Source: Candidatus Bathyarchaeota archaeon | Lineage (GTDB): Archaea > Thermoproteota > Bathyarchaeia > Bathyarchaeales > Bathycorpusculaceae | NCBI GenBank assembly: GCA_026014725.1 | Contig: JAOZHV010000029.1 | Span: 62,001 to 126,000, forward strand | Direction: 5' to 3' | DNA: 64,000 bases | In this document: in pieces, positions 1 to 64,000 of the stretch | How positions within the stretch are numbered: the first letter of the stretch is position 1 | How the letters are laid out: each line of letters begins with the position of its first letter | Made by a program: the position numbers and the translations under genes | Notes under the pieces: model-generated | Database searches by the model: none | What the model was told of the DNA's origin: nothing | The model's input: the letters and a program-made list of their open reading frames with translations, nothing else

Positions 1-615
1 CCAGTGGCAAGAAAAGCCGTGCAAACCGCCGACGTCGTTTGTGGCGCTCAAAGGAACCTAAACCTTTTTCGCATGGATATTAAAGGCAAACCTGTAGTTT
101 TGACAGCTAAAAATATGGACAAAGAATTAAAATCAGCTGTCGAATTAGCTAAAAAAGGCAAAAATGTGGTCTTGGTGTGCACTGGTGACCCGGGCTTTTC
201 GGGCTTACTCAAATCAGTTCTTGACAGGGACTTAATTAAAGCTGATGAAATAAACGTTGTTGCAGGTGTGAGTTCGCTGCAAGTGTGCGCTGCCCGTTTG
301 GGAATGTGTTGGGATAACGTACGCTTGTTTAGTTTCCATGAAGGCGCACCAGCCGAGAAAAAAGAGGAGTTGGCACTAACGGTTAAGGCTGGAGTAACCG
401 TTATGTTGCTGCCTGAACCAAAGGCGTTTTCTCCAAAAGAAATAGCCGAGTACTTAATCAGTGAAGGAATAGATAAAAAAACCAAAGTGTGGCTATGCGA
501 GAATTTAACGCTCACCAACGAACACATTTCCATGGGAACATTGGATTCTTTAGGCACTAAATCAGAGTCTTTGACTATAATGGTCATCAAACCAAACAGC
601 AAAGAAAAAAGTTGA
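1..615 (+). CDS. cbiE: Cobalt-precorrin-7 (C5)-methyltransferase, 5' truncated by window edge
   Basis: SAM-dependent tetrapyrrole methylase that methylates C5 of the corrin ring in the anaerobic cobalamin pathway. The visible part starts inside the N-terminal domain (ADVVCGAQRNL) and continues through the family's glycine-rich CTGDPGFSGLL segment and a VVAGVSSLQ motif. Family members begin about 15-20 residues earlier with a VGxGPG motif, so the true start lies upstream of the window; the GTG at position 4 is probably not the start. The gene ends 7 bases before cbiT, which acts on the same substrate (the two are fused as CobL in many aerobic-pathway organisms). The CbiE assignment rests on length, motif pattern and the CbiT neighbour. 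Confidence 0.9.
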   Translation, partial: PVARKAVQTADVVCGAQRNLNLFRMDIKGKPVVLTAKNMDKELKSAVELAKKGKNVVLVCTGDPGFSGLLKSVLDRDLIKADEINVVAGVSSLQVCAARLGMCWDNVRLFSFHEGAPAEKKEELALTVKAGVTVMLLPEPKAFSPKEIAEYLISEGIDKKTKVWLCENLTLTNEHISMGTLDSLGTKSESLTIMVIKPNSKEKS

Positions 616-622
616 AATAAAA

Positions 623-1240
623 ATGGCTAAAAAGTGGGTTTACAAGACACCTGGAATCCCAGACGATAGTTTCAATCAAAGCGAGGGAGTTCCAGGACCG
701 ACTAAAGAGGAAATCAGAGTTGTCACCATATCTAAAGCACGGTTGCGAGAAGGCGACGTTGTCATTGATGTTGGTTGTGGCACGGGCGGCTTGACGGTTG
801 AAGCCGCATTGCAGGTTTCTCCAAAAGGCAAAGTCTACGCCATCGATGAATATGAGACGGCAATTAAGTTAACTATGAGTAACGCGGAGAAGTTTGGCGT
901 TGAAAAAAACGTTATGGTTGTACGCGGTAGAGCGCCAGATGCCTTGCAAAATCTCCCTCGTGCTGATGCCATTATAATCGGCGGGAGTTCCTCTTTACGG
1001 GAAGTACTACGTACATCCAAAGACAAACTCAAATCCAATGGCAGAGTAGTTGTTAACGCAATCCTTTTGGAAACCGCAACAACCGCAATAGGTGAGCTAA
1101 AAAGGTTGGGTTTTGCAGATATCGATGTCACGCAACTTTTTGTTGCTAAAGGCAAACAAGTGACCAGTGGCACTATGATGATTGCGAGAAACCCCATCAC
1201 AATCATCTCAGCGACAAAACCGTCGGAGGAGGACAACTGA
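623..1240 (+). CDS. cbiT: Cobalt-precorrin-6B C15-methyltransferase (decarboxylating)
   Basis: 205-residue class I SAM methyltransferase that methylates C15 and removes the acetate carboxyl from C12 of the corrin ring. The Rossmann SAM motif VIDVGCGTGGLTVE lies near residue 50, followed by the acidic strand end AIDEYE. The N-terminal GIPDDSF and GVPGPTKEEIR are typical of archaeal CbiT. ATG start directly after cbiE; same operon and strand as the next four cobalamin genes. It ends one base before the likely TTG start of cbiL, which suggests translational coupling. Confidence 0.93.
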   Translation: MAKKWVYKTPGIPDDSFNQSEGVPGPTKEEIRVVTISKARLREGDVVIDVGCGTGGLTVEAALQVSPKGKVYAIDEYETAIKLTMSNAEKFGVEKNVMVVRGRAPDALQNLPRADAIIIGGSSSLREVLRTSKDKLKSNGRVVVNAILLETATTAIGELKRLGFADIDVTQLFVAKGKQVTSGTMMIARNPITIISATKPSEEDN

Positions 1241-1241
1241 T

Positions 1242-2012
1242 TTGGCTGGAACATTCATAGGTATCGGTGTTGGTCCTGGCGACCCTGAACTCATCACTTT
1301 AAAAGCAGCAAAAGCCCTCAAGTCAGCTGATGTTATCTGCGTGCCTAAATCTCATGCTTGCAAACCGAGCATGGCTCTTAGCATGATTAAACAAATCCTA
1401 AATGAGCGCAAGAACCCTGCGGAGATTCTTGAACTTGTCTTCCCCATGAGTAAAGATGAACTTAACAACCGCAGATTATGGGTAGAAAACGCAGCCACAG
1501 TAGCCTCAAAAGCAAAAAAAGGCGATGTCGCATTCATCACCTTAGGCGACCCCATGCTCTATAGCACGTTTCTTTACCTCTATGAATGCGTCAAAGAAAC
1601 TTATCCGGAAATTAAGTTGGAAATCATACCTGGCGTTACTTCTGTGACTGCAGCGGCAGCCAGTGCCCAATTGCCTTTGGCTGAGAAAGATGAGGTAGTT
1701 TCAATTATGCCCTCTGACCTTCGCCAAGCGCATATAGAAGAAACGGCTAAACATGCCGATACATTGGTGTTCATGAAATGTGCACACCGTATCAGGGATT
1801 TAATCCCCCTTCTGTTGAAGTCAGGCTTTACCAAAAACTCAACAATTGCTTTGGTTAAGCGATGCACATTGCCCGAAGAAAAAGTTCTCGTTGGCAAATT
1901 AGTCGATGTGGATGGTTGGGACATAATTGAGGACTACTTCTCAGTAGCCATCATCAAGAAAAGTCCAGTGCCAATTCACTGGAAAAAAAACGGAAACGGT
2001 GACAAAAAATGA
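1242..2012 (+). CDS. cbiL: Cobalt-factor II C20-methyltransferase
   Basis: 256-residue tetrapyrrole methylase that methylates C20 in the early anaerobic cobalamin pathway. The N-terminus (FIGIGVGPGDPELITLKAA) has the canonical VGxGPGDPELxT motif, and a GDPMLYSTF segment follows near residue 105. I chose the TTG at 1242 because GGAGGAGG lies at 1225-1232 and the family motif begins 4 residues later. A longer frame opening at 1182 would add 20 residues overlapping cbiT with no family similarity. The stop overlaps the ATG of cbiF by 4 bases. Confidence 0.92.
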   Translation: MAGTFIGIGVGPGDPELITLKAAKALKSADVICVPKSHACKPSMALSMIKQILNERKNPAEILELVFPMSKDELNNRRLWVENAATVASKAKKGDVAFITLGDPMLYSTFLYLYECVKETYPEIKLEIIPGVTSVTAAAASAQLPLAEKDEVVSIMPSDLRQAHIEETAKHADTLVFMKCAHRIRDLIPLLLKSGFTKNSTIALVKRCTLPEEKVLVGKLVDVDGWDIIEDYFSVAIIKKSPVPIHWKKNGNGDKK

Positions 2013-2785
2013 AAAAAGTTGTCTTCATCGGCGCAGGTCCTGGCGACCCAGAACTTATAACTCTCAAAGGAAAGAAATGGCTCGAGCAAGCTGACGTGGT
2101 CATCTACGCTGGGAGCTTACTAAACCCAGAGTACCTAAAATACTGCAAAAAAGGCGCCGAGCTATATGACAGCGCCAAAATGAGCCTACCAGAAGTCCAA
2201 AAAGTCATGGCTGAAGCCGTTAAGGCAGGCAAACTTGTTGCGCGAGTCCACGACGGCGACCCAAGCTTCTATGGTGCCATTCAGGAGCAGATGAGTTTTC
2301 TAGACAAGGAAGGTATTGAGTATTTTCGCATTCCTGGCGTAAGCTGCCTACAAGGAGGTGCCGCTACGTTGAATCGCGAGTTAACTCTGCCGAACATTTC
2401 CCAAACAGTCATAATTACTCGCCCAGAGGGAAGAACGCCAGTGCCAGAAGCTGAGAGCATCCAAAAACTTGCCGCTCACCAAGCCACAATGGTCATTTTT
2501 TTGGGCACCCCGCACATCGCTCGCGTGATTGAAGACCTCCAGAAGGGCGGTTACCCCAAAGATACACCCGTGCAAGTTGTGTATAAGGCTACGTGGCCAG
2601 AGCAAAAAATCGTCAAAGGCACACTTGCAGATATCGTTGAAAAAGTAAAGGCGGCAGGAATCACCGAGACAGCACTGATTTTCGTGGGCAGAGCGCTTGA
2701 CCCAAAAGAGTATGACTTATCCAAGCTTTATGACCCCAAATTCACCACGGGATTCCGTAAAGGCGAAGAATCAAATGTACGATAA
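2009..2785 (+). CDS. cbiF: Cobalt-precorrin-4 C11-methyltransferase
   Basis: 258-residue tetrapyrrole methylase. It starts KKVVFIGAGPGDPELITLKG and carries YAGSLLNPEYL, HDGDPSFYGAIQEQ and IPGVSCLQGGAA, the pattern of CbiF/CobM enzymes that methylate C11 before ring contraction. A GGTGA ribosome-binding site precedes the ATG within the end of cbiL, and the end overlaps the start of cbiG by 11 bases. The tight overlaps indicate one coupled operon. Confidence 0.94.
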   Translation: MKKVVFIGAGPGDPELITLKGKKWLEQADVVIYAGSLLNPEYLKYCKKGAELYDSAKMSLPEVQKVMAEAVKAGKLVARVHDGDPSFYGAIQEQMSFLDKEGIEYFRIPGVSCLQGGAATLNRELTLPNISQTVIITRPEGRTPVPEAESIQKLAAHQATMVIFLGTPHIARVIEDLQKGGYPKDTPVQVVYKATWPEQKIVKGTLADIVEKVKAAGITETALIFVGRALDPKEYDLSKLYDPKFTTGFRKGEESNVR

Positions 2786-3860
2786 AGGCATCGCCATAAT
2801 TACAATCACGAGGCGGGGTGTAGAAACCGCACTGAAAATTAAAAGAGCCCTCGACAAGGCAGGCTTGAATTCCACAGTTTATGCTCCGAAAAAGTATAAT
2901 CAAAATGGCGTTATGCCCTTTGAAAAGAAAATACCTCAGGTCATCAAGGACACTTACAACGCGGTGGACGCTATAGTCGGCGTTATGGCGACAGGTATCA
3001 CAATCCGCGCAGTCGCACCCTACCTTGAAAGCAAACTAACTGACCCTGCCGTCATAGGTGTTGATGTCGCTGGAAAATTTGTTATCAGTTTGCTCTCGGG
3101 GCACTATGGCGGCGCAAACGCGTTAACCAAACTAATCGCCGATGGCATAGGCGCAACAGCAGTGATAACCACGGCGTCTGATGTGATTGGAAGGCAGAGC
3201 GTTGATGAACTAGCAAAAACGTTGCATCTAACAATCCAAAATCCAAAGAGCCTTGCCGCTGTTAACTCTGCCATCGTTGATGGCGGACGAGTAGTTCTTG
3301 TTTTAACGGGAGATGTTAAAGTCCCAACCACTTTAATTAGTAGTTATGAAGTCAAAAAGGCTAAAAATGGCGTGCAAGCGCTAAAAATCGTTAACGACTA
3401 TGATGCAGGAGTAATAGTCACACGTGAACCTTTGGCGATTAAAAAGTTCGCAAAGCCAATCACAATACTAAAAACCAAGGACATCGTTGTGGGGTTGGGC
3501 GCAAGAAAAGACGCAAGCGCAGACAGCATCATCGAAGCAGTTGATATTGCTCTGGAGAAGGTTCACATTTCACTTGCCACAGTTAACCGCTTTGCAACCG
3601 TCGATATTAAACGTAACTCGCCAGCAATGATACAAGCCGCAGAACGATTAGGCGCACCGCTTGAGTTCTTAAGTGTCGATGAACTGCGACTAGTGAAACA
3701 CAAGGATTTGTCGCCTGACTCAGAGATGGTTGAGAAAAAAATCGGCGTCGGAGGGGTATGTGAACGTGCAGCTTTAAAGATAGCGGGAGAGAACGCAAAA
3801 TTAATACTGAAAAAAACCAAACTAAACGGCGTCACAGTTGCGATAGCCGAGGCAGAATAA
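2775..3860 (+). CDS. cbiG: Cobalt-precorrin-5A hydrolase
   Basis: 361-residue CbiG, which opens the lactone of cobalt-precorrin-5A and releases acetaldehyde from the C20 position. The N-terminal part carries VGVMATGITIRAVAPYL and LLSGHYGGANALT, and the C-terminal domain starts about IVVGLGARKDAS and ends GVTVAIAEAE. The ATG at 2775 puts the family N-terminus (GIAIITITRRG) in place; an upstream in-frame ATG at 2697 would add 26 residues overlapping cbiF. The C-terminus is intact, so the unusual arrangement with cbiH at 3857-3860 is not explained by an obvious frameshift inside cbiG. Confidence 0.93.
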   Translation: MYDKGIAIITITRRGVETALKIKRALDKAGLNSTVYAPKKYNQNGVMPFEKKIPQVIKDTYNAVDAIVGVMATGITIRAVAPYLESKLTDPAVIGVDVAGKFVISLLSGHYGGANALTKLIADGIGATAVITTASDVIGRQSVDELAKTLHLTIQNPKSLAAVNSAIVDGGRVVLVLTGDVKVPTTLISSYEVKKAKNGVQALKIVNDYDAGVIVTREPLAIKKFAKPITILKTKDIVVGLGARKDASADSIIEAVDIALEKVHISLATVNRFATVDIKRNSPAMIQAAERLGAPLEFLSVDELRLVKHKDLSPDSEMVEKKIGVGGVCERAALKIAGENAKLILKKTKLNGVTVAIAEAE

Positions 3861-4588
3861 GCGTCGTCGGCATAGGACCCGGCAGCCTTGAACACCTAAC
3901 GCCTAAAGCTAGAAAAGAGATTGAAGAAGCAGACGTTGTAGTAGGTTACGGAACCTACATTAAATTAATCCAATCCCTAATCCGCCATGACGCCGAAGTG
4001 CTCTCTGGAACCATGGGCAAAGAAGTGGAACGCGCAAAAATTGCAGTCTCAAAAGCCCTAGAAGGCAAGCGCGTGGTTATGGTAAGTAGCGGTGACCCAG
4101 GCGTCTACGGCATGGCAGGCGTAGTCTTGGAAGCTGCCGCACAAGAAAAAACACACATACCTATCGAGATTGTTCCAGGAGTTACCGCGGCTACAGCTGC
4201 AGCCTCAATACTCGGCGCACCTCTGATTAGTGACTTTGCAATAATAAGTCTCAGTGACTTGTTGACACCTTGGGAGAAGATTAAGCGCCGACTCGAAGCT
4301 GCAGCGGTAGCAGACTTTTCAATCGTTCTCTATAACCCGCAAAGCCAAGGGCGCATCGAACCTTTGACAAAAGCTTACGAAATAATGCTCAAACATATTA
4401 AGCCTGACACGCCCGTGGGTATTGTTCGGCAGGTTGGGCGCGAAGGGGAGACGGTAACCATAACAACGCTCAGGGAAATGCTGAACGCACAAATTGATAT
4501 GGTGACAACAATTGTTGTCGGGAACTCCGCAACTAAAGTCATTAACGGCAAGATGGTTACGTCAAGAGGCTATGACCTCAAAGAATAA
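3857..4588 (+). CDS. cbiH: Cobalt-precorrin-3B (factor III) C17-methyltransferase, no canonical start codon
   Basis: Tetrapyrrole methylase that methylates C17 and drives ring contraction. The frame reads ISVVGIGPGSLEHLTPKA, then VVVGYGTYIKLI, SSGDPGVYGMAG and VPGVTAATAAAS, all expected of a full CbiH of about 243 residues. No ATG, GTG or TTG lies between the in-frame upstream stop at 3761 and this family N-terminus. The first usable codon is ATA at 3857, which overlaps the cbiG stop (ATAA), with GAGG at 3849-3852. An ATG at 3998 would delete the SAM-binding N-terminus. Initiation at ATA, a -1 slip on the A7 run at 3810-3816 giving a CbiG-CbiH fusion, or a sequence error are all possible. Confidence 0.85.
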   Translation: MSVVGIGPGSLEHLTPKARKEIEEADVVVGYGTYIKLIQSLIRHDAEVLSGTMGKEVERAKIAVSKALEGKRVVMVSSGDPGVYGMAGVVLEAAAQEKTHIPIEIVPGVTAATAAASILGAPLISDFAIISLSDLLTPWEKIKRRLEAAAVADFSIVLYNPQSQGRIEPLTKAYEIMLKHIKPDTPVGIVRQVGREGETVTITTLREMLNAQIDMVTTIVVGNSATKVINGKMVTSRGYDLKE

Positions 4589-4600
4589 CCTTTTCAGCTT

Positions 4601-5308
4601 TTAGAGGACTCCAAAAAGTAATGCTACTGCCATTGCCAACAAAATCGCTCCGCTAATTTTAGGGATATATTTCTCGTAGCGGGCGATTCGGTTTTTCACG
4701 TGTTCGTACATTTTCACGCCCAAAAGAGTTACGCCTATAAGCCCAACAGCCACCGCTAAGCCATACGAAACCATCAACAAAAGCGGGCTGATGCCTCCGA
4801 CAGCTAAAGCCAACAATGCAAATTCTTCCTCGTGCGCAAAGCCTAAAACAAAAGCGCAACTCGCAAGTTTCCACAACGACATGTTTAACCTTTTAGGGTG
4901 CAGATGCTCATGTGTATGGAAGCCTTCTTCTTTGTGTTCATGTTCATGAGTATGAGTTAGGTCGGTGGCGTTGTCATGGAAGTGCCCATGTTGCTCATCT
5001 AAATCCGAATGAACTTTTTCTGTAAACAACTTTATTGCCAGTATAACCAACACCACGACGGCTATGTAGGTTAAGATTGGGCTGGAAAAATCATAGAATG
5101 CGCTCACTAACACGTAGATTAAAACCACCATAATGGATGAAAAAAAATGTGCCGCCGAAATGATGCCTGAACTCACAAACGCGTAGAAAGTAGGTCGCGT
5201 AGTTTTAGCTGAATAAAGCAGCGCCAAAGGCCAGCCGTGTCCAGGTTCTAAGCCATGTAACAAACCGATGACGACTACACCTATGATGGATGCGTCTATG
5301 GCACTCAT
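4601..5308 (-). CDS. NicO/RcnA-type nickel-cobalt transporter with His-rich loop
   Basis: 235-residue integral membrane protein with about six hydrophobic segments. The first helix carries the HGLEPGHGW metal-site signature of the NicO/HoxN-related superfamily, and a second motif (FAHEEEFALL) follows near residue 160. Between them lies a long loop very rich in His (about residues 105-140, with HGHFH and HTHEHEH runs), as in RcnA-like Ni/Co exporters and some importers. It sits 3 bases downstream of cbiO in the cobalt transporter block, so cobalt or nickel is the likely substrate; direction of transport cannot be read from sequence. It converges on cbiH. Confidence 0.82.
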   Translation of the reverse strand: MSAIDASIIGVVVIGLLHGLEPGHGWPLALLYSAKTTRPTFYAFVSSGIISAAHFFSSIMVVLIYVLVSAFYDFSSPILTYIAVVVLVILAIKLFTEKVHSDLDEQHGHFHDNATDLTHTHEHEHKEEGFHTHEHLHPKRLNMSLWKLASCAFVLGFAHEEEFALLALAVGGISPLLLMVSYGLAVAVGLIGVTLLGVKMYEHVKNRIARYEKYIPKISGAILLAMAVALLFGVL

Positions 5309-5311
5309 TGT

Positions 5312-6154
5312 TCAACCGTTCCTCAGTAGGCGCAGAATTTCTTTTCTAGCTTCACCGATTGTAAGGGGCAGTTTCTCTTCTACAGGTAGACCGTCCTCTT
5401 TCTTTAGTACTTCGAAAAGATGTGTCAACCTCGGCGCGCGCAAGTTCACTTTGCGGATGAGCTCTGTGTCTGAAAATATGTCTTTAGGTGCTCCTTCCGA
5501 AACAAGTTTACCTTTATTGAGAATATAGAGTTTGTTGGCAAACAATGGTACCATGTCAACATCATGGGTTGCTAACAACAGAGTTATGCCTTTTTCCCTG
5601 TTCAACTTTAAAAGCAAATGCAAAATTTCGCTGGTGGCTCGCGGGTCAAGATTAGATGTAGGTTCATCCATGATTATAACTTCAGGTTGCATGGCCAATA
5701 CGCCTGCAAGCGCAACCCGTTTTTTTTGCCCCAGACTCAAGAAATGAGGTGGCTTCTCCTTCGATTCAATCATGCCAACGGTTTCTAACGCTTCATCAAC
5801 TATTTTTTTTACCTGCTCTGCTGATTGCCCAAGATTTAATGGTCCAAAAGCCACATCTTGCTTTACTGTGGGTGCGAAGAGCTGGTCGTTTGGGTCTTGA
5901 AAGACAAAGCCCACTCGTCGTCTAAGTTCAAGTAAGGCTTTCCCACTGTACTCTAAGGGTTTATCTTCAAAGTAAATTTTACCTGAGGTGGGTTTAAGAA
6001 TTCCGTTTAAATGGTTCAGAAGCGTTGTTTTTCCCGACCCGTTTGTGCCCAGTAGAGCGATTCGGTCACCTCTATCGAAGCCTAACGAAACATTATCCAA
6101 AGCTACTGTTCCATCTGAATATTGATATACGAGGTTCTCTACTCTAAACAACAT
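5312..6154 (-). CDS. cbiO: Cobalt ECF transporter ATPase
   Basis: 280-residue ABC ATPase of the energy-coupling-factor cobalt transporter CbiMNQO. It has a Walker A (GTNGSGKTT), Q-loop FVFQDPNDQLF typical of CbiO/EcfA, signature LSLGQKKRVALAG, Walker B VIIMDEPTSNLD and a switch His in LLATHDVD. I prefer the ATG at 6154 with GGAG upstream; a TTG at 6172 would add six residues overlapping cbiQ. Gene order is cbiM-cbiN-cbiQ-cbiO, the usual order for this transporter. Confidence 0.93.
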   Translation of the reverse strand: MLFRVENLVYQYSDGTVALDNVSLGFDRGDRIALLGTNGSGKTTLLNHLNGILKPTSGKIYFEDKPLEYSGKALLELRRRVGFVFQDPNDQLFAPTVKQDVAFGPLNLGQSAEQVKKIVDEALETVGMIESKEKPPHFLSLGQKKRVALAGVLAMQPEVIIMDEPTSNLDPRATSEILHLLLKLNREKGITLLLATHDVDMVPLFANKLYILNKGKLVSEGAPKDIFSDTELIRKVNLRAPRLTHLFEVLKKEDGLPVEEKLPLTIGEARKEILRLLRNG

Positions 6155-6158
6155 ATTG

Positions 6159-6959
6159 CTATATGACTCCAATGTTTAAGGTTAAAAATATTGTAGCTAC
6201 AAGACAGATTTCAAACAGTAATATCGCTGCAAGCATCGTTTTTCTTGGCTTGGGGATGTCTTCGAGAACACGTATTTCGCCATCGTAGCCTCTTGCGCTC
6301 ATGGCAATAAAGGTGCGTTCTCCCTGCTCAAGTGTTCTTATGAACAGGTTGCCTGCGAGTAATGCTAAACCGCGGATTTTCTTCATCCAACCGCCTGCGC
6401 CAAGTCGGAGTTTTTGCGCAATAGTCATTTGCTCTGTGACCTCTAAGAATACAAATATGTAGCGGTAGACTAGCATCGCCAGCTCCACTAATACTTTTGG
6501 AACATGAGCACGCCGCAGGATTAAACCAAGGTCTGTTATGTTTGTGGTTAAGACTAAGAAGAATAAGCAAGAAAGGGCGCCTTCAACTCTGCAGAAGGTG
6601 TTGATGCTAAGGATTATACCTTCTGCTTTAAAGAGAGATAGGGTGAACCATAGAAAAGGTATCTCAACCATAGATTCACCGTTTCCCCAGAACAGAGCTA
6701 ACAAGAGGCACGTTAAAACAAGCATGAATGTTGGATACGCAAGCAGATGAAGGTAAAAACGGGCTTTTACTTTCACGAAGCCCAACAGCATCGTAGTGGT
6801 TAAGGCAAAAACGAAGAGGGGCACAACGATTGATTGAGCACAAACAGTAACTACTAATGTGGCAAGAGCAAAAAAAGCCTTGGTTATCGGGCTACATTTT
6901 GCAAGTTTGTTTGTGTATGCGTACCTGTCGATTTGCGCATAGAAGTCACTGTGAGACAT
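6159..6959 (-). CDS. cbiQ: Cobalt ECF transporter transmembrane subunit
   Basis: 266-residue EcfT-family protein. Hydrophobic helices occupy roughly residues 25-135 and 235-260. The cytoplasmic coupling-helix region holds the two short Ala-Arg-Gly style motifs of EcfT, seen here as KLRLGAGG and MSARGYDGEI, which contact the ATPase. It begins MSHSDFYAQIDRYAYTN, typical of CbiQ. It lies between cbiN (24 bases upstream) and cbiO (short overlap/adjacent) and belongs to the same cobalt uptake operon. Confidence 0.92.
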   Translation of the reverse strand: MSHSDFYAQIDRYAYTNKLAKCSPITKAFFALATLVVTVCAQSIVVPLFVFALTTTMLLGFVKVKARFYLHLLAYPTFMLVLTCLLLALFWGNGESMVEIPFLWFTLSLFKAEGIILSINTFCRVEGALSCLFFLVLTTNITDLGLILRRAHVPKVLVELAMLVYRYIFVFLEVTEQMTIAQKLRLGAGGWMKKIRGLALLAGNLFIRTLEQGERTFIAMSARGYDGEIRVLEDIPKPRKTMLAAILLFEICLVATIFLTLNIGVI

Positions 6960-6983
6960 CCGACTTTTTCAACCAACTACTCA

Positions 6984-7274
6984 CTACGTAGTGCTCTTTA
7001 TTTCTTTTTTCGCTCGTTTTCCCCGTTCATAGCCCACGAAGTAGCCGATGATTACAGCTCCGATGGCTGCTTGCAAAGCAAACAGTAAACTTTCAATCTC
7101 GCCGCTTGGCGGCTCCCAAATGGGGCTAAACCATGGTTCGTATCCTGTATCAGAAATTGCGTCTTCAGCGCCGGCGTCCGCTCCACCAAACTCTGCGTTT
7201 GGCAAAAGAAGCAAGGGTGCCGCAAAGAGCACCACTACGATGGCTATTAGTACAATGTAGTATTTGCTTTTCAT
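6984..7274 (-). CDS. cbiN: Cobalt transport accessory protein
   Basis: 96-residue protein with one N-terminal and one C-terminal transmembrane helix separated by an exposed loop containing [11 protein letters not shown] and [24 protein letters not shown]. This is the CbiN signature; CbiN associates with CbiM and is needed for cobalt loading. The ATG overlaps the cbiM stop by 4 bases, implying coupled translation. Confidence 0.93.
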
Positions 7275-7960
7275 TGCATGCCCTCCGTTGCTCCTGTTCC
7301 AGGTAACTTTATCACTTTCAAAGCAGCCAACAGTTGACCTTTGTACTTAGCTAAGAAGTCAAAGAGTATAACTGCCAGTATACCTTCGCCAATCGCCAAT
7401 GGAATCTGAGTGATAGCAAAGATGCTGCCGAATTTCAGGAAAGCATCAAAGAATCCAGCGGCCGTTGGAAACGCTACAGCCAGTTGAACTGAGGTAGTGA
7501 CATAAGTGAACAGGTCGCCTAATGTTGCAGCAAGAAATATTCCAACTGGTCTTGGAAGATTTGCTTTCTTACAAACTACCCATATACCATATGCCAAAAA
7601 GGGTCCTGCAATACCCATTGAGAAAACGTTGGCTCCAAGAGTAGTTAAGCCTCCATGTGCTAAAAGTAAGGCTTGAAAAACAAGTACAATTAATGAAAGT
7701 ACAGAAGTTATTCCTGGCCCCACGATTACTGCGGATAAGCCTGCGCCAGTTGGGTGAGAACAACTTCCAGTTACAGATGGCAGTTTTAAGGCAGAGAGAA
7801 CAAATATGAATGCGCCCATGAGGGCAAGCAGAGGTTTTGATTCAGGGATTTTTTTAGTGACCTTGGTTAAACGGTAAACTCCATATGCCACGATAGGTAT
7901 TGCAATTATAAACCAAATTTCCCACCAAGGATGCGGCAGAAAGCCTTCCATTATATGCAT
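7271..7960 (-). CDS. cbiM: Cobalt ECF transporter substrate-binding membrane subunit
   Basis: 229-residue S-component for Co2+. It begins [13 protein letters not shown]: the N-terminal Met-His-Ile-Met is the conserved metal-binding N-terminus of CbiM, in which the amino group and His residues coordinate cobalt. The [20 protein letters not shown] segment near residue 65 is also diagnostic. First gene of the cbiMNQO unit. Upstream is a TATA box at 8001-8010 flanked by the shared motif annotated at 7988-8042. Confidence 0.95.
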
Positions 7961-7987
7961 TTGTTTCCTTTACCCCTTTGCTGGATA

Positions 7988-8042
7988 ATCCAACCTGTTA
8001 ACTTATAAATATTCGTTTAACTAAGGTTAAGCTTAGGTTGAA
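7988..8042 (-). promoter_or_regulatory. cbiM promoter with candidate cobalamin operator (copy 1)
   Basis: On the minus strand the TATA box ATTTATAAGT (8010-8001) should start transcription near 7981. It is framed by near-inverted arms: TTCAACCT at 8042-8035 and AGGTTGGAT at 7996-7988. Between them are TTAAC and GTTAAAC elements. The same ordered set (TCAACC, TTAAC, TTAAAC, TATA, AGGTYGGAT) with almost the same spacing recurs in front of btuF at 11519-11571. Shared elements covering both sides of the TATA box are what a repressor site would look like. Confidence 0.6.
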
Positions 8043-8058
8043 TTGCAATTTAGGTAAT

Positions 8059-9414
8059 TTACGACTTTTTCTGTTTAGCGGGTTTACATTTGAATGGTTT
8101 TTCTTCGGGTGTTTTTAAGTGACCTGTTGCCGTTTGGGTCTTTTGTGGCAATTGCGTTTTTTCTTTTGAAATATTAAGCAAGGATGGCAAGTCAGATTGT
8201 TGCTTAACGAAAATGGCGCCTTCCGCTTTCAACTCAAGCATAAGTTGCGTGGCTTTTCCATCTGTAAAGTCTCGGCTTTCGATTGGAACCTCGTCAATGA
8301 CATATGTTGGGATACCCTGTTTGAGTGCTTCTCTTGCCGCTTCCAAGTTCCTGAGGTTGCCTAAACCAAACGGAACAGAAGTAATAACAACTATGCTTGC
8401 ATTTTTTATCATTTCTATATTTGCTGCGTGAGCTTTATCAGTTATCGGAGAAAAGGGCGCTTCAGTAACTGCAGGTATTTTTAACAATTCGCAGGTGTCA
8501 TAATCGGAATCTAACAAGTTTAAGACGCCTGCTGTGACAACATAGCCTTCATCAACGAGAGCTTTCATAACAAGTGTTCCTGTTCCAGCACCGCAAATTA
8601 CGTGTATAGCGCATTTCGTTGCTATTGATGACTTTTTGGGCGAGATGGGAATGACATAGAGTGAATTGGTAACAAAATTCTCCCTGACAATCGCATCAAC
8701 CTGAAAGACTTCGCGTATGTTCTCGGTTGTGAGAACATCTCCAATTTTGCCTGAGGCGTAAATTTTTCCGTTCTTGAGCATGATGGCTGTGTTACAGTAT
8801 CGTGCTGCCATGTTTAGGTCGTGGAAGACTGCTATAACAATCAAGTTATCCTTGACGCAGAGGCTTTTTATGAGGTCCATAACCTCAAGTTGATTAATTA
8901 TGTCTAGGTGAGTCATAGGTTCGTCTAAGAGCAGGATTTTTGGTTCCTGCGCCAATGCGCGGGCAATGATAACTCTTTGGCGTTCTCCGCCGCTCAGTTC
9001 ATGTATGGGTCTGTTAGCTAAGTTCCATGTGTTAGTTAGTTCCATTGCTTTTCTTGCAATTTGGACGTCTTTGGGGGATTCCATTTGAAATGGTCCCATG
9101 TGAGGGTTGCGACCCATCAAGACAACATCCAAAACGGAGAAGTTAAAGCCGACAGCGCTTTCTTGTGGAACAACAGCCATTGTCTTGGCAACATCCACGG
9201 GTTTTAGAGAATAAATATCGGATTTATCAAGTAGTATCGACCCGCCGTGAGGCTTTAGCACTCTACTTATACTTTTTAGTAATGTCGTTTTTCCCGAACC
9301 ATTGGGACCTAAAATTCCCACGAAATCGCCAGGCTTTACTTGCAGGGTTACGTCTGAAAGAACTTTTATTGAGCCGTAACGGCAATCTATTCCATTTACG
9401 TTAAGAGTTACCAT
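8059..9414 (-). CDS. btuD: Corrinoid ABC transporter ATPase with extra C-terminal domain
   Basis: 451 residues. Residues 1-260 are a FecCD-partner ABC ATPase: Walker A GPNGSGKTT, Q-loop VVPQES, signature LSGGERQRV, Walker B ILLLDEPMTHLD and AVFHDLNMAARYC. Residues about 265-420 form a second domain starting AIHVICGAGTGTLVMKALVDEGY, with Rossmann-like alternation and DSDYDTCELL and SVPFGLGNLRN segments, followed by a Lys/Pro-rich tail. BtuD/FhuC ATPases are normally about 250-270 residues, so this is a fusion. The gene is 9 bases downstream of btuC; with btuC and btuF it makes a complete importer. Cobalamin specificity is inferred from context. Confidence 0.88.
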   Translation of the reverse strand: MVTLNVNGIDCRYGSIKVLSDVTLQVKPGDFVGILGPNGSGKTTLLKSISRVLKPHGGSILLDKSDIYSLKPVDVAKTMAVVPQESAVGFNFSVLDVVLMGRNPHMGPFQMESPKDVQIARKAMELTNTWNLANRPIHELSGGERQRVIIARALAQEPKILLLDEPMTHLDIINQLEVMDLIKSLCVKDNLIVIAVFHDLNMAARYCNTAIMLKNGKIYASGKIGDVLTTENIREVFQVDAIVRENFVTNSLYVIPISPKKSSIATKCAIHVICGAGTGTLVMKALVDEGYVVTAGVLNLLDSDYDTCELLKIPAVTEAPFSPITDKAHAANIEMIKNASIVVITSVPFGLGNLRNLEAAREALKQGIPTYVIDEVPIESRDFTDGKATQLMLELKAEGAIFVKQQSDLPSLLNISKEKTQLPQKTQTATGHLKTPEEKPFKCKPAKQKKS

Positions 9415-9423
9415 GATTTTTGC

Positions 9424-10503
9424 CTACATCTTATAGCTTAATCTCTTTCTTCTCAAAAGGAAAATGAAGAATGGCCCGCCTGCAAGAGCAGTTATTACTC
9501 CTACTGGTAATTCCGAGGCTCCCGTTATAACTCGGGCTATTGAATCGCAGATTACAAGGAAGATGGCGCCAATGATTACTGACGTGGGCAAGAGAATTCT
9601 GTGGTCAGGTCCAACAGCAAGTCGTGTTATGTGTGGAATCATTAAGCCTACAAAACCAATAAGCCCACTTATCGATACCGCCGCAGCAGTCATCATTGAA
9701 CCTAAAGCTAAAATAATTTTTTTGGTTCGGGCTGTGTTCACGCCTAAGTGTTGAGCTGTGTCTTCGCCTAAAGCAATCATGTTTAGTTCTCTGCTGTAAA
9801 AGTAAGATAAAATTATTCCAACAAAGATAAATGGGAAAATCGCAAAAATGTCTGACCAAGTAATGTTTGATATTCCACCTATCAGCCAAAAAACAAGAGC
9901 GTGAAGTTTGGCGTTTTGGCTTGTTACTTGCAGGATGTGAAATATTGCAGAGAGAAAAATGGTGACGGCTATTCCTGAAAGTAGCAAGGTCATGTCTGAA
10001 ACTCTGCTACTAACTCTTGCAATATTATAGACGATGAAAATAGTGATTAAGCCTCCTACGAAAGCAGAAATCTGAACAATAGGTAGACCAAGCAAGATAA
10101 TACTTGAACCGAAAACGATGGCTAATCCAGCTCCCAATACTGAACCAGAAGAAACGCCTAGCACAAAGGGGTCAGCCATTGGATTTTTGAAAACTCCTTG
10201 ATAAAGCACTCCTGAAGCTGCTAATCCAGCGCCGATGATTGCACCAGCCAATATTCTTGGAAAGCGAATTTGCATAATAATAGCTTGATTAACTGTGCTA
10301 AATGAGGAAGGGTCAATGCTTCCGTTTAAGAACGGAATTTGATTGCCGATGATATTGAGAATTTCAGAAAAAGAAATAGGTGCAAAACCAATGTCTAAAG
10401 CCACTATGACTGTTATCACAAGCGCCGCAATAAGCAGTAGTAGAGTTACTTTCCACCGCTTTGAACGCTGCTGATAGGTATTTTCGACATTAGTTTGTGC
10501 CAT
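9424..10503 (-). CDS. btuC: Corrinoid ABC transporter permease
   Basis: 359-residue FecCD-family permease with about ten transmembrane helices. Diagnostic segments are RFPRILAGAIIGAGLAASG, QGVFKNPMADPFVLGVSSG, GEDTAQHLGVNT and the C-terminal GLMIPHITRLAVGPDHR. It starts 10 bases after btuF on the minus strand. The family also moves Fe-siderophores; the cobalamin assignment is based on the surrounding cbi genes. Confidence 0.92.
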   Translation of the reverse strand: MAQTNVENTYQQRSKRWKVTLLLLIAALVITVIVALDIGFAPISFSEILNIIGNQIPFLNGSIDPSSFSTVNQAIIMQIRFPRILAGAIIGAGLAASGVLYQGVFKNPMADPFVLGVSSGSVLGAGLAIVFGSSIILLGLPIVQISAFVGGLITIFIVYNIARVSSRVSDMTLLLSGIAVTIFLSAIFHILQVTSQNAKLHALVFWLIGGISNITWSDIFAIFPFIFVGIILSYFYSRELNMIALGEDTAQHLGVNTARTKKIILALGSMMTAAAVSISGLIGFVGLMIPHITRLAVGPDHRILLPTSVIIGAIFLVICDSIARVITGASELPVGVITALAGGPFFIFLLRRKRLSYKM

Positions 10504-10513
10504 TTTTCACTAC

Positions 10514-11494
10514 TTACTCTGGAGGAGTTATAAGTGTTGGGTACAGACACGCTGCAACTGCTTGGACCTGGTCACCAACTCGCGGACCTGGCTGATTAAA
10601 GAGGTCTTGTTCAACAACAAATAGTCTGTTGTTCACTATTGCATCAATAGTGTTCCATCCTGACCTTGCTTTCACGTCATCTACACTGCCATAAGATGGT
10701 GTTCCAGTTCCCATGTTTGTTGGTAGCAGTATTACGCTTGGGTTGCGTTGAACTATTACTTCTGAACTTGTAGTTGGGTATTGGCCTTCTAAGTCAGCGA
10801 AAATATTGATTCCTCCTGCTTTTGCTATTACATCGTTTATCCAAGAGGTAGAACCTGCAGTCATGATTCCTGACTCGTCAAAGTAAACTTCGTAGTAAAC
10901 GGTTGGTTTGTCAGCAATGTTTGCGGCTGCGATTTTTGATTGAATATCGCTGATTTGGCTGCTTATTTGGTTAATTAGCTCGTTTGCTTTATCTTGTGCT
11001 CCTGTGGCTTTTCCAAGCATTGTTATGTCTTTGTAGATGTCGTTAATGCTGTTGGGGTTTGTTGTAATCACCTTATAGCCCATGCTTCGCAGATTGGGTG
11101 TAATTTTTCCTTCATGTATTGTTGTTGCCAAAATCAAATCAGGTTCTAAAGAAACTATTGTTTCAATATTGGGTGTCGAAAAGCCGCCTATGTTAGTCAT
11201 GTTGCCTGCTTCAAACCATGCAGAGAAATCATAGGGGTAATCATCATATTGAGTTACACCGACAACTTTGTCTCCAACGCCTAAAGCGAAGATAAATTGA
11301 GTGTTTGCTGGTGCCATAGATACAATGCGTTGCGGCACAGTATCCAATGTGGTTACATAGCCCAAGTCGTCTGTTATAGTTATGGGTCCTTGAGTGGCTG
11401 ATTGTTGGCTGAAATAGTAAATGTAGACAATTGCTACTGAAGAAACCAAAACAACTACGAGTATTAGTGCGTAGAGTATGTGTTTTGTGTTCAT
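10514..11494 (-). CDS. btuF: Corrinoid ABC transporter substrate-binding protein
   Basis: 326-residue class III solute-binding protein. A single N-terminal hydrophobic helix (about residues 6-28) anchors it outside the membrane; no lipobox Cys is evident. The mature domain has PQRIVSMAPANTQFIFALG, the usual BtuF start, and ends VEQDLFNQPGPRVGDQVQAVAACLYP. First gene of the btuFCD operon, divergent from the winged-helix regulator with only 80 bases between the start codons. Confidence 0.9.
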   Translation of the reverse strand: MNTKHILYALILVVVLVSSVAIVYIYYFSQQSATQGPITITDDLGYVTTLDTVPQRIVSMAPANTQFIFALGVGDKVVGVTQYDDYPYDFSAWFEAGNMTNIGGFSTPNIETIVSLEPDLILATTIHEGKITPNLRSMGYKVITTNPNSINDIYKDITMLGKATGAQDKANELINQISSQISDIQSKIAAANIADKPTVYYEVYFDESGIMTAGSTSWINDVIAKAGGINIFADLEGQYPTTSSEVIVQRNPSVILLPTNMGTGTPSYGSVDDVKARSGWNTIDAIVNNRLFVVEQDLFNQPGPRVGDQVQAVAACLYPTLITPPE

Positions 11495-11518
11495 TTAATT
11501 CACCTTATAGGATGGTTT

Positions 11519-11571
11519 ATCCGACCTAAGCCTTATTAACTTTTGTTTAATAAACGTTAAATCGGGTTGAG
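11519..11571. promoter_or_regulatory. btuF/regulator divergent promoter with candidate cobalamin operator (copy 2)
   Basis: The plus strand reads ATCCGACCT (11519-11527), GTTTAA (11545-11550), GTTAA (11556-11560) and GGTTGA (11565-11570). These line up with ATCCAACCT, GTTTAA, GTTAA, GGTTGA in the cbiM promoter with gaps of 17/18, 5/5 and 4/5 bases. On the minus strand TTAATAAGG serves as TATA box for btuF. On the plus strand the TTTAATAAA palindrome lies about 25 bases before the regulator ATG, so that mRNA is probably leaderless. The regulator could thus repress itself and btuF from one site. Confidence 0.6.
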
Positions 11572-11574
11572 TGA

Positions 11575-12408
11575 ATGGCTAAGCAACATCAAAGTCTCCT
11601 CTTAAAAGACAAAGGGGAATTCACCAAATTTCAAATTCTCTTCGAAATAATGCGTAACCAACCACACATCAAACAAAAAGACATAAGCGACAAGCTCGGC
11701 ATAACCATTCAAGCCATTTCGAAATACTTCAAGAAACTCACTAGAGAAGGACTACTTGAAGCAGGCTCAGAACGCGCAGATTACCACTTAACACCCAAAG
11801 GTGTAACGAAGCTTCGAGAAGACATGCGTAACCTCGAAGCTTACATCAACGACCTTAAGCATGACTTAAAAATAGAACATGCTTGGCCAGCAATTGCCAC
11901 TCAACCCGTCAAGGCAGGGCAAGAAATCGGTTTAATCATGAAAGAAGGGGTCATGTACACTGTGCCACTGGGGAGTCCTCTTGCAGAAGCCAAAGGGATA
12001 GCGCTTGTCGATGCCAATCCGGGTGACGATTTGGGCTTAAGAGACCTTCACGGCAAGGTGAAAGTAAAAAAAGGAAAAATCCTCATCGTTAAACTGCCTA
12101 GCATACGTAAAGGTGGTTCAAGAGCAACAGACCTAGAGAAAATCAAAGCGCTCTACAACGAGTTCAACCCCGACAGAGTAGGCGTGATGGGTGCTGTGGG
12201 CAGAGCAGTTCTAAACAAGTTAGGGCTAAAGGCGAACATAGAATTTGGAATCAGCCGCTCAGCAGCCATCGCCGCATCAAGAGGCCTGAACGTTTTGGTC
12301 TTGGTTGTTGGCAGAATGGTTAACCGCATGATACAGGAAATAGACCAGATCAATATGAAAACCGCAGACAACATAATCTACGAAATAAAAGATGCCCAAA
12401 TTACTTAA
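11575..12408 (+). CDS. Winged-helix transcriptional regulator, candidate cobalamin regulator
   Basis: 277 residues. An N-terminal MarR/Lrp-like winged helix (about residues 15-85: IKQKDISDKLGITIQAISKYFKKLTREGLL, then YHLTPKG) precedes an archaeal-type effector domain of about 180 residues with VKAGQEIGLIMKEGVMYTV and GDDLGLRDLHGKVKV segments and a C-terminal AVGRAVLNKLGLK region. I do not recognise a characterised member. The divergent position next to btuFCD, and a promoter motif shared with cbiM, suggest it senses corrinoid or cobalt status; the ligand is unknown. Probably a leaderless transcript. Confidence 0.8.
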   Translation: MAKQHQSLLLKDKGEFTKFQILFEIMRNQPHIKQKDISDKLGITIQAISKYFKKLTREGLLEAGSERADYHLTPKGVTKLREDMRNLEAYINDLKHDLKIEHAWPAIATQPVKAGQEIGLIMKEGVMYTVPLGSPLAEAKGIALVDANPGDDLGLRDLHGKVKVKKGKILIVKLPSIRKGGSRATDLEKIKALYNEFNPDRVGVMGAVGRAVLNKLGLKANIEFGISRSAAIAASRGLNVLVLVVGRMVNRMIQEIDQINMKTADNIIYEIKDAQIT

Positions 12409-12450
12409 CACTGCCTTTGTTTTCTTATGTGTCAATAAAAAAGGGGATAG

Positions 12451-12466
12451 GTTGGTATAAACCAAC
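12451..12466. terminator. Hairpin between convergent genes
   Basis: GTTGGT-ATAA-ACCAAC forms a perfect 6-bp stem with a 4-base loop between the regulator stop (12408) and the convergent gene ending at 12478. It may mark 3' ends on both strands, although archaeal termination mostly depends on T-tracts and none follows directly, so function is uncertain. Confidence 0.35.
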
Positions 12467-12477
12467 AACGCGGTTGT

Positions 12478-12996
12478 TTAACTCGTGGCGAACATGGAAT
12501 CTTCGAGTGGAGGATTCACATGTATAGCTGAGATGACAACTGAAGCACCGCCTTGTGCGGTGAATGAGTAAGTTGCGTCGTGTCCATTCCAGTTTACAAG
12601 GTTAGTTAGGTAGTCGTTGAAAATTACTGCAAAATTCGAGTCAGTTGCAAAATCACTTGCAGACCAGGTGGCACCATTATCCATGCTTACGAAGGATTTT
12701 GATTCACCTAGGTTAATAATATAACTGGCATTACCCGCTGGTATGTCTACGCGGATAATTTCGTTTGAAGCGTTCACATTCTTGACTGCATAGTCGTAGA
12801 TTACTACAGCTCCATTAGTAGTTTCTTCAACAGTGAACTGCAAAGTTGTCGCTCCCACCACACTTGTTGGAGTAGGTGTAGGAGTCGCAGTTGGCTCTCC
12901 ACCGAAACCACCGTTCATTAAAAGAATCGCAGCGCCTGCAACTACAATGACAACAACTAAAACCGCAACAATGATGTATATTGTCTTTTTATTCAT
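12478..12996 (-). CDS. Membrane-anchored extracellular protein, unknown function
   Basis: 172 residues with one N-terminal transmembrane helix (about residues 5-27) followed by a Gly patch and a PTATPTPTPTS linker typical of archaeal surface proteins. The outer domain (about 130 residues) is beta-rich and contains GAVVIYDYAVKN and NLGESKSFVSMDNGATW, suggesting an Ig-like or beta-sandwich fold. No enzyme motif seen. A TATA-like segment (CTTATATTAAA on the minus strand near 13035-13045) supports a monocistronic gene. Confidence 0.75.
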   Translation of the reverse strand: MNKKTIYIIVAVLVVVIVVAGAAILLMNGGFGGEPTATPTPTPTSVVGATTLQFTVEETTNGAVVIYDYAVKNVNASNEIIRVDIPAGNASYIINLGESKSFVSMDNGATWSASDFATDSNFAVIFNDYLTNLVNWNGHDATYSFTAQGGASVVISAIHVNPPLEDSMFATS

Positions 12997-13205
12997 CGGA
13001 TCACCGATTCTGCGTTCCTTTTTAGCGCTAATTTAATATAAGCTTTTCCAAGTGTCAAGAAAATTGAAAAAGCAAGCGAGTTAGAATGTTCTCAGCGGAT
13101 CGCTCAATCATGTTCTGTGAGGTCGCGGAGGCTCACATAGGTCTAAAGCGCCTTTTATTTATGGACGGTTTGGCGTTTTGTTGCAAGGCAGTTTTTGCTG
13201 TTTTG

Positions 13206-13320
13206 CGGTAGACCCTATCCCCCTATATGAAGGCGGAATTTTCAGCATGCTTTTGGCTTGAAAAGCGGTAATTTCACCTACCCCTCTATAGTTTCTGCAT
13301 AGAATTTCTAATAGCATCCA
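13206..13320. repeat. Dispersed non-coding element, copy A
   Basis: About 115 bases homologous by eye to 27756-27870. Shared blocks in order: TAGACCC, TCCCCCTATAT, AAGG, ATTTTCA, CATG, TGGCT, AAAA, CACCT, CCTCT, GTTTC, TAGAA and AATAG, with very few gaps. Both copies lie in otherwise gene-free DNA. No open frame is conserved between them, so an RNA or mobile-element relic is more likely than coding. Confidence 0.55.
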
Positions 13321-13339
13321 AATAGGATACTAATAGACG

Positions 13340-13545
13340 CCAAATAGGTTGGTGAGCCACGCAATTGGGGTAGCGCCGTGTTGCCGATGAATTGGGTTTA
13401 CAAGAATTACCCAGAACCAAACCAAAGGACCGCCCAAACAAGCACAACAGGAATTTTGGCAATAAAAAACAGAATACAATAATACAATTACATTCAGGGG
13501 AATATAGTAAAATGCGGTTGCTCCAGTAATGCCGTGTTTTCACCA
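13340..13545 (-). pseudogene. Possible decayed membrane-protein gene
   Basis: On the minus strand one frame reads GITGATAFYYIPLNVIVLLYS and later WFWVILVNPIHRQHGATPIAW; a second frame between them reads FIAKIPVVLVWAVLWFGSG. Joined with two frame changes these give a continuous hydrophobic protein ending NLFGVY-stop. This is consistent with a degraded multi-helix gene, but the stretch is short and hydrophobic peptides arise easily from T-rich DNA. Confidence 0.25.
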
Positions 13546-13831
13546 AAGCCAGAAAGTTACCTGAAACATTTTAATGGTTGCAGGGGCTGTTTTGTTGTTG
13601 GGTGGGCGATGACGAGTCTGGCCCCGCAGACACAGATGGATGATGTGGATCTTGAGTGCGGACGGCGCGCAACAATGACGCTTGTTAAGCTTGGCTTGAC
13701 AGGTTTAGTTGCCGCTACAAGAGCTCACCTAACCTTTTGTGGTTGTCTTGGCGTAAGCACTAACACTAAAATGCTTGAGGCGTTTTTGTAACACACGATA
13801 TTTATCACGTTTTTTGGAGGTGAATTTTTTT

Positions 13832-14062
13832 TTGGAACGCAAAGAACCAGCCCAAGAAGGCATGCTCAGCAACAGCACCTACGACTTAATGACCCAGCTT
13901 TTAGAGGAAAACCAGAGTCTTTGGCGCATAAAAAACAACTACAAAAAAGACTCGCAAGGCGACGCCGAGGCTGAGGAATTCTGGAACTACTTAGAAAAGG
14001 ATAAAAAAGACCACATCAAACGCCTTACTGAACTCGTCGAGAAGCGCATGCGGTCAAAATAA
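13832..14062 (+). CDS. Small conserved-type acidic/basic helical protein, unknown function
   Basis: 76 residues from a TTG start, chosen because a near-perfect ribosome-binding site GGAGGTGA lies at 13817-13824, 7 bases upstream. An alternative ATG at 13775 adds 19 residues but has no such site. The protein is soluble and mostly helical (YDLMTQLLEENQSLWRIKNNY, then EEFWNYLEKDKKDHIKRLTELVEKR), probably a helical hairpin. No catalytic motif or Cys. Monocistronic between a gene-poor region and a methyltransferase. Confidence 0.8.
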   Translation: MERKEPAQEGMLSNSTYDLMTQLLEENQSLWRIKNNYKKDSQGDAEAEEFWNYLEKDKKDHIKRLTELVEKRMRSK

Positions 14063-14133
14063 CACAAAAAGAATTCCCAACACTATAAACAAATAATTAA
14101 AATATCTCATCGACACAATCATCACTGTTTCTT

Positions 14134-14694
14134 ATGCACATACCAGCCAGCCGAACCCTCAAAAAAATGGTTACCGACTACGTTAACCGAAAAGCCCTCC
14201 AAAGAGAACTAAAAGCTAAAGCTTGGACGTTCTCTGACTTCCGCATCAGCCTAATACTAGGCGAGAGAGATTTATGGGATATCCGTTATCAGCCAGTGCC
14301 CTTAAAAGACAAAACCGTCCTCGACATAGGAGCAGGAGAAGGCGAAACAGCAAAATTCTTCCTTGAACACGGAGCAAAAAAAGTAATCTGCATCGAACCA
14401 GACGAACAGGCTTTCAATCTTTTAAGCCAAAACGCAAAAAACCACCCGCAAATAGTTCCCATCCGCAAAAAATTCGAACTAAACGACCTCAAAACCCACG
14501 ACTTCCAATTCCTCAAAGTTGACATCGAAGGCTACGAAGAAGCCCTCCTCGACACTGTCTTAGAGCAACCAGCCGTCATCGAAGTTCACGGCTTACAACT
14601 CAGAGATAAATTTCTTCAACAGGGCTACCGGATAGAAAACTTTTCCAACAACCCAGAGTTCATCTGCATAAGCTTTGCTTACTGGAAATGCTAA
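14134..14694 (+). CDS. FkbM-like SAM-dependent methyltransferase
   Basis: 186 residues with a Rossmann methyltransferase core. Motif I is VLDIGAGEGETAKFFLEHGAKKV (about residues 63-85), followed by CIEPDEQAF (acidic residue binding the SAM ribose) and FLKVDIEGYEEALLDTV, the KxDIEGxE motif typical of FkbM methyltransferases. Short for the family, lacking a long C-terminus. The substrate is unknown. It lies 11 bases from the convergent trpS. Confidence 0.82.
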   Translation: MHIPASRTLKKMVTDYVNRKALQRELKAKAWTFSDFRISLILGERDLWDIRYQPVPLKDKTVLDIGAGEGETAKFFLEHGAKKVICIEPDEQAFNLLSQNAKNHPQIVPIRKKFELNDLKTHDFQFLKVDIEGYEEALLDTVLEQPAVIEVHGLQLRDKFLQQGYRIENFSNNPEFICISFAYWKC

Positions 14695-14705
14695 GACAAA
14701 GTCCT

Positions 14706-15812
14706 TCAGCGTTTAACGTGATATTGCTCGATTACGTCTTTGGCTTTTTCACGGCGTTCACGATGCCCCTCTAGGAAGCGGTTGAGTTTTTCAGCGATGT
14801 CTTTTTTGCATTCGCCGCACAAAATTTCTCCGCCCCTGCACCTGCGCTCGCGCTCCAAAAGCTTTGACTTGTTCTCCTCAAAGAGGAAGAAGTAATACTG
14901 AAAAATACTGCAGACCGCGGGGTCACCGCCCGTCTTGCGCTGTTCCGCCGCTGTGCCCTTGCCGCCCGTGAAAGCGTTCCAAACTTTCTTCTTCACAACC
15001 TCAGGCTCATCCATGGTGAAGATGCTGGTTTCAGGCATGCTGGCGCTCATTTTTCCACCCGCGCCTAAGCCGGGCAGAAAACGGCAGTGAATCTGAGCTG
15101 GCTTATAGTACCCGAGCTTTTGCGCTACATCTCGCGTGACACGCCAGTAGGGGTCTTGGTCAATAGCGGCAGGAATCAATGCGGGCACGTTCTCGCCTGT
15201 GAGTTTTTTGTGTATGAAGCATGGCGCGGCTTGTATGGCTGGCCAGAAAATCCAGCCGATGTTGGTGCTGTCTTGGAAGCCAAAACTGCTCTTGGCAGTG
15301 CTGTACGTTATGTGCTTAGCCACCTCCAATGTGATGTCGTAGAGCAAGTCAATGTCCTGCGTATCATAAATAATGAAAGTGTCCTCAGGCTTGAAACCAA
15401 CGGCGATGAGGTCAAGAGCATTCTCATAAGCCCACTTCCGTGTCTCCGCCAAATTAGCCTCATCATCAATCAAAAATTTCTCATCATCAGTAATCTGAAA
15501 ATACAAACGTGTCTTAAACTTCTGCTGAATGTGAAGCGTGAAAATCCACGGGACAAGATGCCCAATATGCACAGGACCTGAAGGACCACGACCAGTATAC
15601 AGCACGAACTTTGTGCCCTTATCGTAGAGGTCCAAAACAGTGTCGAGGTCGCGGTGGCTAAAGAAAATCTGCCGCTCCAACTGCAAATGCAACCCATCAG
15701 TGTGCTTCTCCACGCGCTCAAGCAACTGCGGCGTCAACGGTTGCGTGCCGAACTCTCGGATTAAGCGTTCATAGTCTACTTTGCCTTTAACTTCCCAAGG
15801 TGTAACGACCAT
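14706..15812 (-). CDS. trpS: Tryptophan--tRNA ligase
   Basis: 368-residue class I aminoacyl-tRNA synthetase that charges tRNA-Trp. HIGH motif is seen as GPSGPVHIGHLVPW near residue 75 and the KMSKS-equivalent as KMSASMPETSIF near residue 250, the archaeal/eukaryal TrpRS variant. A C-terminal CRGGEILCGECKKDIAEKL segment with two Cys resembles the archaeal TrpRS tail. Standalone gene; the ATG at 15812 gives the family N-terminus (VTPWEVKGKVDYERLIREFG). Confidence 0.95.
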   Translation of the reverse strand: MVVTPWEVKGKVDYERLIREFGTQPLTPQLLERVEKHTDGLHLQLERQIFFSHRDLDTVLDLYDKGTKFVLYTGRGPSGPVHIGHLVPWIFTLHIQQKFKTRLYFQITDDEKFLIDDEANLAETRKWAYENALDLIAVGFKPEDTFIIYDTQDIDLLYDITLEVAKHITYSTAKSSFGFQDSTNIGWIFWPAIQAAPCFIHKKLTGENVPALIPAAIDQDPYWRVTRDVAQKLGYYKPAQIHCRFLPGLGAGGKMSASMPETSIFTMDEPEVVKKKVWNAFTGGKGTAAEQRKTGGDPAVCSIFQYYFFLFEENKSKLLERERRCRGGEILCGECKKDIAEKLNRFLEGHRERREKAKDVIEQYHVKR

Positions 15813-15994
15813 TTCATTATTGTTGTTGTTTTCTGGGGGGCTTGTCGTTTGGTTTCACCAGCACTCTTTTAGAGAGTGTAAGGTTGCGTTTGGTGATATA
15901 TGTTTTTTCGCGCTGTTTGAGGCTTTCTTGGAGCGAGAGTTTAAAAGAATAACACAACAACTTTAAAAGCAAAGCTCAAAGAGCAAGGTAACAT

Positions 15995-17269
15995 ATGCCA
16001 ACTTTCCAACCCGTCCGCGGAATGCGAGACCTGACAGGACAAGAAGCCCAAATCTTCACCAACATCATAGCGAACGCCAGAAAAACCGCCACCCTCTACG
16101 GCTACAAAGAAGTCATCACTCCGCATGTTGAGCCGCTGGAGTTGCTCAGCGCCAAATCAGGCGAAGAAATCCGCCAACGCATGTTCATATTCAAAGACCT
16201 AGGCGAACGCCAAGTAGCACTACGCCCAGAATTCACAGCATCTATCGCACGCCTAGTAACCACAACGCTGAGAAACGAACCTAAACCGCTCAGATTGTTC
16301 TCGGTGGGCACAGTTTACCGTTATGATGAACCGCAGAAGGGCAGGTACAGAGAGTTTTGGCAATCAAACTACGAAATCATGGGCTCAGCAAAACCTGAAG
16401 CAGACGCAGAAATCATCCTGCTAACAAACACACTAATGACAGCGCTTGGTCTGCAGGGGTTTGCCTTCAAAATCGGGAACATCGGCATCCTGCGAGGCAT
16501 CCTAACCCAAGAAGGCATCGACGACAAGACGCAAAATGCAGTCTTCCAGCGCCTAGACAAAAAAGAAACCGACGCCGCACTCAAACTTTTGGACTCACAG
16601 AAAGCCCGCCAAATGATAGAGGGCTTAACACAAATCAAAGGCAAAAACTGGCAAGACACAGTAGAACAAATCAAAACCTACGTGGCAGGCTATGAAAAGG
16701 CTGAAGAAGCAGCAGACAACCTCGCCGAAACGCTCAAGCTCGTCACTGAGAGCGCAAACCTAACCATCACAGTGGAACCCGCGTTTGCCCGCGGCTTAGA
16801 ATACTACACAGGCATGATTTTTGAAGTATACATACCCGAACTCGAAATTGCACTGGGCGGCGGCGGAAGATACGACCGGCTAATCGAAACCTTCGGCGGC
16901 GAACCCACACCAGCAGTTGGCTGTGCACATGGAATCGACAGAGTCGCCATAGCACTACAAACACAAAAAACAGTCCTCGAAGAAAAAACAGGCAAAAAGG
17001 TCGTAGTAATCCCAATCACTGAGGCACTAAAAGCACAAGCCCTAAAAATCGCCCAACAACTACGCAACGCAGGCATCGTAGCGGAGTTCGAGGTCATGGG
17101 CAGAAAAATGGCAAAAGCCCTCGAAGATGCAGACAAACGGAAAATCAACTACGCAGTCATCGTCGGAGAGCGTGAACTAAAAGAAGACGCAGTCATGCTA
17201 AAAGACCTAGCGAACCGAACCCAAAACACCGTCGCCATCAAGGATTTGGTTGAGAAAATTAAGGGTTAA
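15995..17269 (+). CDS. hisS: Histidine--tRNA ligase
   Basis: 424-residue class II synthetase. The start FQPVRGMRDLTGQEA is the HisRS N-terminal motif; motif 2 is YRYDEPQKGRYREFWQ; histidine-specific segments are ARGLEYYTGMIFEVY and motif 3 LGGGGRYDRLIETFGG. The anticodon-binding domain occupies about residues 330-424. The class-defining Arg is present in VGCAHGIDRVAIAL. Ends 46 bases before the convergent glnA. Confidence 0.95.
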   Translation: MPTFQPVRGMRDLTGQEAQIFTNIIANARKTATLYGYKEVITPHVEPLELLSAKSGEEIRQRMFIFKDLGERQVALRPEFTASIARLVTTTLRNEPKPLRLFSVGTVYRYDEPQKGRYREFWQSNYEIMGSAKPEADAEIILLTNTLMTALGLQGFAFKIGNIGILRGILTQEGIDDKTQNAVFQRLDKKETDAALKLLDSQKARQMIEGLTQIKGKNWQDTVEQIKTYVAGYEKAEEAADNLAETLKLVTESANLTITVEPAFARGLEYYTGMIFEVYIPELEIALGGGGRYDRLIETFGGEPTPAVGCAHGIDRVAIALQTQKTVLEEKTGKKVVVIPITEALKAQALKIAQQLRNAGIVAEFEVMGRKMAKALEDADKRKINYAVIVGERELKEDAVMLKDLANRTQNTVAIKDLVEKIKG

Positions 17270-17314
17270 AAAAGAAAAAATTTGGGTAAGCCAAAAAGGC
17301 TTCCTTTTCTGTGT

Positions 17315-18679
17315 TTAGAGTCGTTTGATGTAGCGGTTGACTTCCCACTCAGTTACCTGTGTTCTGTAGAGGTCCCATTCGTGGCGTTTCTCTTTAAGGA
17401 AGTTCTCGAACGTTACTGGACCAAGGGTTTCACGCATCAAATCGCTGGTTTCCAACTCGTCAAGTGCTTCTTTGAGTGATTCTGGAAGTGATACTATGCC
17501 TTTTTGCTTGCGTTCTTCATAGCTCATGTGATAAACGTTTAGTTCAACTGCTTCGCCGGGGTCAATTTTGTTCTTGATACCGTCTAAACCTGTGGCTAAG
17601 AGCACTGCAAACTGCAAGTAGGGGTTTCCAGCGCCGTCTGGGCATCGGATTTCACATCTTGCCGCGTTCTTTCTGCCTCCAAAGTTCGGTACGCGGATTA
17701 GGGGTGAGCGGTTTTTGTGTGCCCATGCAAGGTAAACTGGGGCTTCGTAACCTGGGACTAAGCGTTTGTAGCTGTTTGGCCACGAGTTTAGCACTGCAGC
17801 CATCTTACGCCCGTGAGCTAGTTGTCCGCCGATGAAGTTGCGTGCAAGGTCTGATAGGTAACCGTTCTTGGAGTCATCTGCGTAGAATAGGTTCTTGGTT
17901 ACGTCTCTGTTCCATAAGCTTTGGTGTGTGTGCATACCGCTACCGTTGATGCCTTGGAAGGGTTTAGGCATGTACGTAGTAACATAACCGTTTCTTGCTG
18001 CCACTACTTTTCCGCACATTTTCATGGTTATCGCGCGGTCAGCGGTTTCTAAGGCTTCGCCGTACTTGAAGTCAATTTCGTTCTGTCCCAACGCAACCTC
18101 GTGGTGACTAATCTCTATCTCTATACCGAATGCTTCTGCCATGTCACATATGTCTCGGCGTAAATCATCAGTTAAATCTCCAGGATGGGAATCAAAGTAT
18201 CCTGCTAAGTCAATGGGAGTTGGTAAACCGCCATTTTCGCTTTCTTTAACTATGAAGAATTCAAGTTCGGGTGCACAAACGTAAGTGTAGCCAGCTTTGG
18301 CAGCTTTTTCTATGGCGCGTTCGAGAATGTAGCGGGGGTCGCCTTCAAAACGCTTGTTCTGTGGGGTGTAAACGTCGCATATTAGCCGGCAAGATGATTT
18401 CTCGACAGGACGCCATGGCAAAATAGCAAATGTTGTTGGGTCGGGGTAGAGCACCATGTCTGATTCTTCGATTGGTCGGTAGCCAGTGATGGATGAGCCG
18501 TCAAAAGGTTGACCGTTTTCAAACATGGATTCAAGGTTCTTTGAACTTACCGCTAGGTTCTTTAGCATTCCGTTTATGTCGGTGAATTGTAGTCTTACAA
18601 ATTTTATTTCTTTTTCTTGGACTGTTTGGATGACTTTTGTTACGCTTTCTTTCCAAGCCGCATTTTTGAAATTTTTCAT
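17315..18679 (-). CDS. glnA: Glutamine synthetase type I
   Basis: 454 residues, normal length for GSI. Makes glutamine from glutamate, ammonia and ATP, the central ammonium-assimilation step. Beta-grasp N-terminus (VRLQFTDINGMLKN, then FDGSSITGY) and catalytic domain (VCAPELEFFIV, NGSGMHTHQSL, KRLVPGYEAPVY, RCPDGAGNPYLQFA). The C-terminal EWDLYRTQVTEWEVNRYI matches GSI-alpha of archaea and low-GC bacteria. Its promoter carries a palindrome at the probable transcription start (18719-18736). Confidence 0.95.
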   Translation of the reverse strand: MKNFKNAAWKESVTKVIQTVQEKEIKFVRLQFTDINGMLKNLAVSSKNLESMFENGQPFDGSSITGYRPIEESDMVLYPDPTTFAILPWRPVEKSSCRLICDVYTPQNKRFEGDPRYILERAIEKAAKAGYTYVCAPELEFFIVKESENGGLPTPIDLAGYFDSHPGDLTDDLRRDICDMAEAFGIEIEISHHEVALGQNEIDFKYGEALETADRAITMKMCGKVVAARNGYVTTYMPKPFQGINGSGMHTHQSLWNRDVTKNLFYADDSKNGYLSDLARNFIGGQLAHGRKMAAVLNSWPNSYKRLVPGYEAPVYLAWAHKNRSPLIRVPNFGGRKNAARCEIRCPDGAGNPYLQFAVLLATGLDGIKNKIDPGEAVELNVYHMSYEERKQKGIVSLPESLKEALDELETSDLMRETLGPVTFENFLKEKRHEWDLYRTQVTEWEVNRYIKRL

Positions 18680-18718
18680 ATTTTTAATCTCCTTTTCTGG
18701 TGATGGTCTTGTCAGATG

Positions 18719-18754
18719 TTAATGTAACCACATTAAGAGTAAACATATATAAGT
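18719..18754 (-). promoter_or_regulatory. glnA promoter: TATA box and palindromic operator
   Basis: On the minus strand TTATATATG (18754-18744, centre about 18750) is a TATA box that predicts a start near 18724. Exactly there sits TTAATGT-AACC-ACATTAA (18719-18736), a perfect 7-bp inverted repeat with a 4-base spacer. A repressor bound there would block initiation. It does not match the GGAA-N6-TTCC NrpR operator known from methanogens. Confidence 0.55.
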
Positions 18755-18894
18755 TTATCGCTTTAATATTGTTGATAAATGTTCATTTTTTCTAAAAATG
18801 AGTGGAAAGTTGTATTAAGCACTCGCTTAATTTGGCGTGATAAAAAATGGCAAAAAACTCTTTATTTCTAGCCAAATGACTAGAAATTCCTGCC

Positions 18895-19368
18895 TTAGCG
18901 TTCTCGCCGCAAGAAATCGCCAATATCAGAAACATTCTTAACTGAAAGTTCATTCTCAGTTGATAAACCGCTCAATTTTCCAACAATTCGACCAAAACCT
19001 AAACATTCGCCAAATTCGTTAAGCACTAGAGTATGTGTAATTTTTCTGTTTGAACCATAAGACTGTAGAATACTTTTTCCCAACACATCTCTGCCGCAGA
19101 TAAAAAGCCAAGTAGCTTTCCCATCAATCACAACATGGTTGGCATCTTTTTTTGCCAGCATGCTTAGCAGGTTAAAGCTTGGAAAGAACCTGCCGCCCTT
19201 AACTTTACCCAAGTACACACCAGCATAATAGAAATTCCTGCTAGTGAACGGTTTTAAATGCTTGTTTACTAAGAAAAATCGCCCGTTCTTTTCAACGACA
19301 AAATCTGTATTCAAGGTAATTTCTACGCCGAATTGTGCGGCAAAATTTGTTATTGCCTTTACCTTCAT
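18895..19368 (-). CDS. PUA-domain protein, Nip7-like
   Basis: 157 residues. The N-terminal half (about 1-75) resembles the pre-PUA domain of Nip7, and the C-terminal half contains WLFICGRDVLGKSILQ and LGFGRIVGKL, the PUA pattern in which GRD is characteristic. PUA domains bind structured RNA; Nip7 works in ribosome assembly. The gene overlaps the start of a Nop2/Sun-family RNA methyltransferase by 4 bases, a pairing that fits rRNA or tRNA modification in which this protein supplies RNA binding. Confidence 0.75.
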   Translation of the reverse strand: MKVKAITNFAAQFGVEITLNTDFVVEKNGRFFLVNKHLKPFTSRNFYYAGVYLGKVKGGRFFPSFNLLSMLAKKDANHVVIDGKATWLFICGRDVLGKSILQSYGSNRKITHTLVLNEFGECLGFGRIVGKLSGLSTENELSVKNVSDIGDFLRRER

Positions 19369-20255
19369 GCGTTGTTACCTCTTTTTAGTTTACAGACAAA
19401 GAAACCCTGAGTTTCGCCAGGCCAGATTCTTTTGCACCGCGCCACTGAAGGGTCAAGTTGGTTGCCAAATATGTTGGTTAAACCGTTCTGACCATAACAA
19501 TCAATTTCTTGTATTTGCAAATCCAGATGGCGTACTGCCCAATCCATGTTTAGTTCGTCTTCTTCTGGCTCAAGAGAACATGTAGAATAAACAATTTCGC
19601 CATCATCACTTAGGCACTCTGCGGCCTTAGAGAGTATTTCTCTTTGAACTTGCGCGTTTTTCTCAACATCTTTGAGGGTTCTGTGTTTAAACCATTCTTT
19701 GTCTGAAGCAAAGTTCCCAGAGCAAGGAACATCCAATAAAATCCTATTAAACTTAAATTTTAGCTGCGTTGCTTGCCTTGCATCCAACAAATAAACCACA
19801 GTATTGCTAACATTGCAGCGCTCCAGATGATTAGACAATGCGTTGAGCCTTCGCTTATCCACATCCAGTGCCACCAAAACACCACTGTTCTCCATCAAAT
19901 CAGCCAACTGCACAGTTTTTCCACCAGGTGCCGCGGCTGCATCGAGAACCTTTTTGCCTTTAAGACTTGTGAAAAGTGTTGCTGGGATTTGGGCGGCTGC
20001 TTCTTGAATGGAATAGTAGCCTAAGAGGTATTCGGCTGTCGCACCAGCGGAAACTTTTGACTTTTTTATCCAATAGCCAGATTGTAAGAAAGAGATTTTC
20101 TCAGTATTTACGCCTAAGTCCGCCAGCCGATCTGTGAGATTTTTCCCTTTGGCATTATTGTTGTTTATTCGGATGGCTTGACGTAACGATACGTCCCGAA
20201 ATTTCCAACCCAACCGTTCATAACGGCTCAAGAAGAACTCTTTGTCCGACATCAC
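19365..20255 (-). CDS. Nop2/Sun-family RNA (cytosine-5) methyltransferase
   Basis: 296 residues. The SAM site is VLDAAAAPGGKTVQLADLM; the two family cysteines are present in DVPCSGNF (motif IV) and YSTCSLEPEE (motif VI nucleophile). C-terminal RIWPGETQGFFVCKL is typical. The protein is short and lacks an N-terminal PUA extension, which the overlapping downstream Nip7-like protein may replace. The target could be rRNA or tRNA; sequence alone does not decide. The start is taken at 20255; the second Met one codon later is equivalent. Confidence 0.9.
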   Translation of the reverse strand: MMSDKEFFLSRYERLGWKFRDVSLRQAIRINNNNAKGKNLTDRLADLGVNTEKISFLQSGYWIKKSKVSAGATAEYLLGYYSIQEAAAQIPATLFTSLKGKKVLDAAAAPGGKTVQLADLMENSGVLVALDVDKRRLNALSNHLERCNVSNTVVYLLDARQATQLKFKFNRILLDVPCSGNFASDKEWFKHRTLKDVEKNAQVQREILSKAAECLSDDGEIVYSTCSLEPEEDELNMDWAVRHLDLQIQEIDCYGQNGLTNIFGNQLDPSVARCKRIWPGETQGFFVCKLKRGNNA

Positions 20256-20386
20256 CCCAAGATTACTGAGTCACAGTTAAAAACTTTTCAAACATTAGGT
20301 TAACAAACCCATTTTGTTGTTCTCCCACTTTGCCATATAAAAAAGCTTTTAGGCAGAAATGCATCTTAAGGGCATGTGTGAAGCGT

Positions 20387-20794
20387 ATGTCAAAAATTGT
20401 ACGAGTTGGCGTAACTTTCCCACCTGAACTTCTCAAAGACTTCGATGAAATCATCAACAAAATGGGGTATGAAAGCCGCTCAAAAGCCATTCAAGACGCT
20501 GTAAGGCTTTATGTTTCTGAGCGCAAATGGCTCAAAGAAGCAGATGCAGAACAAACAGGCGTTATTCTCATGGTTTACGACCATGATACGAGAGGATTAG
20601 AGAGTAACTTAACAGAATCCCAACATCAACACTCAAAACTGATATCATCAACCTTGCACATTCATATCAGTGAGCGCGACTGTTTAGAAGCCATCGCTGT
20701 TAAAGGCAAAGGCTCAGAAATACGCGCATTGAGCGATGAGCTGGCAACAAGAAGAGGAGTAAAAATCCTCAAGCCTATGATTGTTTCAGTTTAG
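20387..20794 (+). CDS. nikR: Nickel-responsive regulator NikR
   Basis: 135 residues. An N-terminal ribbon-helix-helix (RVGVTFPPELLKDFDEIINKMG, SRSKAIQDAVR) is joined to an ACT-like nickel domain with the ligand pattern HQHSK, LHIHISERDCLE, the His/Cys square-planar Ni site. Represses nickel uptake when nickel is high. The ATG at 20387 places the conserved start; an open frame from 20330 would add 19 residues. Ends overlapping the convergent nadA by 4 bases. Possible targets here include the NicO transporter, but I saw no recognisable NikR site. Confidence 0.92.
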   Translation: MSKIVRVGVTFPPELLKDFDEIINKMGYESRSKAIQDAVRLYVSERKWLKEADAEQTGVILMVYDHDTRGLESNLTESQHQHSKLISSTLHIHISERDCLEAIAVKGKGSEIRALSDELATRRGVKILKPMIVSV

Positions 20795-21696
20795 ACTTGA
20801 AACATACGCTCCAATGAAGCACGAGCTTTCTTGGCGACTGCTTCAGGAACTTTAACTACGTGCTTTTCCTCTTTTAGCGAAGCATAAAGCCTATCAAGCG
20901 TTGTCAACTTCATGTTTGGGCAGATGGCGCCTTCGTAAGCCAAATAAAAGTTTTTAGTTGGGTTTTCTTTGCGCAAACGGTGCAGGATGCCATCTTCAGT
21001 GCCGACGATGAAGTCTTTGGCATGAGATTCTTGGGCGTAGCGGCACATTTTTGATGTGCTACCAATAAAGTCGGCGACTTTCCGCATTTCCGAACTGCAT
21101 TCTGGATGAACCATAACTATTGCGTTTGGGTGCTGCATTTTGAGGACTTTAACATCTTCAGGCTGAAACAGCAGGTGAGTTGGGCAGAAACCGTTTTCTG
21201 GGATGGGGATGAGGGTTTTTCCTGTTTGTTGCGAGACATATTCAGCGAGGTTTTTGTCTGGACCAAAAATTATTGTGTCAGCGTCAAGCGATTTTATGAC
21301 CTCTACAGCGTTAGCACTGGTACAGCATATATCACAGTATGCTTTTGAGGTGGCTAACGTATTTACATACAGCACAACTGGCGCGTCTGGATAGAACGCT
21401 TTAGCACGTTTTATCTCATCAACAGTTAGCATCTGCGCCATGGGGCAACGTGCACCTAAACATGGCAACAGAACCTTTTTTTCAGGGTTCATTATAGCCG
21501 CGGATTCAGCCATGAAGTCCACGGCAGAGAAAACTATCATTTCAGCATCCTTTTCCTCCGCGGCTTTGCGGCTTAACTCGATGCTGTCGCCGATGTAATC
21601 CGCTAAGTCCTGAATTTCTGGACGCTGATAATTGTGAGCAAGTATGATTGCTTTCTTTTCTTTCTTGAGCTTTAGGATTTTTTCTTTCAAATCCAT
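20791..21696 (-). CDS. nadA: Quinolinate synthase
   Basis: 301-residue [4Fe-4S] enzyme that condenses iminoaspartate and dihydroxyacetone phosphate to quinolinate for NAD synthesis. Cluster cysteines are visible in PCLGARCPM, YCDICCTSANA and ICPNMK. ILAHNYQRPEIQDLADYIGDS is the family N-terminus, and MVHPECSSEMRKVADF follows. No nadB or nadC is adjacent in this window. Upstream are A/T-rich promoter elements. Confidence 0.95.
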   Translation of the reverse strand: MDLKEKILKLKKEKKAIILAHNYQRPEIQDLADYIGDSIELSRKAAEEKDAEMIVFSAVDFMAESAAIMNPEKKVLLPCLGARCPMAQMLTVDEIKRAKAFYPDAPVVLYVNTLATSKAYCDICCTSANAVEVIKSLDADTIIFGPDKNLAEYVSQQTGKTLIPIPENGFCPTHLLFQPEDVKVLKMQHPNAIVMVHPECSSEMRKVADFIGSTSKMCRYAQESHAKDFIVGTEDGILHRLRKENPTKNFYLAYEGAICPNMKLTTLDRLYASLKEEKHVVKVPEAVAKKARASLERMFQV

Positions 21697-22000
21697 GTTT
21701 TCGCCTAGTTTAAATTAGCTTAAAACTAACGGACAAGTTAACAGATATATATTTTTACCTTAACAAACAAAAGTTTTAACTTAATTACCCCCTGATATAT
21801 CAAAGTCCTTGAAATTGAGAAACAAGTGACTTTTCCTGTATCTGCAACTCCCCCTCCCCTATAAGGGGAGGCTAAAGAAAAAAGCCACAACTATCCCAAC
21901 CTGTTCCACAATTGCCCCAGCCCCAAACGGCAACCCCTAAAAGTGCTGGTTTAGCCAAAAAGCATTAATTTGATGAATAGAAAATTACTAGTGAAAAACC
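21697..22000. other. 304-bp intergenic region with promoters and a GC-rich hairpin
   Basis: Holds the nadA promoter (TATATATTTTTA near 21745) and upstream sequence of the small zinc-ribbon gene at 22001. In the middle is a strong hairpin, CCTCCCCT-ATA-AGGGGAGG (21853-21871), 8 bp stem and 3-base loop, in a C-rich context like that of the dispersed element copies at 13206 and 27756. No gene seen. Confidence 0.6.
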
Positions 22001-22186
22001 ATGTATTCTAAATGCCCAGATTGTCACTCTGACACGTACAAATTCTCAACCGAAGTCTACATCTGCAAAAACCCAAACTGCCGACACGTCGACACAAGAC
22101 TACTGACCAAAATGCTCAAAGAAATCGGTCTAAACGAAAAAGTAATCAAAAAAGTAGAAGCAAACCTAATCGCAAGCGTAATGTAA
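22001..22186 (+). CDS. Small zinc-ribbon protein
   Basis: 61 residues. An N-terminal CPDCHSDTYKF...YICKNPNCRHVD segment gives two CxxC-like knuckles (C-x2-C, C-x4-C), a zinc ribbon, followed by a helical C-terminus (KMLKEIGLNEKVIKKVEANL). No catalytic motif. Its function may be nucleic-acid or protein binding. Converges on pheT, 3 bases away. No clear ribosome-binding site, so possibly leaderless. Confidence 0.78.
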   Translation: MYSKCPDCHSDTYKFSTEVYICKNPNCRHVDTRLLTKMLKEIGLNEKVIKKVEANLIASVM

Positions 22187-22189
22187 CAT

Positions 22190-23911
22190 CTACAGCTTAC
22201 TTCGACGCTTCTTTAGTTTGCCACTGGCTACTCTTTGAAATTCAAGTTCAAAAGCAGCTACCGGATTCTCAAGCTTCCACGCCTCAAGCACCAGCGGATT
22301 AACTTCCCCCACAACGCCAACCTCAAAGCCGTCTACCATTATTTTGCCGACCCTGCCCTCAATAAAACTTGGATGACTGGTTTCTTCTATTTCCCACGCA
22401 ACCCCAAAATTAGTCAAAAAAGCATCCAACACAGACTTTATCTCCGAAAAGTTCGCAACAGCATGAGCGGTAACAGCCACAAGCCAATCCTCATCACGTG
22501 TTTTTGTCTCACAAGACTCATCAAGCAAAGTAACCTTACTCAACTCGAAAATTTTTTGCGGAGACTCAACGGACTGGTTTTTACTCAAAAACTCCATAAC
22601 ACTCGGCAAGAGCCAGTTACGCATACATGTCATGGTAACAACTTTGGGGTTAGCAAGCTCCACCACCACGCTTTTTTCTATCTTCATCTTATCAAACAGA
22701 TTCTCTGGGCTTGTTAGTGTATAATTGAGAATTTCTTGGTAACCAAAACCAACCATTAATTCACGCGCAAGATTAATTAGACGCTGATCAGGGTTGGGCT
22801 GACCTGTTGTCGGCAACTCACGCCACAACGGCTCAATATTATTATAACCATATGCGATAGCGATGTCTTCGATTATGTCAACTTGATGCATCACATCCAC
22901 ACGATAACATGGAACCAGAGCCGTCACGCTTTCACCGCTTACTTTTTCAACACCCAACCCCGCAGTCTGCAACAAGCTAGGAATTTCCTTTGCAGATACG
23001 TTTAAGCCCAATAGACGATTTGTGTACTCTACACTTAACTCAAAGCGCTTATCATTAAAGTCTGGTGTAACAACCATTTTTTGTGAATAATTTGATTTTT
23101 CAGGATAATTCACTGTAGCCCCATACGCGGTTCCTCCACGGTCAATCAAAGCCAAAGTAACCAAATTCAAAGTATTCAAAACCGTGCTGTGCTGAGTACC
23201 TGTCACTTCAACAAGCAGGTTCCGAGAGTCCTCGGTGATTTTGCCTAAATCGTTGGAATTTATGATCGGCGGGAACGAGAGCACTTTGCCTTCGCTGTCA
23301 AACAGCATCGGATAAAGCGGATTCTTCTTAACGATGTGGGCATACTCAACGCCTTTTGGATGACGCTCCAAAATCTCATCCAAATTCATCCTTTCTGTGA
23401 AACCTAAAGGAACGAAACTCACGTCTGCTGGTTTAACAGCGGTATATTCAATTGGTGGCTTGATTAAGTCAAAGTTGTAAATTCCGATGGATGTTTTTTG
23501 TCGGTTTCTGCCGTAGGTTTGGTCGAGTTTGTCTTGCAGGTGCATGATTCCCTTGATAATATCGTCTGAGAGGTGAATGCCTTTGATTATTGAGCAACAA
23601 ATGTAGGGTCGAATATCCCACAATTTAGCATTAACGTTGACTTCTATAATTGATTTGCCAGCCGAATAACGTTTTATTCCCTTTTCTTGATTTAGATAGC
23701 CGCGTAATGCGCGTGTTAAGCCTTCTATGCTCCAGAGGTCAGGGCGATTGGTGTCTTTCATTTCAATGCTGAGAGTTGCTTCTTTTTGGTTGTATTGTTT
23801 TACCTCTGCTTTAACGTAAGCAAGTATGTCATCTAACTTTTCCATGTCGCCGTTGAAATGAATGTTTAGTAAACGTTCAAGCTCATTGTAGTCTACGTCA
23901 ATTGTAGGCAT
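22190..23911 (-). CDS. pheT: Phenylalanine--tRNA ligase beta subunit
   Basis: 573 residues, archaeal/eukaryal size (bacterial PheT is about 800). N-terminus MPTIDVDYNELERLLN and B3/B4-type segment (DTNRPDLWSIEGLTRALRGYL). The B5 domain follows (TNRLLGLNVSAKEIPSLLQTAGL) and catalytic-like EDIAIAYGYNNIEP, as in all PheT. Forms an alpha2beta2 enzyme with the pheS product encoded 1 base upstream. Confidence 0.95.
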   Translation of the reverse strand: MPTIDVDYNELERLLNIHFNGDMEKLDDILAYVKAEVKQYNQKEATLSIEMKDTNRPDLWSIEGLTRALRGYLNQEKGIKRYSAGKSIIEVNVNAKLWDIRPYICCSIIKGIHLSDDIIKGIMHLQDKLDQTYGRNRQKTSIGIYNFDLIKPPIEYTAVKPADVSFVPLGFTERMNLDEILERHPKGVEYAHIVKKNPLYPMLFDSEGKVLSFPPIINSNDLGKITEDSRNLLVEVTGTQHSTVLNTLNLVTLALIDRGGTAYGATVNYPEKSNYSQKMVVTPDFNDKRFELSVEYTNRLLGLNVSAKEIPSLLQTAGLGVEKVSGESVTALVPCYRVDVMHQVDIIEDIAIAYGYNNIEPLWRELPTTGQPNPDQRLINLARELMVGFGYQEILNYTLTSPENLFDKMKIEKSVVVELANPKVVTMTCMRNWLLPSVMEFLSKNQSVESPQKIFELSKVTLLDESCETKTRDEDWLVAVTAHAVANFSEIKSVLDAFLTNFGVAWEIEETSHPSFIEGRVGKIMVDGFEVGVVGEVNPLVLEAWKLENPVAAFELEFQRVASGKLKKRRSKL

Positions 23912-23912
23912 T

Positions 23913-25442
23913 TTATGTCACCTGTTTCCTTCTCAGCCAAGCTAGGTCTTGGCTAAAAATCATGCGAATATCATCTATACCTGCACGCATCATAAACAAG
24001 CGGTCAACACCCAGTCCCCAAGCGATAACTGGCTCTTTTACGCCTAAGGGCAAGGTAACTTCTGGACGGAAGATCCCTGAGCCACCGAATTCTATCCAGC
24101 CGTATCCTTCCTTGTAAGCGCTGAGTTCCACGCTGGGTTCAGTGAAGGGGAAGTAGTCAGGTTTGTACTTGACTTTTTCTGCTCCTGCGATTTCCATGGC
24201 GAATTTGCCTAAAACTCCAAGCAGGTCTTTTAGGGTGAGGTTTTGATCGATTATGATGCCTTCCACTTGGTTGAATTCTGATAGATGAGTTTTGTCGGTT
24301 ATCTCTGGACGGTAAACGCGCGCAATGGAGAAATGTTTGCTTGGCACTTGGTAATTTTTTGCTTCGAGTGTTCGGGCGCTAAGGCATGTGCCGTGCCCAC
24401 GGAGAATTAACCGTTGTGCTTCTTTGAGTGAGTATTTATATCCCCATCCTGTTGAGCCTGTTATCCAGCCGTTTTCATGTGTTTCTTTGACTTGACGTAG
24501 GGCTGTTTGGTGTTTTGTGGTGCCGCCGTATTGTGGTTCTTTTATGTAGTAGATGTCGCTTGGTTCGCGTGCTGGGTGGTCCTGTGGCACGTAGAGTGCG
24601 TCGAAGTTAAAGAAGCTTGTTTCCACGGCTGTGCCAGTCATTTCTTGGAAGCCCAGCTGGACTAGTTTTGCTCTGACTTCGTCGAGGAATTGTAGGTATG
24701 GATGTTTTTTGCCGGGCCAAGTTTTCGCCACGGGCGCTTCTATGTTATATTTTTGAAGTTTGACTTCACGCCATTTACCTGTGATTATAAGTTCAGGGCT
24801 GAGTTTTGTGACTTCTGGAGTTTGGCTGATGGCTTCAGCTGCGGCCTTTTTTCCCTCTTCAGTGATTTTGAGGATACGGGTTGTTTTAGGTTCAATAGTG
24901 GCAAGTTTACGTTTCTTTAGCTGTTCAGCTGCCTCTTTGAGGACATCGCTTAACTCGTCAAGCACCACTTGCTCTTTGCTTCTCATATATTTTAGGAGTG
25001 TTTCGTCACATCCCTCTGGAATAAACGCCTGATGCAATAACGTTTCAGAAATGTTCAGTGTGTTGTCATGTGAGGAGTAGATTGCCCATTTCTTTCGAAT
25101 AACCCACCCTTGCGCGATCTGAACGAATTGCTGTTCAAGCCCAGCTTTTTTAGCTGCTTCACGCAACTCAGCTTTGCCGCCCATCTCTGCAACAGCGTGG
25201 ATCAGTTTTCGTTCTGGTAAGCCATTTTGGGCGTAGGTTTTGCCTTCGGCTGTGAGTTTTATGATGTTTTGGGTAATTGCCTGTATGGTTAGCAAGTTTT
25301 TTTCTTGCAGGGCTAATGCGGAGCGCATAACGGCGGCGTCTGGGAAACCGCAGGCTTCGACGAGTTGTTCTACTGAGGCTTTTCCTCCTTGTTTGTCTAT
25401 TGCGGAGAGGACTTGTTGTTCCTGCGCTCTGAGTTCAACCAT
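23913..25442 (-). CDS. pheS: Phenylalanine--tRNA ligase alpha subunit
   Basis: 509 residues from the ATG at 25442; a TTG at 25466 would add 8 residues without family similarity. N-terminal winged-helix repeats (about residues 1-215) bind tRNA. The catalytic class II domain has HPYLQFLDEVRAKLVQLGFQEM, FDALYVPQDHPAREPSDIYY (motif 2 region), FSIARVYRPE, and motif 3 IAWGLGVDRLFMM. Ends FSQDLAWLRR, the usual archaeal C-terminus. Confidence 0.95.
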   Translation of the reverse strand: MVELRAQEQQVLSAIDKQGGKASVEQLVEACGFPDAAVMRSALALQEKNLLTIQAITQNIIKLTAEGKTYAQNGLPERKLIHAVAEMGGKAELREAAKKAGLEQQFVQIAQGWVIRKKWAIYSSHDNTLNISETLLHQAFIPEGCDETLLKYMRSKEQVVLDELSDVLKEAAEQLKKRKLATIEPKTTRILKITEEGKKAAAEAISQTPEVTKLSPELIITGKWREVKLQKYNIEAPVAKTWPGKKHPYLQFLDEVRAKLVQLGFQEMTGTAVETSFFNFDALYVPQDHPAREPSDIYYIKEPQYGGTTKHQTALRQVKETHENGWITGSTGWGYKYSLKEAQRLILRGHGTCLSARTLEAKNYQVPSKHFSIARVYRPEITDKTHLSEFNQVEGIIIDQNLTLKDLLGVLGKFAMEIAGAEKVKYKPDYFPFTEPSVELSAYKEGYGWIEFGGSGIFRPEVTLPLGVKEPVIAWGLGVDRLFMMRAGIDDIRMIFSQDLAWLRRKQVT

Positions 25443-25547
25443 ACATACGCAACCTTGTTTTGGCAAAGTGTGTTATTATTTAACAGTAGTTCTTTCGCCT
25501 CAAATAAAAGCATGTTGATTCATTTCAGCGAGCATGTGCCAAGAGCC

Positions 25548-25581
25548 AACGTTATTATCCACATTATTAATGGATAACGTT
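25548..25581. repeat. Inverted repeat upstream of pheS and a histidine kinase
   Basis: AACGTTATTATCCA (25548-25561) and TGGATAACGTT (25571-25581) pair except for a 3-base bulge (TTA) in the left arm, with a 9-base loop. It sits about 105 bases upstream of pheS and 125 upstream of the divergent kinase, so it could be an operator for either or an RNA hairpin in a leader. No known regulator pattern recognised. Confidence 0.45.
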
Positions 25582-25704
25582 AAAAATGTTATTCACTACG
25601 TATGCGCACAAATTTTTTTATTTCATAGTCACACGTGTTGCTGTAATGACTCATAAGAACGCATATGTTTAAAATTAAACTCTCCGACTATAGATGATTC
25701 ACGG

Positions 25705-27459
25705 ATGAACCTATACGCTATATTGTCTTTATTTGCAAGCACTATCTCCATAACCTTAGGTATAAGCGTATTTTTTCTAAACAGAACTGCAAAACTAAAC
25801 AGACTTTTCATGGTCATGATGATTTTTAACTCATATTGGGCGTTCTGCCTATTCATGATGTCTCAGTCCACTTCTCTGGCGGGCGCTCTTTTTTGGCAAA
25901 AAGTCCTTTTTCTCTGGCCATTTATTATGTCGCTTCTTTTGCACTTTACGTTAGCCTACACAGAAAGCAATCTTTTAAAAAACAAATTCATTTATGTCGC
26001 CTTATACTTTCCTGCGTTATTCTTTTCGCTAACCGATTTAACTAACCCAAACGTGATTAGTACAACACCTATTTTGAAATTCTGGGGTTACCAAAATACA
26101 TTACCTAACAATTCTTTGCTGTGCTGGCTCGATAACATTTGGGCGTGCTCATTTGCTGTTTTATCAGTTGTTTTCTTTGTTAGGTATCATAATAGTTTGA
26201 AGGAAAAAACTAGGAAACAGCAAGCTAAAATTGTCGCTGTAGCATTCACAATCCCCATAATTTTAGCGTTAATCACAGATTCACTGTTTCCTTTTGCAGG
26301 AATAGACTTCCCAGGGTTAGGTGCAATATCCTGTAGCATAACTACATTTTTTGTAGCCTATGGCATGCTCAAGTATGAGTTGTTCAGCTTTAGACCTGAA
26401 ATCGCAACAGAAAACATTTTCGCCACAATGTCAGACTCAGTTATCCTATTAACCCTTGACGGAAAAATCATGAAAGTCAACCAAGCCTTCAAGGATTTGA
26501 CAGGATACAGCGAAAAAGAAGTTATCGGAAAAACAATAAACGAACTGTTACGTATGGCAAACGTCTTGAATCAGGAGAACAACCCGGCCAAAATTATTGA
26601 AAACCTGCGCAGTATACGAGAAATAAAGAACTATGAATTATCTTTCACCACTAAAACTGGGGAAAAACGAATAGTCACAGTATCCTGCTCTGTGGTATCT
26701 GATAATGGTGGGAAAGATGTTGGTGTAGCATTTGTTTTGCGTGATTTCACTGAACGGCGGGCTATTGAGCAGAAACTGCTTAAAGCTGAGAGGTTCGCAT
26801 CGATTGGAGAGTTGGCAGGCATGTTGGGGCATGATTTGAGAAATCCGCTATCAGGCATCAGTGGCGCAAATTTCTATCTGCAACGAAAACTCAAAGGTAA
26901 ACTTGACACTCAAGAAAAGGCCATGTTTGAAAGTATAGACAAAAGTATAGATTACTCAAACAAAATCATCAACGACCTACTGGACTATGCAAGCTGCTGC
27001 TCCGACGAAGTCAAATTGGAACTATCTCAGGTTACACCTAAATCCTTAGTTAAAGTTGCACAGACGCTTTCAGTGCAACCTAAGAACATCAAGTTACTGG
27101 ATGAAACTGCGGATTCGCCACAATTTTACGTTGACGAAGTAAAGATTTGCCGTAGCTTCATCAACATCCTCAAAAACGCTTTCGATGCCATGCCAAACGG
27201 AGGTGAAGTGAGAGTAACAAGTGAAGTTAAAGCTGATAAAGTTACATTCACATTCAAAGACAGCGGTTGCGGCATGACTAAAGAAACCATCGAAAAACTC
27301 TGGACGCCCCTGTTCACCACTAAAGCCAAAGGTATGGGCTTTGGCATGATCATCTGCAAAAGGAACATCACGGCGCATGGCGGAAAAATTGATGTGGAAA
27401 GCGTTTTGGGGAAGGGGACAACCATAACAGTGAAGTTGCCGCTTAACCTCAAGTCTTGA
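25705..27459 (+). CDS. Membrane sensor histidine kinase (7TM-PAS-HisKA-HATPase)
   Basis: 584 residues. Residues 1-225 form seven hydrophobic helices in the pattern of the N7TM sensor module. A PAS domain follows (about 235-350: FATMSDSVILLTLDGKIMKV, GYSEKEVIG). The HisKA box has the phospho-acceptor in MLGHDLRNPLSG, His near residue 376, and the ATPase domain carries FINILKNAFDAMP (N box), DSGCGM (G1) and KGMGFGMIICK (G2). It autophosphorylates in response to an unknown membrane or PAS-bound signal. No response regulator is adjacent, so its partner is elsewhere. Confidence 0.9.
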   Translation: MNLYAILSLFASTISITLGISVFFLNRTAKLNRLFMVMMIFNSYWAFCLFMMSQSTSLAGALFWQKVLFLWPFIMSLLLHFTLAYTESNLLKNKFIYVALYFPALFFSLTDLTNPNVISTTPILKFWGYQNTLPNNSLLCWLDNIWACSFAVLSVVFFVRYHNSLKEKTRKQQAKIVAVAFTIPIILALITDSLFPFAGIDFPGLGAISCSITTFFVAYGMLKYELFSFRPEIATENIFATMSDSVILLTLDGKIMKVNQAFKDLTGYSEKEVIGKTINELLRMANVLNQENNPAKIIENLRSIREIKNYELSFTTKTGEKRIVTVSCSVVSDNGGKDVGVAFVLRDFTERRAIEQKLLKAERFASIGELAGMLGHDLRNPLSGISGANFYLQRKLKGKLDTQEKAMFESIDKSIDYSNKIINDLLDYASCCSDEVKLELSQVTPKSLVKVAQTLSVQPKNIKLLDETADSPQFYVDEVKICRSFINILKNAFDAMPNGGEVRVTSEVKADKVTFTFKDSGCGMTKETIEKLWTPLFTTKAKGMGFGMIICKRNITAHGGKIDVESVLGKGTTITVKLPLNLKS

Positions 27460-27499
27460 TTGAGAATATATTAAAAAAGAAACGAAATCTAATTTGAGG

Positions 27500-27604
27500 T
27501 TATTTGGATTTGCCAGCTTTTTTGGCGCAAGCAGTACTGCAGTACTTAACTTTCGCATCAAACGTCGTGAAAGGTTTCTTGCACACTTGACATTTCTTAT
27601 CCAA
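27500..27604 (-). CDS. 34-residue zinc-finger miniprotein
   Basis: A TTG-started frame preceded by AGGAGG 7 bases upstream encodes MDKKCQVCKKPF followed by TTFDAKVKYCSTACAKKAGKSK. The C-x2-C and C-x3-C pairs 13 residues apart form a four-Cys zinc site, and the protein is highly basic (10 Lys). An in-frame stop lies 8 codons before the TTG and there is no ATG. The combination of strong ribosome-binding site and complete zinc site makes this a likely real gene despite its length. Role unknown; nucleic-acid binding is plausible. Confidence 0.68.
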   Translation of the reverse strand: MDKKCQVCKKPFTTFDAKVKYCSTACAKKAGKSK

Positions 27605-27933
27605 CCATAAACCTCCTTTGCATTCTTATTGGCGGTTGTGTGTAAAAGTTTTTCTCAAAGAAACAGCCAACCATTGGAGCGTTTAACTTCTGTTTGATAG
27701 AATATCTTTTTCAACAAACCCATGACATTTGATGTTGCGAAAAGTTTGTTGCTCTGCCATAGACCCCCTCCCCCTATATAAAGGGCTGATTTTTCAACAT
27801 GTCTCTGGCTCAAAAAATCGCCAAAGCACCTGCCTCTTAGGTTTCAATTTAGAACCCCAATAGTGTCTAATATGCCATGCGAAAAACAAGTGAAAAATAA
27901 TAAAGGAAAAAAGAAAAAGCGCCAGAGCTTATT
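27605..27933. other. Gene-free region downstream of dnaK with dispersed element copy B
   Basis: Contains the upstream region of the 34-residue zinc miniprotein and the element at 27756-27870. The remainder has no open frame with a start and ribosome-binding site, and no tRNA-like fold that I could find. Confidence 0.6.
27756..27870. repeat. Dispersed non-coding element, copy B
   Basis: Counterpart of 13206-13320, roughly 65-70% identical by eye over 110 bases. The conserved core is TAGACCCxxTCCCCCTATAT followed by AAGG, an ATTTTCAxCATG block and GTTTCxxxxTAGAA. The CCCCCTATATAAAGGG section can form a short hairpin. It lies just downstream of dnaK in the same plus-strand orientation as copy A. 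Confidence 0.55.
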
Positions 27934-29823
27934 TTATTTTACTTTGTAGTCTTCTGAGTCGACTACACGTTCGCCTTGTGGACCTTGAGTTCCGCCGCTT
28001 GGTGGTGGCTGTGGTCCTGCACCTGTCTGTTGTCCTTGCTGTTTGGCGTATTCTTGTGCTGCTTGCTGGTAGACTTTGGTTCCGACTTCTTGGAGCACCT
28101 TCTGTAGCGCGTCTGATTTTGCTTTGATTTGTGCCATGTCGTTGCTGGCAAGCGCGTTTTTGAGGTCTGTTACAGCTGCGTCGATTTTGCCTGTTTCTTC
28201 AGCTGAGAGTTTGCCTGCAAGGTCAGTCTTGGTGCGTTCAGCAGTATAAACGAGGCTGTCGGCGGTGTTGCGTGTTTCGGCTTCTTCCTTCTTCTTTCTG
28301 TCTTGTTCGGCGAACTGTTCTGCCTCTTTGATTAAGCGTTCTTTTTCTTCTTTGGATAGCTTTGTTGATGCTGTGATTGTGATTTTGGATTGTTTCCCTG
28401 TTCCGAGGTCTTTGGCAGTTACGTTTAGGATGCCGTTAGCGTCGATGTCAAAGGTTACTTCGATTTGTGGGACGCCTCGGGGTGCTGGCGGCAAATCTAC
28501 AAGGTTAAACATGCCAAGCGAGACATTATCGGATGCCATGGCGCGTTCGCCTTGGAGCACGTGTATAGTAACTGCGGTCTGGAAGTCTGCGGCTGTCGTA
28601 AAGATTTGGCTACGTTTAGTGGGGATTGTTGTATTCTTTTCTAAGACTTTTGTGAAGACACCACCCATGGTTTCAACCCCTAGCGAAAGAGGGGTAACAT
28701 CGAGCAGTAGCAGGTCGGTGACTTCGCCAGTGATGACTCCTGCCTGAATAGCAGCACCGATGGCAACGCATTCCATGGGGTCAACCCCACGTTCAGGTGC
28801 CTTGCCCAAGATTTGCTCAACAAACCTCTGCACTAAAGGCATACGGGTCATGCCGCCGATTAGAATGATTTTGTCAACCTGCTGAGGCGTTAGTTTAGCA
28901 TCCTCCAGAGCCTTGAGCAGTGTGGGTCTTGTTCGCTCAACTATGGGTTGCGCGAGCGATTCAAGTTTGGTTCTTGTCAGGGTCATGTGCAGGTGTTTTG
29001 GTCCTGAAGCGTCTGCTGTGAGAAATGGCAAGTCAATGTCCGTACTCATGAGTGTGGACAGTTCAATCTTGGCTTTCTCTGCAGCGTCTTTGAGCCGAGA
29101 CATAGCCATCTTATCGCCACTAACATCAATGCCTGTTTGACGCTTGAATTCGTCAAGGATATAGCCCATAACTGCTTTGTCAACATCTGTGCCGCCCAAC
29201 TGTGTATCGCCGCTTGTGCTGAGTACTTGGAAGACACCTTTACCAAAATCCATGATTGTTACGTCATGGGTTCCTCCGCCGAAACTGAAAACAAGGATTT
29301 TCATTTCATGCTCAAGCTTGTCGATGCCGTACGCAAGGCATGCGGCTGTGGGTTCGTTGATGATGCGCATCACTTGGAAGCCTGCGATTTCTCCTGCGTC
29401 TTTGGTGGCTTGGCGCTGGTTGTCGTCAAAGTGAGCTGGGACAGTAATGACTGCCTTGTTTATGCTACCGCCCAAGTAGGTTTCTGCATCCTTCTTGATT
29501 TTCTGCAGAATGAACGCTGAGAGCTGCTGCGGGCTGTACTCTTTGCCGTAGATGTGGGCTTTGTAGTCTGTGCCCATTTTACGTTTTATTTCAAATACGG
29601 TTCCTTCAGGGTTGGTTGTGGCTTGGCGTTTTGCGGGTTCACCAACCAACAGCTGTCCATCCTTAGTGAATGCAACAACTGACGGGAACATTTTTCCAGC
29701 CATTGTTGGTCCTTCCGCGCTGGGAATGACCGTTGCATGTCCACCTTCATAGATGGCAGCTGCTGAATTGGTTGTTCCCAAATCTATACCTAACACTTTT
29801 TGATTGGTTTTTTGATTACTCAT
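27934..29823 (-). CDS. dnaK: Chaperone DnaK (Hsp70)
   Basis: 629 residues. ATPase domain starts [19 protein letters not shown] and contains [15 protein letters not shown] and [12 protein letters not shown]. The substrate-binding domain has [17 protein letters not shown] and [18 protein letters not shown]. It ends in a GGTQGPQG/Pro-Gly-rich tail instead of the bacterial EEVD-like end. With GrpE it forms the nucleotide-exchange cycle; no dnaJ is seen in this window. One segment reads [15 protein letters not shown], with Ser-Phe-Gly where most DnaK have Asp-Leu-Gly, so the usual phosphate-loop Asp is missing. Confidence 0.95.
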
Positions 29824-30364
29824 TTACTTTTTCCTCCGTTTGATTACTTTTGTTATCCGATGACTTTGATGGCTTAACGGCTACTTTCACGATGCTTGGT
29901 CTTAACACTTTACCCCTCATCATGTAGCCTTTTCTTATTTCTTCTACTATCATGCAACCATCGATGCCGTCCTGCTCGACAGCGACAATAGCGTTATGGC
30001 ACGTAGGGTCAAATACCTTGCCTTTGACGCACTCTATTGGAGAGACGCCTTCTTGCTCAAGAACTTTTCTTAACTTCTTTAAGGTCATTTCAACGCCTTC
30101 AACTAAGCTTTTTTGCGATTTCTCTGCTGACTTGCCTGCTTTAACCGCCAACTCTAACTCATCCATAACGTCCAATAACCCAACGATTATCCGCTCGTTG
30201 CAGTAATCCTTGATTTGCTGGGTTTCCCTATCAAACCGTTTCTTTTGATTCTCAAAGTCAGCCTGCAAGTACTTGAGCCTATTCAAGTATTCTTCAGAAC
30301 GCTTCTTTTCACACTCAAGAAGCTGTTCAAAATCAACTGGCTGAGGCTCTTGGTCATCAACCAT
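29816..30364 (-). CDS. grpE: Nucleotide exchange factor GrpE
   Basis: 182 residues from the ATG at 30364 (TTG at 30397 would add 11 residues). Long N-terminal coiled coil ([32 protein letters not shown]), four-helix region, then a C-terminal beta-domain with [16 protein letters not shown] and [19 protein letters not shown], the diagnostic GrpE end. Overlaps dnaK by 8 bases. An AAATATTTTT box about 30-50 bases before the ATG is the likely promoter. Confidence 0.94.
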
Positions 30365-30484
30365 TGAACGTATCCCTCTACCACAAGTACCAAACAATTC
30401 AAAAGCAGGAATAGAAAAATATTTCGCTTAAACAAAGCATAAACTACACGAAAAACGTAACATCAGCAAATAATCCAAGCATTC

Positions 30485-31447
30485 TTAAGGTCTAAAACCG
30501 CCCAAAGTGCAAAGCGCCAAAGCCGCAGCCGTTAAATCAGCTGTAGTCCCGGGATTACAAGAGTTCCCACTAAGCCGCAAGCGCCTATCAAACTCTGCTA
30601 AGCGATTTTTTCCTTCAACAGTCTCTAATCCGTCAAGTTCAAGTATTGCTTTAGCTTCAGCGGACACTTCTTGAGCTTTCTGTTTACCGACTTTACGAGC
30701 AATAAAAGTGTCAGCGCGCTCTGAGAGGATTTTTAAGAAAGTATGCACCACAGCAGTGGTGAGCGGTTTGCTTTCAAGTTGGCTTGTAAGGTACGGGTAA
30801 GCCAAATCAAACGTTATCGGATAATTGTTTACCCATTCATAGCATATGTCATCATAACTTTGGGCAATCTTGAAAACCTCAAACAACCCAACATTCTCTT
30901 TAAGTAACCGCTCCTTCGAATGCGGGTCAGTAACATCCAAATCAGGTGCGCCGCCAAGCCCGCTTGGACAAGCAATATCCACCGCCTCGTAGAGGTGAAC
31001 AGAATCCCATGCGCTAGCCGCCCTAACCACAGAATCAATGTTTTTGCGCAGAACTCTGAAATCAAACTGGTAAGCCTTCTTTGTTGGCGTCATTCCAGCA
31101 GCAACAGCAATGGGAACAAACAGCATCAGTGTGCCCAAAATCGTGTTTCCGCCTCTCTGCCAAGCCGCAACATTCAAAGCACAAGTCTTAATCAACTCGC
31201 CTACGCCAACCTTGCCAGCCTCAAATTTCCCCTTAGCCACAGAAACACCGCGGTAAGCCGCCTCCTCAAGCGTTGACCCCACAGCGACAGCGGAAGCAAA
31301 AAAATGCTCCACTCTAGTGCGCTCAAAACTTGACGTTAAACTCACGTTGCCTGGTTTTTCAGCGCCCACCTCAAGAAGCATCGCCAATTGCAAACACTTC
31401 GAAATATGCTGTGCTTTTTCACAGTCGCCCAATGGATGCACCGACAT
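30485..31447 (-). CDS. CitG/MdcB-like triphosphoribosyl-dephospho-CoA synthase family protein
   Basis: 320 residues. Family motifs: LLEVGAEKPGNVSL near residue 30, GNTILGTLMLFVPIA near 105, and the C-terminal LSGNSCNPGTTADLTAAALAL. Bacterial members make the prosthetic group of citrate or malonate lyase from ATP and dephospho-CoA, but no lyase genes are nearby. Archaeal homologues are widespread and their substrate is not established, so only the family name is supported. Divergent from the first nucleotidyltransferase gene with 57 bases between. Confidence 0.82.
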   Translation of the reverse strand: MSVHPLGDCEKAQHISKCLQLAMLLEVGAEKPGNVSLTSSFERTRVEHFFASAVAVGSTLEEAAYRGVSVAKGKFEAGKVGVGELIKTCALNVAAWQRGGNTILGTLMLFVPIAVAAGMTPTKKAYQFDFRVLRKNIDSVVRAASAWDSVHLYEAVDIACPSGLGGAPDLDVTDPHSKERLLKENVGLFEVFKIAQSYDDICYEWVNNYPITFDLAYPYLTSQLESKPLTTAVVHTFLKILSERADTFIARKVGKQKAQEVSAEAKAILELDGLETVEGKNRLAEFDRRLRLSGNSCNPGTTADLTAAALALCTLGGFRP

Positions 31448-31504
31448 TACTGGTTCAAAGTGAAGCTTTATTAAACTTTTGAAAAAAATAAACCCGTAAA
31501 GGCG

Positions 31505-32527
31505 ATGGCTCTGAGGGCACGAGAAGGAGACCTAATTAAAACCAAAAGCAACGTAATCTTCGACGTTAAAGGCACAGTTCACCCAAAAGACAAAGTCATC
31601 GCGTTCCCCCGTTTCATCCCTCAACCAGAAGGCACAAGAAAAGACAAGGACGCAACCTACGGCAAAGTCTACAGCCTAAGCGACAGATTCCGCTACCTAC
31701 AAGAAAACCACCCGGATCTCATAGTTTTCGACCCCGTTTTCGGCGAAACCCTCTGCGAAGTCCCAGCAGAGCAAATCTCCGAGCACTACCAGCCCACAGA
31801 AAAACTCGCCTCACTACGTACATCCAAGCGCCTCACCGCATTAGAAAACAAGGCACTCCAACTTGCCACAGCACTAAAAGAAAAGGCAGACATACCATGG
31901 AGTAGCATCGGCATTTCAGGCTCCATTATGGCAGGCTTAACTACAGAAAAATCAGACATCGACCCTATTGTTTCCGGCGTGGAAAACTGCAGAAAAGCCT
32001 ACGGTGCCCTGCAAGACCTTCTTCAAGATGAGAACAGCCAATTCAAACCGTATACAAAACAAGAGCTCCAAATCCTCTTCGACTTCCGTTCGAAAGACAC
32101 CCACATGAGCTTCGAGGATTTTGTTTCAATCGAAAGCCGCAAAGCCTTCCAAGGCATGTTCATGGGCACCGACTTCTTTGTCCGATTCGTGAAAGATTAC
32201 CATGAAATCACCGAGCAATACGGTGATGTGCACTACAAGAACAGCGGCTACATAAAAATAGTAGCCAACATAGCTGGCACCTCGGATGCGCTGTTCACGC
32301 CCTGCACATACAAGTTGCGAGACGTTCAAGTTGTGGATGGACCAAAACTCGAGCCAATAACCGAAATCTCATCGTTTCGCGGCCGGTTCTGCCAGCAAGC
32401 AACAGTCGGGGAAACAGTTGAAGCGCAGGGCAAAATCGAGCTTGTTACCGATAATAAAAGCAAAAATGAGCACTACCGCCTTATATTGGGCAATAAGCCC
32501 TCGGATTACATGGTACTCAAGCGCTAA
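31505..32527 (+). CDS. Predicted nucleotidyltransferase, paralog 1
   Basis: 340 residues. The core has a pol-beta-type signature, GSIMAGLTTEKSDIDPIVSG (about residues 138-157), in which GS and the D-x-D pair (SDID) would bind NTP and metals. An N-terminal domain of about 120 residues contains FDVKGTVHPKDKVIAFPRFIP, and a C-terminal beta-rich domain with VGETVEAQGKIELV suggests an OB fold. It is paralogous to the next two minus-strand genes. Archaeal homologues are annotated only as predicted nucleotidyltransferases. It meets the convergent paralog with a 4-base stop overlap. Confidence 0.8.
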   Translation: MALRAREGDLIKTKSNVIFDVKGTVHPKDKVIAFPRFIPQPEGTRKDKDATYGKVYSLSDRFRYLQENHPDLIVFDPVFGETLCEVPAEQISEHYQPTEKLASLRTSKRLTALENKALQLATALKEKADIPWSSIGISGSIMAGLTTEKSDIDPIVSGVENCRKAYGALQDLLQDENSQFKPYTKQELQILFDFRSKDTHMSFEDFVSIESRKAFQGMFMGTDFFVRFVKDYHEITEQYGDVHYKNSGYIKIVANIAGTSDALFTPCTYKLRDVQVVDGPKLEPITEISSFRGRFCQQATVGETVEAQGKIELVTDNKSKNEHYRLILGNKPSDYMVLKR

Positions 32528-33594
32528 TGTATCACTTTTAGCACTTGATCATAGTACCGAGGACAATACGTTAACGTAACTTGCAAGAAAATGCTTTTCG
32601 GCGAAGCCACCTCTTCAAGATTGCCTTCAACAATGACAGTTTCATCCTTTTCTGCTTGCAAGCGGAACTCTTCCATAAAAGAGAAAATCCGCTTAGCCTC
32701 AAGCGCTTCTTTTGGGCCGTCTAAAACTTTCAGCGGCTCGATACCATAGATTGATGGAATGAACGGCGCTTCGTCATCTGCTTTGACACGCGCTTTTAGT
32801 TTAACCCAACCTTTACGCTTAATCGTGGTTTGCGGGTCATATTCGGACTTGATTTCATCCCAAGCCTTAACAGGTTCAAACTCAGTCTTTATAGTTCTCC
32901 CAGAGGCTTCGTCATCGTATAACCCGTAAATTTGTTTTCGGCGCTGATGCCAAACAAAGTCTTTCACGGTAAAATTTTTGAAACGCCATTGCTTGCCCGC
33001 CATAACTTTGACAGATTCAAATTCGTTGTGGAAGTGAGAGTTTTTTTCTTTGTAGAGAGCTTGGAGGGTTTTTCGGATTTTTTTATTTTCTTTTTTACCA
33101 TACACGGTTAGGTCTATGTCTGAGTATTTTGGGTGGTGAAAATTATGCAGCATTGAACCGAAAACGCCAAAGTTCCTCGCCTTTAATCCCGATTTTCCCG
33201 TAACTACCTTCAGCACATTCAAAGTGGCTTCTACAAGTTCATCTTTAGGCGGGGCGTGGATGAGTTCTTGGAGGCGCTCTTCGGGTTTTCTTACGCGGTA
33301 GATATCATCCAGATGGACACCAACGACTTTTTGGCGAAGCATCTCATGGTAAATCGCATATTTTTGGAATTGAGTAGAAACAAGCTTCATACCTTCATCA
33401 TTATAGAATTTGTAGAAAGTTTGGTTGGGCGCGGTTCTTGGCGCTCTGGGGTCGGTTGACTTGAATATGTTCTGTGAGGCGTATTCTGCATCGCAGATGT
33501 AGGCGTCATTTGGGTGGCTATAGCCGAAGACTCGAAAGATTAAGCCTTCAACTGTTTGGATGGCGTCTCGGTCACGCAGTTTTATATTGGCCAT
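32524..33594 (-). CDS. Predicted nucleotidyltransferase, paralog 2
   Basis: 356 residues, same layout as paralogs 1 and 3. N-terminal [22 protein letters not shown], core [21 protein letters not shown] (GS and D-x-D present, near residues 145-165), followed by KFFxVK-type basic segments, and a C-terminal [16 protein letters not shown]-like strand pair. It overlaps the upstream paralog 3 by 13 bases, so the two are translated from one mRNA. Substrate unknown. Confidence 0.8.
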
Positions 33595-34595
33595 ATGTAT
33601 TCTTCCTCTGAAGTGGCTGTTCCGACTACCACTTGATAAAACACACTACCGTCACGTGTAGATTTGACTTTCTCTATTTTGCCTGCAACTTTTATTTTTT
33701 GTCCTGTTCGGGCGACGTTGCGGTAACAACCTATGTTTGAGATTACCGTAGCAGGTATTTTGTCTATGTCTAGTTCTGATTGGTTATCTTGAGGCTGGTA
33801 GTTGGTGATCTTGTATGTTGCTGGGCGGTACATGGTTTGTGTGTCGTCACAAATTGTTGCCGTGAAACGGACTGGTTCCAGCGGCGTATAAGTGCAATCG
33901 CCGTAATGGGTGGTGATTTCATGGGGTTTTCTGGTTGCGTTGTACATCCAAATTTTGCCCTTATATTTTCCAACAAACTTCCTTGCGGCTTCTATGCGGT
34001 TACCAGCGATGTAAGAGAGTTTCCCCTCGTTTACGAGTCGTTGAATGGCGTCTTCTACACTGCGAAAGTTTTCTGTGCCGTAGACAACAAAATCCATGTC
34101 TGACTCTTGAGAATGCATATCAAGCGCAATTGAACCATGCATACCTAAATCAGTTAAATCCACGCTTGACTCTTTAGAAACAAGGTTAACGAGCTCAAGC
34201 GCTGTTTTTTGTAACGCGTCATGTTTGGGCAGGTTTTGGAGCCAAACAAGACGGTCTTTTGGAACAAAAACTTGCCTTATTTTTTCCAGCGGCGCAGTTA
34301 TGAGCTCTTTTCCTCGTGTTTCATCAAAGAAGAGGTAGTCAGGAAAGTTTTTACGGAATGCCTCAGTGAACGTTTGGTAGTTTTTGGCGGTGTAGAGTTT
34401 TTCTGCTCTGAACAATTGGCTGGTTAGTGGGTCTGAGCCGAATTTCCATGTGCGCGTGAGCATTTGTACGTTAAAGAGGTCTTTGTATTTCGCTGGGATA
34501 TATTTAAGAAAAGCAAAAACTCGGTCTTCAGGGTGTTCATAACCAAACGTGTTAAAGATGAAGCCATCCTGCGTGACGAATGTGTCTCCATCCAT
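33582..34595 (-). CDS. Predicted nucleotidyltransferase, paralog 3
   Basis: 337 residues. N-terminal [24 protein letters not shown] resembles paralogs 1 and 2 closely. The catalytic signature reads [20 protein letters not shown] (near residues 143-162). C-terminal [14 protein letters not shown] is the OB-like region. First gene of the minus-strand pair. Retention of GS and D-x-D in all three copies argues for three active, specialised enzymes, not decay. Confidence 0.8.
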
Positions 34596-34942
34596 CGGCG
34601 CCCAAATTTCTGATTCCGTGCGTTACACCGCGAAATACTGTAATTTGTTAATTAAAAAAGTTATTGCACATAATTCATAGTTAGCGAGTGCTGGACTGAC
34701 TACAAAATTCGAGGGTACCCAACGGATGCCCGCTTACATTCTCAGTTTCCTTGGCTACGCATGCCATGAAAACACTATGTTGCCATAGCCATGCCATGCC
34801 AATTATTGCGGTTCCTAATTGGGTACCCTCAATATTAGGTACGTTAACAGGAAAAATATCAATTTTTGTTGTAAACAAGCTGTAGCCACAATAGCAGTTG
34901 ATTTTCAAAAGACTTTTAACATGCCCAGTAAGTTTATTTTCA
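34596..34942. other. 347-bp intergenic region with a 12-bp terminal inverted repeat
   Basis: GAGGGTACCCAA (34711-34722) and TTGGGTACCCTC (34819-34830) are perfect inverted repeats 96 bases apart. A/T-rich flanks match too (AAAATTC and AATATT side). This looks like a very small transposon-derived element (MITE-like) or a long hairpin. Open frames across it on both strands have no ribosome-binding site or recognisable content. The rest is promoter DNA for paralog 3. Confidence 0.45.
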
Positions 34943-35470
34943 ATGTACTTGAAAGCCATTGCAAGCACACTAAATTCCAGACGGTTTTGGATTTGGCAAA
35001 TCAGCGGTGCCATAATCTACGCTATCCCAGCGACTATTCGGATTGCAACAGGAGATTCTGTTTTGCCGTTCCTAAGCCTGTTTGCTACCCCTTGGATTGG
35101 ACACTACGTACCAGCCAACTTGGTGGAGAAAATTTTGGTTAACGCATTTTTCCCCGGCGGTGCAGGAGCAATTGCAGGAGAAGTTTTCTACACAAACAAG
35201 TATGGCGAACCCGTTACCAGAAAAAAGAAGTATCTTGCACGACTGGGCGGCGCCATGCTTTGGGTAACAGCATGGACGTTATTTCAATACTGGGGTAACG
35301 CGCAAAACATCATAAGCACGTATGGCGGCAACCTCTTTGAGTACCCTTCAATTTACCCCCTGAACTTCGGCTTGGCTGCGCTTTCAGTCTTCACCCCTGA
35401 TGTGGTCGGCTTCGTCAAGAATAAAACAGCAAAAGCCTACCACAGGCTTAGGCGCAACAAAGAGTGTTAA
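34943..35470 (+). CDS. Membrane protein of unknown function
   Basis: 175 residues from the ATG at 34943; an upstream TTG at 34898 would add 15. About four hydrophobic segments (RFWIWQISGAIIYAIPATI, VLPFLSLFATPWIG, a Gly/Ala-rich segment near AFFPGGAGAIAG, and LGGAMLWVTAWTLFQYW), ending in a basic tail. FFPGGAGAIAGEVFYT with nearby KYGEPVTRKKKYLAR may be a re-entrant or linker region. I do not recognise the family. Confidence 0.65.
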   Translation: MYLKAIASTLNSRRFWIWQISGAIIYAIPATIRIATGDSVLPFLSLFATPWIGHYVPANLVEKILVNAFFPGGAGAIAGEVFYTNKYGEPVTRKKKYLARLGGAMLWVTAWTLFQYWGNAQNIISTYGGNLFEYPSIYPLNFGLAALSVFTPDVVGFVKNKTAKAYHRLRRNKEC

Positions 35471-35504
35471 AGTTAATATGGCTATAGGAGCTTAAAGTGG
35501 AAGC

Positions 35505-35993
35505 ATGTCCTTTCATGTTAGACGCAAAGACCGAGAAATCACAGACCCAGAAGAGATGCGCCAAGTCCTAAAAACCACAAAATACGTCACAATAGCCCTC
35601 TGCATGGATGACACCCCCTACCTTGTCGCACTCAGTCATGGTTACGACCAGACTAAAAACTGCCTCTATTTTCACTGTGCACCAGAAGGCAAAAAGCTCG
35701 TCTACGCTAAAGCTAACCCGCAAGTGTGGGGGCAAGCGGTGCTTGATTACGGGGTTACTGACGAATGTGATTATGCATATACGTCGGTCCACTTCAGCGG
35801 CAAACTTGTTTTAATCGATGATTTAGAGGAGAAATGGCATGCCCTCAAAACACTAGTATACCAAACCTCCAACACTCCTGAAGAAAAACTAGCCAAAGTC
35901 AAACCTGAAAAACTTCAACGCACAACCATGGGCAGAATCGACATCACATACATGAGCGGCAAAAAACATCAAGCGCCAGAAACCCAAAAATGA
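35505..35993 (+). CDS. Pyridoxamine 5'-phosphate oxidase-like flavin-binding protein
   Basis: 162 residues. The split beta-barrel pattern of the PNPOx-like/NimA group is evident: REITDPEEMRQVLKTTKYVTIALCMDDTPYLVALSHGYDQ, then LYFHCAPEGKKLVYAKANPQV and SVHFSGKLVLIDDLEEKWHAL. Such proteins bind FMN, F420 or haem; the cofactor and substrate cannot be read here. Monocistronic. Confidence 0.85.
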   Translation: MSFHVRRKDREITDPEEMRQVLKTTKYVTIALCMDDTPYLVALSHGYDQTKNCLYFHCAPEGKKLVYAKANPQVWGQAVLDYGVTDECDYAYTSVHFSGKLVLIDDLEEKWHALKTLVYQTSNTPEEKLAKVKPEKLQRTTMGRIDITYMSGKKHQAPETQK

Positions 35994-36032
35994 TTAAAAG
36001 CAGTATCATAGAGTAGCGGTCTGGAAAATATT

Positions 36033-37277
36033 ATGCTGAACATGAAACTGTCCTCTAAACTAACCAAAACAGCCCTCATCCTCTTGATTCTCTTCATAGT
36101 GGCTTTCTTAGTTTACTGGGCAACTGGCGAAGGACACCCAACATGGTACAACTACTATGTACGTTTAGCCGATGCTTTCCTTCACGGGCGCCTCTACCTG
36201 CTAGACAACCCCAGTTGGCTAAACGAGCTCATACCTAACCCTTCAGGCCCAGGATTCTACGTTGTTTATCCACCCCTGCCTGCGTTCATCATGACGCCCC
36301 TTGTTGCCCTGTTTGGGACAGACCTAAACCAAACGTTAGTAGGATTATTTTTTGCTGCCGCCACGGTTCCTCTTGCCTTTCTCGTCGCCAGAGACGTAAC
36401 CCACAAACCAACCGATATAGCCCCCGTCAAGAAAACAACGTACATTTGGTTTGCATCACTCTTCGGTTTTGGCACCCTATTCTGGTATCTTGCAAGTTTA
36501 GGTTCAGTATGGCTCATTGCACAAGTCATGGCAACATTCTTCATGTTTTTGGCGTTGCATGAATCCTTCAACAAGAACCGCCCCCTTCTAATCGGCTTGC
36601 TTGTGGGCGCATCATACTGGTGCAGGCTCCCAACGATACTTGGCATTTTCTTTTTTGCAGGACTTGCCATCACTAAACAACAAAACGCAAAGTGGATGGG
36701 GAAATTCAAGTCAGCCCTGCCAGCACTTATAAAAATGGCAATCGGCGTGGGTGTCTTTGTAATTGCTAATTTTGTTTATAATTATCTTCGTTTCGGCACA
36801 ATCTTTGATGTCGGCTACTGGCTAATTCCAGGCGTCCTCGACGAGCCATGGTTCCGCCATGGACACTTCAGCCTCCTTAACATACCCGACAACCTGCTAC
36901 CGTTCCTGACGGGATTGCCGATATTAACGTCAACTGCTCCATACTTGCAATTTCCTATGAGTGGAATGGCAATATGGTTTACCACGCCCGCTTTTGTTTT
37001 TGCCTTAAAGGCTAAGTTAAAAGACCGCGTTAATCAATGGAGTTGGGTTGCCATATTTTACATTGCGTCAGTGATATTCACGAATGCCGCGACGGGCTGG
37101 GGCTTTGGATACCGCTACGCCATGGACTTCTACCCGTTCCTCTTCATTCTTACAGTCCGCGGAATGGGGGCAAACCTCAAATGGTACCACAAACTCCTAA
37201 TCATTCTTGGAATAATCGTGAACCTTTGGGGTGTGGTCGCGATTAACAAGTTCCCCGACGCACAAGTTCTAGTTTAA
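36033..37277 (+). CDS. GT-C-like polytopic membrane protein, possible glycosyltransferase
   Basis: 414 residues, about 10-12 transmembrane helices. The first outer loop reads YYVRLADAFLHGRLYLLDNP, then VYPPLPAFIMTPLVALFG, typical of family 39-like (ArnT/PMT) lipid-linked sugar transferases. Acidic residues in that loop are fewer than in characterised PMTs, so catalytic activity is not certain. Probably involved in surface glycan or protein glycosylation. Start ATG at 36033; no clear ribosome-binding site. Confidence 0.65.
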   Translation: MLNMKLSSKLTKTALILLILFIVAFLVYWATGEGHPTWYNYYVRLADAFLHGRLYLLDNPSWLNELIPNPSGPGFYVVYPPLPAFIMTPLVALFGTDLNQTLVGLFFAAATVPLAFLVARDVTHKPTDIAPVKKTTYIWFASLFGFGTLFWYLASLGSVWLIAQVMATFFMFLALHESFNKNRPLLIGLLVGASYWCRLPTILGIFFFAGLAITKQQNAKWMGKFKSALPALIKMAIGVGVFVIANFVYNYLRFGTIFDVGYWLIPGVLDEPWFRHGHFSLLNIPDNLLPFLTGLPILTSTAPYLQFPMSGMAIWFTTPAFVFALKAKLKDRVNQWSWVAIFYIASVIFTNAATGWGFGYRYAMDFYPFLFILTVRGMGANLKWYHKLLIILGIIVNLWGVVAINKFPDAQVLV

Positions 37278-37382
37278 CCCCAAGCTGCGGCAGAGTTAAC
37301 AACAGCTGATTCCTAACAAATCTTTAAGCCAAAAGCGGGAAAGCTTAATTAGCTAAAATATAGTGTATTGTTCGGCGCTTAT

Positions 37383-37460
37383 GCCCAGGTAGTATAGTCA
37401 GGTCTAGTATATGCGGCTGTCGCCCGCAGGACCCGGGTCCAAATCCCGGCCTGGGCGCCA
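37383..37460 (+). tRNA. tRNA-Asp (GTC)
   Basis: Acceptor GCCCAGG pairs with CCTGGGC (37450-37456); discriminator G at 37457 and CCA encoded at 37458-37460. Anticodon stem TGCGG/CCGCA encloses loop CTGTCGC, anticodon GTC. The T arm is CCGGG-TCCAAAT-CCCGG. No intron. A TATA-like AAAATATAG about 25 bases upstream is the probable promoter. Confidence 0.95.
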
Positions 37461-37558
37461 CTTCTCTGTTATTTTGCTTGAGAGGATTTTGAATACATAT
37501 GGTCACTAAAGATTGTCTGTCCATAAGCAATAAATAATATCTTAAGATAACCGATATT

Positions 37559-37759
37559 ATGGTCGATATGAAAAAGCAAGCCGAAATCCCCTGCACATCT
37601 TGCCAGTCATGGAATAGTAAACAGAAAAAATTTTCCTGCAACCCAGACGACTGCAAAGAACTTACTACATGGCTGTTTGCAAATGCTCCGCAATTACGCA
37701 AGGAGACCGTACAATTGCAGGTGCGTCTTCCAGAAATCGCAATCAAATACGTAGTCTAA
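37559..37759 (+). CDS. Small cysteine-containing protein, unknown function
   Basis: 66 residues. An N-terminal region IPCTSCQSWNSKQKKFSCNPDDCKELTTWLF carries four cysteines (C-x2-C, C-x4-C), suggesting a zinc or iron site; the C-terminal half is basic. ATG at 37559, or a second Met three codons later. Between tRNA-Asp and nreA with its own A/T-rich promoter (AATAATATC). Not recognised as a named family. Confidence 0.65.
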   Translation: MVDMKKQAEIPCTSCQSWNSKQKKFSCNPDDCKELTTWLFANAPQLRKETVQLQVRLPEIAIKYVV

Positions 37760-37898
37760 AATAACATATTTTTCAGCATTTTTTGATTCTATTAGCTTTA
37801 TTATCATCCTTGCATAGTTTAGGACTGAGGTTTTTTGGCGTTTTAATCAAACGTGTGCAGAAAAGATATACATCAACACAGCTACTATCAACAAGAAG

Positions 37899-39239
37899 AT
37901 GACTCTCACCCAAAAACCAAAAGTCCACATCCGAAATCCCGATAATTGGTTAGTTGATGTCATAAAAAAAGTTAACAGTAGTGCCGTAGAGCAACAGGTT
38001 GTCACCCGCTCAAGCAACAGCCTCTGCGTTCTCTGCAAAGGCGCACGATTCCTCTGTGGGAAAACACGTTGCCCCATAATGGTTAAAGTCAACTATTTCC
38101 TCAAGAGCGTGCCCCTCATGGAAACTGAAGACATAGCAGGGATGTCGCCACCAAGCGTTTTCATCGGCAGAATCGGCTACCCAAACGTCTACGTGGGGCC
38201 ACTGGTGCCGCCAGTGCATGAAGACACAAGTATTTATGATTTACCCGAGCGTTGGTTCGGCAAATCTATGGATGAAATTGTGGGTTTCCGCAGTTTGCTT
38301 GTACGTGGCAAGCACCTAGTTAACGTCCAAAAATTTACCGAAGCTGGCAAAATAATGGATCAGACACGTGAATTAGCTCTAGCTGACACAAGCGTTGACA
38401 TGGAGCTCAACCTTACCAAGAAGCCCAGAGGCTCAATATATCTTGATGATGACATTCAGCCGTTTGGGCCTTCTGCGCCAATTCGAGACCTGCGAGTGGG
38501 CAACGCACGTTACGATGACAAGATTGAGAAAGCCTATTATGACACGGACTTGCGAGCTACAAATGCCGTGGTAGAGCTCTACAATCGAGGCGTCATGGTG
38601 ACTAAAATTCAGAAGGCCTTCAGCGTAGGCGCATTCGGCATTGAAAAGAAAAGACGCCTTGTTCCCACACGCTGGAGCATAACAGCAGTTGATGACATCA
38701 TCTCCAAAAGCTTGGTGGAGAAGGTTAAAACTTTTCCTGAAATAAACGAGTACAGAGTTTATGAATCGATTTACTTAGATAACGTGTTTGAAATTCTCAT
38801 GATTCCTGCCCAGTGGAGCTATGAATCAATGGAAGCATGGTACCCAGGCACTGTTTGGAACCCTAACGGAAAAAGCATAGCCATCTTCTCAGATTGGGAG
38901 GGCAACAGTGGACGCACAACCTACGCTGCGATAGGCGGCTGCTACTACTCCGCACGCTTAGCCGTCTGTGAGCAACTCCAAAGAGAGAGGCGGCAAGCAA
39001 CAGTTATTGTCCTACGCGAAGCAAGACCTGGCTATATCATGCCTATCGGCGTGTGGCAAGTCCGTGAGAACGTTCGAAACGCCATGCGTCAAAAACCATA
39101 CATGTTCAAGAGCCTCGCTGAGTCATTGCAATTTATCAGCAGTAGGTTTGAGATTCCTCTGCAACGATGGATATTACAGAGTGAACTCTTAAAAAGAGCG
39201 CTATTCCAGAAAAAGATAACCGACTTCTTTAAGGGCTAA
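37899..39239 (+). CDS. nreA: DNA repair protein NreA with C-terminal PCNA-binding motif
   Basis: 446 residues. An N-terminal zinc motif (CVLCKGARFLCGKTRCP, about residues 43-59) and long conserved body with MSPPSVFIGRIGYPNVYVGPLVPP and NARYDDKIEKAYYDTDLRATN identify the archaeal Nre family. The C-terminus ends QKKITDFFKG, a PIP box (Q-x2-I-x2-FF) that binds the sliding clamp. In Haloferax, NreA acts in repair of mitomycin-type damage. Standalone here, followed by a coiled-coil gene 51 bases downstream. Confidence 0.93.
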   Translation: MTLTQKPKVHIRNPDNWLVDVIKKVNSSAVEQQVVTRSSNSLCVLCKGARFLCGKTRCPIMVKVNYFLKSVPLMETEDIAGMSPPSVFIGRIGYPNVYVGPLVPPVHEDTSIYDLPERWFGKSMDEIVGFRSLLVRGKHLVNVQKFTEAGKIMDQTRELALADTSVDMELNLTKKPRGSIYLDDDIQPFGPSAPIRDLRVGNARYDDKIEKAYYDTDLRATNAVVELYNRGVMVTKIQKAFSVGAFGIEKKRRLVPTRWSITAVDDIISKSLVEKVKTFPEINEYRVYESIYLDNVFEILMIPAQWSYESMEAWYPGTVWNPNGKSIAIFSDWEGNSGRTTYAAIGGCYYSARLAVCEQLQRERRQATVIVLREARPGYIMPIGVWQVRENVRNAMRQKPYMFKSLAESLQFISSRFEIPLQRWILQSELLKRALFQKKITDFFKG

Positions 39240-39290
39240 ATTGGGCAAATTTTAAAATAACTAACCGCTTTATAACTTGCTTGATGTTCA

Positions 39291-40928
39291 ATGCTAACCT
39301 CTGCAACCAAAAGGTTCATTCTGCCCTTTTCAGGAGAGAAAACAAGAGAAGCATGGGGCTCAAAGATTGAAGCGGGAACCGTTTTTGCTGTTGCAGAGCT
39401 TGAAAGAAGCAAAGGCGGCGGCTTAATCGTTAAAAAACCTGAAGAAAAGCTCGCTTTTATTGCTAAAATGGGTTATCCGCTGTGGTTGTATCCAAAGAAT
39501 GATGCAGTTTTTATCTTCGATGGATTGGACGATTCCACTTTTAATGTTTCTTATCCTGAGATAGCCCCAGTTAAAGCGTTCATAGAAAGTCTCAATAGAA
39601 ATTCGACCACACGAGAAAGCTACATGCGCTTTCTATCTGATGAAGCACAGTATTTCCAAAAAAGAAAAGAAAGAACATTCATTTTCCGAAGCTTGCTAAC
39701 AGACGGCCAATTCAAAACTGAGTTAAACATATACCGCAAAGAAGCAATGGAAGCAACCGATCAAGCGTTTGCAACTTCAGCGCCTGTTCTGCTACCGCCA
39801 ACCATAGATGAACCATCAATTTCTTTGATGTTATCGGACTTTGAAAAAGTTAAATTATTCATAAAAGAGGATACGCAGCAAATTCCAGACTGCATAAGGA
39901 TAGTTAACAAAGCGACAAGCCAGTACATAACAGAAATTGATTACCAAGCAGCTGCAGTTAAAGAAGAAGCGGAAGCAAAAATCAGAGCTCAACAAGAAAT
40001 TATAAACCCAAAAATAGCCGCCATCAACAATGAATACAAACGAAAAATAAAGACTACTACCGATAACTTTGACCAAGAACTTGAAAACCTCCAGAAACTA
40101 AAAGTAAAAACCCAAAAATCCATAGAAAGCAATGAAGAAAAAATCAAACAGTACCAACGTAAAGCAAAAATCCAAGCAGAAAAAAATCATGAAATCTACG
40201 AGAAAAGATGGAAAGAAAAAATCAAAGAAACCAAAAAAGAAATAGACGCTTTTAAAAAAGAACTCAAAAACATCGAAAAAAACTATTCAAACCTAAATAA
40301 ACAAAAGATAAGTGAAATAACAAGATTAAATCTTGAGCTTGACGCTGAAGTCAAGTTAGCTCGGCAACCAATAGTGGAGCTTGAAACTGCTCGTGATGCT
40401 AAATTACAAGTATTCAAGCAGGAGACGGAGAAGCTCATTAACTTAGAAAAGCCAGTGATTAACGGGTTAAATGAAAACATGGAACTTTTAGAGATAATCA
40501 CCAGCAAGTTTGAGTTGCTAGGTATCAAAGACCAACAGCTCAAGAATTCAAGCTTATTCTATGTTCCGTTCTACAGCATTTGCTATGAAATAGGCTTAAC
40601 TAGACGATACATCATTCTGCCTCCCTCAACGCTTGGCAGTGCTGATTTTTCAACCAAACTTAAAGCCTTTTTAGGTATGTCAAAAGCCAAAGGTCTCCTG
40701 TCTCCCCGTTTTAATTCTATTGCAACGCTGATCAGCAAGGTTGAGCGGCTTACAAAAGAGAACACAGCATTCGAGAGCCAACTCAAAGACGTATGTGAAA
40801 GAAACAATCTCTTAAAGAACAGCATGTTTCTTGAGAATGCATCTAAGGGATTAAATTATCTTAAACGCGGTGGCTGGCTTTCCGATAAAGAGTATGATGA
40901 GTTGAGCCAAAGTTTGCCGCATGCTTAA
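39291..40928 (+). CDS. Large coiled-coil protein of unknown function
   Basis: 545 residues in three parts. Residues 1-190: globular, with FSGEKTREAWGSKIEAGTVFAVAELERSKGGG and GYPLWLYPKNDAVFIFDGLDD. Residues 190-370: a charged coiled coil (many Glu/Lys heptads, e.g. EEAEAKIRAQQEIINPKI). Residues 400-545: globular, VPFYSICYEIGLTRRYIILPPS and a helical tail. No Walker, nuclease or zinc motif, no signal peptide or membrane segment. The shape recalls SMC-like or scaffold proteins but there is no ATPase head. Confidence 0.75.
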   Translation: MLTSATKRFILPFSGEKTREAWGSKIEAGTVFAVAELERSKGGGLIVKKPEEKLAFIAKMGYPLWLYPKNDAVFIFDGLDDSTFNVSYPEIAPVKAFIESLNRNSTTRESYMRFLSDEAQYFQKRKERTFIFRSLLTDGQFKTELNIYRKEAMEATDQAFATSAPVLLPPTIDEPSISLMLSDFEKVKLFIKEDTQQIPDCIRIVNKATSQYITEIDYQAAAVKEEAEAKIRAQQEIINPKIAAINNEYKRKIKTTTDNFDQELENLQKLKVKTQKSIESNEEKIKQYQRKAKIQAEKNHEIYEKRWKEKIKETKKEIDAFKKELKNIEKNYSNLNKQKISEITRLNLELDAEVKLARQPIVELETARDAKLQVFKQETEKLINLEKPVINGLNENMELLEIITSKFELLGIKDQQLKNSSLFYVPFYSICYEIGLTRRYIILPPSTLGSADFSTKLKAFLGMSKAKGLLSPRFNSIATLISKVERLTKENTAFESQLKDVCERNNLLKNSMFLENASKGLNYLKRGGWLSDKEYDELSQSLPHA

Positions 40929-41018
40929 CAACGAAAGCTGGTTTTTTAAAAATACTTATTGCATTCTTCACATTGTTAATATTACTGCTGAACGCCTTTA
41001 GTCAAAGCGGAGGCAGTG

Positions 41019-41723
41019 ATGGTTGTGGCGGATTTAAGCGATTACATTCTTAAAGTTTCTAAGTTAAACGTAAAACTGCAGAACCAAATCTTGCTTGATA
41101 ACATTAGTTTTAATGTCAAAAGAGGAACGACCTTGGCTGTGCTTGGACCAAACGGCGCGGGCAAGTCAATTCTTTTTCGAACATTGCTTAACATGGTTCC
41201 ATACAGCGGTCTTGTAGAGTGGAACGGAAAGGTTAAGGTTGGTTATGTTCCACAGTACGTCTCAGTTTCAGACATGCCCATGTCCGTGAAAGAGTTCCTT
41301 TCAATCGGGAATGGCAACGCTGATCCTGAAAGGTCTCTTGAGCTTGTACGATTAAAGGATAAAGGTGTCTTAAATAAGCGGTTAGGCGTAGTCTCAGGCG
41401 GGCAGTTGAGGCGTGTTTTGATTGCTTGGGCGCTCAATGATAATCCCAATGTATTGCTTTTGGATGAGCCAACAACAGGCATCGACATGGACAGCGAAGA
41501 ACCAATCTACCTAATGCTAAACGAAATCAAGAAAACAGAAAAAATCACAATTCTCCTCATCACACACAACATCCACATCGTTGAAGAATATACTGATGAC
41601 TTGCTTGCCCTAAACAAGTGTGTAACCTTTTGCGGCAAATCTTCAGAAATTGCAAAAGCCGATACTCAAAAAATGATTTACGGCGAACCTATGTGCGTTG
41701 AGACACTGGAAGGAGGAACGTAA
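41019..41723 (+). CDS. Zn/Mn-type ABC transporter ATPase
   Basis: 234 residues. Walker A GPNGAGKSI (Ile in place of the usual Ser/Thr after Lys-Ser), Q-loop VGYVPQY, signature VSGGQLRRVLIAW, Walker B VLLLDEPTTGID and LLITHNIHIVEEY. Size and Q-loop match ZnuC/MntB-type ATPases. GGAGG at 41009-41013 supports the ATG at 41019 over the GTG at 41016. Followed by its permease; no solute-binding protein gene is adjacent. Confidence 0.85.
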   Translation: MVVADLSDYILKVSKLNVKLQNQILLDNISFNVKRGTTLAVLGPNGAGKSILFRTLLNMVPYSGLVEWNGKVKVGYVPQYVSVSDMPMSVKEFLSIGNGNADPERSLELVRLKDKGVLNKRLGVVSGGQLRRVLIAWALNDNPNVLLLDEPTTGIDMDSEEPIYLMLNEIKKTEKITILLITHNIHIVEEYTDDLLALNKCVTFCGKSSEIAKADTQKMIYGEPMCVETLEGGT

Positions 41724-41724
41724 C

Positions 41725-42507
41725 ATTTCAGTAGTTTTTAGTTTGGTAACGGCTGTTTTCGTAGGCATCTCAGCAGGGTATCTGGGCTCACTTATGGTTC
41801 TTGAAAAAATGGCGCTAGTCGGCGATGCACTCTCTCACGTCGCTTTGCCAGGCCTTGCCATCGGAATCATCTTTAACTTTGACCCACTAGTCGGCGCGTT
41901 TGCTTTTCTGTTTGCTTCAGCGGTTTTAATTTGGCATTTGCAGAGAGTGACAAAAATTTCTTTTGAAGCCTTAGTTGGTGCACTGTTCACGTTTGCTTTA
42001 GCAATGGGTATATTGTTGATGGGGGACAACCTTGACGCTTTAGAAGAGGCACTTTTCGGAGACATCACTCAAGTCACGTTTGCGCATGCTATAGCTGCGG
42101 TGGTAATCTCTATAGTAGCGATTCTGTTAACCAAACTTATTTACAAGAAATTAGTGCTGGCGATGATTTCTGAAGACCTTGCAGTTTCAAAAGGCATAAG
42201 CGTTGCCAAAACCAATCTTCTTTACCTTTTTCTTGTGTCATTGGTTGTTGCTGTAGGCATCCAAATTGTTGGAACATTACTTGTAGGCTTTCTTGTCATA
42301 GTTCCAGCCATAGCTGCCAAGAACCTGAGCACTAACATGCAAAGATACGCCTTATTGAGCGCAGTTTTGGGGTTGGTTGCCGCAGTCACAGGTATACTAT
42401 TATCAAGCTATCTTGGCCAGCTTCCAGGTCCGATTGTAGTTTTTGTAGGCATAGGCATTTTTGCAGTCACAGTATTAATAAATTGGAGAAAGAAACTATC
42501 AACCTGA
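41725..42507 (+). CDS. Zn/Mn-type ABC transporter permease, probable ATT start
   Basis: 260 residues, about eight helices, ABC-3 family. Diagnostic segments: GSLMVLEKMALVGDALSHVALPGLA near residue 25 and LVGFLVIVPAIAAKNLS near 190. AGGAGG at 41711-41716 sits 8 bases before ATT at 41725, right after the ATPase stop. The only canonical alternative in frame is TTG at 41698, lacking a ribosome-binding site and adding nine charged residues. Substrate by analogy zinc or manganese. Confidence 0.85.
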   Translation: MSVVFSLVTAVFVGISAGYLGSLMVLEKMALVGDALSHVALPGLAIGIIFNFDPLVGAFAFLFASAVLIWHLQRVTKISFEALVGALFTFALAMGILLMGDNLDALEEALFGDITQVTFAHAIAAVVISIVAILLTKLIYKKLVLAMISEDLAVSKGISVAKTNLLYLFLVSLVVAVGIQIVGTLLVGFLVIVPAIAAKNLSTNMQRYALLSAVLGLVAAVTGILLSSYLGQLPGPIVVFVGIGIFAVTVLINWRKKLST

Positions 42508-42521
42508 AGGTGCCATGGCAA

Positions 42522-42929
42522 ATGAAGAGGTACACGGGTAAAACATCAACCGCCATAATACCTTTTGATAAAAACAAGATTCTGCTAATTAAACGAAACA
42601 CCATACCCTTCAAGGGGTACTGGGCTCTGCCTGGCGGCAGAATGGACCCAGGCGAAACTATTGAACAAACCATCATCAGAGAGGTCAAGGAGGAGACGGG
42701 TCTTGATGTTGCCATCGTGCGCAAAATCGGCGAATACGTTGAGAAGGGCGTTAAAGATGAGGTGGAATACGAGTATTACCCAAAATGCTTTTTGGTTAAA
42801 CCTGTGGGTGGAGACATCAAAAAACAAGAGGGCGAAATCTTGGAAATCAAGCTCTTTAGCTTAAACGAGTTGCCGACGCCCTTGGCTTTTGAACATGACC
42901 AAATGATTCGTGATTACCTGAAAAGCTAA
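42522..42929 (+). CDS. Nudix hydrolase
   Basis: 135 residues. The Nudix box GGRMDPGETIEQTIIREVKEETGL matches G-x5-E-x7-REUXEE-x-GU with all metal-binding Glu residues. The N-terminus TSTAIIPFDKNKILLIKR and LPGG are typical of ADP-ribose or nucleotide pyrophosphatases; the substrate is undetermined. AAGGTG about 9 bases before ATG at 42522 supports this start; a TTG at 42483 would overlap the permease. Confidence 0.88.
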   Translation: MKRYTGKTSTAIIPFDKNKILLIKRNTIPFKGYWALPGGRMDPGETIEQTIIREVKEETGLDVAIVRKIGEYVEKGVKDEVEYEYYPKCFLVKPVGGDIKKQEGEILEIKLFSLNELPTPLAFEHDQMIRDYLKS

Positions 42930-45647
42930 TCATGCTCTCATCGCTTTATATTTTCTCTGAACTAGTTTTCTAATTTCATCACCGATAAAAATCGAGCTTG
43001 AAACCAAGAGTATTATTAACCAGTCCCAAATTGAAAGAGGTACCGTACCTAAGGCAATCTGTAACGGGGGCAAGATTGTTGCGAGCACTTGCAAAGCCAC
43101 CGATACGGTAATTGAGACTATAAGGTATTTGTTTGTAAACAGACCGATTGTAAAGACTGATTTTCCTCTCGACCTGCAATTGATGGCGTTAAATACCTGA
43201 AACATAGCAATAGTTGTGAATGCTAATGTTTGAGCCCTTGCAAACTCGCCACTACTTAACGCTGTGGAGAAAACCCACAGGGTTCCCACTGCCATTAAAA
43301 CGCCAACATAAATTGTGTTTATCATTATTTCACGGTTAATGATTTTTTCGTTAGGATTTCTTGGGGGTTCATCCATGACGTCTTCTTCTTTTGGTTCCAT
43401 AGCTAGAACTTTGTCTAGTAGGCCATCGGTCACAAGGTTTACCCACAATATCTGGACTGGCGTGAAAATTAAAGGTGCACCTGGCAAAAATATCAGTGCA
43501 CCAAGAATCGTCAAGATTTCTCCAGCACTTGTGGAAACTAGGTACTTCACTACTTTTCTAATGTTCTCAAAAACCACGCGCCCTTCTTCAACAGCGTTAA
43601 CTATACTTGCGAAATTATCATCTGTTAAAATCATGTCAGCTGTTTCTTTAGTCACATCAGTACCCGTGATGCCCATTGCTATACCAATTTCTGCCGCTTT
43701 TAAAGCAGGAGCATCATTAACTCCATCGCCAGTCATTGCAACAATATGCCCGTTACGCTTTAGAGCCTCCACTATTCTGTGTTTGTGGCTGGGAGAGACC
43801 CTTGAGAAAACCGCGGTTACGTCAATAATTTTGTCTAGCTCTTCATCACTAAGGGCATCTAACTCAGTGCCTGTAAGCACTTTTTCATCTTTTTCCAGAA
43901 TACCGAGTTCTTTGGCTATGGCTTGGGCGGTAAGCTTTTGGTCTCCTGTAGCCATAACAACCCTGATGCCTGCTCTCTTACAAAGTTGCACCGCTATCTT
44001 GGCTTCAGGTCTCGGCGGGTCTATCATGCCCATGAGGCCTAGAAAAACCAGTTTTGCTGACTTATTCTTTATTTTTTGTTTGGTGTTTTCAATTTTTTCA
44101 GGTTGTATACTTTGGTAAGCTAACGCCAAAACACGGAGCGCTTCGCTTGCCATCTGCTTATTTACTTCTATAACTTTCTCCTTATCTTGTAATTTTTTAG
44201 TGCTCCCATCTTTTTGGAGTGTTTCTGAACATAATTCTAAGATGGTTTCTGGTGCACCCTTAACATAGACTTTTACTTTGCCCTCTTTTGCTTGATGAAA
44301 AGTTGCCATGTATCTTTCTTTTGCATCAAACGGTATCTCGTCTATTCGTGGTTGTTCTTCCTCAAGCGCTTCTTTGTGCATGTTTACTTTTGCTGATGCT
44401 ACAATCAGTGCGCCTTCAGTTGGGTCGCCAAATATTTCCCACCTTTTTTCACCGTTGCTTTCATAGTGTCTTAATCTAGCGTCATTACACAGTGTGGCTG
44501 CTTGGAGCAGTAACTTGAGCGTGTTATCTTCTGCTACATTTACTGGTGAATTGTTTAAACGAATTTCGCCTTCAGGATTAAAACCAGCCCCCGTCACTTC
44601 CAGAATACTGTCATCTTGCAGTATCTTTCGCACGGTCATTTGATTAGTTGTTAAAGTTCCTGTTTTGTCAGTGCATATAACCGTGGCTGAACCTAAAGTA
44701 TCCACAGCTTGTAGCTTCCTAATTATAGCGTTGCGTTTAGCCATCCGACGAACACCAATAGCTAGAGTTATCGTAACAACAATTGGCAATCCTTGAGGAA
44801 TGGCTGACACTGCCGTGGCTAAAACAAACAAAAAAGTCTCAATAAAGCTAAAACCCCTAATAACTCCGAAAATAAACGTAAAAGCACTGGCTCCAATAGC
44901 TATGAGAGTCAGTTTCTTGCCTAAATCCAAAGTTCTTCGTTGAATCGGCGTTTGCGATTTTTCCGTCTCCTTGAGTAAAGTAGCGATTTTTCCAATTTGT
45001 GTTTTCATCCCAGTAGAAACAACAACTGCCTTGCCTCTGCCATGCGTAACAAGAGTCCCAGAGAAGACCATGTTGCTCCTATCTTCAATAGGCAAATCCT
45101 TATCGAGCCTACTGCTTGTTTTCGTAACAGTAGTCGACTCACCAGTGAGCATTGATTCATCAGTTTCAAGATTTACACTCTCAAAGAGACGAGCATCCGC
45201 TGGAACCTTGGTTCCAGCATCTATCAGTATGATATCGCCTGGAACTATCTCCTTGGCTTTTACTCTTAACTCACTGCCGTCTCGAATAACGTCGGCTTCG
45301 GGAGCAGATATTGATTTTAAAGCTTCCAATGCCGCCTCGGCTTTGAATTCTTGGATAAAACCAATAGTCATGTCAACAATGATAACAATAAGAATGACCA
45401 GTGCATCGTAGTAATGCTCAATCGCTAAAGAAATAACAGCTGCAACTATTAAAACTAAAATTATTGGATTTTTAATTTTTTGAGCAAGCAGAGCCAATTT
45501 GCTTGTTTTCTTTTCTGCTTCTAACTCATTCAAGCCATAGTCTCTTAATCGTTCAGCTGCCTGAGATTTTTCTAAGCCGTCTGGACTTGTACCTAGACGC
45601 TTGAAAACTTCTTCAGCATCTTGACTATGCCATGAGTTTTCGCTCAA
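42930..45647 (-). CDS. Calcium-type P-type ATPase (P2)
   Basis: 905 residues. N-terminal cation-ATPase domain ([24 protein letters not shown]), actuator TGES (MLTGESTTV), phosphorylation motif [15 protein letters not shown] near residue 330, nucleotide domain, hinge [22 protein letters not shown] and ten helices. PxxLP/EGLP-like segment [20 protein letters not shown] in helix 4 marks the Ca2+/P2A-B group. Probably exports Ca2+ (or Mn2+). TATA-like box near 45700 on the minus strand. Monocistronic. Confidence 0.9.
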
Positions 45648-45812
45648 AATCTAACCCAACTTTTTCTAATATTTGACTACAGAAAGTATGCGCTCATCCA
45701 ATATATAGAGTGGCTTTCAAACACACTTGACTTTAGTGATTTTTAGTTTGTAATAGAAAAATTGTGTAGGTACATGCACACATAGTTTGCTACCCAAACC
45801 AAAAGGGAGGCG

Positions 45813-47339
45813 TTAAGCTTTTTTGTCACTGGCTCTGGGTGTCTCCTTAGGTATTTTGGAGTTTGCCAGAGCCTCCTCGATAGTTTTCCCTTCGCTTATC
45901 TTCATGTTGTAAGTTGACGCATAATTTCTTGCGTTTTCAGTCACGCCTGGGATGGCAAATATTAGTGCGTCACAGTCAATGTCATTGATCATGCCGTAAA
46001 TTCGGGTTATTTCTTCGACATCAATTGGTTTGCTTGAAATCAATATTTGAGCAACCGTCGTGCCGTTGTCTTTGCGTATGGCAGTTTTGGCGGCGGTGGG
46101 GTCGTAGGGTTCTATCCATCCGACTCTTCCCAAGATTAGGATGTCAAATAGGTGCTGGTTTCCTGACCGTCCGCTTACGAATGCTGGTGCAACAATGGTG
46201 TATCCTAATGATTTAAAGAAGTTAGCGCAGACCTCTACAGGCTTTATTTGTTGCACTTCTTGCATTGGCAAATCAGGGTTACTGACATATTTGTAGAGGA
46301 GCACTTCTGGTTCTTCGTCGAGTTGAGCTGTTGCACCACAGTCGTCGCATTTAACGACAAGCAACGGTTCATTGCTTCGAACATTGCATGCTAGACAAGC
46401 ATAAGCAGGCGGCAATATGCGGTAATCTGACCCGACAAGTTGGAGTTTAGCCTTGCATTTTGGACATGCCAAGTCGCCGTTTACGGTTTCAAAGGCTGCT
46501 TGCCTATCTACTGTTCCGCAGGTGAAGTGTTCTATGAGTCCTTCTTTGCGAAGTCTAAGTGAGAGGCATTCTGGGCATAGTTTTTTGATTCTGACATTCG
46601 CTGAGTTGCATGCCATGCAAACGATAATTTTGTCCACGAGTTCAGCTTTAAGATAGCCTTTTCGAACAAGGGAGTCGAGTGCTTGTCTTGACCGTTTTGT
46701 GTCCCAATCAAGTTGTGGGATGCCGTCAAAGAAGTACCCTTCGGGTCTTGCGGAGTCAACTATGGGCACGATTTCACTGATTTTTCCGTAAAGGAACAGT
46801 TCCATCATGCTCTGTTCATCTTTACGTAAGACTTGCTCGTCAGCGAAAACTGCTGTTTCCAAGTCTATACTTTTTGCTGACACAAGAACATTCCTCAGTT
46901 GACTACTGCCGTTGCTTGAAATTACGCCAACAACTTTTTCCTTGGTGGGTTCCACTGGTTCTAGTTCCTTTTTCTTTAGCCGTTTAATTTTAAATTCATC
47001 AATCTTTACTGCCAATCCAAAACCTAAAGCTAAATCCACCTCGAAAAGAGCAATCAAAATTGTGGCTGCTGCAAACGGAGCGCCAGCGCCCAAAGTGTTG
47101 AAAAAGGGCAGACTTTGAAGCCCCAAAGAAAAATCATCGAAGAATAAAATGTAAGTGAGACTGTTACTGAAGACAAAAGCTGGAATGGCAAGCCCAACTC
47201 CCGCGATTGCGGCAAAAACGGCGAGGGCGATAGTTCTTAATTTAAGCGATTTTAACGGCAACGATTTGAATATTGCGCCTAGTAAGATGCCGATTGATAC
47301 CATGAACAAAGGAGCCACTAACTCAAGAAGCGTTACCAT
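45813..47339 (-). CDS. Membrane-anchored zinc-ribbon protein with TackOD1-like and nuclease-like regions
   Basis: 508 residues. Residues 1-120: three or four transmembrane helices. Residues 200-270: wHTH-like segment (RSRQALDSLVRKGYLKAELV). Residues 255-345: zinc ribbons (CMACNSANVRIKKLCPEC, FTCGTVDRQAAFE, LACPKCKAKLQLVGSDYRILPPAYACLAC, VKCDDCGATAQ), the C-x2-C-rich layout of the TackOD1 output domain. Residues 365-480: FDILILGRVGW and LISSKPIDVEEITRIYGM, reminiscent of Mrr-like PD-(D/E)xK folds, but the acidic triad is not clear. Signal-output role inferred. Confidence 0.7.
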   Translation of the reverse strand: MVTLLELVAPLFMVSIGILLGAIFKSLPLKSLKLRTIALAVFAAIAGVGLAIPAFVFSNSLTYILFFDDFSLGLQSLPFFNTLGAGAPFAAATILIALFEVDLALGFGLAVKIDEFKIKRLKKKELEPVEPTKEKVVGVISSNGSSQLRNVLVSAKSIDLETAVFADEQVLRKDEQSMMELFLYGKISEIVPIVDSARPEGYFFDGIPQLDWDTKRSRQALDSLVRKGYLKAELVDKIIVCMACNSANVRIKKLCPECLSLRLRKEGLIEHFTCGTVDRQAAFETVNGDLACPKCKAKLQLVGSDYRILPPAYACLACNVRSNEPLLVVKCDDCGATAQLDEEPEVLLYKYVSNPDLPMQEVQQIKPVEVCANFFKSLGYTIVAPAFVSGRSGNQHLFDILILGRVGWIEPYDPTAAKTAIRKDNGTTVAQILISSKPIDVEEITRIYGMINDIDCDALIFAIPGVTENARNYASTYNMKISEGKTIEEALANSKIPKETPRASDKKA

Positions 47340-47623
47340 CCGTCAGTCACCCTTTAACCTTCGTTAATACATACGGAGCAAAGCCGCAAGGCAACGTCAA
47401 AAGTTGCATAACGAGTTATACCTCACCTGTCAATTAGGGCTTGCTTTGAAGATAAGCATTTTTGAGAAGGCAAATTAACATATTTTTCCAAGACCAAAAA
47501 TCAGGCAAGCGAAGCAAAGATAACAAGAGCGAACACAATTTTGCATAGTTAAAGTTTAATCATTTTGTTCCCGGTCTAAAAATTTAGAACATAGAACCCT
47601 AAGCACATATTTTGGTAATTAAG

Positions 47624-47699
47624 CGGGCCCGGTGGGATTTGAACCCACGATCTCCGGCTCCGAAGGCCGACACCTTAATCCGTGCTAGGCTACGAGCCC
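47624..47699 (-). tRNA. tRNA-Arg (TCG)
   Basis: On the minus strand acceptor GGGCTCG pairs with CGGGCCC, discriminator G, no CCA encoded. Anticodon stem TCGGC/GCCGG (one wobble) holds loop CTTCGGA, anticodon TCG. T arm GTGGG-TTCAAAT-CCCAC. No intron. Divergent from tRNA-Ile. Confidence 0.94.
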
Positions 47700-47756
47700 A
47701 ATTCCAACTCTTGACAACACAAACAATGGTGTTGCATTAAAGGATTTATGAAAATT

Positions 47757-47765
47757 CTTATAAAG
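47757..47765. promoter_or_regulatory. TATA box between divergent tRNA genes
   Basis: CTTATAAAG reads as a TATA box on both strands. It is about 37 bases before tRNA-Ile and 58 before tRNA-Arg, so it fits tRNA-Ile best and could also serve the other direction with a longer leader. Confidence 0.5.
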
Positions 47766-47797
47766 CAACATAATATTAGTGTTGTGTCCTATAACGT

Positions 47798-47875
47798 GGG
47801 CCGGTAGCTCAGCACGGCTGGAGCGTTCGACTGATAATCGAAAGGTCGCCGGTTCAAATCCGGCTCGGCCCACCA
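47798..47875 (+). tRNA. tRNA-Ile (GAT)
   Basis: Acceptor GGGCCGG pairs with TCGGCCC, discriminator A at 47872, CCA encoded at 47873-47875. Anticodon stem TTCGA/TCGAA with loop CTGATAA, anticodon GAT. T arm GCCGG-TTCAAAT-CCGGC. No intron. Its T arm and 3' region are repeated downstream at 48054-48087. Confidence 0.95.
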
Positions 47876-48053
47876 TTGTTTTGGTTTTGTTTTTTCTAGT
47901 AGTAGAAGAAGAAAGTGGCTCCCTTGCTCATCATCTTCCAGCGGGGTTTTTTGGGCGTTGCTTTTTTGTGTCTGCGCCTGCGACGGGTTGCTTGTTGGTT
48001 GTGGAAGCAGTACAAGCAGCAGAAAGCGCTTAAGGTTTTAAGTTTGACGCGCC

Positions 48054-48087
48054 AAAGGTCGCCGTTTCAAATCCGGCTTGCATACCA
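48054..48087 (+). repeat. Partial copy of the tRNA-Ile 3' end (att-like)
   Basis: AAAGGTCGCCG-TTTCAAATCCGGCT followed by ACCA repeats the tRNA-Ile sequence from 47842 onward with one mismatch in the first 25 bases, then a degraded acceptor end. It carries no 5' half, so it is not a functional tRNA. 3' tRNA fragments of this kind are left by integration at tRNA genes. The 180 bases between the two copies contain no integrase, so any element is gone. Confidence 0.65.
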
Positions 48088-48089
48088 TC

Positions 48090-49217
48090 TTATTCTTCTT
48101 CTGGTTGCTCCTTTGGGGGAAGTTTAACCTTGATTTTTACCTCAACGCTTCCATGTTGATGGTCTTCAGGGTGTTCTGGCGGTGATTGTGGTTCTTGTTT
48201 TGCTTCTTCGCTCGCTGGAGTTTCAGGTGCAGGCAAAACTTGCTCTGATGTTTCTTTTTTGTCCTCGGATTTCGTGGTCGACTCAACTGGACCCTTTGTT
48301 GCTTGCTCAATTGCTTGCCCTGCTCTTGTTATTGGCTCAATTATGTTCTTGACAGCAGAAGGTAAGTGCTGCTTTGCATGAACACCAGCTGTTGTTGCAT
48401 AAGTTTTCGACACTTCAGCTCCAAAGAGCACTATCTGGTTTAGAACAAAAATCCAAAGCAGAATTATCAGCAATGAGCCAGCGGCGCCTGCGACGGTTGT
48501 GATTGGGAAAGTTTGAATGTAACTTCCAAAGATGTAGTTGGCAACTGTAAATGCGATACCAGTCACAACAGCGGCTACTCCTACGTCATGCCAGTGAACT
48601 GTTGCTTGCGGAATCATCTTGTAAATTATCGCCAATAAAAGCGTGGAAACACCAAACGACAGAAGAGCCTCAGCTACAGTTAGCGCTACTATCGTCAGAG
48701 TATCATTGATTGAATACAATGTTATCAAATTAAACAATCGACTAGCAATCCCAGTCCAAGCAATCACAATTAACCCAAGTGCGGAAACAATGATGAATGG
48801 AAAAATTTTCTGTCTTATCCTAGTCCACAATGATAAGCCTTTGGGGGCTCTTACGTCCCATATGCGATCCATCGTATCGCGTAAAACTGAAAATGCGCCA
48901 ATCGCTCCTCCAATAGAAAACCCGATAACAACTATTGATGAGAAAACGGAAGTGAAGGGTGATCCTGTGCTTGTGATTAGTTCGCGAAATAAGTCTGCGA
49001 CGGCTGGTCCTGCGACGGCGGCTATTTGTTGAACAATGATTTGTATTGCTTGTGCTTCACCGTAAAACTGGGCAAATATGCCTATAACCAGTAGCAGTAA
49101 GGTAGGCAGAGGTAAGATTATGAAAAACGTTAGAGCGCCAGCTCTTAAAACTGCGTTGTCTTCTTGCCATTCCTTTAAGGATGTTTTGAAAAGGGTATAG
49201 AGTTCTCTTTTGTTCAT
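48090..49217 (-). CDS. YihY/BrkB-family membrane protein
   Basis: 375 residues. Six-helix BrkB core (about residues 20-285) with LRAGALTFFIILPLPTLLLLVIGI, FSIGGAIGAFSVLRDTMDRIWDV and FGAEVSKTYATT; a C-terminal soluble tail of about 80 residues rich in Glu, Lys and Pro ending in a charged VKIKVKLPPKE strand. The transported or bound molecule of this family is not established. The 3' end is 3 bases from the tRNA-Ile fragment. Confidence 0.85.
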   Translation of the reverse strand: MNKRELYTLFKTSLKEWQEDNAVLRAGALTFFIILPLPTLLLLVIGIFAQFYGEAQAIQIIVQQIAAVAGPAVADLFRELITSTGSPFTSVFSSIVVIGFSIGGAIGAFSVLRDTMDRIWDVRAPKGLSLWTRIRQKIFPFIIVSALGLIVIAWTGIASRLFNLITLYSINDTLTIVALTVAEALLSFGVSTLLLAIIYKMIPQATVHWHDVGVAAVVTGIAFTVANYIFGSYIQTFPITTVAGAAGSLLIILLWIFVLNQIVLFGAEVSKTYATTAGVHAKQHLPSAVKNIIEPITRAGQAIEQATKGPVESTTKSEDKKETSEQVLPAPETPASEEAKQEPQSPPEHPEDHQHGSVEVKIKVKLPPKEQPEEE

Positions 49218-49381
49218 TCAGATCCCGCTGTCGTTTAGAGGTTTAAAGTTAGTTTTGATGTTTTTCAATATGGCTTGTTTTTGTCAAACGAGCAAACATA
49301 AACTCTAGAAGAGCCCACGATTACTATGCAACCATATGCTTATAAGCTGATGGCTTGAAATTAGATACTTGGGGTTTTCAA

Positions 49382-49762
49382 ATGACTAAAGAAGATGAGA
49401 TGTTAGAAGAACTTAGGAAAATTAGGGAAGCCGTAGAGAAAGCACCACCGCCACAACCGCCGCAGGGGTTATGGAACGAATTCAAAGACTTCTTATCCAA
49501 ATACAAGATTCTGGGCTTAGCCATCGCATTCGTCTTAGGCTTGTACCTCGGCGCGCTAGTTCAGGCACTTGTCAAAGACTTCATTATGCCGCTCATAGGC
49601 TTAGCGATTCCCGGCATGTCAGACCTCGCCACTTACTCAGTGACAGTGATGGAGCAAGTGTTTGGTATAGGAGACTTTCTAGTAGCACTGGTGACATTCC
49701 TCATAGTGGCTCTCGTAATGTTCCTTGTTGTAAAAGTTGCTAAAAGGTGGAAGCTCGACTAA
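49382..49762 (+). CDS. mscL: Large-conductance mechanosensitive channel (MscL family)
   Basis: 126 residues from ATG at 49382. N-terminal charged helix and Pro-rich PPPQPPQG linker, then WNEFKDFLSKYKILGLAIAFVLGLYLGALVQALVKDFIMPLIGL, the MscL TM1 with pore constriction, and a TM2 (LVALVTFLIVALVMFLVVKVAK). Order of helices and DFIMPLIG match MscL; the long N-terminus is atypical. Releases solutes on hypo-osmotic shock. Its stop overlaps the convergent RHH gene by 4 bases. Confidence 0.82.
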   Translation: MTKEDEMLEELRKIREAVEKAPPPQPPQGLWNEFKDFLSKYKILGLAIAFVLGLYLGALVQALVKDFIMPLIGLAIPGMSDLATYSVTVMEQVFGIGDFLVALVTFLIVALVMFLVVKVAKRWKLD

Positions 49763-49986
49763 GAATTCACAGATTCACGGCTCTGGACTGCTGAGGCTAA
49801 GGGCAACATCGTTGCTGCTGTCTCGGTGGTCCTCACTGTTTTTTTCTGGTTTGCGTTAGCGTAGTTTCTTAAGCCTAAAATGATTAGGTGCTCGATGAAG
49901 GTGCTTCGTTTTTCTCTGCCGCGTATGTTTTCTAGTTCTCGGAAGAGTTTTTGGTCCATGGTTATGCTTATGTTGTGCTTCATCAT
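49759..49986 (-). CDS. Ribbon-helix-helix DNA-binding protein
   Basis: 75 residues. NISITMDQKLFRELENIRGREKRSTFIEHLIILGLRNYA gives a beta strand, helix A, turn and helix B of the CopG/RHH fold; the remainder is a Thr/Ala-rich tail. Divergent from a second RHH gene, with 84 bases between containing a set of TGTATA/TATACA repeats, which suggests auto- or cross-regulation. Confidence 0.75.
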   Translation of the reverse strand: MMKHNISITMDQKLFRELENIRGREKRSTFIEHLIILGLRNYANANQKKTVRTTETAATMLPLASAVQSRESVNS

Positions 49987-50000
49987 GTAAACCTCTTATG

Positions 50001-50050
50001 CTGTGTATATTTGTTATACAGAAAAGCTTTATTAGCTTTGCTATACACAG
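50001..50050. promoter_or_regulatory. Repeated operator between divergent RHH genes
   Basis: CTGTGTATA (50001-50009) and TATACACAG (50042-50050) are a perfect inverted repeat 32 bases apart. TGTATA-TTTGT-TATACA (50004-50020) is a second palindrome inside the left side. RHH dimers bind adjacent inverted half-sites, so three half-sites with the core TRTATA look like cooperative binding over both promoters. Confidence 0.6.
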
Positions 50051-50070
50051 TAAATAACGGTCGTTAACTC

Positions 50071-50511
50071 ATGAAAACCCTCCGCATTTCGGATGATGCG
50101 CACCAAAAACTAACCGCTATGCTGGGCGAAATAACCGCGCAAACCATGAAAATGCAAACATACACCGATGCAATTGAAAATCTGCTTTCCACAAGCATTT
50201 CTTTGCCTCCTGAACTTTTGAATGAAACTCAGAATTTTGTTGAAGCAAACCGTCATCTAGGCTATACAAGCCGCGAAGAATTCATACGCGATGCAATCCG
50301 CACACAGCTGCGCTTTGTAAAAGACCAGTACGTCTACGTGGAAATCCCAAAGGAGGAATACGACAGGCTTCAGCAAGCACTAAACGATTTAGGCACCGAG
50401 TTTTTGAGTGTTGATGACTTCATTAATCAGCAAATTCGCAATTTGTTGCAGAAGCATCAGGAACTGCTTAAGCAGAAAGAAGATTATGAAAGAAAAGCAC
50501 GCCATAAATAG
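50071..50511 (+). CDS. Double ribbon-helix-helix protein
   Basis: 146 residues. N-terminal MKTLRISDDAHQKLTAMLGEITAQTMKMQTYTDAIENLL looks RHH-like, and a second RHH follows (SISLPPELLNETQNFVEANRHLGYTSREEFIRDAIR), as in CopG/NikR-type proteins. A C-terminal coiled coil (LQKHQELLKQKEDYERKA) may mediate oligomerisation. The operator at 50001-50050 sits 20 bases upstream of the ATG. No toxin partner is visible, so transcriptional regulator is preferred over antitoxin. Confidence 0.72.
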   Translation: MKTLRISDDAHQKLTAMLGEITAQTMKMQTYTDAIENLLSTSISLPPELLNETQNFVEANRHLGYTSREEFIRDAIRTQLRFVKDQYVYVEIPKEEYDRLQQALNDLGTEFLSVDDFINQQIRNLLQKHQELLKQKEDYERKARHK

Positions 50512-50605
50512 CTGGTGCAAAAATTAAAGGTCTAGTTACTTCACTTAGATAATCACAAAGGTTAAATGCTCAGTGACCTAATTTTTTGTTAGGGAGATTT
50601 GAAGT

Positions 50606-51106
50606 TTGTCGGTTAAATTGTTATCTGTTTGTATAGTTGTTTTGTTGTTTGCTGTTTGTTTGGCTTCACTTGGTTGTGTTGCTGCGCAAGGGGGTCAAAC
50701 GCAAAATATCACTCTGTATGGTTCGGCTACTCAAGGTTGGGGGCTCACTCAGCAGTCGATGAGTATTCCAGGTCCACAGATTACCTTTACACAAGGCGTG
50801 CCCGTAAGCCTTACTTTGATTAGTGTTGATGGCAATGTTCATGATTTCTACGTAGATTACAATGGCAACGGCGCAATAGATAGTGGTGAGCCGCGTTCGC
50901 CCACGTTCACTTCAACAGTTACTTACCAGTTTACTCCTGACAGAACAGGACAATTCACTTACTACTGTAGTTTTCATGCTGCAACGATGCGTGGAAACAC
51001 TCAAATTGTTATCCCTGAACTCACAGTGACCGTTCTTGTTGTGCTCATGGTTGCTTTAACTATGGTAGCTGTTGTTTACGTAAGAAAAAAGAAAACACAA
51101 TCCTAA
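50606..51106 (+). CDS. Membrane-anchored cupredoxin-like copper protein
   Basis: 166 residues. Signal peptide (residues 1-27), beta-sandwich domain, and C-terminal transmembrane helix (about 140-158) with a KKKK-type stop-transfer. Type 1 copper ligands are all placed: His in NVHDFYVD (about residue 79), Cys-x2-His-x3-Met in YYCSFHAATM (Cys near 121). TTG start with GGGAGAT upstream. An electron carrier or copper-binding surface protein; unexpected in an otherwise anaerobe-like genome. Confidence 0.82.
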   Translation: MSVKLLSVCIVVLLFAVCLASLGCVAAQGGQTQNITLYGSATQGWGLTQQSMSIPGPQITFTQGVPVSLTLISVDGNVHDFYVDYNGNGAIDSGEPRSPTFTSTVTYQFTPDRTGQFTYYCSFHAATMRGNTQIVIPELTVTVLVVLMVALTMVAVVYVRKKKTQS

Positions 51107-51210
51107 AACAAGTAAGCGAATGGTACAAGTGCATGTTCGCTATTTTCTCGAACACTTTATATCAGAGCAAAATTAACCTAATATATCGTCAATAAGGAGA
51201 CAATTATAGT

Positions 51211-51534
51211 ATGAGTATCCAACCTTTTCATGTAACCGATTCAAATTTCGATGAAACAATTCAGAAAAACAAGCTAGTTTTGGTTGATTTTTGGGCTGGC
51301 TGGTGTGGTCCATGCAGAGCGCTTGCGCCAACCATTGAGGAATTAGCAAAAGAGTTAAACGGAAGAGTCTTAGTCGGCAAGCTTGATGTTGACGAGAACC
51401 CTGAGGCTGCTGAGCGATTTCAAGTCTTTAGCATACCAACGATGATAATTTTCAAAGATGGACAAGAAGCCGAAAGACTTGTGGGTTTGTGCGCCAAAGG
51501 CAGAATCATCGAGACCTTAAAGAAGCATGAGTAA
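51211..51534 (+). CDS. trxA: Thioredoxin
   Basis: 107 residues. Active site AGWCGPCRALAP with cis-Pro SIPTM downstream; length and KLDVDENPEAA are standard. Reduces protein disulfides with a thioredoxin reductase not in this window. TATA box CTTTATATC about 60 bases upstream and AAGGAGA before the ATG. Converges on the next gene with 2 bases between. Confidence 0.93.
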   Translation: MSIQPFHVTDSNFDETIQKNKLVLVDFWAGWCGPCRALAPTIEELAKELNGRVLVGKLDVDENPEAAERFQVFSIPTMIIFKDGQEAERLVGLCAKGRIIETLKKHE

Positions 51535-51536
51535 GC

Positions 51537-52154
51537 TTATGCGCTTTTCATTTTTTCATACATCTTCTCTAATGTCCAGCGTATGCTTGATTTGAGTTCC
51601 TTCAGGCGTTCTTCATCTACGTTTTTTATGACTATTTCTCTTATATGGTCGGCTTCTCGGACGATGCTGTAAGAAAACATCTTTTCCGTTGACAGCTGTC
51701 CCATGCGGACTAGTTCAGCGTCTTTTTCCTGCATTTTAGCGAAGACTTTCTCAACCAAAAAATTGCTGAAGGGCGGTGTGTTTACGTTGAAGTTTTTGGT
51801 CTCGTCAGGCAATACGTGTATAGACTGCTTATCAAAGTACATAATCGCTAGGGGCTCATCGCTCATGGTTTTGAGTGGTATGATGCTGTCATATTCAGGT
51901 ACATGCGGTTGCACAATAGCTGGCTTGGGCGGTTCAGGCGTCGGTTTGGGCAATACGACCTCCTTGGGAACTGGCGCTTCCTCAGGGATTTCTTTTATGT
52001 CTCCGCGTTTGAAGCCCTTTTCTAGCAAAATAGCGTTAACAACATCAAGAGAAGCTTGAACGTCCTTGGTTTCTGTAGTTAATTTTTCGAGTTGTTCTTC
52101 GAGACGTTTCTTGAAGGCTATGATTGATTTCATTTTTTCTGAGTCTTGAGCCAA
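51537..52154 (-). CDS. Coiled-coil/Pro-linker protein of unknown function
   Basis: 205 residues. N-terminal coiled coil (about 8-60), Pro-rich linker (VPKEVVLPKPTPEPPKP), and a C-terminal alpha/beta domain (about 90-205) with PLAIMYFDKQSIHVLPDETKNFNVNTPPFSNFLVEKVFAKM. No membrane helix. Located after DNA ligase on the same strand with 56 bases between. I do not recognise a functional family. Confidence 0.72.
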   Translation of the reverse strand: MAQDSEKMKSIIAFKKRLEEQLEKLTTETKDVQASLDVVNAILLEKGFKRGDIKEIPEEAPVPKEVVLPKPTPEPPKPAIVQPHVPEYDSIIPLKTMSDEPLAIMYFDKQSIHVLPDETKNFNVNTPPFSNFLVEKVFAKMQEKDAELVRMGQLSTEKMFSYSIVREADHIREIVIKNVDEERLKELKSSIRWTLEKMYEKMKSA

Positions 52155-52210
52155 GCAATCGCACCCGCCATTTACTTAGGCAGTTGGTATTTATCAGTTT
52201 TAGCTTTTCC

Positions 52211-53983
52211 TTACGCCGTTGGTGATTCGCCGATTTTCTTTAGTTGCCCACGGTACATTTCGACTATTTCTTTTGATGTAGTTGCATCTTCAGGTGCTTT
52301 ATCGGTACGGTATTTGCCTGTGAAACGTGGGAAACGTATTGCTAAGCCGCTTCCCTTGCGGATGGAGTCCATGGCGCTCATGTGGATGGGACTTAAGGTT
52401 ACTTCTGCGCCAAGAATCTCCAAGACCACGGCTGGCTCGAACCATACGTCTGCTTCCAGCGTTGATTTTACCCGACTGTTTTTTCGTGGAACCACATGCT
52501 TTTGTAGCATTTCGTAGAGTGTTGCTAAGTCTTTGTCGGTGAAGCCTGTGCCGCATTTGGTTACGGTTTCAAACGTGTCTGCTTCATCATTATAAGTTGC
52601 CAACAGTAAGGCGCCGTATGCTCCTGCACGTTTGCCTCTGCCGTGGAAAGCTCCGACTACGACCAAGTCTACGGTGTCGGTCATTTCGCTTCGGTAGTCG
52701 CGTTTGTATTTTATCCAGAGCCATCCGCGGTTTCCCGCTTGATAGATTGAGTCTTTGTCGATGGATTTGCACATTAAGCCTTCGCAGCCTTCTTCGATGG
52801 CTTCTTCAAAGAAATCCTCGAGCTCTTTTGGGTTGCTTACGAGTTTTTGTGTGGCTGGTTTGATACGTTCGTTTTGCCTTATGATTTTTTCTAGTGCTTT
52901 GCGCCTTTGCGGGAAAGGTTGAGTGGTCAGGTCTTTGCCGTCAACGTAGAGGGCATCAAAGGGAAAAAGCGAGATAGGGTACTGTTCTATGGCTGCTTCC
53001 ACGCCGTATTTGCGTCTGCGATGCATAAGTTCTTGGAAAGGGCGCAAATCGCCTGTTTCTAGGTCAACCGCGACGCATTCTGCTTCCAGTATTGCTTCTT
53101 TTGCGTTAACTTGCTCTTTAATTAATTCGACAACATCGGGGTACTGCTTGGAAATGTTCTCTAACCGTCTAGAAAACAGCACCACGTTGTCGCCTTGCTT
53201 ATGCGCTTGCACCCGCTCGCCATCATACTTGTACTCGACTACGCATTTTCCGCCGAACTTTTCTAGGATTTCTTCTGGCACACCCAGTCGCTCTGCGAGC
53301 ATGGGTCGTATGGGTTCAAAAACCATGACTTGGAACTTTTTGATGCCATCTAAGCCGCTTTCGGCGACGACGCTGGCGACTCTGCCTAAGTCTGAGGAAA
53401 TGTTGTAGGCTCGTTCGATGAGTTCGCGTGCTTCTTTTCCGCCACCGTACGCTATCGCCAATGCGTCAAGTACTGTCATATCAGCGATGCCTAATCGCAG
53501 GTTGCCTGTTACGGTTCGGATTAGCCATTTTGCCTCTTTTGGTGTTGCATCACTTAGAAGCCCTGCGAGGAGCGCCATCTTAGTGTCCACGGCGCCGCTG
53601 CCTGAGGATTTTGCCAGTTTGTCGAGTGTTTCGTAGACTCGCTCAACTGTGAGTGTTTTTTTGAAAAAGGTTGCTTGTTTGCGTTTGGCTAGCTGGTTTG
53701 CTGAGGTTTCGCCGATGTCGCCGCTCTTCTGCAGCTCGGCTAGGATTACGCTTTCTCTTTGGCCTGAAGCGCGTGCGAGGGCTTTTATGGCAAGTTTTTC
53801 GGCGACGCCCATTTCTATTCCCATGAAGTCTGGGTACAGTTTGCCCTGAGTCAAATAGACAACTTTTCCGATGACGGCTTTTGGGGTTTTCTTTAGCAGT
53901 TCCACTAGGTAATCGGTCATTTCTAACCGTTTTGTGGTTGCTTCAATCTTCTCGTACGAGTCGGCGATTACAGCGTAGTCCAT
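52211..53983 (-). CDS. lig: ATP-dependent DNA ligase
   Basis: 590 residues, standard archaeal replicative ligase. N-terminal DNA-binding domain; nucleotidyltransferase motif I with the AMP-accepting Lys in VVEYKYDGERVQAHK near residue 250; motif III-type FPFDALYVDG; motif IV EGLMCKS; motif V WIKYKRDY. OB-fold C-terminal domain ends GLAIRFPRFTGKYRTDKAPEDAT. Seals Okazaki fragments and repair nicks. Confidence 0.95.
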   Translation of the reverse strand: MDYAVIADSYEKIEATTKRLEMTDYLVELLKKTPKAVIGKVVYLTQGKLYPDFMGIEMGVAEKLAIKALARASGQRESVILAELQKSGDIGETSANQLAKRKQATFFKKTLTVERVYETLDKLAKSSGSGAVDTKMALLAGLLSDATPKEAKWLIRTVTGNLRLGIADMTVLDALAIAYGGGKEARELIERAYNISSDLGRVASVVAESGLDGIKKFQVMVFEPIRPMLAERLGVPEEILEKFGGKCVVEYKYDGERVQAHKQGDNVVLFSRRLENISKQYPDVVELIKEQVNAKEAILEAECVAVDLETGDLRPFQELMHRRRKYGVEAAIEQYPISLFPFDALYVDGKDLTTQPFPQRRKALEKIIRQNERIKPATQKLVSNPKELEDFFEEAIEEGCEGLMCKSIDKDSIYQAGNRGWLWIKYKRDYRSEMTDTVDLVVVGAFHGRGKRAGAYGALLLATYNDEADTFETVTKCGTGFTDKDLATLYEMLQKHVVPRKNSRVKSTLEADVWFEPAVVLEILGAEVTLSPIHMSAMDSIRKGSGLAIRFPRFTGKYRTDKAPEDATTSKEIVEMYRGQLKKIGESPTA

Positions 53984-54093
53984 GTTTGTCTCACATCAAT
54001 ACTGACTTGTGGAACTTTTAAACTTAGCACTGCCGTACTGCCGACTGTCCGTCACCAGAAGTTATTTAAACAAAGTAGACGCTAATTCAAACC

Positions 54094-54507
54094 ATGAACA
54101 CTTGTGTATTGTATTTTTCAAGAACAGGAAACACCAAACGACTGGCACAGGCAATAGCGGACCTAGCAAAGGCGCCCATCTACGACTTAACATCTGCTCC
54201 AGCCTCAGCCATCGAAAACTGTGACCTTTTAATTCTCGGCACACCCGTCGAAGGTGCCAGCCCAGCCAAAGAAACCGCCGCCTTCATCAACAGTCTCCCT
54301 GCAACCAGTGGAAAAAAGGCAATTTTATTCACCACTTACCGAATATTTGGAAATGAGCGAACCATGAAAACCATAGAAAAAGTGCTGGCTGATAAAGGGT
54401 ATAAGACGGTTTTGAAGGTTTCAAAGAAGGGCATGAAGCCTGAAGAAGAAGCCGATTTCACAAAAGTTCTCGATGAAGTAAAGAAAGCCCTAGAAAAAAT
54501 GGCTTAA
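54094..54507 (+). CDS. Flavodoxin-family protein
   Basis: 137 residues. YFSRTGNTKRLAQAI is the FMN phosphate loop (TGNT), with GTPVEGASPAKETAAF and a TTYRIFGNERT segment around the isoalloxazine. Shorter than standard flavodoxins (about 145-170) and without the Trp usually stacking over the flavin. Single-electron carrier or quinone-type reductase; the TATA box TTATTTAAAC lies about 33 bases before the ATG. Confidence 0.85.
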   Translation: MNTCVLYFSRTGNTKRLAQAIADLAKAPIYDLTSAPASAIENCDLLILGTPVEGASPAKETAAFINSLPATSGKKAILFTTYRIFGNERTMKTIEKVLADKGYKTVLKVSKKGMKPEEEADFTKVLDEVKKALEKMA

Positions 54508-54548
54508 GCAAAAAAAGGATTGCTGTACTTAGAAATAGTATGCTTGTT

Positions 54549-54674
54549 TTATAGTCCATCTACTAGATGGGCTGTTCCGTCTGGGCAGTAGACTCGGTCG
54601 CCTTTCTCGGCAACATAGAAGCGTCTACCGCACGCTCTCATTTGGGAGCATCCGTCGCAATCGCGAGATAACAT
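54549..54674 (-). CDS. 41-residue cysteine-rich miniprotein
   Basis: ATG at 54674 with AGGAGGAAAAGGAAA upstream encodes MLSRDCDGCSQMRACGRRFYVAEKGDRVYCPDGTAHLVDGL. Cysteines C-x2-C-x5-C and a lone Cys in YCPDG make a plausible four-Cys zinc or FeS site. Acidic/basic balance and the strong ribosome-binding site support a real protein. The function is unknown; it lies 27 bases downstream of another small Cys-containing frame (54702-54791). Confidence 0.6.
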   Translation of the reverse strand: MLSRDCDGCSQMRACGRRFYVAEKGDRVYCPDGTAHLVDGL

Positions 54675-54701
54675 TTGTTTCCTTTTCCTCCTACTACTTT
54701 G

Positions 54702-54791
54702 TTATTGTGATAGGCAACGAACACATTTTCCGTATAAACGGCGTTCTACCGCTTCACAGATGTGTTTAGTGCCTCTGATAGAGCCACACAG
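54702..54791 (-). CDS. Possible 29-residue cysteine-containing miniprotein, start uncertain
   Basis: A minus-strand frame reads CGSIRGTKHICEAVERRLYGKCVRCLSQ-stop. Cysteines at C-x9-C and C-x2-C could bind a metal. No ATG, GTG or TTG is available; a CTG at 54791 coincides with the start site predicted by a TTTAAAAG box near 54815, implying a leaderless CTG-initiated mRNA. It lies upstream of the 41-residue Cys miniprotein, possibly in one transcript. Alternatively it is a leader without translation. Confidence 0.35.
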   Translation of the reverse strand: MCGSIRGTKHICEAVERRLYGKCVRCLSQ

Positions 54792-54947
54792 AGATAGAGA
54801 AGACGCTTTTAAACTTTATTGACTTTAAAAATGTATTCTGAGTAACTTTCAGCTAAGCAATAAGCTCTTTTATTGATTTTAGCCGCTAAATGCACAGCAA
54901 AATTGGAAAATCAACGCTAATCTTGCATATGCCAAGAAAGTTAGAGC

Positions 54948-55469
54948 CTAAAAAGTTTCTTTGTGCATGATTTCGCTTATGGGTCTTCTTTTTCTTGCTG
55001 GCGGCGCTTCGTTTGGGTAACCAACTGTAATCAAAGCGATGGGGCGCACTCTACTTGGCGCTTTAATCAGTTCTCGCACCATGTCCTCTCTGAAAGCGCC
55101 CATCCAGCAAGTGCCCAACCCCATTGAGTAAGCTGTTAAAAGCATGTTTTGTATGGCGGCTGCCGTGTCTTGAAGGCAATAGAGTGTTCTGCCACGGCTT
55201 CCATAGCTTTCTTCGGCACGGTTCTCGTCAGCACAAACAACAATAACAACTGGCGCTTCTTCGAGCCATTTTTGTCCATAAGCCGCTCGCGCAAGCTCTT
55301 GCTTGGCTTTTTGTGCATTTACAACAACGAATTCCCATGGCTGAACGTTTCCAGCTGAAGGCGCTTGTCTTGCGGCTTCGATTAGTTTTTCGATTGTGCC
55401 TTGGGGTAGTTCTTTGTTTTTGTAGGTTCTTATGCTTCTTCGGTTTTTTATGGCATCTATGACGCTCAT
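54948..55469 (-). CDS. Nitroreductase-family flavoprotein
   Basis: 173 residues. N-terminal IKNRRSIRTYKNKELPQGTIEKLIEAARQAPSAGNVQPWEFVVV is the FMN site of the nitroreductase/NADH-oxidase family, and AAAIQNMLLTAYSMGLGTCWMGAF is the usual dimer helix. Reduces nitro compounds or other electrophiles with NAD(P)H; the physiological substrate is unknown. Confidence 0.9.
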   Translation of the reverse strand: MSVIDAIKNRRSIRTYKNKELPQGTIEKLIEAARQAPSAGNVQPWEFVVVNAQKAKQELARAAYGQKWLEEAPVVIVVCADENRAEESYGSRGRTLYCLQDTAAAIQNMLLTAYSMGLGTCWMGAFREDMVRELIKAPSRVRPIALITVGYPNEAPPARKRRPISEIMHKETF

Positions 55470-55658
55470 GCTATTTTTAACTCCAATAGAAAAAATTTAC
55501 AGAGAGATAAAAATGGTTTCGGTGGAAGAATGGCTTTGAGCGTAAGAGTCTTATGTTTAGTTGTGGATGTAGTGTTTTGGATGATGAGCACTAGAGTCAC
55601 AGAGCTTTGTGCGGTGATAATGACTCGACGGGCGAACTGACACATTGAGACTCTCATG

Positions 55659-56855
55659 TTAGATACTGCTGGCGGGTTTGGGCTTTTTTCTTAAAGTTAA
55701 AGCAAGAGTGGCACTCAAGACAGCAAATAGAGCGATACAAGCAAAGGTGTGAATTGATTGAGTTGTGTCCAGTAAGAACCCAACTAATGGTGCTACAACT
55801 ACTGTCGCTGTACGGTTCCAAAAAGACATCATTCCAAATCCTAAGCCGCTTTTTTCTGGGGGCATGGTTTCAGCCATCGATGCGAAGGCTAAAGCAGGTA
55901 CCGCTGAAGCAAAAGCACCAACAAGCAGTATAATAAATATCAAGGGTAAATCATTCAAGTAAATTAGAGCAAGAATACTAGAAGCCATCCCGAGCAAGCC
56001 TGCGACCATAATCGGTTTTCTGTGCCCACTTTTGTCTGAGATCCATCCGTAAACAGGGATGAAGAGCAATGTGGAAACCATATACAAGCTTGAGATAGAA
56101 CTTGCACCAAGGATATTAAAGTCCTTGAAGGTTGAAAGCAAAGTCGGCGACCACGTCACAAAAGCACCAGACGCCATACTGTAGAATAACCAAAGTAATC
56201 CTACTTTCCAAGCCGCCGTATTTTTCACGATTTCTTCTGCAGTGGATTTACTGCTTACATTTGATTTGATGATTAAGCCCCTATCTTTGACTAGTACAAA
56301 GAAGAATATTCCGCAGAGAGTGGCACCAATTATACTTAAGTAAAACGGTGACTGCCAACTTATAAATTCGCGCATAAGGGGGCCCACTGTAAACGCGATT
56401 ATAGTAGAAAGAGGATACACAATCGAGTAAATCCCCATTGCAAAACCTAGCTCTCGGCTCTTAAACCAGTGAGGAATTATCGCAGCTGTTCCAATTGTTA
56501 AGAAACAGCTACTTAGACCCATGATCACTCCACCACAAAGCATGGAGATGAAGTTCGTTGAGAGCACAATAACTAAGCTTCCTAAGGCGACGCAAACCAT
56601 CGCTAAAGAACCCATTAACCGAAAACCGTACTTATTTATGAGAAAACCAGCTGGAATTGCCATTAAAACACCAGGAATTACTATGGCTGAAACTAGAAGC
56701 CCAGCTGTTCCCGCACTAACGCTGAACACCGATTGTATCTTTGTTATTAAAGGCGGAATTGACTCACGTGAGAAGTAATACATGCCACAACTAACCAGAC
56801 AGACCAGCAGAATTAGCCAACGATAACCTGATGCCTGAGTACCAACCGCAGTCAT
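55659..56855 (-). CDS. MFS transporter
   Basis: 398 residues, 12 transmembrane helices in two bundles with a cytoplasmic loop (about residues 195-215). Conserved MFS segments: AIPAGFLINKYGFRLMGSL (motif A type) and ISDKSGHRKPIMVAGLLG (second motif A). Resembles the OFA/NarK-like exporters of anions, but the substrate cannot be inferred. Lies downstream of a TrmB-type regulator on the same strand, 134 bases away. Confidence 0.85.
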   Translation of the reverse strand: MTAVGTQASGYRWLILLVCLVSCGMYYFSRESIPPLITKIQSVFSVSAGTAGLLVSAIVIPGVLMAIPAGFLINKYGFRLMGSLAMVCVALGSLVIVLSTNFISMLCGGVIMGLSSCFLTIGTAAIIPHWFKSRELGFAMGIYSIVYPLSTIIAFTVGPLMREFISWQSPFYLSIIGATLCGIFFFVLVKDRGLIIKSNVSSKSTAEEIVKNTAAWKVGLLWLFYSMASGAFVTWSPTLLSTFKDFNILGASSISSLYMVSTLLFIPVYGWISDKSGHRKPIMVAGLLGMASSILALIYLNDLPLIFIILLVGAFASAVPALAFASMAETMPPEKSGLGFGMMSFWNRTATVVVAPLVGFLLDTTQSIHTFACIALFAVLSATLALTLRKKPKPASSI

Positions 56856-56989
56856 GAGGTACAGTCATCTAAATAATAGCTTTTATCTTTTGCCTCAATT
56901 ACAGCTTTCCTTGGAGCAGAATTTCCAATTGAAAAAACGTAAAAGTCTTACATTGCTTATTTTTCTAAGTCAACGGAAACAGATAGCTT

Positions 56990-57838
56990 TTATTCATTAG
57001 TTTGAACCATACTCATATCCTTCTGAATAGGTATTGCTGAATTCCATTGACTATCAAAGTAATTTTGAAATAGCGTCACAAAACTCCTGTGGTTAGTCAT
57101 AAAAACTGGAGAGTTCCAAATATCCGCAGATGGATCAGTGAGAATACAGACTGTTTTGTCATCAAAGCAAACTCCCAAAACATTTGGAGGCGTCACTGTA
57201 TATCTGAGTTCGAAATTTGGATATGCCATCAACTTCCAAATATATTTGCTAAGGCTTCTTTGGTTTTGCGGCTTTTCGATTATTATACGGGTTCTAACGC
57301 CATTTTCGAGGGCATTTTTGTGGCTTTCAAAACTATGTGGCAATGCTTGAGTTAATCGCTTTAAATTGGAGATGGTATCGTTACTTATTTGCGCGCCTTT
57401 AATGTTGCCTAAAGATGATTTTCTGAAAGCATTTTTCTTTGGAATTATGATGAATTCTTCCTCAGTTTTTAAACCAAGATTGTCGGGCGAATCTTGGTGT
57501 TTCTTAAGTAAATCTTCTGCTTCTTTTTGTATCTCTTCATACTCTCTTTTTTTGTAAGCCAACAGCAACGGGATTGCGTTGTCAAGGGAAAGAGCCTCAA
57601 ATAGGCTCGGTCTATCTACTTTTTTTATGATTAACCCAATTTTTTGAAGGCTCAAAATCTCTCGATAAGTGTTCGCTCTATCAACTTTTGCTATTTCCGA
57701 TAAGGATTTAACTGTTTGTCTTCCATTCATGACAAGGGCAAGATAGATCTTTGCTTGCAAAAGAGTCAGGCCTGCATGAGTTAAAATTTGGATTTTTTGC
57801 TCTTGAGACAAGAAATGTGCCCCTTTATTAGAACCCAT
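56990..57838 (-). CDS. TrmB-like transcriptional regulator
   Basis: 282 residues from ATG at 57838 with GGAGGG 8 bases upstream; an ATG at 57886 lacks such a site. N-terminal winged helix (GLTLLQAKIYLALVMNGRQTVKSLSEIAKVDRANTYREILSLQKIGLI) and a short coiled coil match TrmB sugar/maltose regulators; the C-terminal PLD-like effector domain (about 120-282) is seen in IIEKPQNQRSLSKYIWKLM and ADIWNSPVFMTNHRSF. Divergent from the secreted beta-propeller gene, its likely target along with the MFS gene. Confidence 0.85.
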   Translation of the reverse strand: MGSNKGAHFLSQEQKIQILTHAGLTLLQAKIYLALVMNGRQTVKSLSEIAKVDRANTYREILSLQKIGLIIKKVDRPSLFEALSLDNAIPLLLAYKKREYEEIQKEAEDLLKKHQDSPDNLGLKTEEEFIIIPKKNAFRKSSLGNIKGAQISNDTISNLKRLTQALPHSFESHKNALENGVRTRIIIEKPQNQRSLSKYIWKLMAYPNFELRYTVTPPNVLGVCFDDKTVCILTDPSADIWNSPVFMTNHRSFVTLFQNYFDSQWNSAIPIQKDMSMVQTNE

Positions 57839-58039
57839 GTTGGTCTGCCCTCCATTACCATTATCTAGGAAAATTATACCTTGCAAATTTATATCTTTTT
57901 AATAAAAAAGTCTGTTTAAATTCAAAATTCTCTGTATCATTTAAGCACTTGGTTTAACTTCGTGTGTGTTTGTCACATACACTACTTCTTAAAAATTCTT
58001 TGATAACAATGAAGAACCACAAAAAATGGAGAATAGAAA

Positions 58040-60469
58040 ATGAAAAAAAATAATGTTGTAGCAATTGCTTTGCTTCTAATACTCGGCATTACAGCTATCT
58101 TCTCTAGTTTGCCACAACCCGCCCAAGCCCAAACCACATTCAACTATCAAACCTTCGCATATCTTTCCATGAGACCTAACCCTATCGGCGTCAATCAACC
58201 TCTGTTGCTTAACTTTTGGATAACACCACCCATGCCATTTCCAGGCATTATTGCACACGGCTATACAGTGGAAATCACGCACCCTAATGGAAATAAAGAA
58301 ACTCTAGGACCATTCAACAGCATACAAGCAGACACATCCATGTGGACTGAATGGACACCAAAAACTGTTGGAACATACAAAATAAAAGTCATTTATCCTG
58401 GCGAAACAGTTCCACCAGGAACACCCTACCAAGGCACTGGAATTACCTCAGCGTTCAACCAATACACAGTACACACCTACATCTTTAATCGTGCTGAAAG
58501 CCCAGTAACAGAACTCGTTGTACAAGAAGACCCTCTTCCAGGCTACCAACCAACTCCGCTTCCAACAGAGTATTGGGCACGCCCAGTATCAATCGAGAAC
58601 AGAGAATGGGCTCAACTTATGGGAAACTGGGTTATGAGCGGTAATGGTCCTAACAGCGCATACTTTCAGCCATATGGTGGAGGACCTGAATCTGCGCACA
58701 TCCTATGGGCTCTTGAAAGCGGTGTAGGCGGTATAGTTGGCGACCAATACTCATATAGCATCTACAGCGGCGACCCAATTAGCACAAACACGCTAGGCGT
58801 TACTAAATATATGCGATTTGCCGTTGCTGGAATGGGTTTCTACCCCGACTCTAGTGGATGGCATTGCATAGACCTACGCACGGGCCAAGAACGATGGGTT
58901 AAAACATTAGACGGAGGGACTCCAACCATTGCTACTGTTGAAAACTATGTTGTACGCGCCCAAGGTCCACCTATCGATTCCTATAATGCATACTTGATGC
59001 AAATCGGTACAGTATTTCGTAAATGGGATGCTTACACTGGCAATTTAATCGTTAATACAACTGGATTGTCAGGAACCTACGACCCAACACCCTACTATAA
59101 AGAGAATTACGGTATGCAAACATTCGTTTATAGCACATCGGGATCAGGCGCTAACAGACGACTGATTAAATGGACTACACAAGGCACTAGTACTAACTTC
59201 ACAAGCAGAATCGAATACAACGTAACATACCCGCTGAACGGAATCACTGGAATAGATGGCAAGATAGGTTACTATTTTGGCGTAGGATTTGAAACTGTTG
59301 CGCCTTCAGGAGCCTTTGACATTGAAACAGGGCAAATACTGTGGATGAAAAACTACACTATCAACGAAGCAATGTTCTCAAGCGGCGGAGTTATCTCTAA
59401 TGGAGTCCACTTCTATCCGCTCTATTACGGTGACCCTAATCAACAAGGATTAAGACCCGTAATTGGAATTGATATCGCTACAGGAAAGATTCTGCATAAT
59501 ACCACTGTCACTGATTATCCTTGGGGTAGCTTCTGGAGCTACTCTAAAGCAGCAGGTTACGGCATGGCATACTACCCAACATACACAGGACACGTCTGGG
59601 CATTCAACCTTACAACAGGCAAAATTGTCTGGAAGGGAGGCTATAACCCAGTGGGCTATCAAACACCATACGGTTATCAACCATTCTTCTCATCGATTGC
59701 GCTTGCAGGCGGAAAAGTCTACGCTGGCAATGACGAACACAGTGAAGGCCCACCATACTATCAGGGAAAGAAAATGTGGTGTCTTGACGCTTATACCGGA
59801 GAGACAATATGGAACATTACATTCTGGTCACCAGGCTTTAACATGCAAGGACTCATCGCTGACGGAAAACTAATAGCCACTAACTACTATGACGGCATCC
59901 AGTACTGCTTCGACAAAGGTTCAAGTGCCACTTCAGTTACGGCGTCGCCAAAGGTTTCAGTGCACGGTTCCAGCGTAATCATAGAAGGCATGGTAACAGA
60001 CACGTCACCTGGCACCAAGAATCTGCGCCCAGCCGCATTGTACCCGAACGGTGTGCCATGCGTATCTGACGAAAGCCAAGGCGTGTTCATGGAGTACGTA
60101 TACATGCAAAAGCAAAAACCAACCAATGTAACAGGTGTTCCAGTGACGTTGAGCGTACTTGATTCAAACGGTAACTACCGTGAAATCGGTACCGCAACAA
60201 CCGTTGACGGCTTCTACGCACTCAATTGGACTCCGGAAATCGAAGGAACATACACAATTTATGCCTCTTTCGACGGCAGCAAATCCTACTGGCCATCGCA
60301 TGCTGTAACATCCATCGCTGTAGACCCAGCACCAGAAACTCCAGCACCAGAAACAGAGACACCATTGCCACCAATTGAACTGTACATTGCAGGAGCAACA
60401 ATCGCCATAATCATTGCAATTGCGATAGTCGGTATCATGTTAGCTTCCATTGTAAAGAAGCGACCATAA
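58040..60469 (+). CDS. Secreted PQQ-like beta-propeller protein with C-terminal membrane anchor
   Basis: 809 residues. Signal peptide (1-31, ending AQAQT); N-terminal beta domain; then blades of a PQQ-type propeller, seen as CIDLRTGQERWVKTLDGG, AFDIETGQILWMKNYT, AFNLTTGKIVWKGGYN and CLDAYTGETIWNITFW; a C-terminal Ig-like domain (TNVTGVPVTLSVLDSNGNY) and a PAPETPAPETETP stalk before the transmembrane helix (about 785-805) and KKRP end. No catalytic PQQ residues are evident; binding or structural role at the surface is likely. GGAG precedes ATG. Confidence 0.85.
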   Translation: MKKNNVVAIALLLILGITAIFSSLPQPAQAQTTFNYQTFAYLSMRPNPIGVNQPLLLNFWITPPMPFPGIIAHGYTVEITHPNGNKETLGPFNSIQADTSMWTEWTPKTVGTYKIKVIYPGETVPPGTPYQGTGITSAFNQYTVHTYIFNRAESPVTELVVQEDPLPGYQPTPLPTEYWARPVSIENREWAQLMGNWVMSGNGPNSAYFQPYGGGPESAHILWALESGVGGIVGDQYSYSIYSGDPISTNTLGVTKYMRFAVAGMGFYPDSSGWHCIDLRTGQERWVKTLDGGTPTIATVENYVVRAQGPPIDSYNAYLMQIGTVFRKWDAYTGNLIVNTTGLSGTYDPTPYYKENYGMQTFVYSTSGSGANRRLIKWTTQGTSTNFTSRIEYNVTYPLNGITGIDGKIGYYFGVGFETVAPSGAFDIETGQILWMKNYTINEAMFSSGGVISNGVHFYPLYYGDPNQQGLRPVIGIDIATGKILHNTTVTDYPWGSFWSYSKAAGYGMAYYPTYTGHVWAFNLTTGKIVWKGGYNPVGYQTPYGYQPFFSSIALAGGKVYAGNDEHSEGPPYYQGKKMWCLDAYTGETIWNITFWSPGFNMQGLIADGKLIATNYYDGIQYCFDKGSSATSVTASPKVSVHGSSVIIEGMVTDTSPGTKNLRPAALYPNGVPCVSDESQGVFMEYVYMQKQKPTNVTGVPVTLSVLDSNGNYREIGTATTVDGFYALNWTPEIEGTYTIYASFDGSKSYWPSHAVTSIAVDPAPETPAPETETPLPPIELYIAGATIAIIIAIAIVGIMLASIVKKRP

Positions 60470-60897
60470 GCTGATATTGCCAAAAAAATTACCTTTCCCC
60501 TTTTTTAGTCATAAAATGTGAAGGGAGAAGAAGATGTGGGCTGAGTAGGCTCTGTTAATGTTTCCACGGCTCGATTGCTCAATATGTCGTGGCTGTAGCA
60601 TATATTCTCCTTAATTTGGTCGGAGCCTCAGCAAACCACACTCCCCAAAAAACGAAGCAAAAAATTTAATACACCATGATACCTGCAAAAAACTTGGTAA
60701 CGTTGTGTTTCTACATAGTCAACTTCTAAATGGTTGGAGCGGAAAACTTATCATAAACTATCGCGCATTTCGATTAGAACTTTAAATAAAATGGTAATAT
60801 CGACAATATCCAGAAGTTTATTACAATTTTTTTCAAGTTCAAAATTCAAAATCACTATTGAGCCCGTCATCAAAAAAGAAAGGGATTTAGAATTTGT
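60470..60897. other. 428-bp intergenic region, no gene seen
   Basis: Between the propeller gene and the convergent protease gene. I find no start with a ribosome-binding site leading to a credible peptide on either strand. A weak stem (CCACG at 60566 with CGTGG near 60588) and A/T-rich stretches are the only structure. Probably 3' untranslated regions of both genes. Confidence 0.5.
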
Positions 60898-62847
60898 TTA
60901 GTTAGTGGCGATTACGCAATCGATATAGAGTGACGTTGGGTTTCCGTTATTGTAACCTGCGATGCATACGTATTTATAGGTAATTGTTGTTGACGCGACA
61001 TAGATAGTGTCAAGTGTTGAACTACTAATATACCAGTCTCTTACAAGGTACCAGTTGGAGCTGTCTTGCGATACGTAAACGAGTATGTGGCTGTTATACC
61101 CAACGCCAGAACGAGCATACAAGTAAATATAAGAGGTGCCGCTCATCGTACGAGACAACTCTCCGTTTATGGCTGCAGCGTCGCCGTAGTTTTGTGCAGA
61201 TATTCCTCCACATTGCCCATCTGGTGAGCTACCTGTAATGGCTGTCGGATAAATTGCTATGCCACTGCCGCTTATTGTCACCGCTGACGCAGTGATTGCA
61301 TAACCAGTATTGATATCGTTTATTCTAAAGTCATACGCGCCATTGCTTTTCATTCTGTCCGTCTCTGTGGTATAGATTTTAAGTCTCCAAAAACCGCTTG
61401 CACCCATATGTGCTCGATAGATTGTCTCGTCTTGACCAGTTGTGGTGCTTGCGCTTGTGGCAGCCAAAGAGCCGCTTGGGTCGTATAGCTGCAGATCAAA
61501 GTTTGCGTTACTTGGGACGACTAAATTTATCAAGAGAGCCTGATCTGTGACTGCATAGAATCTATACCAATCTTGCGAATCTATTCCATGTGGAAGCGGC
61601 AAATTACAGAGGCGCCCATAGTACGTCGTTCCCCTATTGACAAAGTAGGCGTCAGTAAAAGTATTTGGGGCATCAGCGTTGGTCGTTGCGTCATTATGTT
61701 CAGGGTAGAGATAGTGTGCTCCATTAAGGTCTCCCCATTCCAGACTTCTTCGGCTATTGTCCCAAGTAGCTTGGTCACGCATCGTTTGACCTGAAATGTC
61801 TACTCCATCCAACCCTATTGCATGACCAATTTCATGAGTCAGAGTGCTCTGTGCATCGTAGTCAAGAATCAAAGGAGTCGCTTCAGCATCTAAACACCAA
61901 TCATAAATGTCATTGAGTACTACATTTGTTTCTAGAATAGGTCCTGAGCCGCCGGCGTTCCAACTAAAGCCCGTGGCGTCTGCATATGCGAAACCAGTGA
62001 AGTCTGGTACCCAGCCAATGTTATTATGGTAATTCCTAACTGCGTACGCTTGCCAGTTATCGCCAGGGTTATGTAATCCCCCGTATGAGAAATCAACGCC
62101 GCAAAATGGAGCATTTTCCCATGTGGAAAAAGCCGCATGAATTGCAGTAAACTCATCGGTTCCGCTTATGTCGGGAGTGCCATCGGGATCTATTTCATAG
62201 GTCCATGGCATACTACTCCAAGGTATAAAGGTACCCCATGAAGTCATGGTCACTTCAAAGCCGTATCCGTCTGTTTCAGGAACTTCTGCCGTAGGTTGAG
62301 GGTCCAATGAAAATAGTGTTATCTTATCATCACCTTTGTTGTCGGACTCGACCACGTAAGGGATATAACCAGTGAGACTATTTGTCCTCTCTTGTATGAA
62401 AAACATTATGCTCATTCCTTTGCTTAGGCTAAATGTTGTCGGAGGTTGTATTGTATCGTTCTCAAAATTATGCCACTCTATGTCTACTCGGAGCGATAAA
62501 TCTTCAGTTTGCCCACCAAGATATTTTGCTGTTATTATCTGTTCCGCCTGAAGGTTTTCCACTAAAGGAACTTTAACCTGAATTTTAGCATATGTATAGA
62601 TCAATTGTCCCTCACTTATCTCTTCTAGTTTGGTGGTAGTTTCTTGGACTGTGCCGACGCCGACTTGAGTGGATTCATTCTTCCATCCGGTTAACAACTT
62701 GTTGCTATTTATAAGATCATTTGCCTTATTTGTTTCTTCCACCATTTGATTAGCAATAGATATCTGCGCCGATACTAACGATAGCCATATTGTTGAAAAT
62801 AGAAATAATGCGAGAAAAACTGCGCACGTTTTCTTTGACATTTTCAA
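60898..62847 (-). CDS. Secreted matrixin-like metalloprotease with PPC-type domain
   Basis: 649 residues. Signal peptide (about 1-27). Catalytic domain near residues 200-380 has TLTHEIGHAIGLDGVDISG, a zincin HExxHxxG helix, then a Met-turn-like QTMRDQATW. The third zinc ligand (His in matrixins, one residue after LD) is Gly here. Residues 390-500 form a PPC-like beta domain (SQDWYRFYAVTD, NFDLQLYDPSG); the last 150 residues a beta-sandwich. Proteolytic or degenerate surface enzyme; palindrome 62925-62942 lies in its upstream region. Confidence 0.8.
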   Translation of the reverse strand: MKMSKKTCAVFLALFLFSTIWLSLVSAQISIANQMVEETNKANDLINSNKLLTGWKNESTQVGVGTVQETTTKLEEISEGQLIYTYAKIQVKVPLVENLQAEQIITAKYLGGQTEDLSLRVDIEWHNFENDTIQPPTTFSLSKGMSIMFFIQERTNSLTGYIPYVVESDNKGDDKITLFSLDPQPTAEVPETDGYGFEVTMTSWGTFIPWSSMPWTYEIDPDGTPDISGTDEFTAIHAAFSTWENAPFCGVDFSYGGLHNPGDNWQAYAVRNYHNNIGWVPDFTGFAYADATGFSWNAGGSGPILETNVVLNDIYDWCLDAEATPLILDYDAQSTLTHEIGHAIGLDGVDISGQTMRDQATWDNSRRSLEWGDLNGAHYLYPEHNDATTNADAPNTFTDAYFVNRGTTYYGRLCNLPLPHGIDSQDWYRFYAVTDQALLINLVVPSNANFDLQLYDPSGSLAATSASTTTGQDETIYRAHMGASGFWRLKIYTTETDRMKSNGAYDFRINDINTGYAITASAVTISGSGIAIYPTAITGSSPDGQCGGISAQNYGDAAAINGELSRTMSGTSYIYLYARSGVGYNSHILVYVSQDSSNWYLVRDWYISSSTLDTIYVASTTITYKYVCIAGYNNGNPTSLYIDCVIATN

Positions 62848-62924
62848 TTTCTCCTTATTTCTTGTGCAACTTTTAAGTTGCCAGAATTTAGTTAACGCAT
62901 TTACAAGGTACTTAATTCTACTCT

Positions 62925-62942
62925 TTAGGACAACTGTCCTAA
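62925..62942. promoter_or_regulatory. Perfect 18-bp palindrome upstream of the protease gene
   Basis: TTAGGACA-AC-TGTCCTAA, an 8-bp inverted repeat with 2-base spacer, about 78-95 bases before the protease ATG and between it and the interrupted winged-helix gene. The length and perfection suggest a dimeric regulator site. A related half-site (TCCTTAGTAC) follows 10 bases away. Confidence 0.5.
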
Positions 62943-63024
62943 TCCTTAGTACGACTCAAAACCTTTTAGAAGTTGATTTAAATAAAGCCTATTTTTGTTT
63001 AAAGGAAATGCCAGTCTTTATTAC

Positions 63025-63414
63025 CTAACATGATAGGCTGACTAAAAGCGTGACTGTTAAGGATGTTAAGAAAAGATATCCTATAGAGATTACTGTTGGT
63101 CTTACAAATGTCAGTTCAGCGAACAGAATTAATCCAGCTATTATACTGTAAATTAGATACTTGGGGATAAGTAAACGGCAAATTTTAACGTGGTTTTCTA
63201 ATACAAAACGTTTAATTGAATAACCGCCAAACTCCTTTTTGATTAATTGTATTCGTTCCAGCTAGGTCAAATGGTATTGCGCAACTGAGGGACTGCTAAG
63301 AGCAAGTTCTCGTTGTAGTTCGCGTATTCCAACCGGTTTTCCAGTTTTGACCATAAATCGATAAATTCTCAAGGTTCGTCCACTTAATGTATTATTTGAC
63401 GTTTTTCTGCCCAA
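63025..63414 (-). pseudogene. Winged-helix membrane regulator interrupted by in-frame TAG
   Basis: From TTG at 63414 the minus strand encodes MGRKTSNNTLSGRTLRIYRFMVK, GIRELQRELALSSPSVAQYHLT, a TAG at 63262-63264, then LERIQLIKKEFGGYSIKRF and two hydrophobic helices ending VSLSC at a second TAG (63025). The frame is intact on both sides, and the HTH would normally continue with a Lys or similar residue where TAG stands (AAG to TAG is one change). It is either a recently broken gene or a read-through/pyrrolysine case; other genes here use TAG as a normal stop, which favours decay. Confidence 0.7.
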
Positions 63415-63435
63415 TTTAGATTAATCCTAACAAAC

Positions 63436-63467
63436 AGACACTGCTAGATATGGCAAATATCGTGTCT
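63436..63467 (-). promoter_or_regulatory. Hairpin-forming operator at the promoter of the interrupted regulator
   Basis: AGACAC (63436-63441) and GTGTCT (63462-63467) with inner GATAT/ATATC (63447-63451, 63457-63461) around GGCAA form a bulged inverted repeat. On the minus strand ATTATAAG about 25 bases upstream is the TATA box, so the repeat overlaps the predicted start site, consistent with autoregulation of the winged-helix gene. Confidence 0.45.
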
Positions 63468-63628
63468 TATAATATTTTACATTTTACACCATTTTCTTAA
63501 AGAATATCAACATAATCTCTTGCAACACCTTTTCAGTACCTACATAGCCTATGGCACTCTAGAAAAAATTAAAAAATCCTGCAAAGATTTTATAAACCCT
63601 ATGGTATCAATTTAAACCAGTGAAGATA

Positions 63629-64000
63629 ATGGATACCAAGCGCGTGAAAAAGTTCAAGCGAGCTTACGCGGCAATCGTTGTCTTGATAGTAGGATTAGTT
63701 ATTTTGGGTTATGTTATTCTTTCCAACATACCCGGGAATTTAGCACCTGTCGGTCCTGAACCTGTAAACTTGGAAGTAGTTACTGAAAAAACCACTTATG
63801 CCCAAGGTGAAAACGTCACTTTTCTTATTTATGAAAATAACACGCAAGATTGGGCAGTATACAAACCTACAGCTTATGGGTACTGGGTAAGTAACAGTCA
63901 AGGAAACGTCGTTTGGGAAAGCGGCGGTTTTCATGTTGATTTTCCTCCGTCAAACAACACCTACCCAGCGCATTATGGAAATGCTTGGCGAGCAATCTGG
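63629..64000 (+). CDS. Exported membrane-anchored protein, C-terminus beyond window
   Basis: ATG at 63629, 124 residues visible and open to the window end. N-terminal transmembrane helix (AYAAIVVLIVGLVILGYVIL), short linker, and a beta-rich outer domain with VTEKTTYAQGENVTFLIYENNTQDW and SQGNVVWESGGF, resembling the BsuPI-type or Ig-like folds of surface proteins. Promoter TTTTATAAAC at 63589-63598 predicts a leader of about ten bases. The function is unknown. Confidence 0.8.
   Translation, partial: MDTKRVKKFKRAYAAIVVLIVGLVILGYVILSNIPGNLAPVGPEPVNLEVVTEKTTYAQGENVTFLIYENNTQDWAVYKPTAYGYWVSNSQGNVVWESGGFHVDFPPSNNTYPAHYGNAWRAIW

Follow-up and report, generated by a model that had tools for sequence, protein, structure and literature searches.

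In bacteria, the regulons of cobalamin riboswitches comprise cbiMNQO, btuFCD, cobaltochelatase and B12 synthesis genes. The only archaeal protein regulator of B12 genes found in the open-licence literature is TrmB, a sugar-responsive global regulator controlling the cob/cbi genes of Halobacterium salinarum, for which a second, unidentified regulator of the B12 genes was also inferred, with VNG0156C, VNG1899G or VNG1179C favoured (PMC3794607); for Bathyarchaeia, no transcriptional regulator of cobalamin genes was found in that literature. The locus described here suggests that Bathyarchaeia appear to switch genes for cobalt uptake, B12 uptake and cobalt insertion by means of a conserved motif in their promoters and one protein that binds DNA. 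Its gene set is of the same kind as in the bacterial riboswitch regulons, but control would be exerted by a protein acting at sites in the DNA, and leader length is a mere ~20 nt. With TrmB it would share the archaeal protein control of B12 genes, although the protein family is a different one. MarR-family repressors (FabT, PcaV, BldR) resemble the regulator in their winged-helix fold, divergent gene and palindromic site, whereas the regulator has ~180 extra residues with the domain DUF7839 and found no match in a PDB sequence search. The nickel repressor NikR is likewise concerned with metal uptake, but the regulator has a winged helix in place of the ribbon-helix-helix of NikR, and it does not belong to the CarH/LitR-type B12 photoreceptors/regulators, as neither a MerR HTH nor a B12-binding domain appeared in the Pfam scan.

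The window, i.e., the whole stretch of 64,000 nucleotides that was analysed, is part of contig 29 in an archaeal MAG of 2.56 Mb, whose publicly named close relatives belong to Bathyarchaeota, Bathycorpusculum among them. Its minus strand carries cbiM-cbiN-cbiQ-cbiO, from 7960 down to 5312, and btuF-btuC-btuD, from 11494 down to 8059, and the regulator gene starts on the plus strand at 11575:

7271-7960, minus strand: cbiM, S component of an ECF cobalt transporter, followed by cbiN, cbiQ and cbiO (TIGR00123, 303 bits)
8059-9414, minus strand: btuD ATPase with a C-terminal extension (PRK09536 corrinoid ABC ATPase, 329 bits, below cut-off)
9424-10503, minus strand: btuC permease (PF01032; PRK09535, 313 bits, below cut-off)
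10514-11494, minus strand: btuF-type corrinoid-binding protein, opening btuFCD (PF01497; BtuF-like NCBIfam matches below cut-off)
11575-12408, plus strand: regulator, 277 aa, with a MarR/HTH_24 winged helix (residues 17-62) and DUF7839 (residues 164-260), assigned from Pfam, the AlphaFold model and Foldseek MarR matches

The absence of a riboswitch-like leader, noticed in the initial annotation, was borne out, as no cobalamin riboswitch or other Rfam element was found at the promoters: the whole window held no cobalamin riboswitch at the gathering threshold, and at E ≤ 1 the region 7900-11700 gave nothing except a sub-threshold gyrA RNA. Both promoters instead carry a composite site, described by R1, a 65-bp sequence-only profile built from 28 sites (27 adjoining the regulator, plus the window's cbiM copy):

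7979-8043, plus strand: putative composite operator/promoter site of cbiM, whose target gene is on the minus strand (R1 63.1 bits, E 5e-17 genome-wide)
7982-7992, no strand: palindrome TGGATAATCCA, between the cbiM TATA box and the predicted start site, kept in most cbiM, btuF and chlID sites
8002-8010, minus strand: cbiM TATA box, TTTATAAG as read on the minus strand, at the -11/-12 position from the TTTAAC core seen in 86/91 sites
8016-8030, no strand: core palindrome TTTAACTAAGGTTAA, the most informative columns of the site
8035-8042, plus strand: extra half-site AGGTTGAA at fixed spacing, retained without a divergent gene after it and also present before chlID and btuF elsewhere
11511-11570, plus strand: second composite site, with btuF on its left and the regulator on its right (R1 46.9 bits, E 5.6e-12 genome-wide)
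11514-11522, no strand: GGTTTATCC, by sequence a degenerate copy of the palindrome TGGATWATCCA
11546-11560, no strand: core palindrome TTTAATAAACGTTAA, which from sequence and spacing probably doubles as the regulator's TATA box, at a distance of 25-29 nt from the ATG downstream
11564-11570, plus strand: half-site GGGTTGA

Four elements had been reported as common to both promoters in one order, and this was confirmed at both places. The reported gap sizes are the correct numbers, with 17 and 18 swapped between the copies: the counted gaps are 18/5/5 at cbiM and 17/5/4 at btuF/regulator. The initial annotation also had the elements flanking the TATA box; the TATA box indeed lies between the palindromes, but it serves the gene on the left, cbiM or btuF; for the regulator, the likely TATA box is one that overlaps the TTTAAC palindrome. 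The outer pair, read there as an inverted repeat, had to be given up as the conserved one, as the spacing of the outer elements varies and the conserved symmetry lies in two internal palindromes, TGGATWATCCA (7982-7992) and TTTAACtnnAGTTAA (8016-8030), to which the half-site AGGTTGAA is added.

The pattern ATCCRACCT-N14-22-GTTTAA has exactly two matches in 64 kb against 0.01 expected, and the four-element pattern matches at 7988 and 11519 only, the four elements having been picked after both copies had been seen. Aligned locally, the two promoters reach a score of 26 (shuffle p = 0.0025), which is matched by 14 of the 3403 pairs among all intergenic pieces of the window, and the flanks show no similarity beyond the sites. 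Taken alone, the promoter similarity within the window is therefore modest and suggestive; that the motif is real follows from its recurrence in the genomes of relatives. Single short elements are uninformative, since a loose palindrome pattern gave 8+7 matches in the own genome versus 7+6 for the reversed control, i.e., no excess.

The geometry of the site is rigid. The shared spacer layout is TGGATWATCCAnCC, 3-5 nt, CTTATAAA (the TATA box of the left gene), 6 nt, TTTAACtnnAGTTAA, 3-4 nt and AGGTTGAA, so that the order read from the target gene is half-site, core palindrome, BRE, TATA, palindrome TGGATWATCCA and start. In 86 of 91 sites, 11-12 nt separate the start of the target TATA box from the core palindrome, and the centre of TGGATWATCCA, where recognisable, lies mostly 14-17 nt beyond the TATA start. 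The consensus of 76 sites with other left genes (cbiM and regulator excluded) is TATAAA-cTT-TTTAACt.AAGTTAA...AgGTTGA, hence descent from a single ancestral promoter does not account for the elements, and the retention of AGGTTGAA in the window's cbiM copy, which has no divergent gene, indicates that this element is more than a part of the regulator promoter. A single half-site, RGTTRRA, may underlie GGTTGGA, AGTTAAA and GGTTGAA.

The regulator gene is present in 43 of the 91 genomes of the GTDB family. In 29 of 30 loci examined its divergent neighbour, across a spacer of ~90 bp, is cbiM or a paralogue of it, or else btuF(CD), and named Bathyarchaeota records agree in gene arrangement; the exception (L015) has no such neighbour within the flank, where a longer record of that contig reveals a cbiM paralogue together with a NicO gene. 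The motif search upstream of cobalamin genes in related genomes that had been proposed as a check was run by searching R1 against the 91 family genomes (E ≤ 1e-5). Sites were found in 43/43 regulator-bearing genomes versus 2/48 regulator-less ones (Fisher p 5e-24), the latter two (G023 and G024) being fragmented assemblies of 500 and 250 contigs, and the motif recurs before the cbiM/btuF orthologues of regulator-bearing genomes, so that the refuting outcome set by the initial annotation did not occur. As the promoters adjacent to the regulator are mostly training data of R1, the sites away from it are the fair test, and among the matches listed these occur in at least 31/43 versus at least 2/48 genomes (Fisher p 3e-12). 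CbiM itself (E ≤ 1e-40) was detected in 36 of the 43 regulator genomes and in none of the 48 others. R1 sites recur outside the window's family (L179, L180, L187 and L195); relatives of Bathyarchaeum tardum show matches before the regulator, in the regulator-chlID spacer and before cobN, and G227 shows a weak one.

For the regulon, the flanks of sixty stretches, picked by score rather than gene, were fetched and the gene starting left of each site was recorded. At the 83 sites that have no regulator to their right, this gene is btuF-like (31), chlID, a ChlI/ChlD-type putative cobaltochelatase (TIGR02442; 18), a type I phosphodiesterase (6), cbiM (4), a regulator paralogue (3), or btuC, cobN, nicO or a CfbC-like NifH-NifD fusion (1 each), the rest being single cases or genes without assignment. 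In the genome of the window itself, a third good site precedes the cobaltochelatase (G000:C59:322873, E 1.2e-6), while a fourth (G000:C17:30088) lacks a clear target and matches nothing in Rfam.

In the regulator, the winged-helix domain is above cut-off (HTH_24, 37.4 bits; MarR_2, 32.8 bits), FabT, MarR and BldR are among the Foldseek matches of this part, and DUF7839 (PF25211) scores 68.8 bits over residues 164-260 against a Pfam gathering score of 27 bits. In place of the compact MarR build of ~140 aa with dimer-interface helices, the protein has 277 aa and an extra C-terminal domain, and is therefore MarR-like rather than a canonical MarR protein. The family has a mean column identity of 82% over 24 proteins. 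The AlphaFold model has a pLDDT of 81, and of 87 for the C-terminal domain alone. Foldseek of this domain against the PDB gave nothing at E ≤ 0.001; among its weak matches are tetrapyrrole methylase domains, namely 3hh1 (E 0.023, TM 0.62 on target), CbiL and CysG. Based on this similarity, the only structural hint, DUF7839 could conceivably be a derived tetrapyrrole-methylase-like domain sensing corrinoids or corrin precursors, and its family an archaea-wide (Bathyarchaeia and Halobacteria) protein counterpart of the bacterial cobalamin riboswitch, an idea that we consider unlikely. No description of the function of DUF7839 was found in the open-licence literature.

DUF7839 also matches in the M. 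jannaschii, H. volcanii and M. acetivorans controls, and in all five haloarchaeal plasmid records with regulator relatives (~31% identity). The relative is divergent to cbiT-cbiL-cbiF-cbiG-cobJ in three genera (Halococcus dombrowskii, Halorussus aquaticus and Haladaptatus halobius), and the spacers of these three cbi-facing loci share a conserved TAAAACAATTTTGGTTGT box. The relatives in Haloarcula pelagica and Natronorubrum bangense (L197, L198) are not beside B12 genes, hence the DUF7839 family is not exclusively B12-linked. R1 found no match in the haloarchaeal loci, so that the DNA motif is not conserved that far.

The initial annotation had named the gene at 11575 as the obvious candidate for a dedicated regulator, which comparative genomics strongly supports through its co-occurrence with the site, the conserved divergent order with cbiM/btuF, the coherent Co/B12 regulon and the haloarchaeal linkage. 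We put the probability at about 0.7 that it encodes a dedicated cobalt/cobalamin transcription factor with a DUF7839 sensor that binds the composite site, most likely as a corrinoid-responsive, autoregulated repressor. The protein would bind directly, as a dimer or two dimers, to the core TTTAACtnnAGTTAA just upstream of the target BRE/TATA, to AGGTTGAA, the half-site farther out, and to TGGATWATCCA on the other side of TATA, ahead of the transcription start. With corrinoid plentiful, cbiMNQO, btuFCD, chlID/cobN and the regulator's own gene would be repressed; with corrinoid scarce, the repressor would be released, a role equal to that of the cobalamin riboswitch in bacteria. Autoregulated repression fits because the TATA box is flanked by sites to either side and the regulator's own probable TATA box is covered in part by the core. 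Several points count against this explanation: for roughly one in four non-adjacent sites no B12-related target could be named, the profile is in part ordinary promoter (TATA/BRE), two haloarchaeal relatives lie away from B12 genes, the core has a position that archaeal activators use as well, and in two relatives with an inserted btuFCD (L008, L011) the site adjoining the regulator is eroded.

The same regulator and sites could respond to Co(II) (or Ni/Co) rather than to a corrinoid, which would make the protein a metal-uptake regulator; the regulator gene is paired most often with cbiMNQO, a NicO Ni/Co transporter has a site, and the structures matched by the HTH part include MarR-type metal sensors such as AdcR and ZitR. 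This is possible but on the doubtful side, as the targets include btuF, btuC and chlID/cobN, the haloarchaeal homologues face a corrin-ring synthesis operon, and the sole invariant histidine, H31, lies in the HTH with no conserved cysteine column, which points away from a classical metal sensor. A similar tentative standing is given to activation, in which the protein would recruit TBP/TFB from the upstream core and be released or inactivated when B12 is plentiful. The core palindrome ends directly upstream of the BRE at fixed spacing to the TATA box, and archaeal activators such as Ptr2 also act from a position just upstream of the BRE. However, many targets carry TGGATWATCCA downstream of TATA and ahead of the start, and the regulator's likely TATA box is itself overlapped by the core, both of which fit repression better.

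That another transcription factor binds the sites, the DUF7839 gene being a mere co-regulated member of the regulon, is in our view quite improbable: the regulator promoter is itself a target and co-occurrence is no proof of binding, but among the genes recurring at the sites this one alone encodes a recognised DNA-binding domain, a site nearly always adjoins it, its presence correlates perfectly with the sites (43/43 versus 2/48), and its relatives are independently linked to B12 in haloarchaea. Shared promoter elements only, or duplication of the cbiM promoter upon btuFCD insertion, would suit the modest similarity within the window and the occurrence of btuFCD between cbiM and the regulator in few genomes (G000, G026, G029 and G030), as if inserted, yet the probability is minimal and duplication as the whole explanation is ruled out, as the flanks are dissimilar, many genomes have the site in front of unrelated genes (chlID, cobN, nicO), and it is nearly absent where the regulator is missing.

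The dedicated cobalt/cobalamin regulator thus proposed offers a candidate protein family, operator and regulon for archaeal B12 control, as well as a function hypothesis for DUF7839, a Pfam domain of unknown function. In this uncultured lineage the regulon would comprise roughly 3 to 17 sites, and operator-linked genes such as the phosphodiesterase are new candidate B12-related genes. Cultivable haloarchaea carry a DUF7839-MarR gene beside a cbi operon, so that the idea is testable there.

A fourth, weaker match to the operator, the composite promoter site that recurs before cobalt and B12 genes, occurs in the window's own genome (locus L101, G000:C17:30088), and there is no clear target gene to the left of this match. 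Within the window, the intergenic stretches 13196-13296 and 27761-27861 align with each other unusually well, with a score of 48 that is far above all other pairs. The putative cobaltochelatase gene chlID is adjoined by second copies of the regulator gene at L121 (genome G027), L123 (G030) and L126 (G028), where the sites retain the core palindrome and are without the TGGATWATCCA palindrome. Three genera of haloarchaea (L199-L201) share an invariant box, TAAAACAATTTTGGTTGT, in the spacer that precedes cbiT (5840-5870), and this box is a candidate for the haloarchaeal operator.

The operator also precedes a CfbC-like NifH-NifD fusion (L114:3650-5872) and a DUF4430 protein gene (L153:2197-2982), the product of which is possibly a surface corrinoid binder, since transcobalamin-like proteins contain DUF4430. 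A type I phosphodiesterase (PF01663) of ~432 aa repeatedly adjoins the operator (L131:3084-4379; also L133, L149, L152, L155 and L156, among others), its gene often being divergent to that of the corrinoid-binding protein BtuF, and this operator-linked enzyme could, speculatively, be a candidate for cobamide processing.

Follow-up and report, generated by a model that had tools for sequence, protein, structure and literature searches.

Introduction

Pyrrolysine-recoded genes are represented by the methylamine methyltransferases of Methanosarcina and others. In these genes a TAG codon stands within a reading frame that is otherwise open. Passages in two papers report PylRS from some Bathyarchaeota (PMC5424206, PMC9499178), and for this reason the proposal of an earlier note, that an interrupted winged-helix gene of a Bathyarchaeota archaeon might be read through as pyrrolysine, was a reasonable one. 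The gene is located in a stretch of 64,000 nucleotides of contig JAOZHV010000029.1, hereafter called the window. Here, we compare this locus with the pyrrolysine-recoded genes and with its own relatives, an archaeal family of winged-helix/hydrophobic regulators for which we found no name.

Results

Reading frame and domain content

The minus-strand frame running from 63414 to 63025 encodes 50 residues up to a first TAG (63264-63262) and then 78 residues up to a second TAG (63027-63025), and is otherwise open and protein-like across 128 codons. The features of the locus and its surroundings are the following:

63025..63414, minus strand: very probable pseudogene of a winged-helix/hydrophobic (membrane-like) regulator (stops, Pfam, relatives)
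63262..63264, minus strand: in-frame TAG, in a Lys/Arg/Gln column of the relatives (codons of 50 fetched relatives)
63025..63027, minus strand: second premature TAG, where the aligned relatives have Glu (34 of 34)
62989..63024, minus strand: place expected for the C-terminal tail of the relatives (in frame VIKTGISFKQK, then TAG)
60898..62847, minus strand: gene of a matrixin-like metalloprotease, 649 aa (Peptidase_M10, 28.3 bits, cut-off 24)

The candidate start codon is the TTG at 63414-63412. Its column holds Leu in 17 and Met in 3 of the 34 aligned relatives, and at loci L111 and L113 the matching column is a possible start codon. Pfam was searched with a copy of the frame in which Lys was substituted at the stops (P0001). 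A match to LexA_DNA_bind spans residues 17-54 of this copy with a score of 24.1 bits (cut-off 23.7), and further matches to HTH_20, DUF7347 and HVO_A0114 are below their cut-offs. The hydrophobic segments of the regulator family are probably membrane-spanning. The winged-helix, membrane-like regulator with an in-frame TAG described in the earlier note is thus real, as judged from the Pfam winged-helix matches and from relatives that align across the stop. No in-frame ATG, GTG or TTG was found between the two TAGs, and a split second gene restarting after the first TAG was therefore set aside.

The first TAG in comparison with relatives

A search of 100 genomes from the genus, family and order, the own genome included, identified homologs of the regulator (E≤0.001) in 93; the family is multi-copy, single genomes having as many as 12 matches. 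Identity to the query ranges from 35 to 58% across the 149 matches listed (query excluded), and the closest homolog among them, 58% identical and from within the genus, is uninterrupted. Fifty relatives were fetched for inspection of their codons, picked from the 150 listed matches apart from one, the single distant relative that a separate scan of genome contigs gave; two of the 50 are from the own genome. At the column of the first TAG, these relatives have Lys (45/50), Arg (4/50) or Gln (1/50), and none has a stop (0/50). Lys is accordingly the residue to be expected here, as the earlier note had proposed, and the comparison of orthologs at this codon, which it had also proposed, shows that the TAG is not shared. 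The best relatives align over the first TAG in one frame and with no stop within the match (L010 over query residues 1-125, L011 over 7-128), and the part after the TAG is therefore former coding sequence.

Five of the six regulator-family matches in the own genome are free of internal stops. Among the 150 matches listed, query included, five have internal stops, with all three kinds of stop codon present. The loci L070 (G010:C40), L071 (G002:C84) and L072 (G009:C123) are interrupted by TAG, TGA and TAA, respectively. For L026 (G052:C57) a TGA and a TAA are listed, yet the reading frame is open and the stops precede it. Repeated decay within the family, or errors, are possible sources of the stops at these four loci.

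The second TAG and the C-terminal tail

A detailed alignment was made with 34 of the 50 fetched relatives, the 16 excluded being the distant subfamilies (L029-L039, L074), the shortened locus L028 and the internal-stop loci L070-L072. The terminal TAG falls on a column with Glu in all 34 aligned relatives, and 32 of them run exactly 10 residues past this Glu, while one is cut by a contig end and one is longer. Inspected by eye, 14 of the 16 excluded relatives have a Glu near the same place and two end earlier. Given the invariant Glu and the 10 further residues in the relatives, the end of the frame is a second premature stop. The earlier note had regarded the frame as intact after the first TAG; it is indeed open and former coding sequence, but the TAG that ends it is premature as well. 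The bases that follow the second TAG in frame encode VIKTGISFKQK before a further TAG, which is little like the TxKxWxKGxL of the relatives. The third frame of the tail region contains a K-x-W triplet as in the relatives. This triplet is too short to serve as evidence for a frameshift in the tail.

Signals of decay

Of 38 columns conserved at ≥85%, the window sequence departs at eight, which places it third of 35 rows behind L089 (9/35) and L025 (8/37), both without internal stop. Three of the eight departures lie at the two stops and in the lost tail (one column), which inflates the count; five remain once these are removed, so that the number of departures alone is not telling. In a tree of 44 rows the end branch of the window sequence is 1.61, compared to a median of 0.31, and two rows free of internal stops have longer ones, L039 (2.01) and L074 (1.91). 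The long end branch is consistent with relaxed selection, though other rows share such length. As the 128 codons otherwise still read as open, protein-like sequence, the decay must be recent or slow.

TAG as a stop codon in the window

The window has 56 non-overlapping ORFs of at least 100 aa, a set in which every ORF need not be a real gene, and of these 38 end in TAA, 11 in TGA and seven in TAG. Each of the seven proteins that end in TAG scores above the whole-protein cut-off of a Pfam family, though for one the margin is small (RHH_1, 20.9 vs 20.5). The domain match stops 4 to 15 residues short of the TAG in four (FecCD, NikR_C, PheRS beta and nitroreductase) and 39 residues ahead of it in CbiQ; in the two others it lies mid-protein. 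Past the TAG of one of these ORFs, the frame stays open for another 454 codons. The coordinates identify this ORF as the FecCD permease gene (9424-10503, minus strand) and the open stretch as a separate ABC ATPase gene (8059-9414, minus strand); a recoded FecCD-ATPase fusion was therefore rejected in favor of two neighbour genes that share a frame. TAG is a normal stop in the window, in line with the remark of the earlier note that other genes here end in this codon.

Search for pyrrolysine machinery

The genome is 97% complete and consists of 63 contigs. A search of it with the profile TIGR02367 (PylS C-terminal) gave no pylS above the cut-off of 178 bits; the best match, of 30.4 bits, is located at window positions 16097-16471, inside the gene of histidyl-tRNA synthetase (HisRS). 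At so permissive a threshold, TIGR02367 also matches in 13 of the 14 genomes used as controls, in one of them above the cut-off. At E≤1e-20, PylS was found in none of the 100 genomes (own included), and among the 14 controls only in Methanosarcina acetivorans. Of the biosynthesis genes pylBCD, the search covered PylD (TIGR03911) and gave no match in the own genome, whereas 10 of the 14 controls match, one over the cut-off.

The own genome has 48 matches to the tRNA family RF00005, to which anticodons were assigned with ARAGORN. The anticodon CUA was called in none of the 48, an incomplete inventory from which tRNA-Trp, tRNA-Tyr and several tRNA-Leu are missing. The tRNA-like gene at L106 (G000:C29:26996-27146) carries a long insert (intron-bearing), and its ARAGORN call, Arg TCT, is doubtful; this gene may account for one of the absent tRNAs. 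A search for the tRNA-Sec family yielded six hits, none of which reached the cut-off. Each coincides to within two bases with an RF00005 match, called as Ser, Cys, Lys, Lys, Arg and Ala, respectively, and the six hits are therefore not informative on amber decoding. A 10-base pattern for the anticodon region of tRNA-Pyl had no match in the window, the only sequence searched with it, and this result is likewise uninformative.

Genomic neighbourhood

The regulator locus lies upstream of the matrixin-like protease gene (60898-62847) on the same strand, and this protease is probably secreted. Six relatives' regions (L108-L113) were inspected by eye, and in each of them the first gene on the same strand past the intact regulator codes for a protein whose N-terminus resembles a signal peptide or a membrane protein. 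In two of the six regions, the C-terminal domain of the window protease is found again downstream of the regulator. Its C-terminal ~120 residues share 36-39% identity with the proteins encoded at L109:6043-7635 and L110:9340-9897, which are the products of the second gene after the regulator in L109 and of the first in L110. This suggests a C-terminal module shared near members of the regulator family. A comparison of the six regions with 33 ORFs surrounding the window gene gave partial matches for two other window neighbours, one in L109 and one in L112, and orthology of the exact locus did not emerge. As a guess from this neighbourhood, intact members of the family might regulate the neighbouring gene for a surface, secreted or membrane protein.

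Discussion

With both stops present at a single locus, with uninterrupted relatives, no pylS above cut-off, no pylD match and TAG in normal use as a stop, we consider it very probable that the locus is a pseudogene, a decayed member of a multi-copy family of small archaeal winged-helix regulators. It carries more than one inactivating change, namely the TAG at the Lys column, the TAG at the invariant Glu and the mismatched tail. Translation from the TTG start would halt after 50 residues, within the DNA-binding domain, the second nonsense codon removes the conserved C-terminal tail, of which the invariant Glu is the first residue, and the bases past it no longer encode this tail. The regulator copy has thus presumably lost its function. 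The plain pseudogene that the earlier note had named as an option is borne out by a further premature stop within the same gene and, more weakly, by the long end branch.

Counted against the pseudogene is the fact that all three stops in the frame are TAG, as read-through needs, although with only three codons this can be chance. Decoding of the TAG as pyrrolysine or some other residue, with a full-length regulator as the product, would also fit a frame that is open on both sides of the stop, a homology that spans it and a column where Lys is the usual residue, and the published passages on PylRS in some Bathyarchaeota lend it a precedent. It is nevertheless extremely unlikely in a genome this complete that has neither a pylS above cut-off nor a pylD match, in a set of 100 genomes without PylS at E≤1e-20, with CUA called in none of the tRNAs of the incomplete inventory and with ordinary genes ending in TAG. 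Nor would it restore the conserved C-terminus, which the bases past the second TAG do not supply. Pyrrolysine decoding, the option raised in the earlier note, was rejected on the results for pylS and pylD, the search for pylS that the note had proposed having led to HisRS. That an archaeon with no detectable pyrrolysine genes reads UAG in this regulator by means of a putative suppressor tRNA is just as improbable; if true, it would be a new case of decoding, and the evidence is strongly opposed to it.

An error of sequencing, assembly or strain mixing in an intact gene has somewhat more in its favor, the genome being in 63 contigs and apparently of metagenomic origin, and is still very unlikely: two separate nonsense codons and a mismatched tail would call for several errors within 0.4 kb, and the long end branch fits decay. 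We give hardly any credence to the 50-residue N-terminal fragment as a functional small protein. It keeps most of the conserved winged-helix residues and most of the LexA_DNA_bind match, but it has neither the rest of the domain nor the hydrophobic part, and a stop at its end is found in 0 of 50 relatives. Gene decay therefore remains our preferred reading, and the interpretation in the earlier note is, as a whole, partly supported.

The significance of the locus is mostly one of annotation. It is an example of how a lone in-frame amber codon is best explained by decay of the gene when the archaeon has no detectable pyl genes and the gene has a second lesion, and it cautions that the end of an interrupted frame is not necessarily the natural end of the gene.

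Compared to known systems, the locus shares with the pyrrolysine-recoded genes the in-frame TAG in an otherwise open frame. Unlike them, it is not a methyltransferase by Pfam, it resides in a genome with no pylS above cut-off and no match to pylD, and its TAG is absent from the relatives (0/50; the closest among the matches listed is 58% identical). To the archaeal winged-helix/hydrophobic regulators it is homologous, with 35-58% identity in the matches listed, and the window copy differs from this family by its two in-frame stops and the loss of the conserved C-terminal tail.
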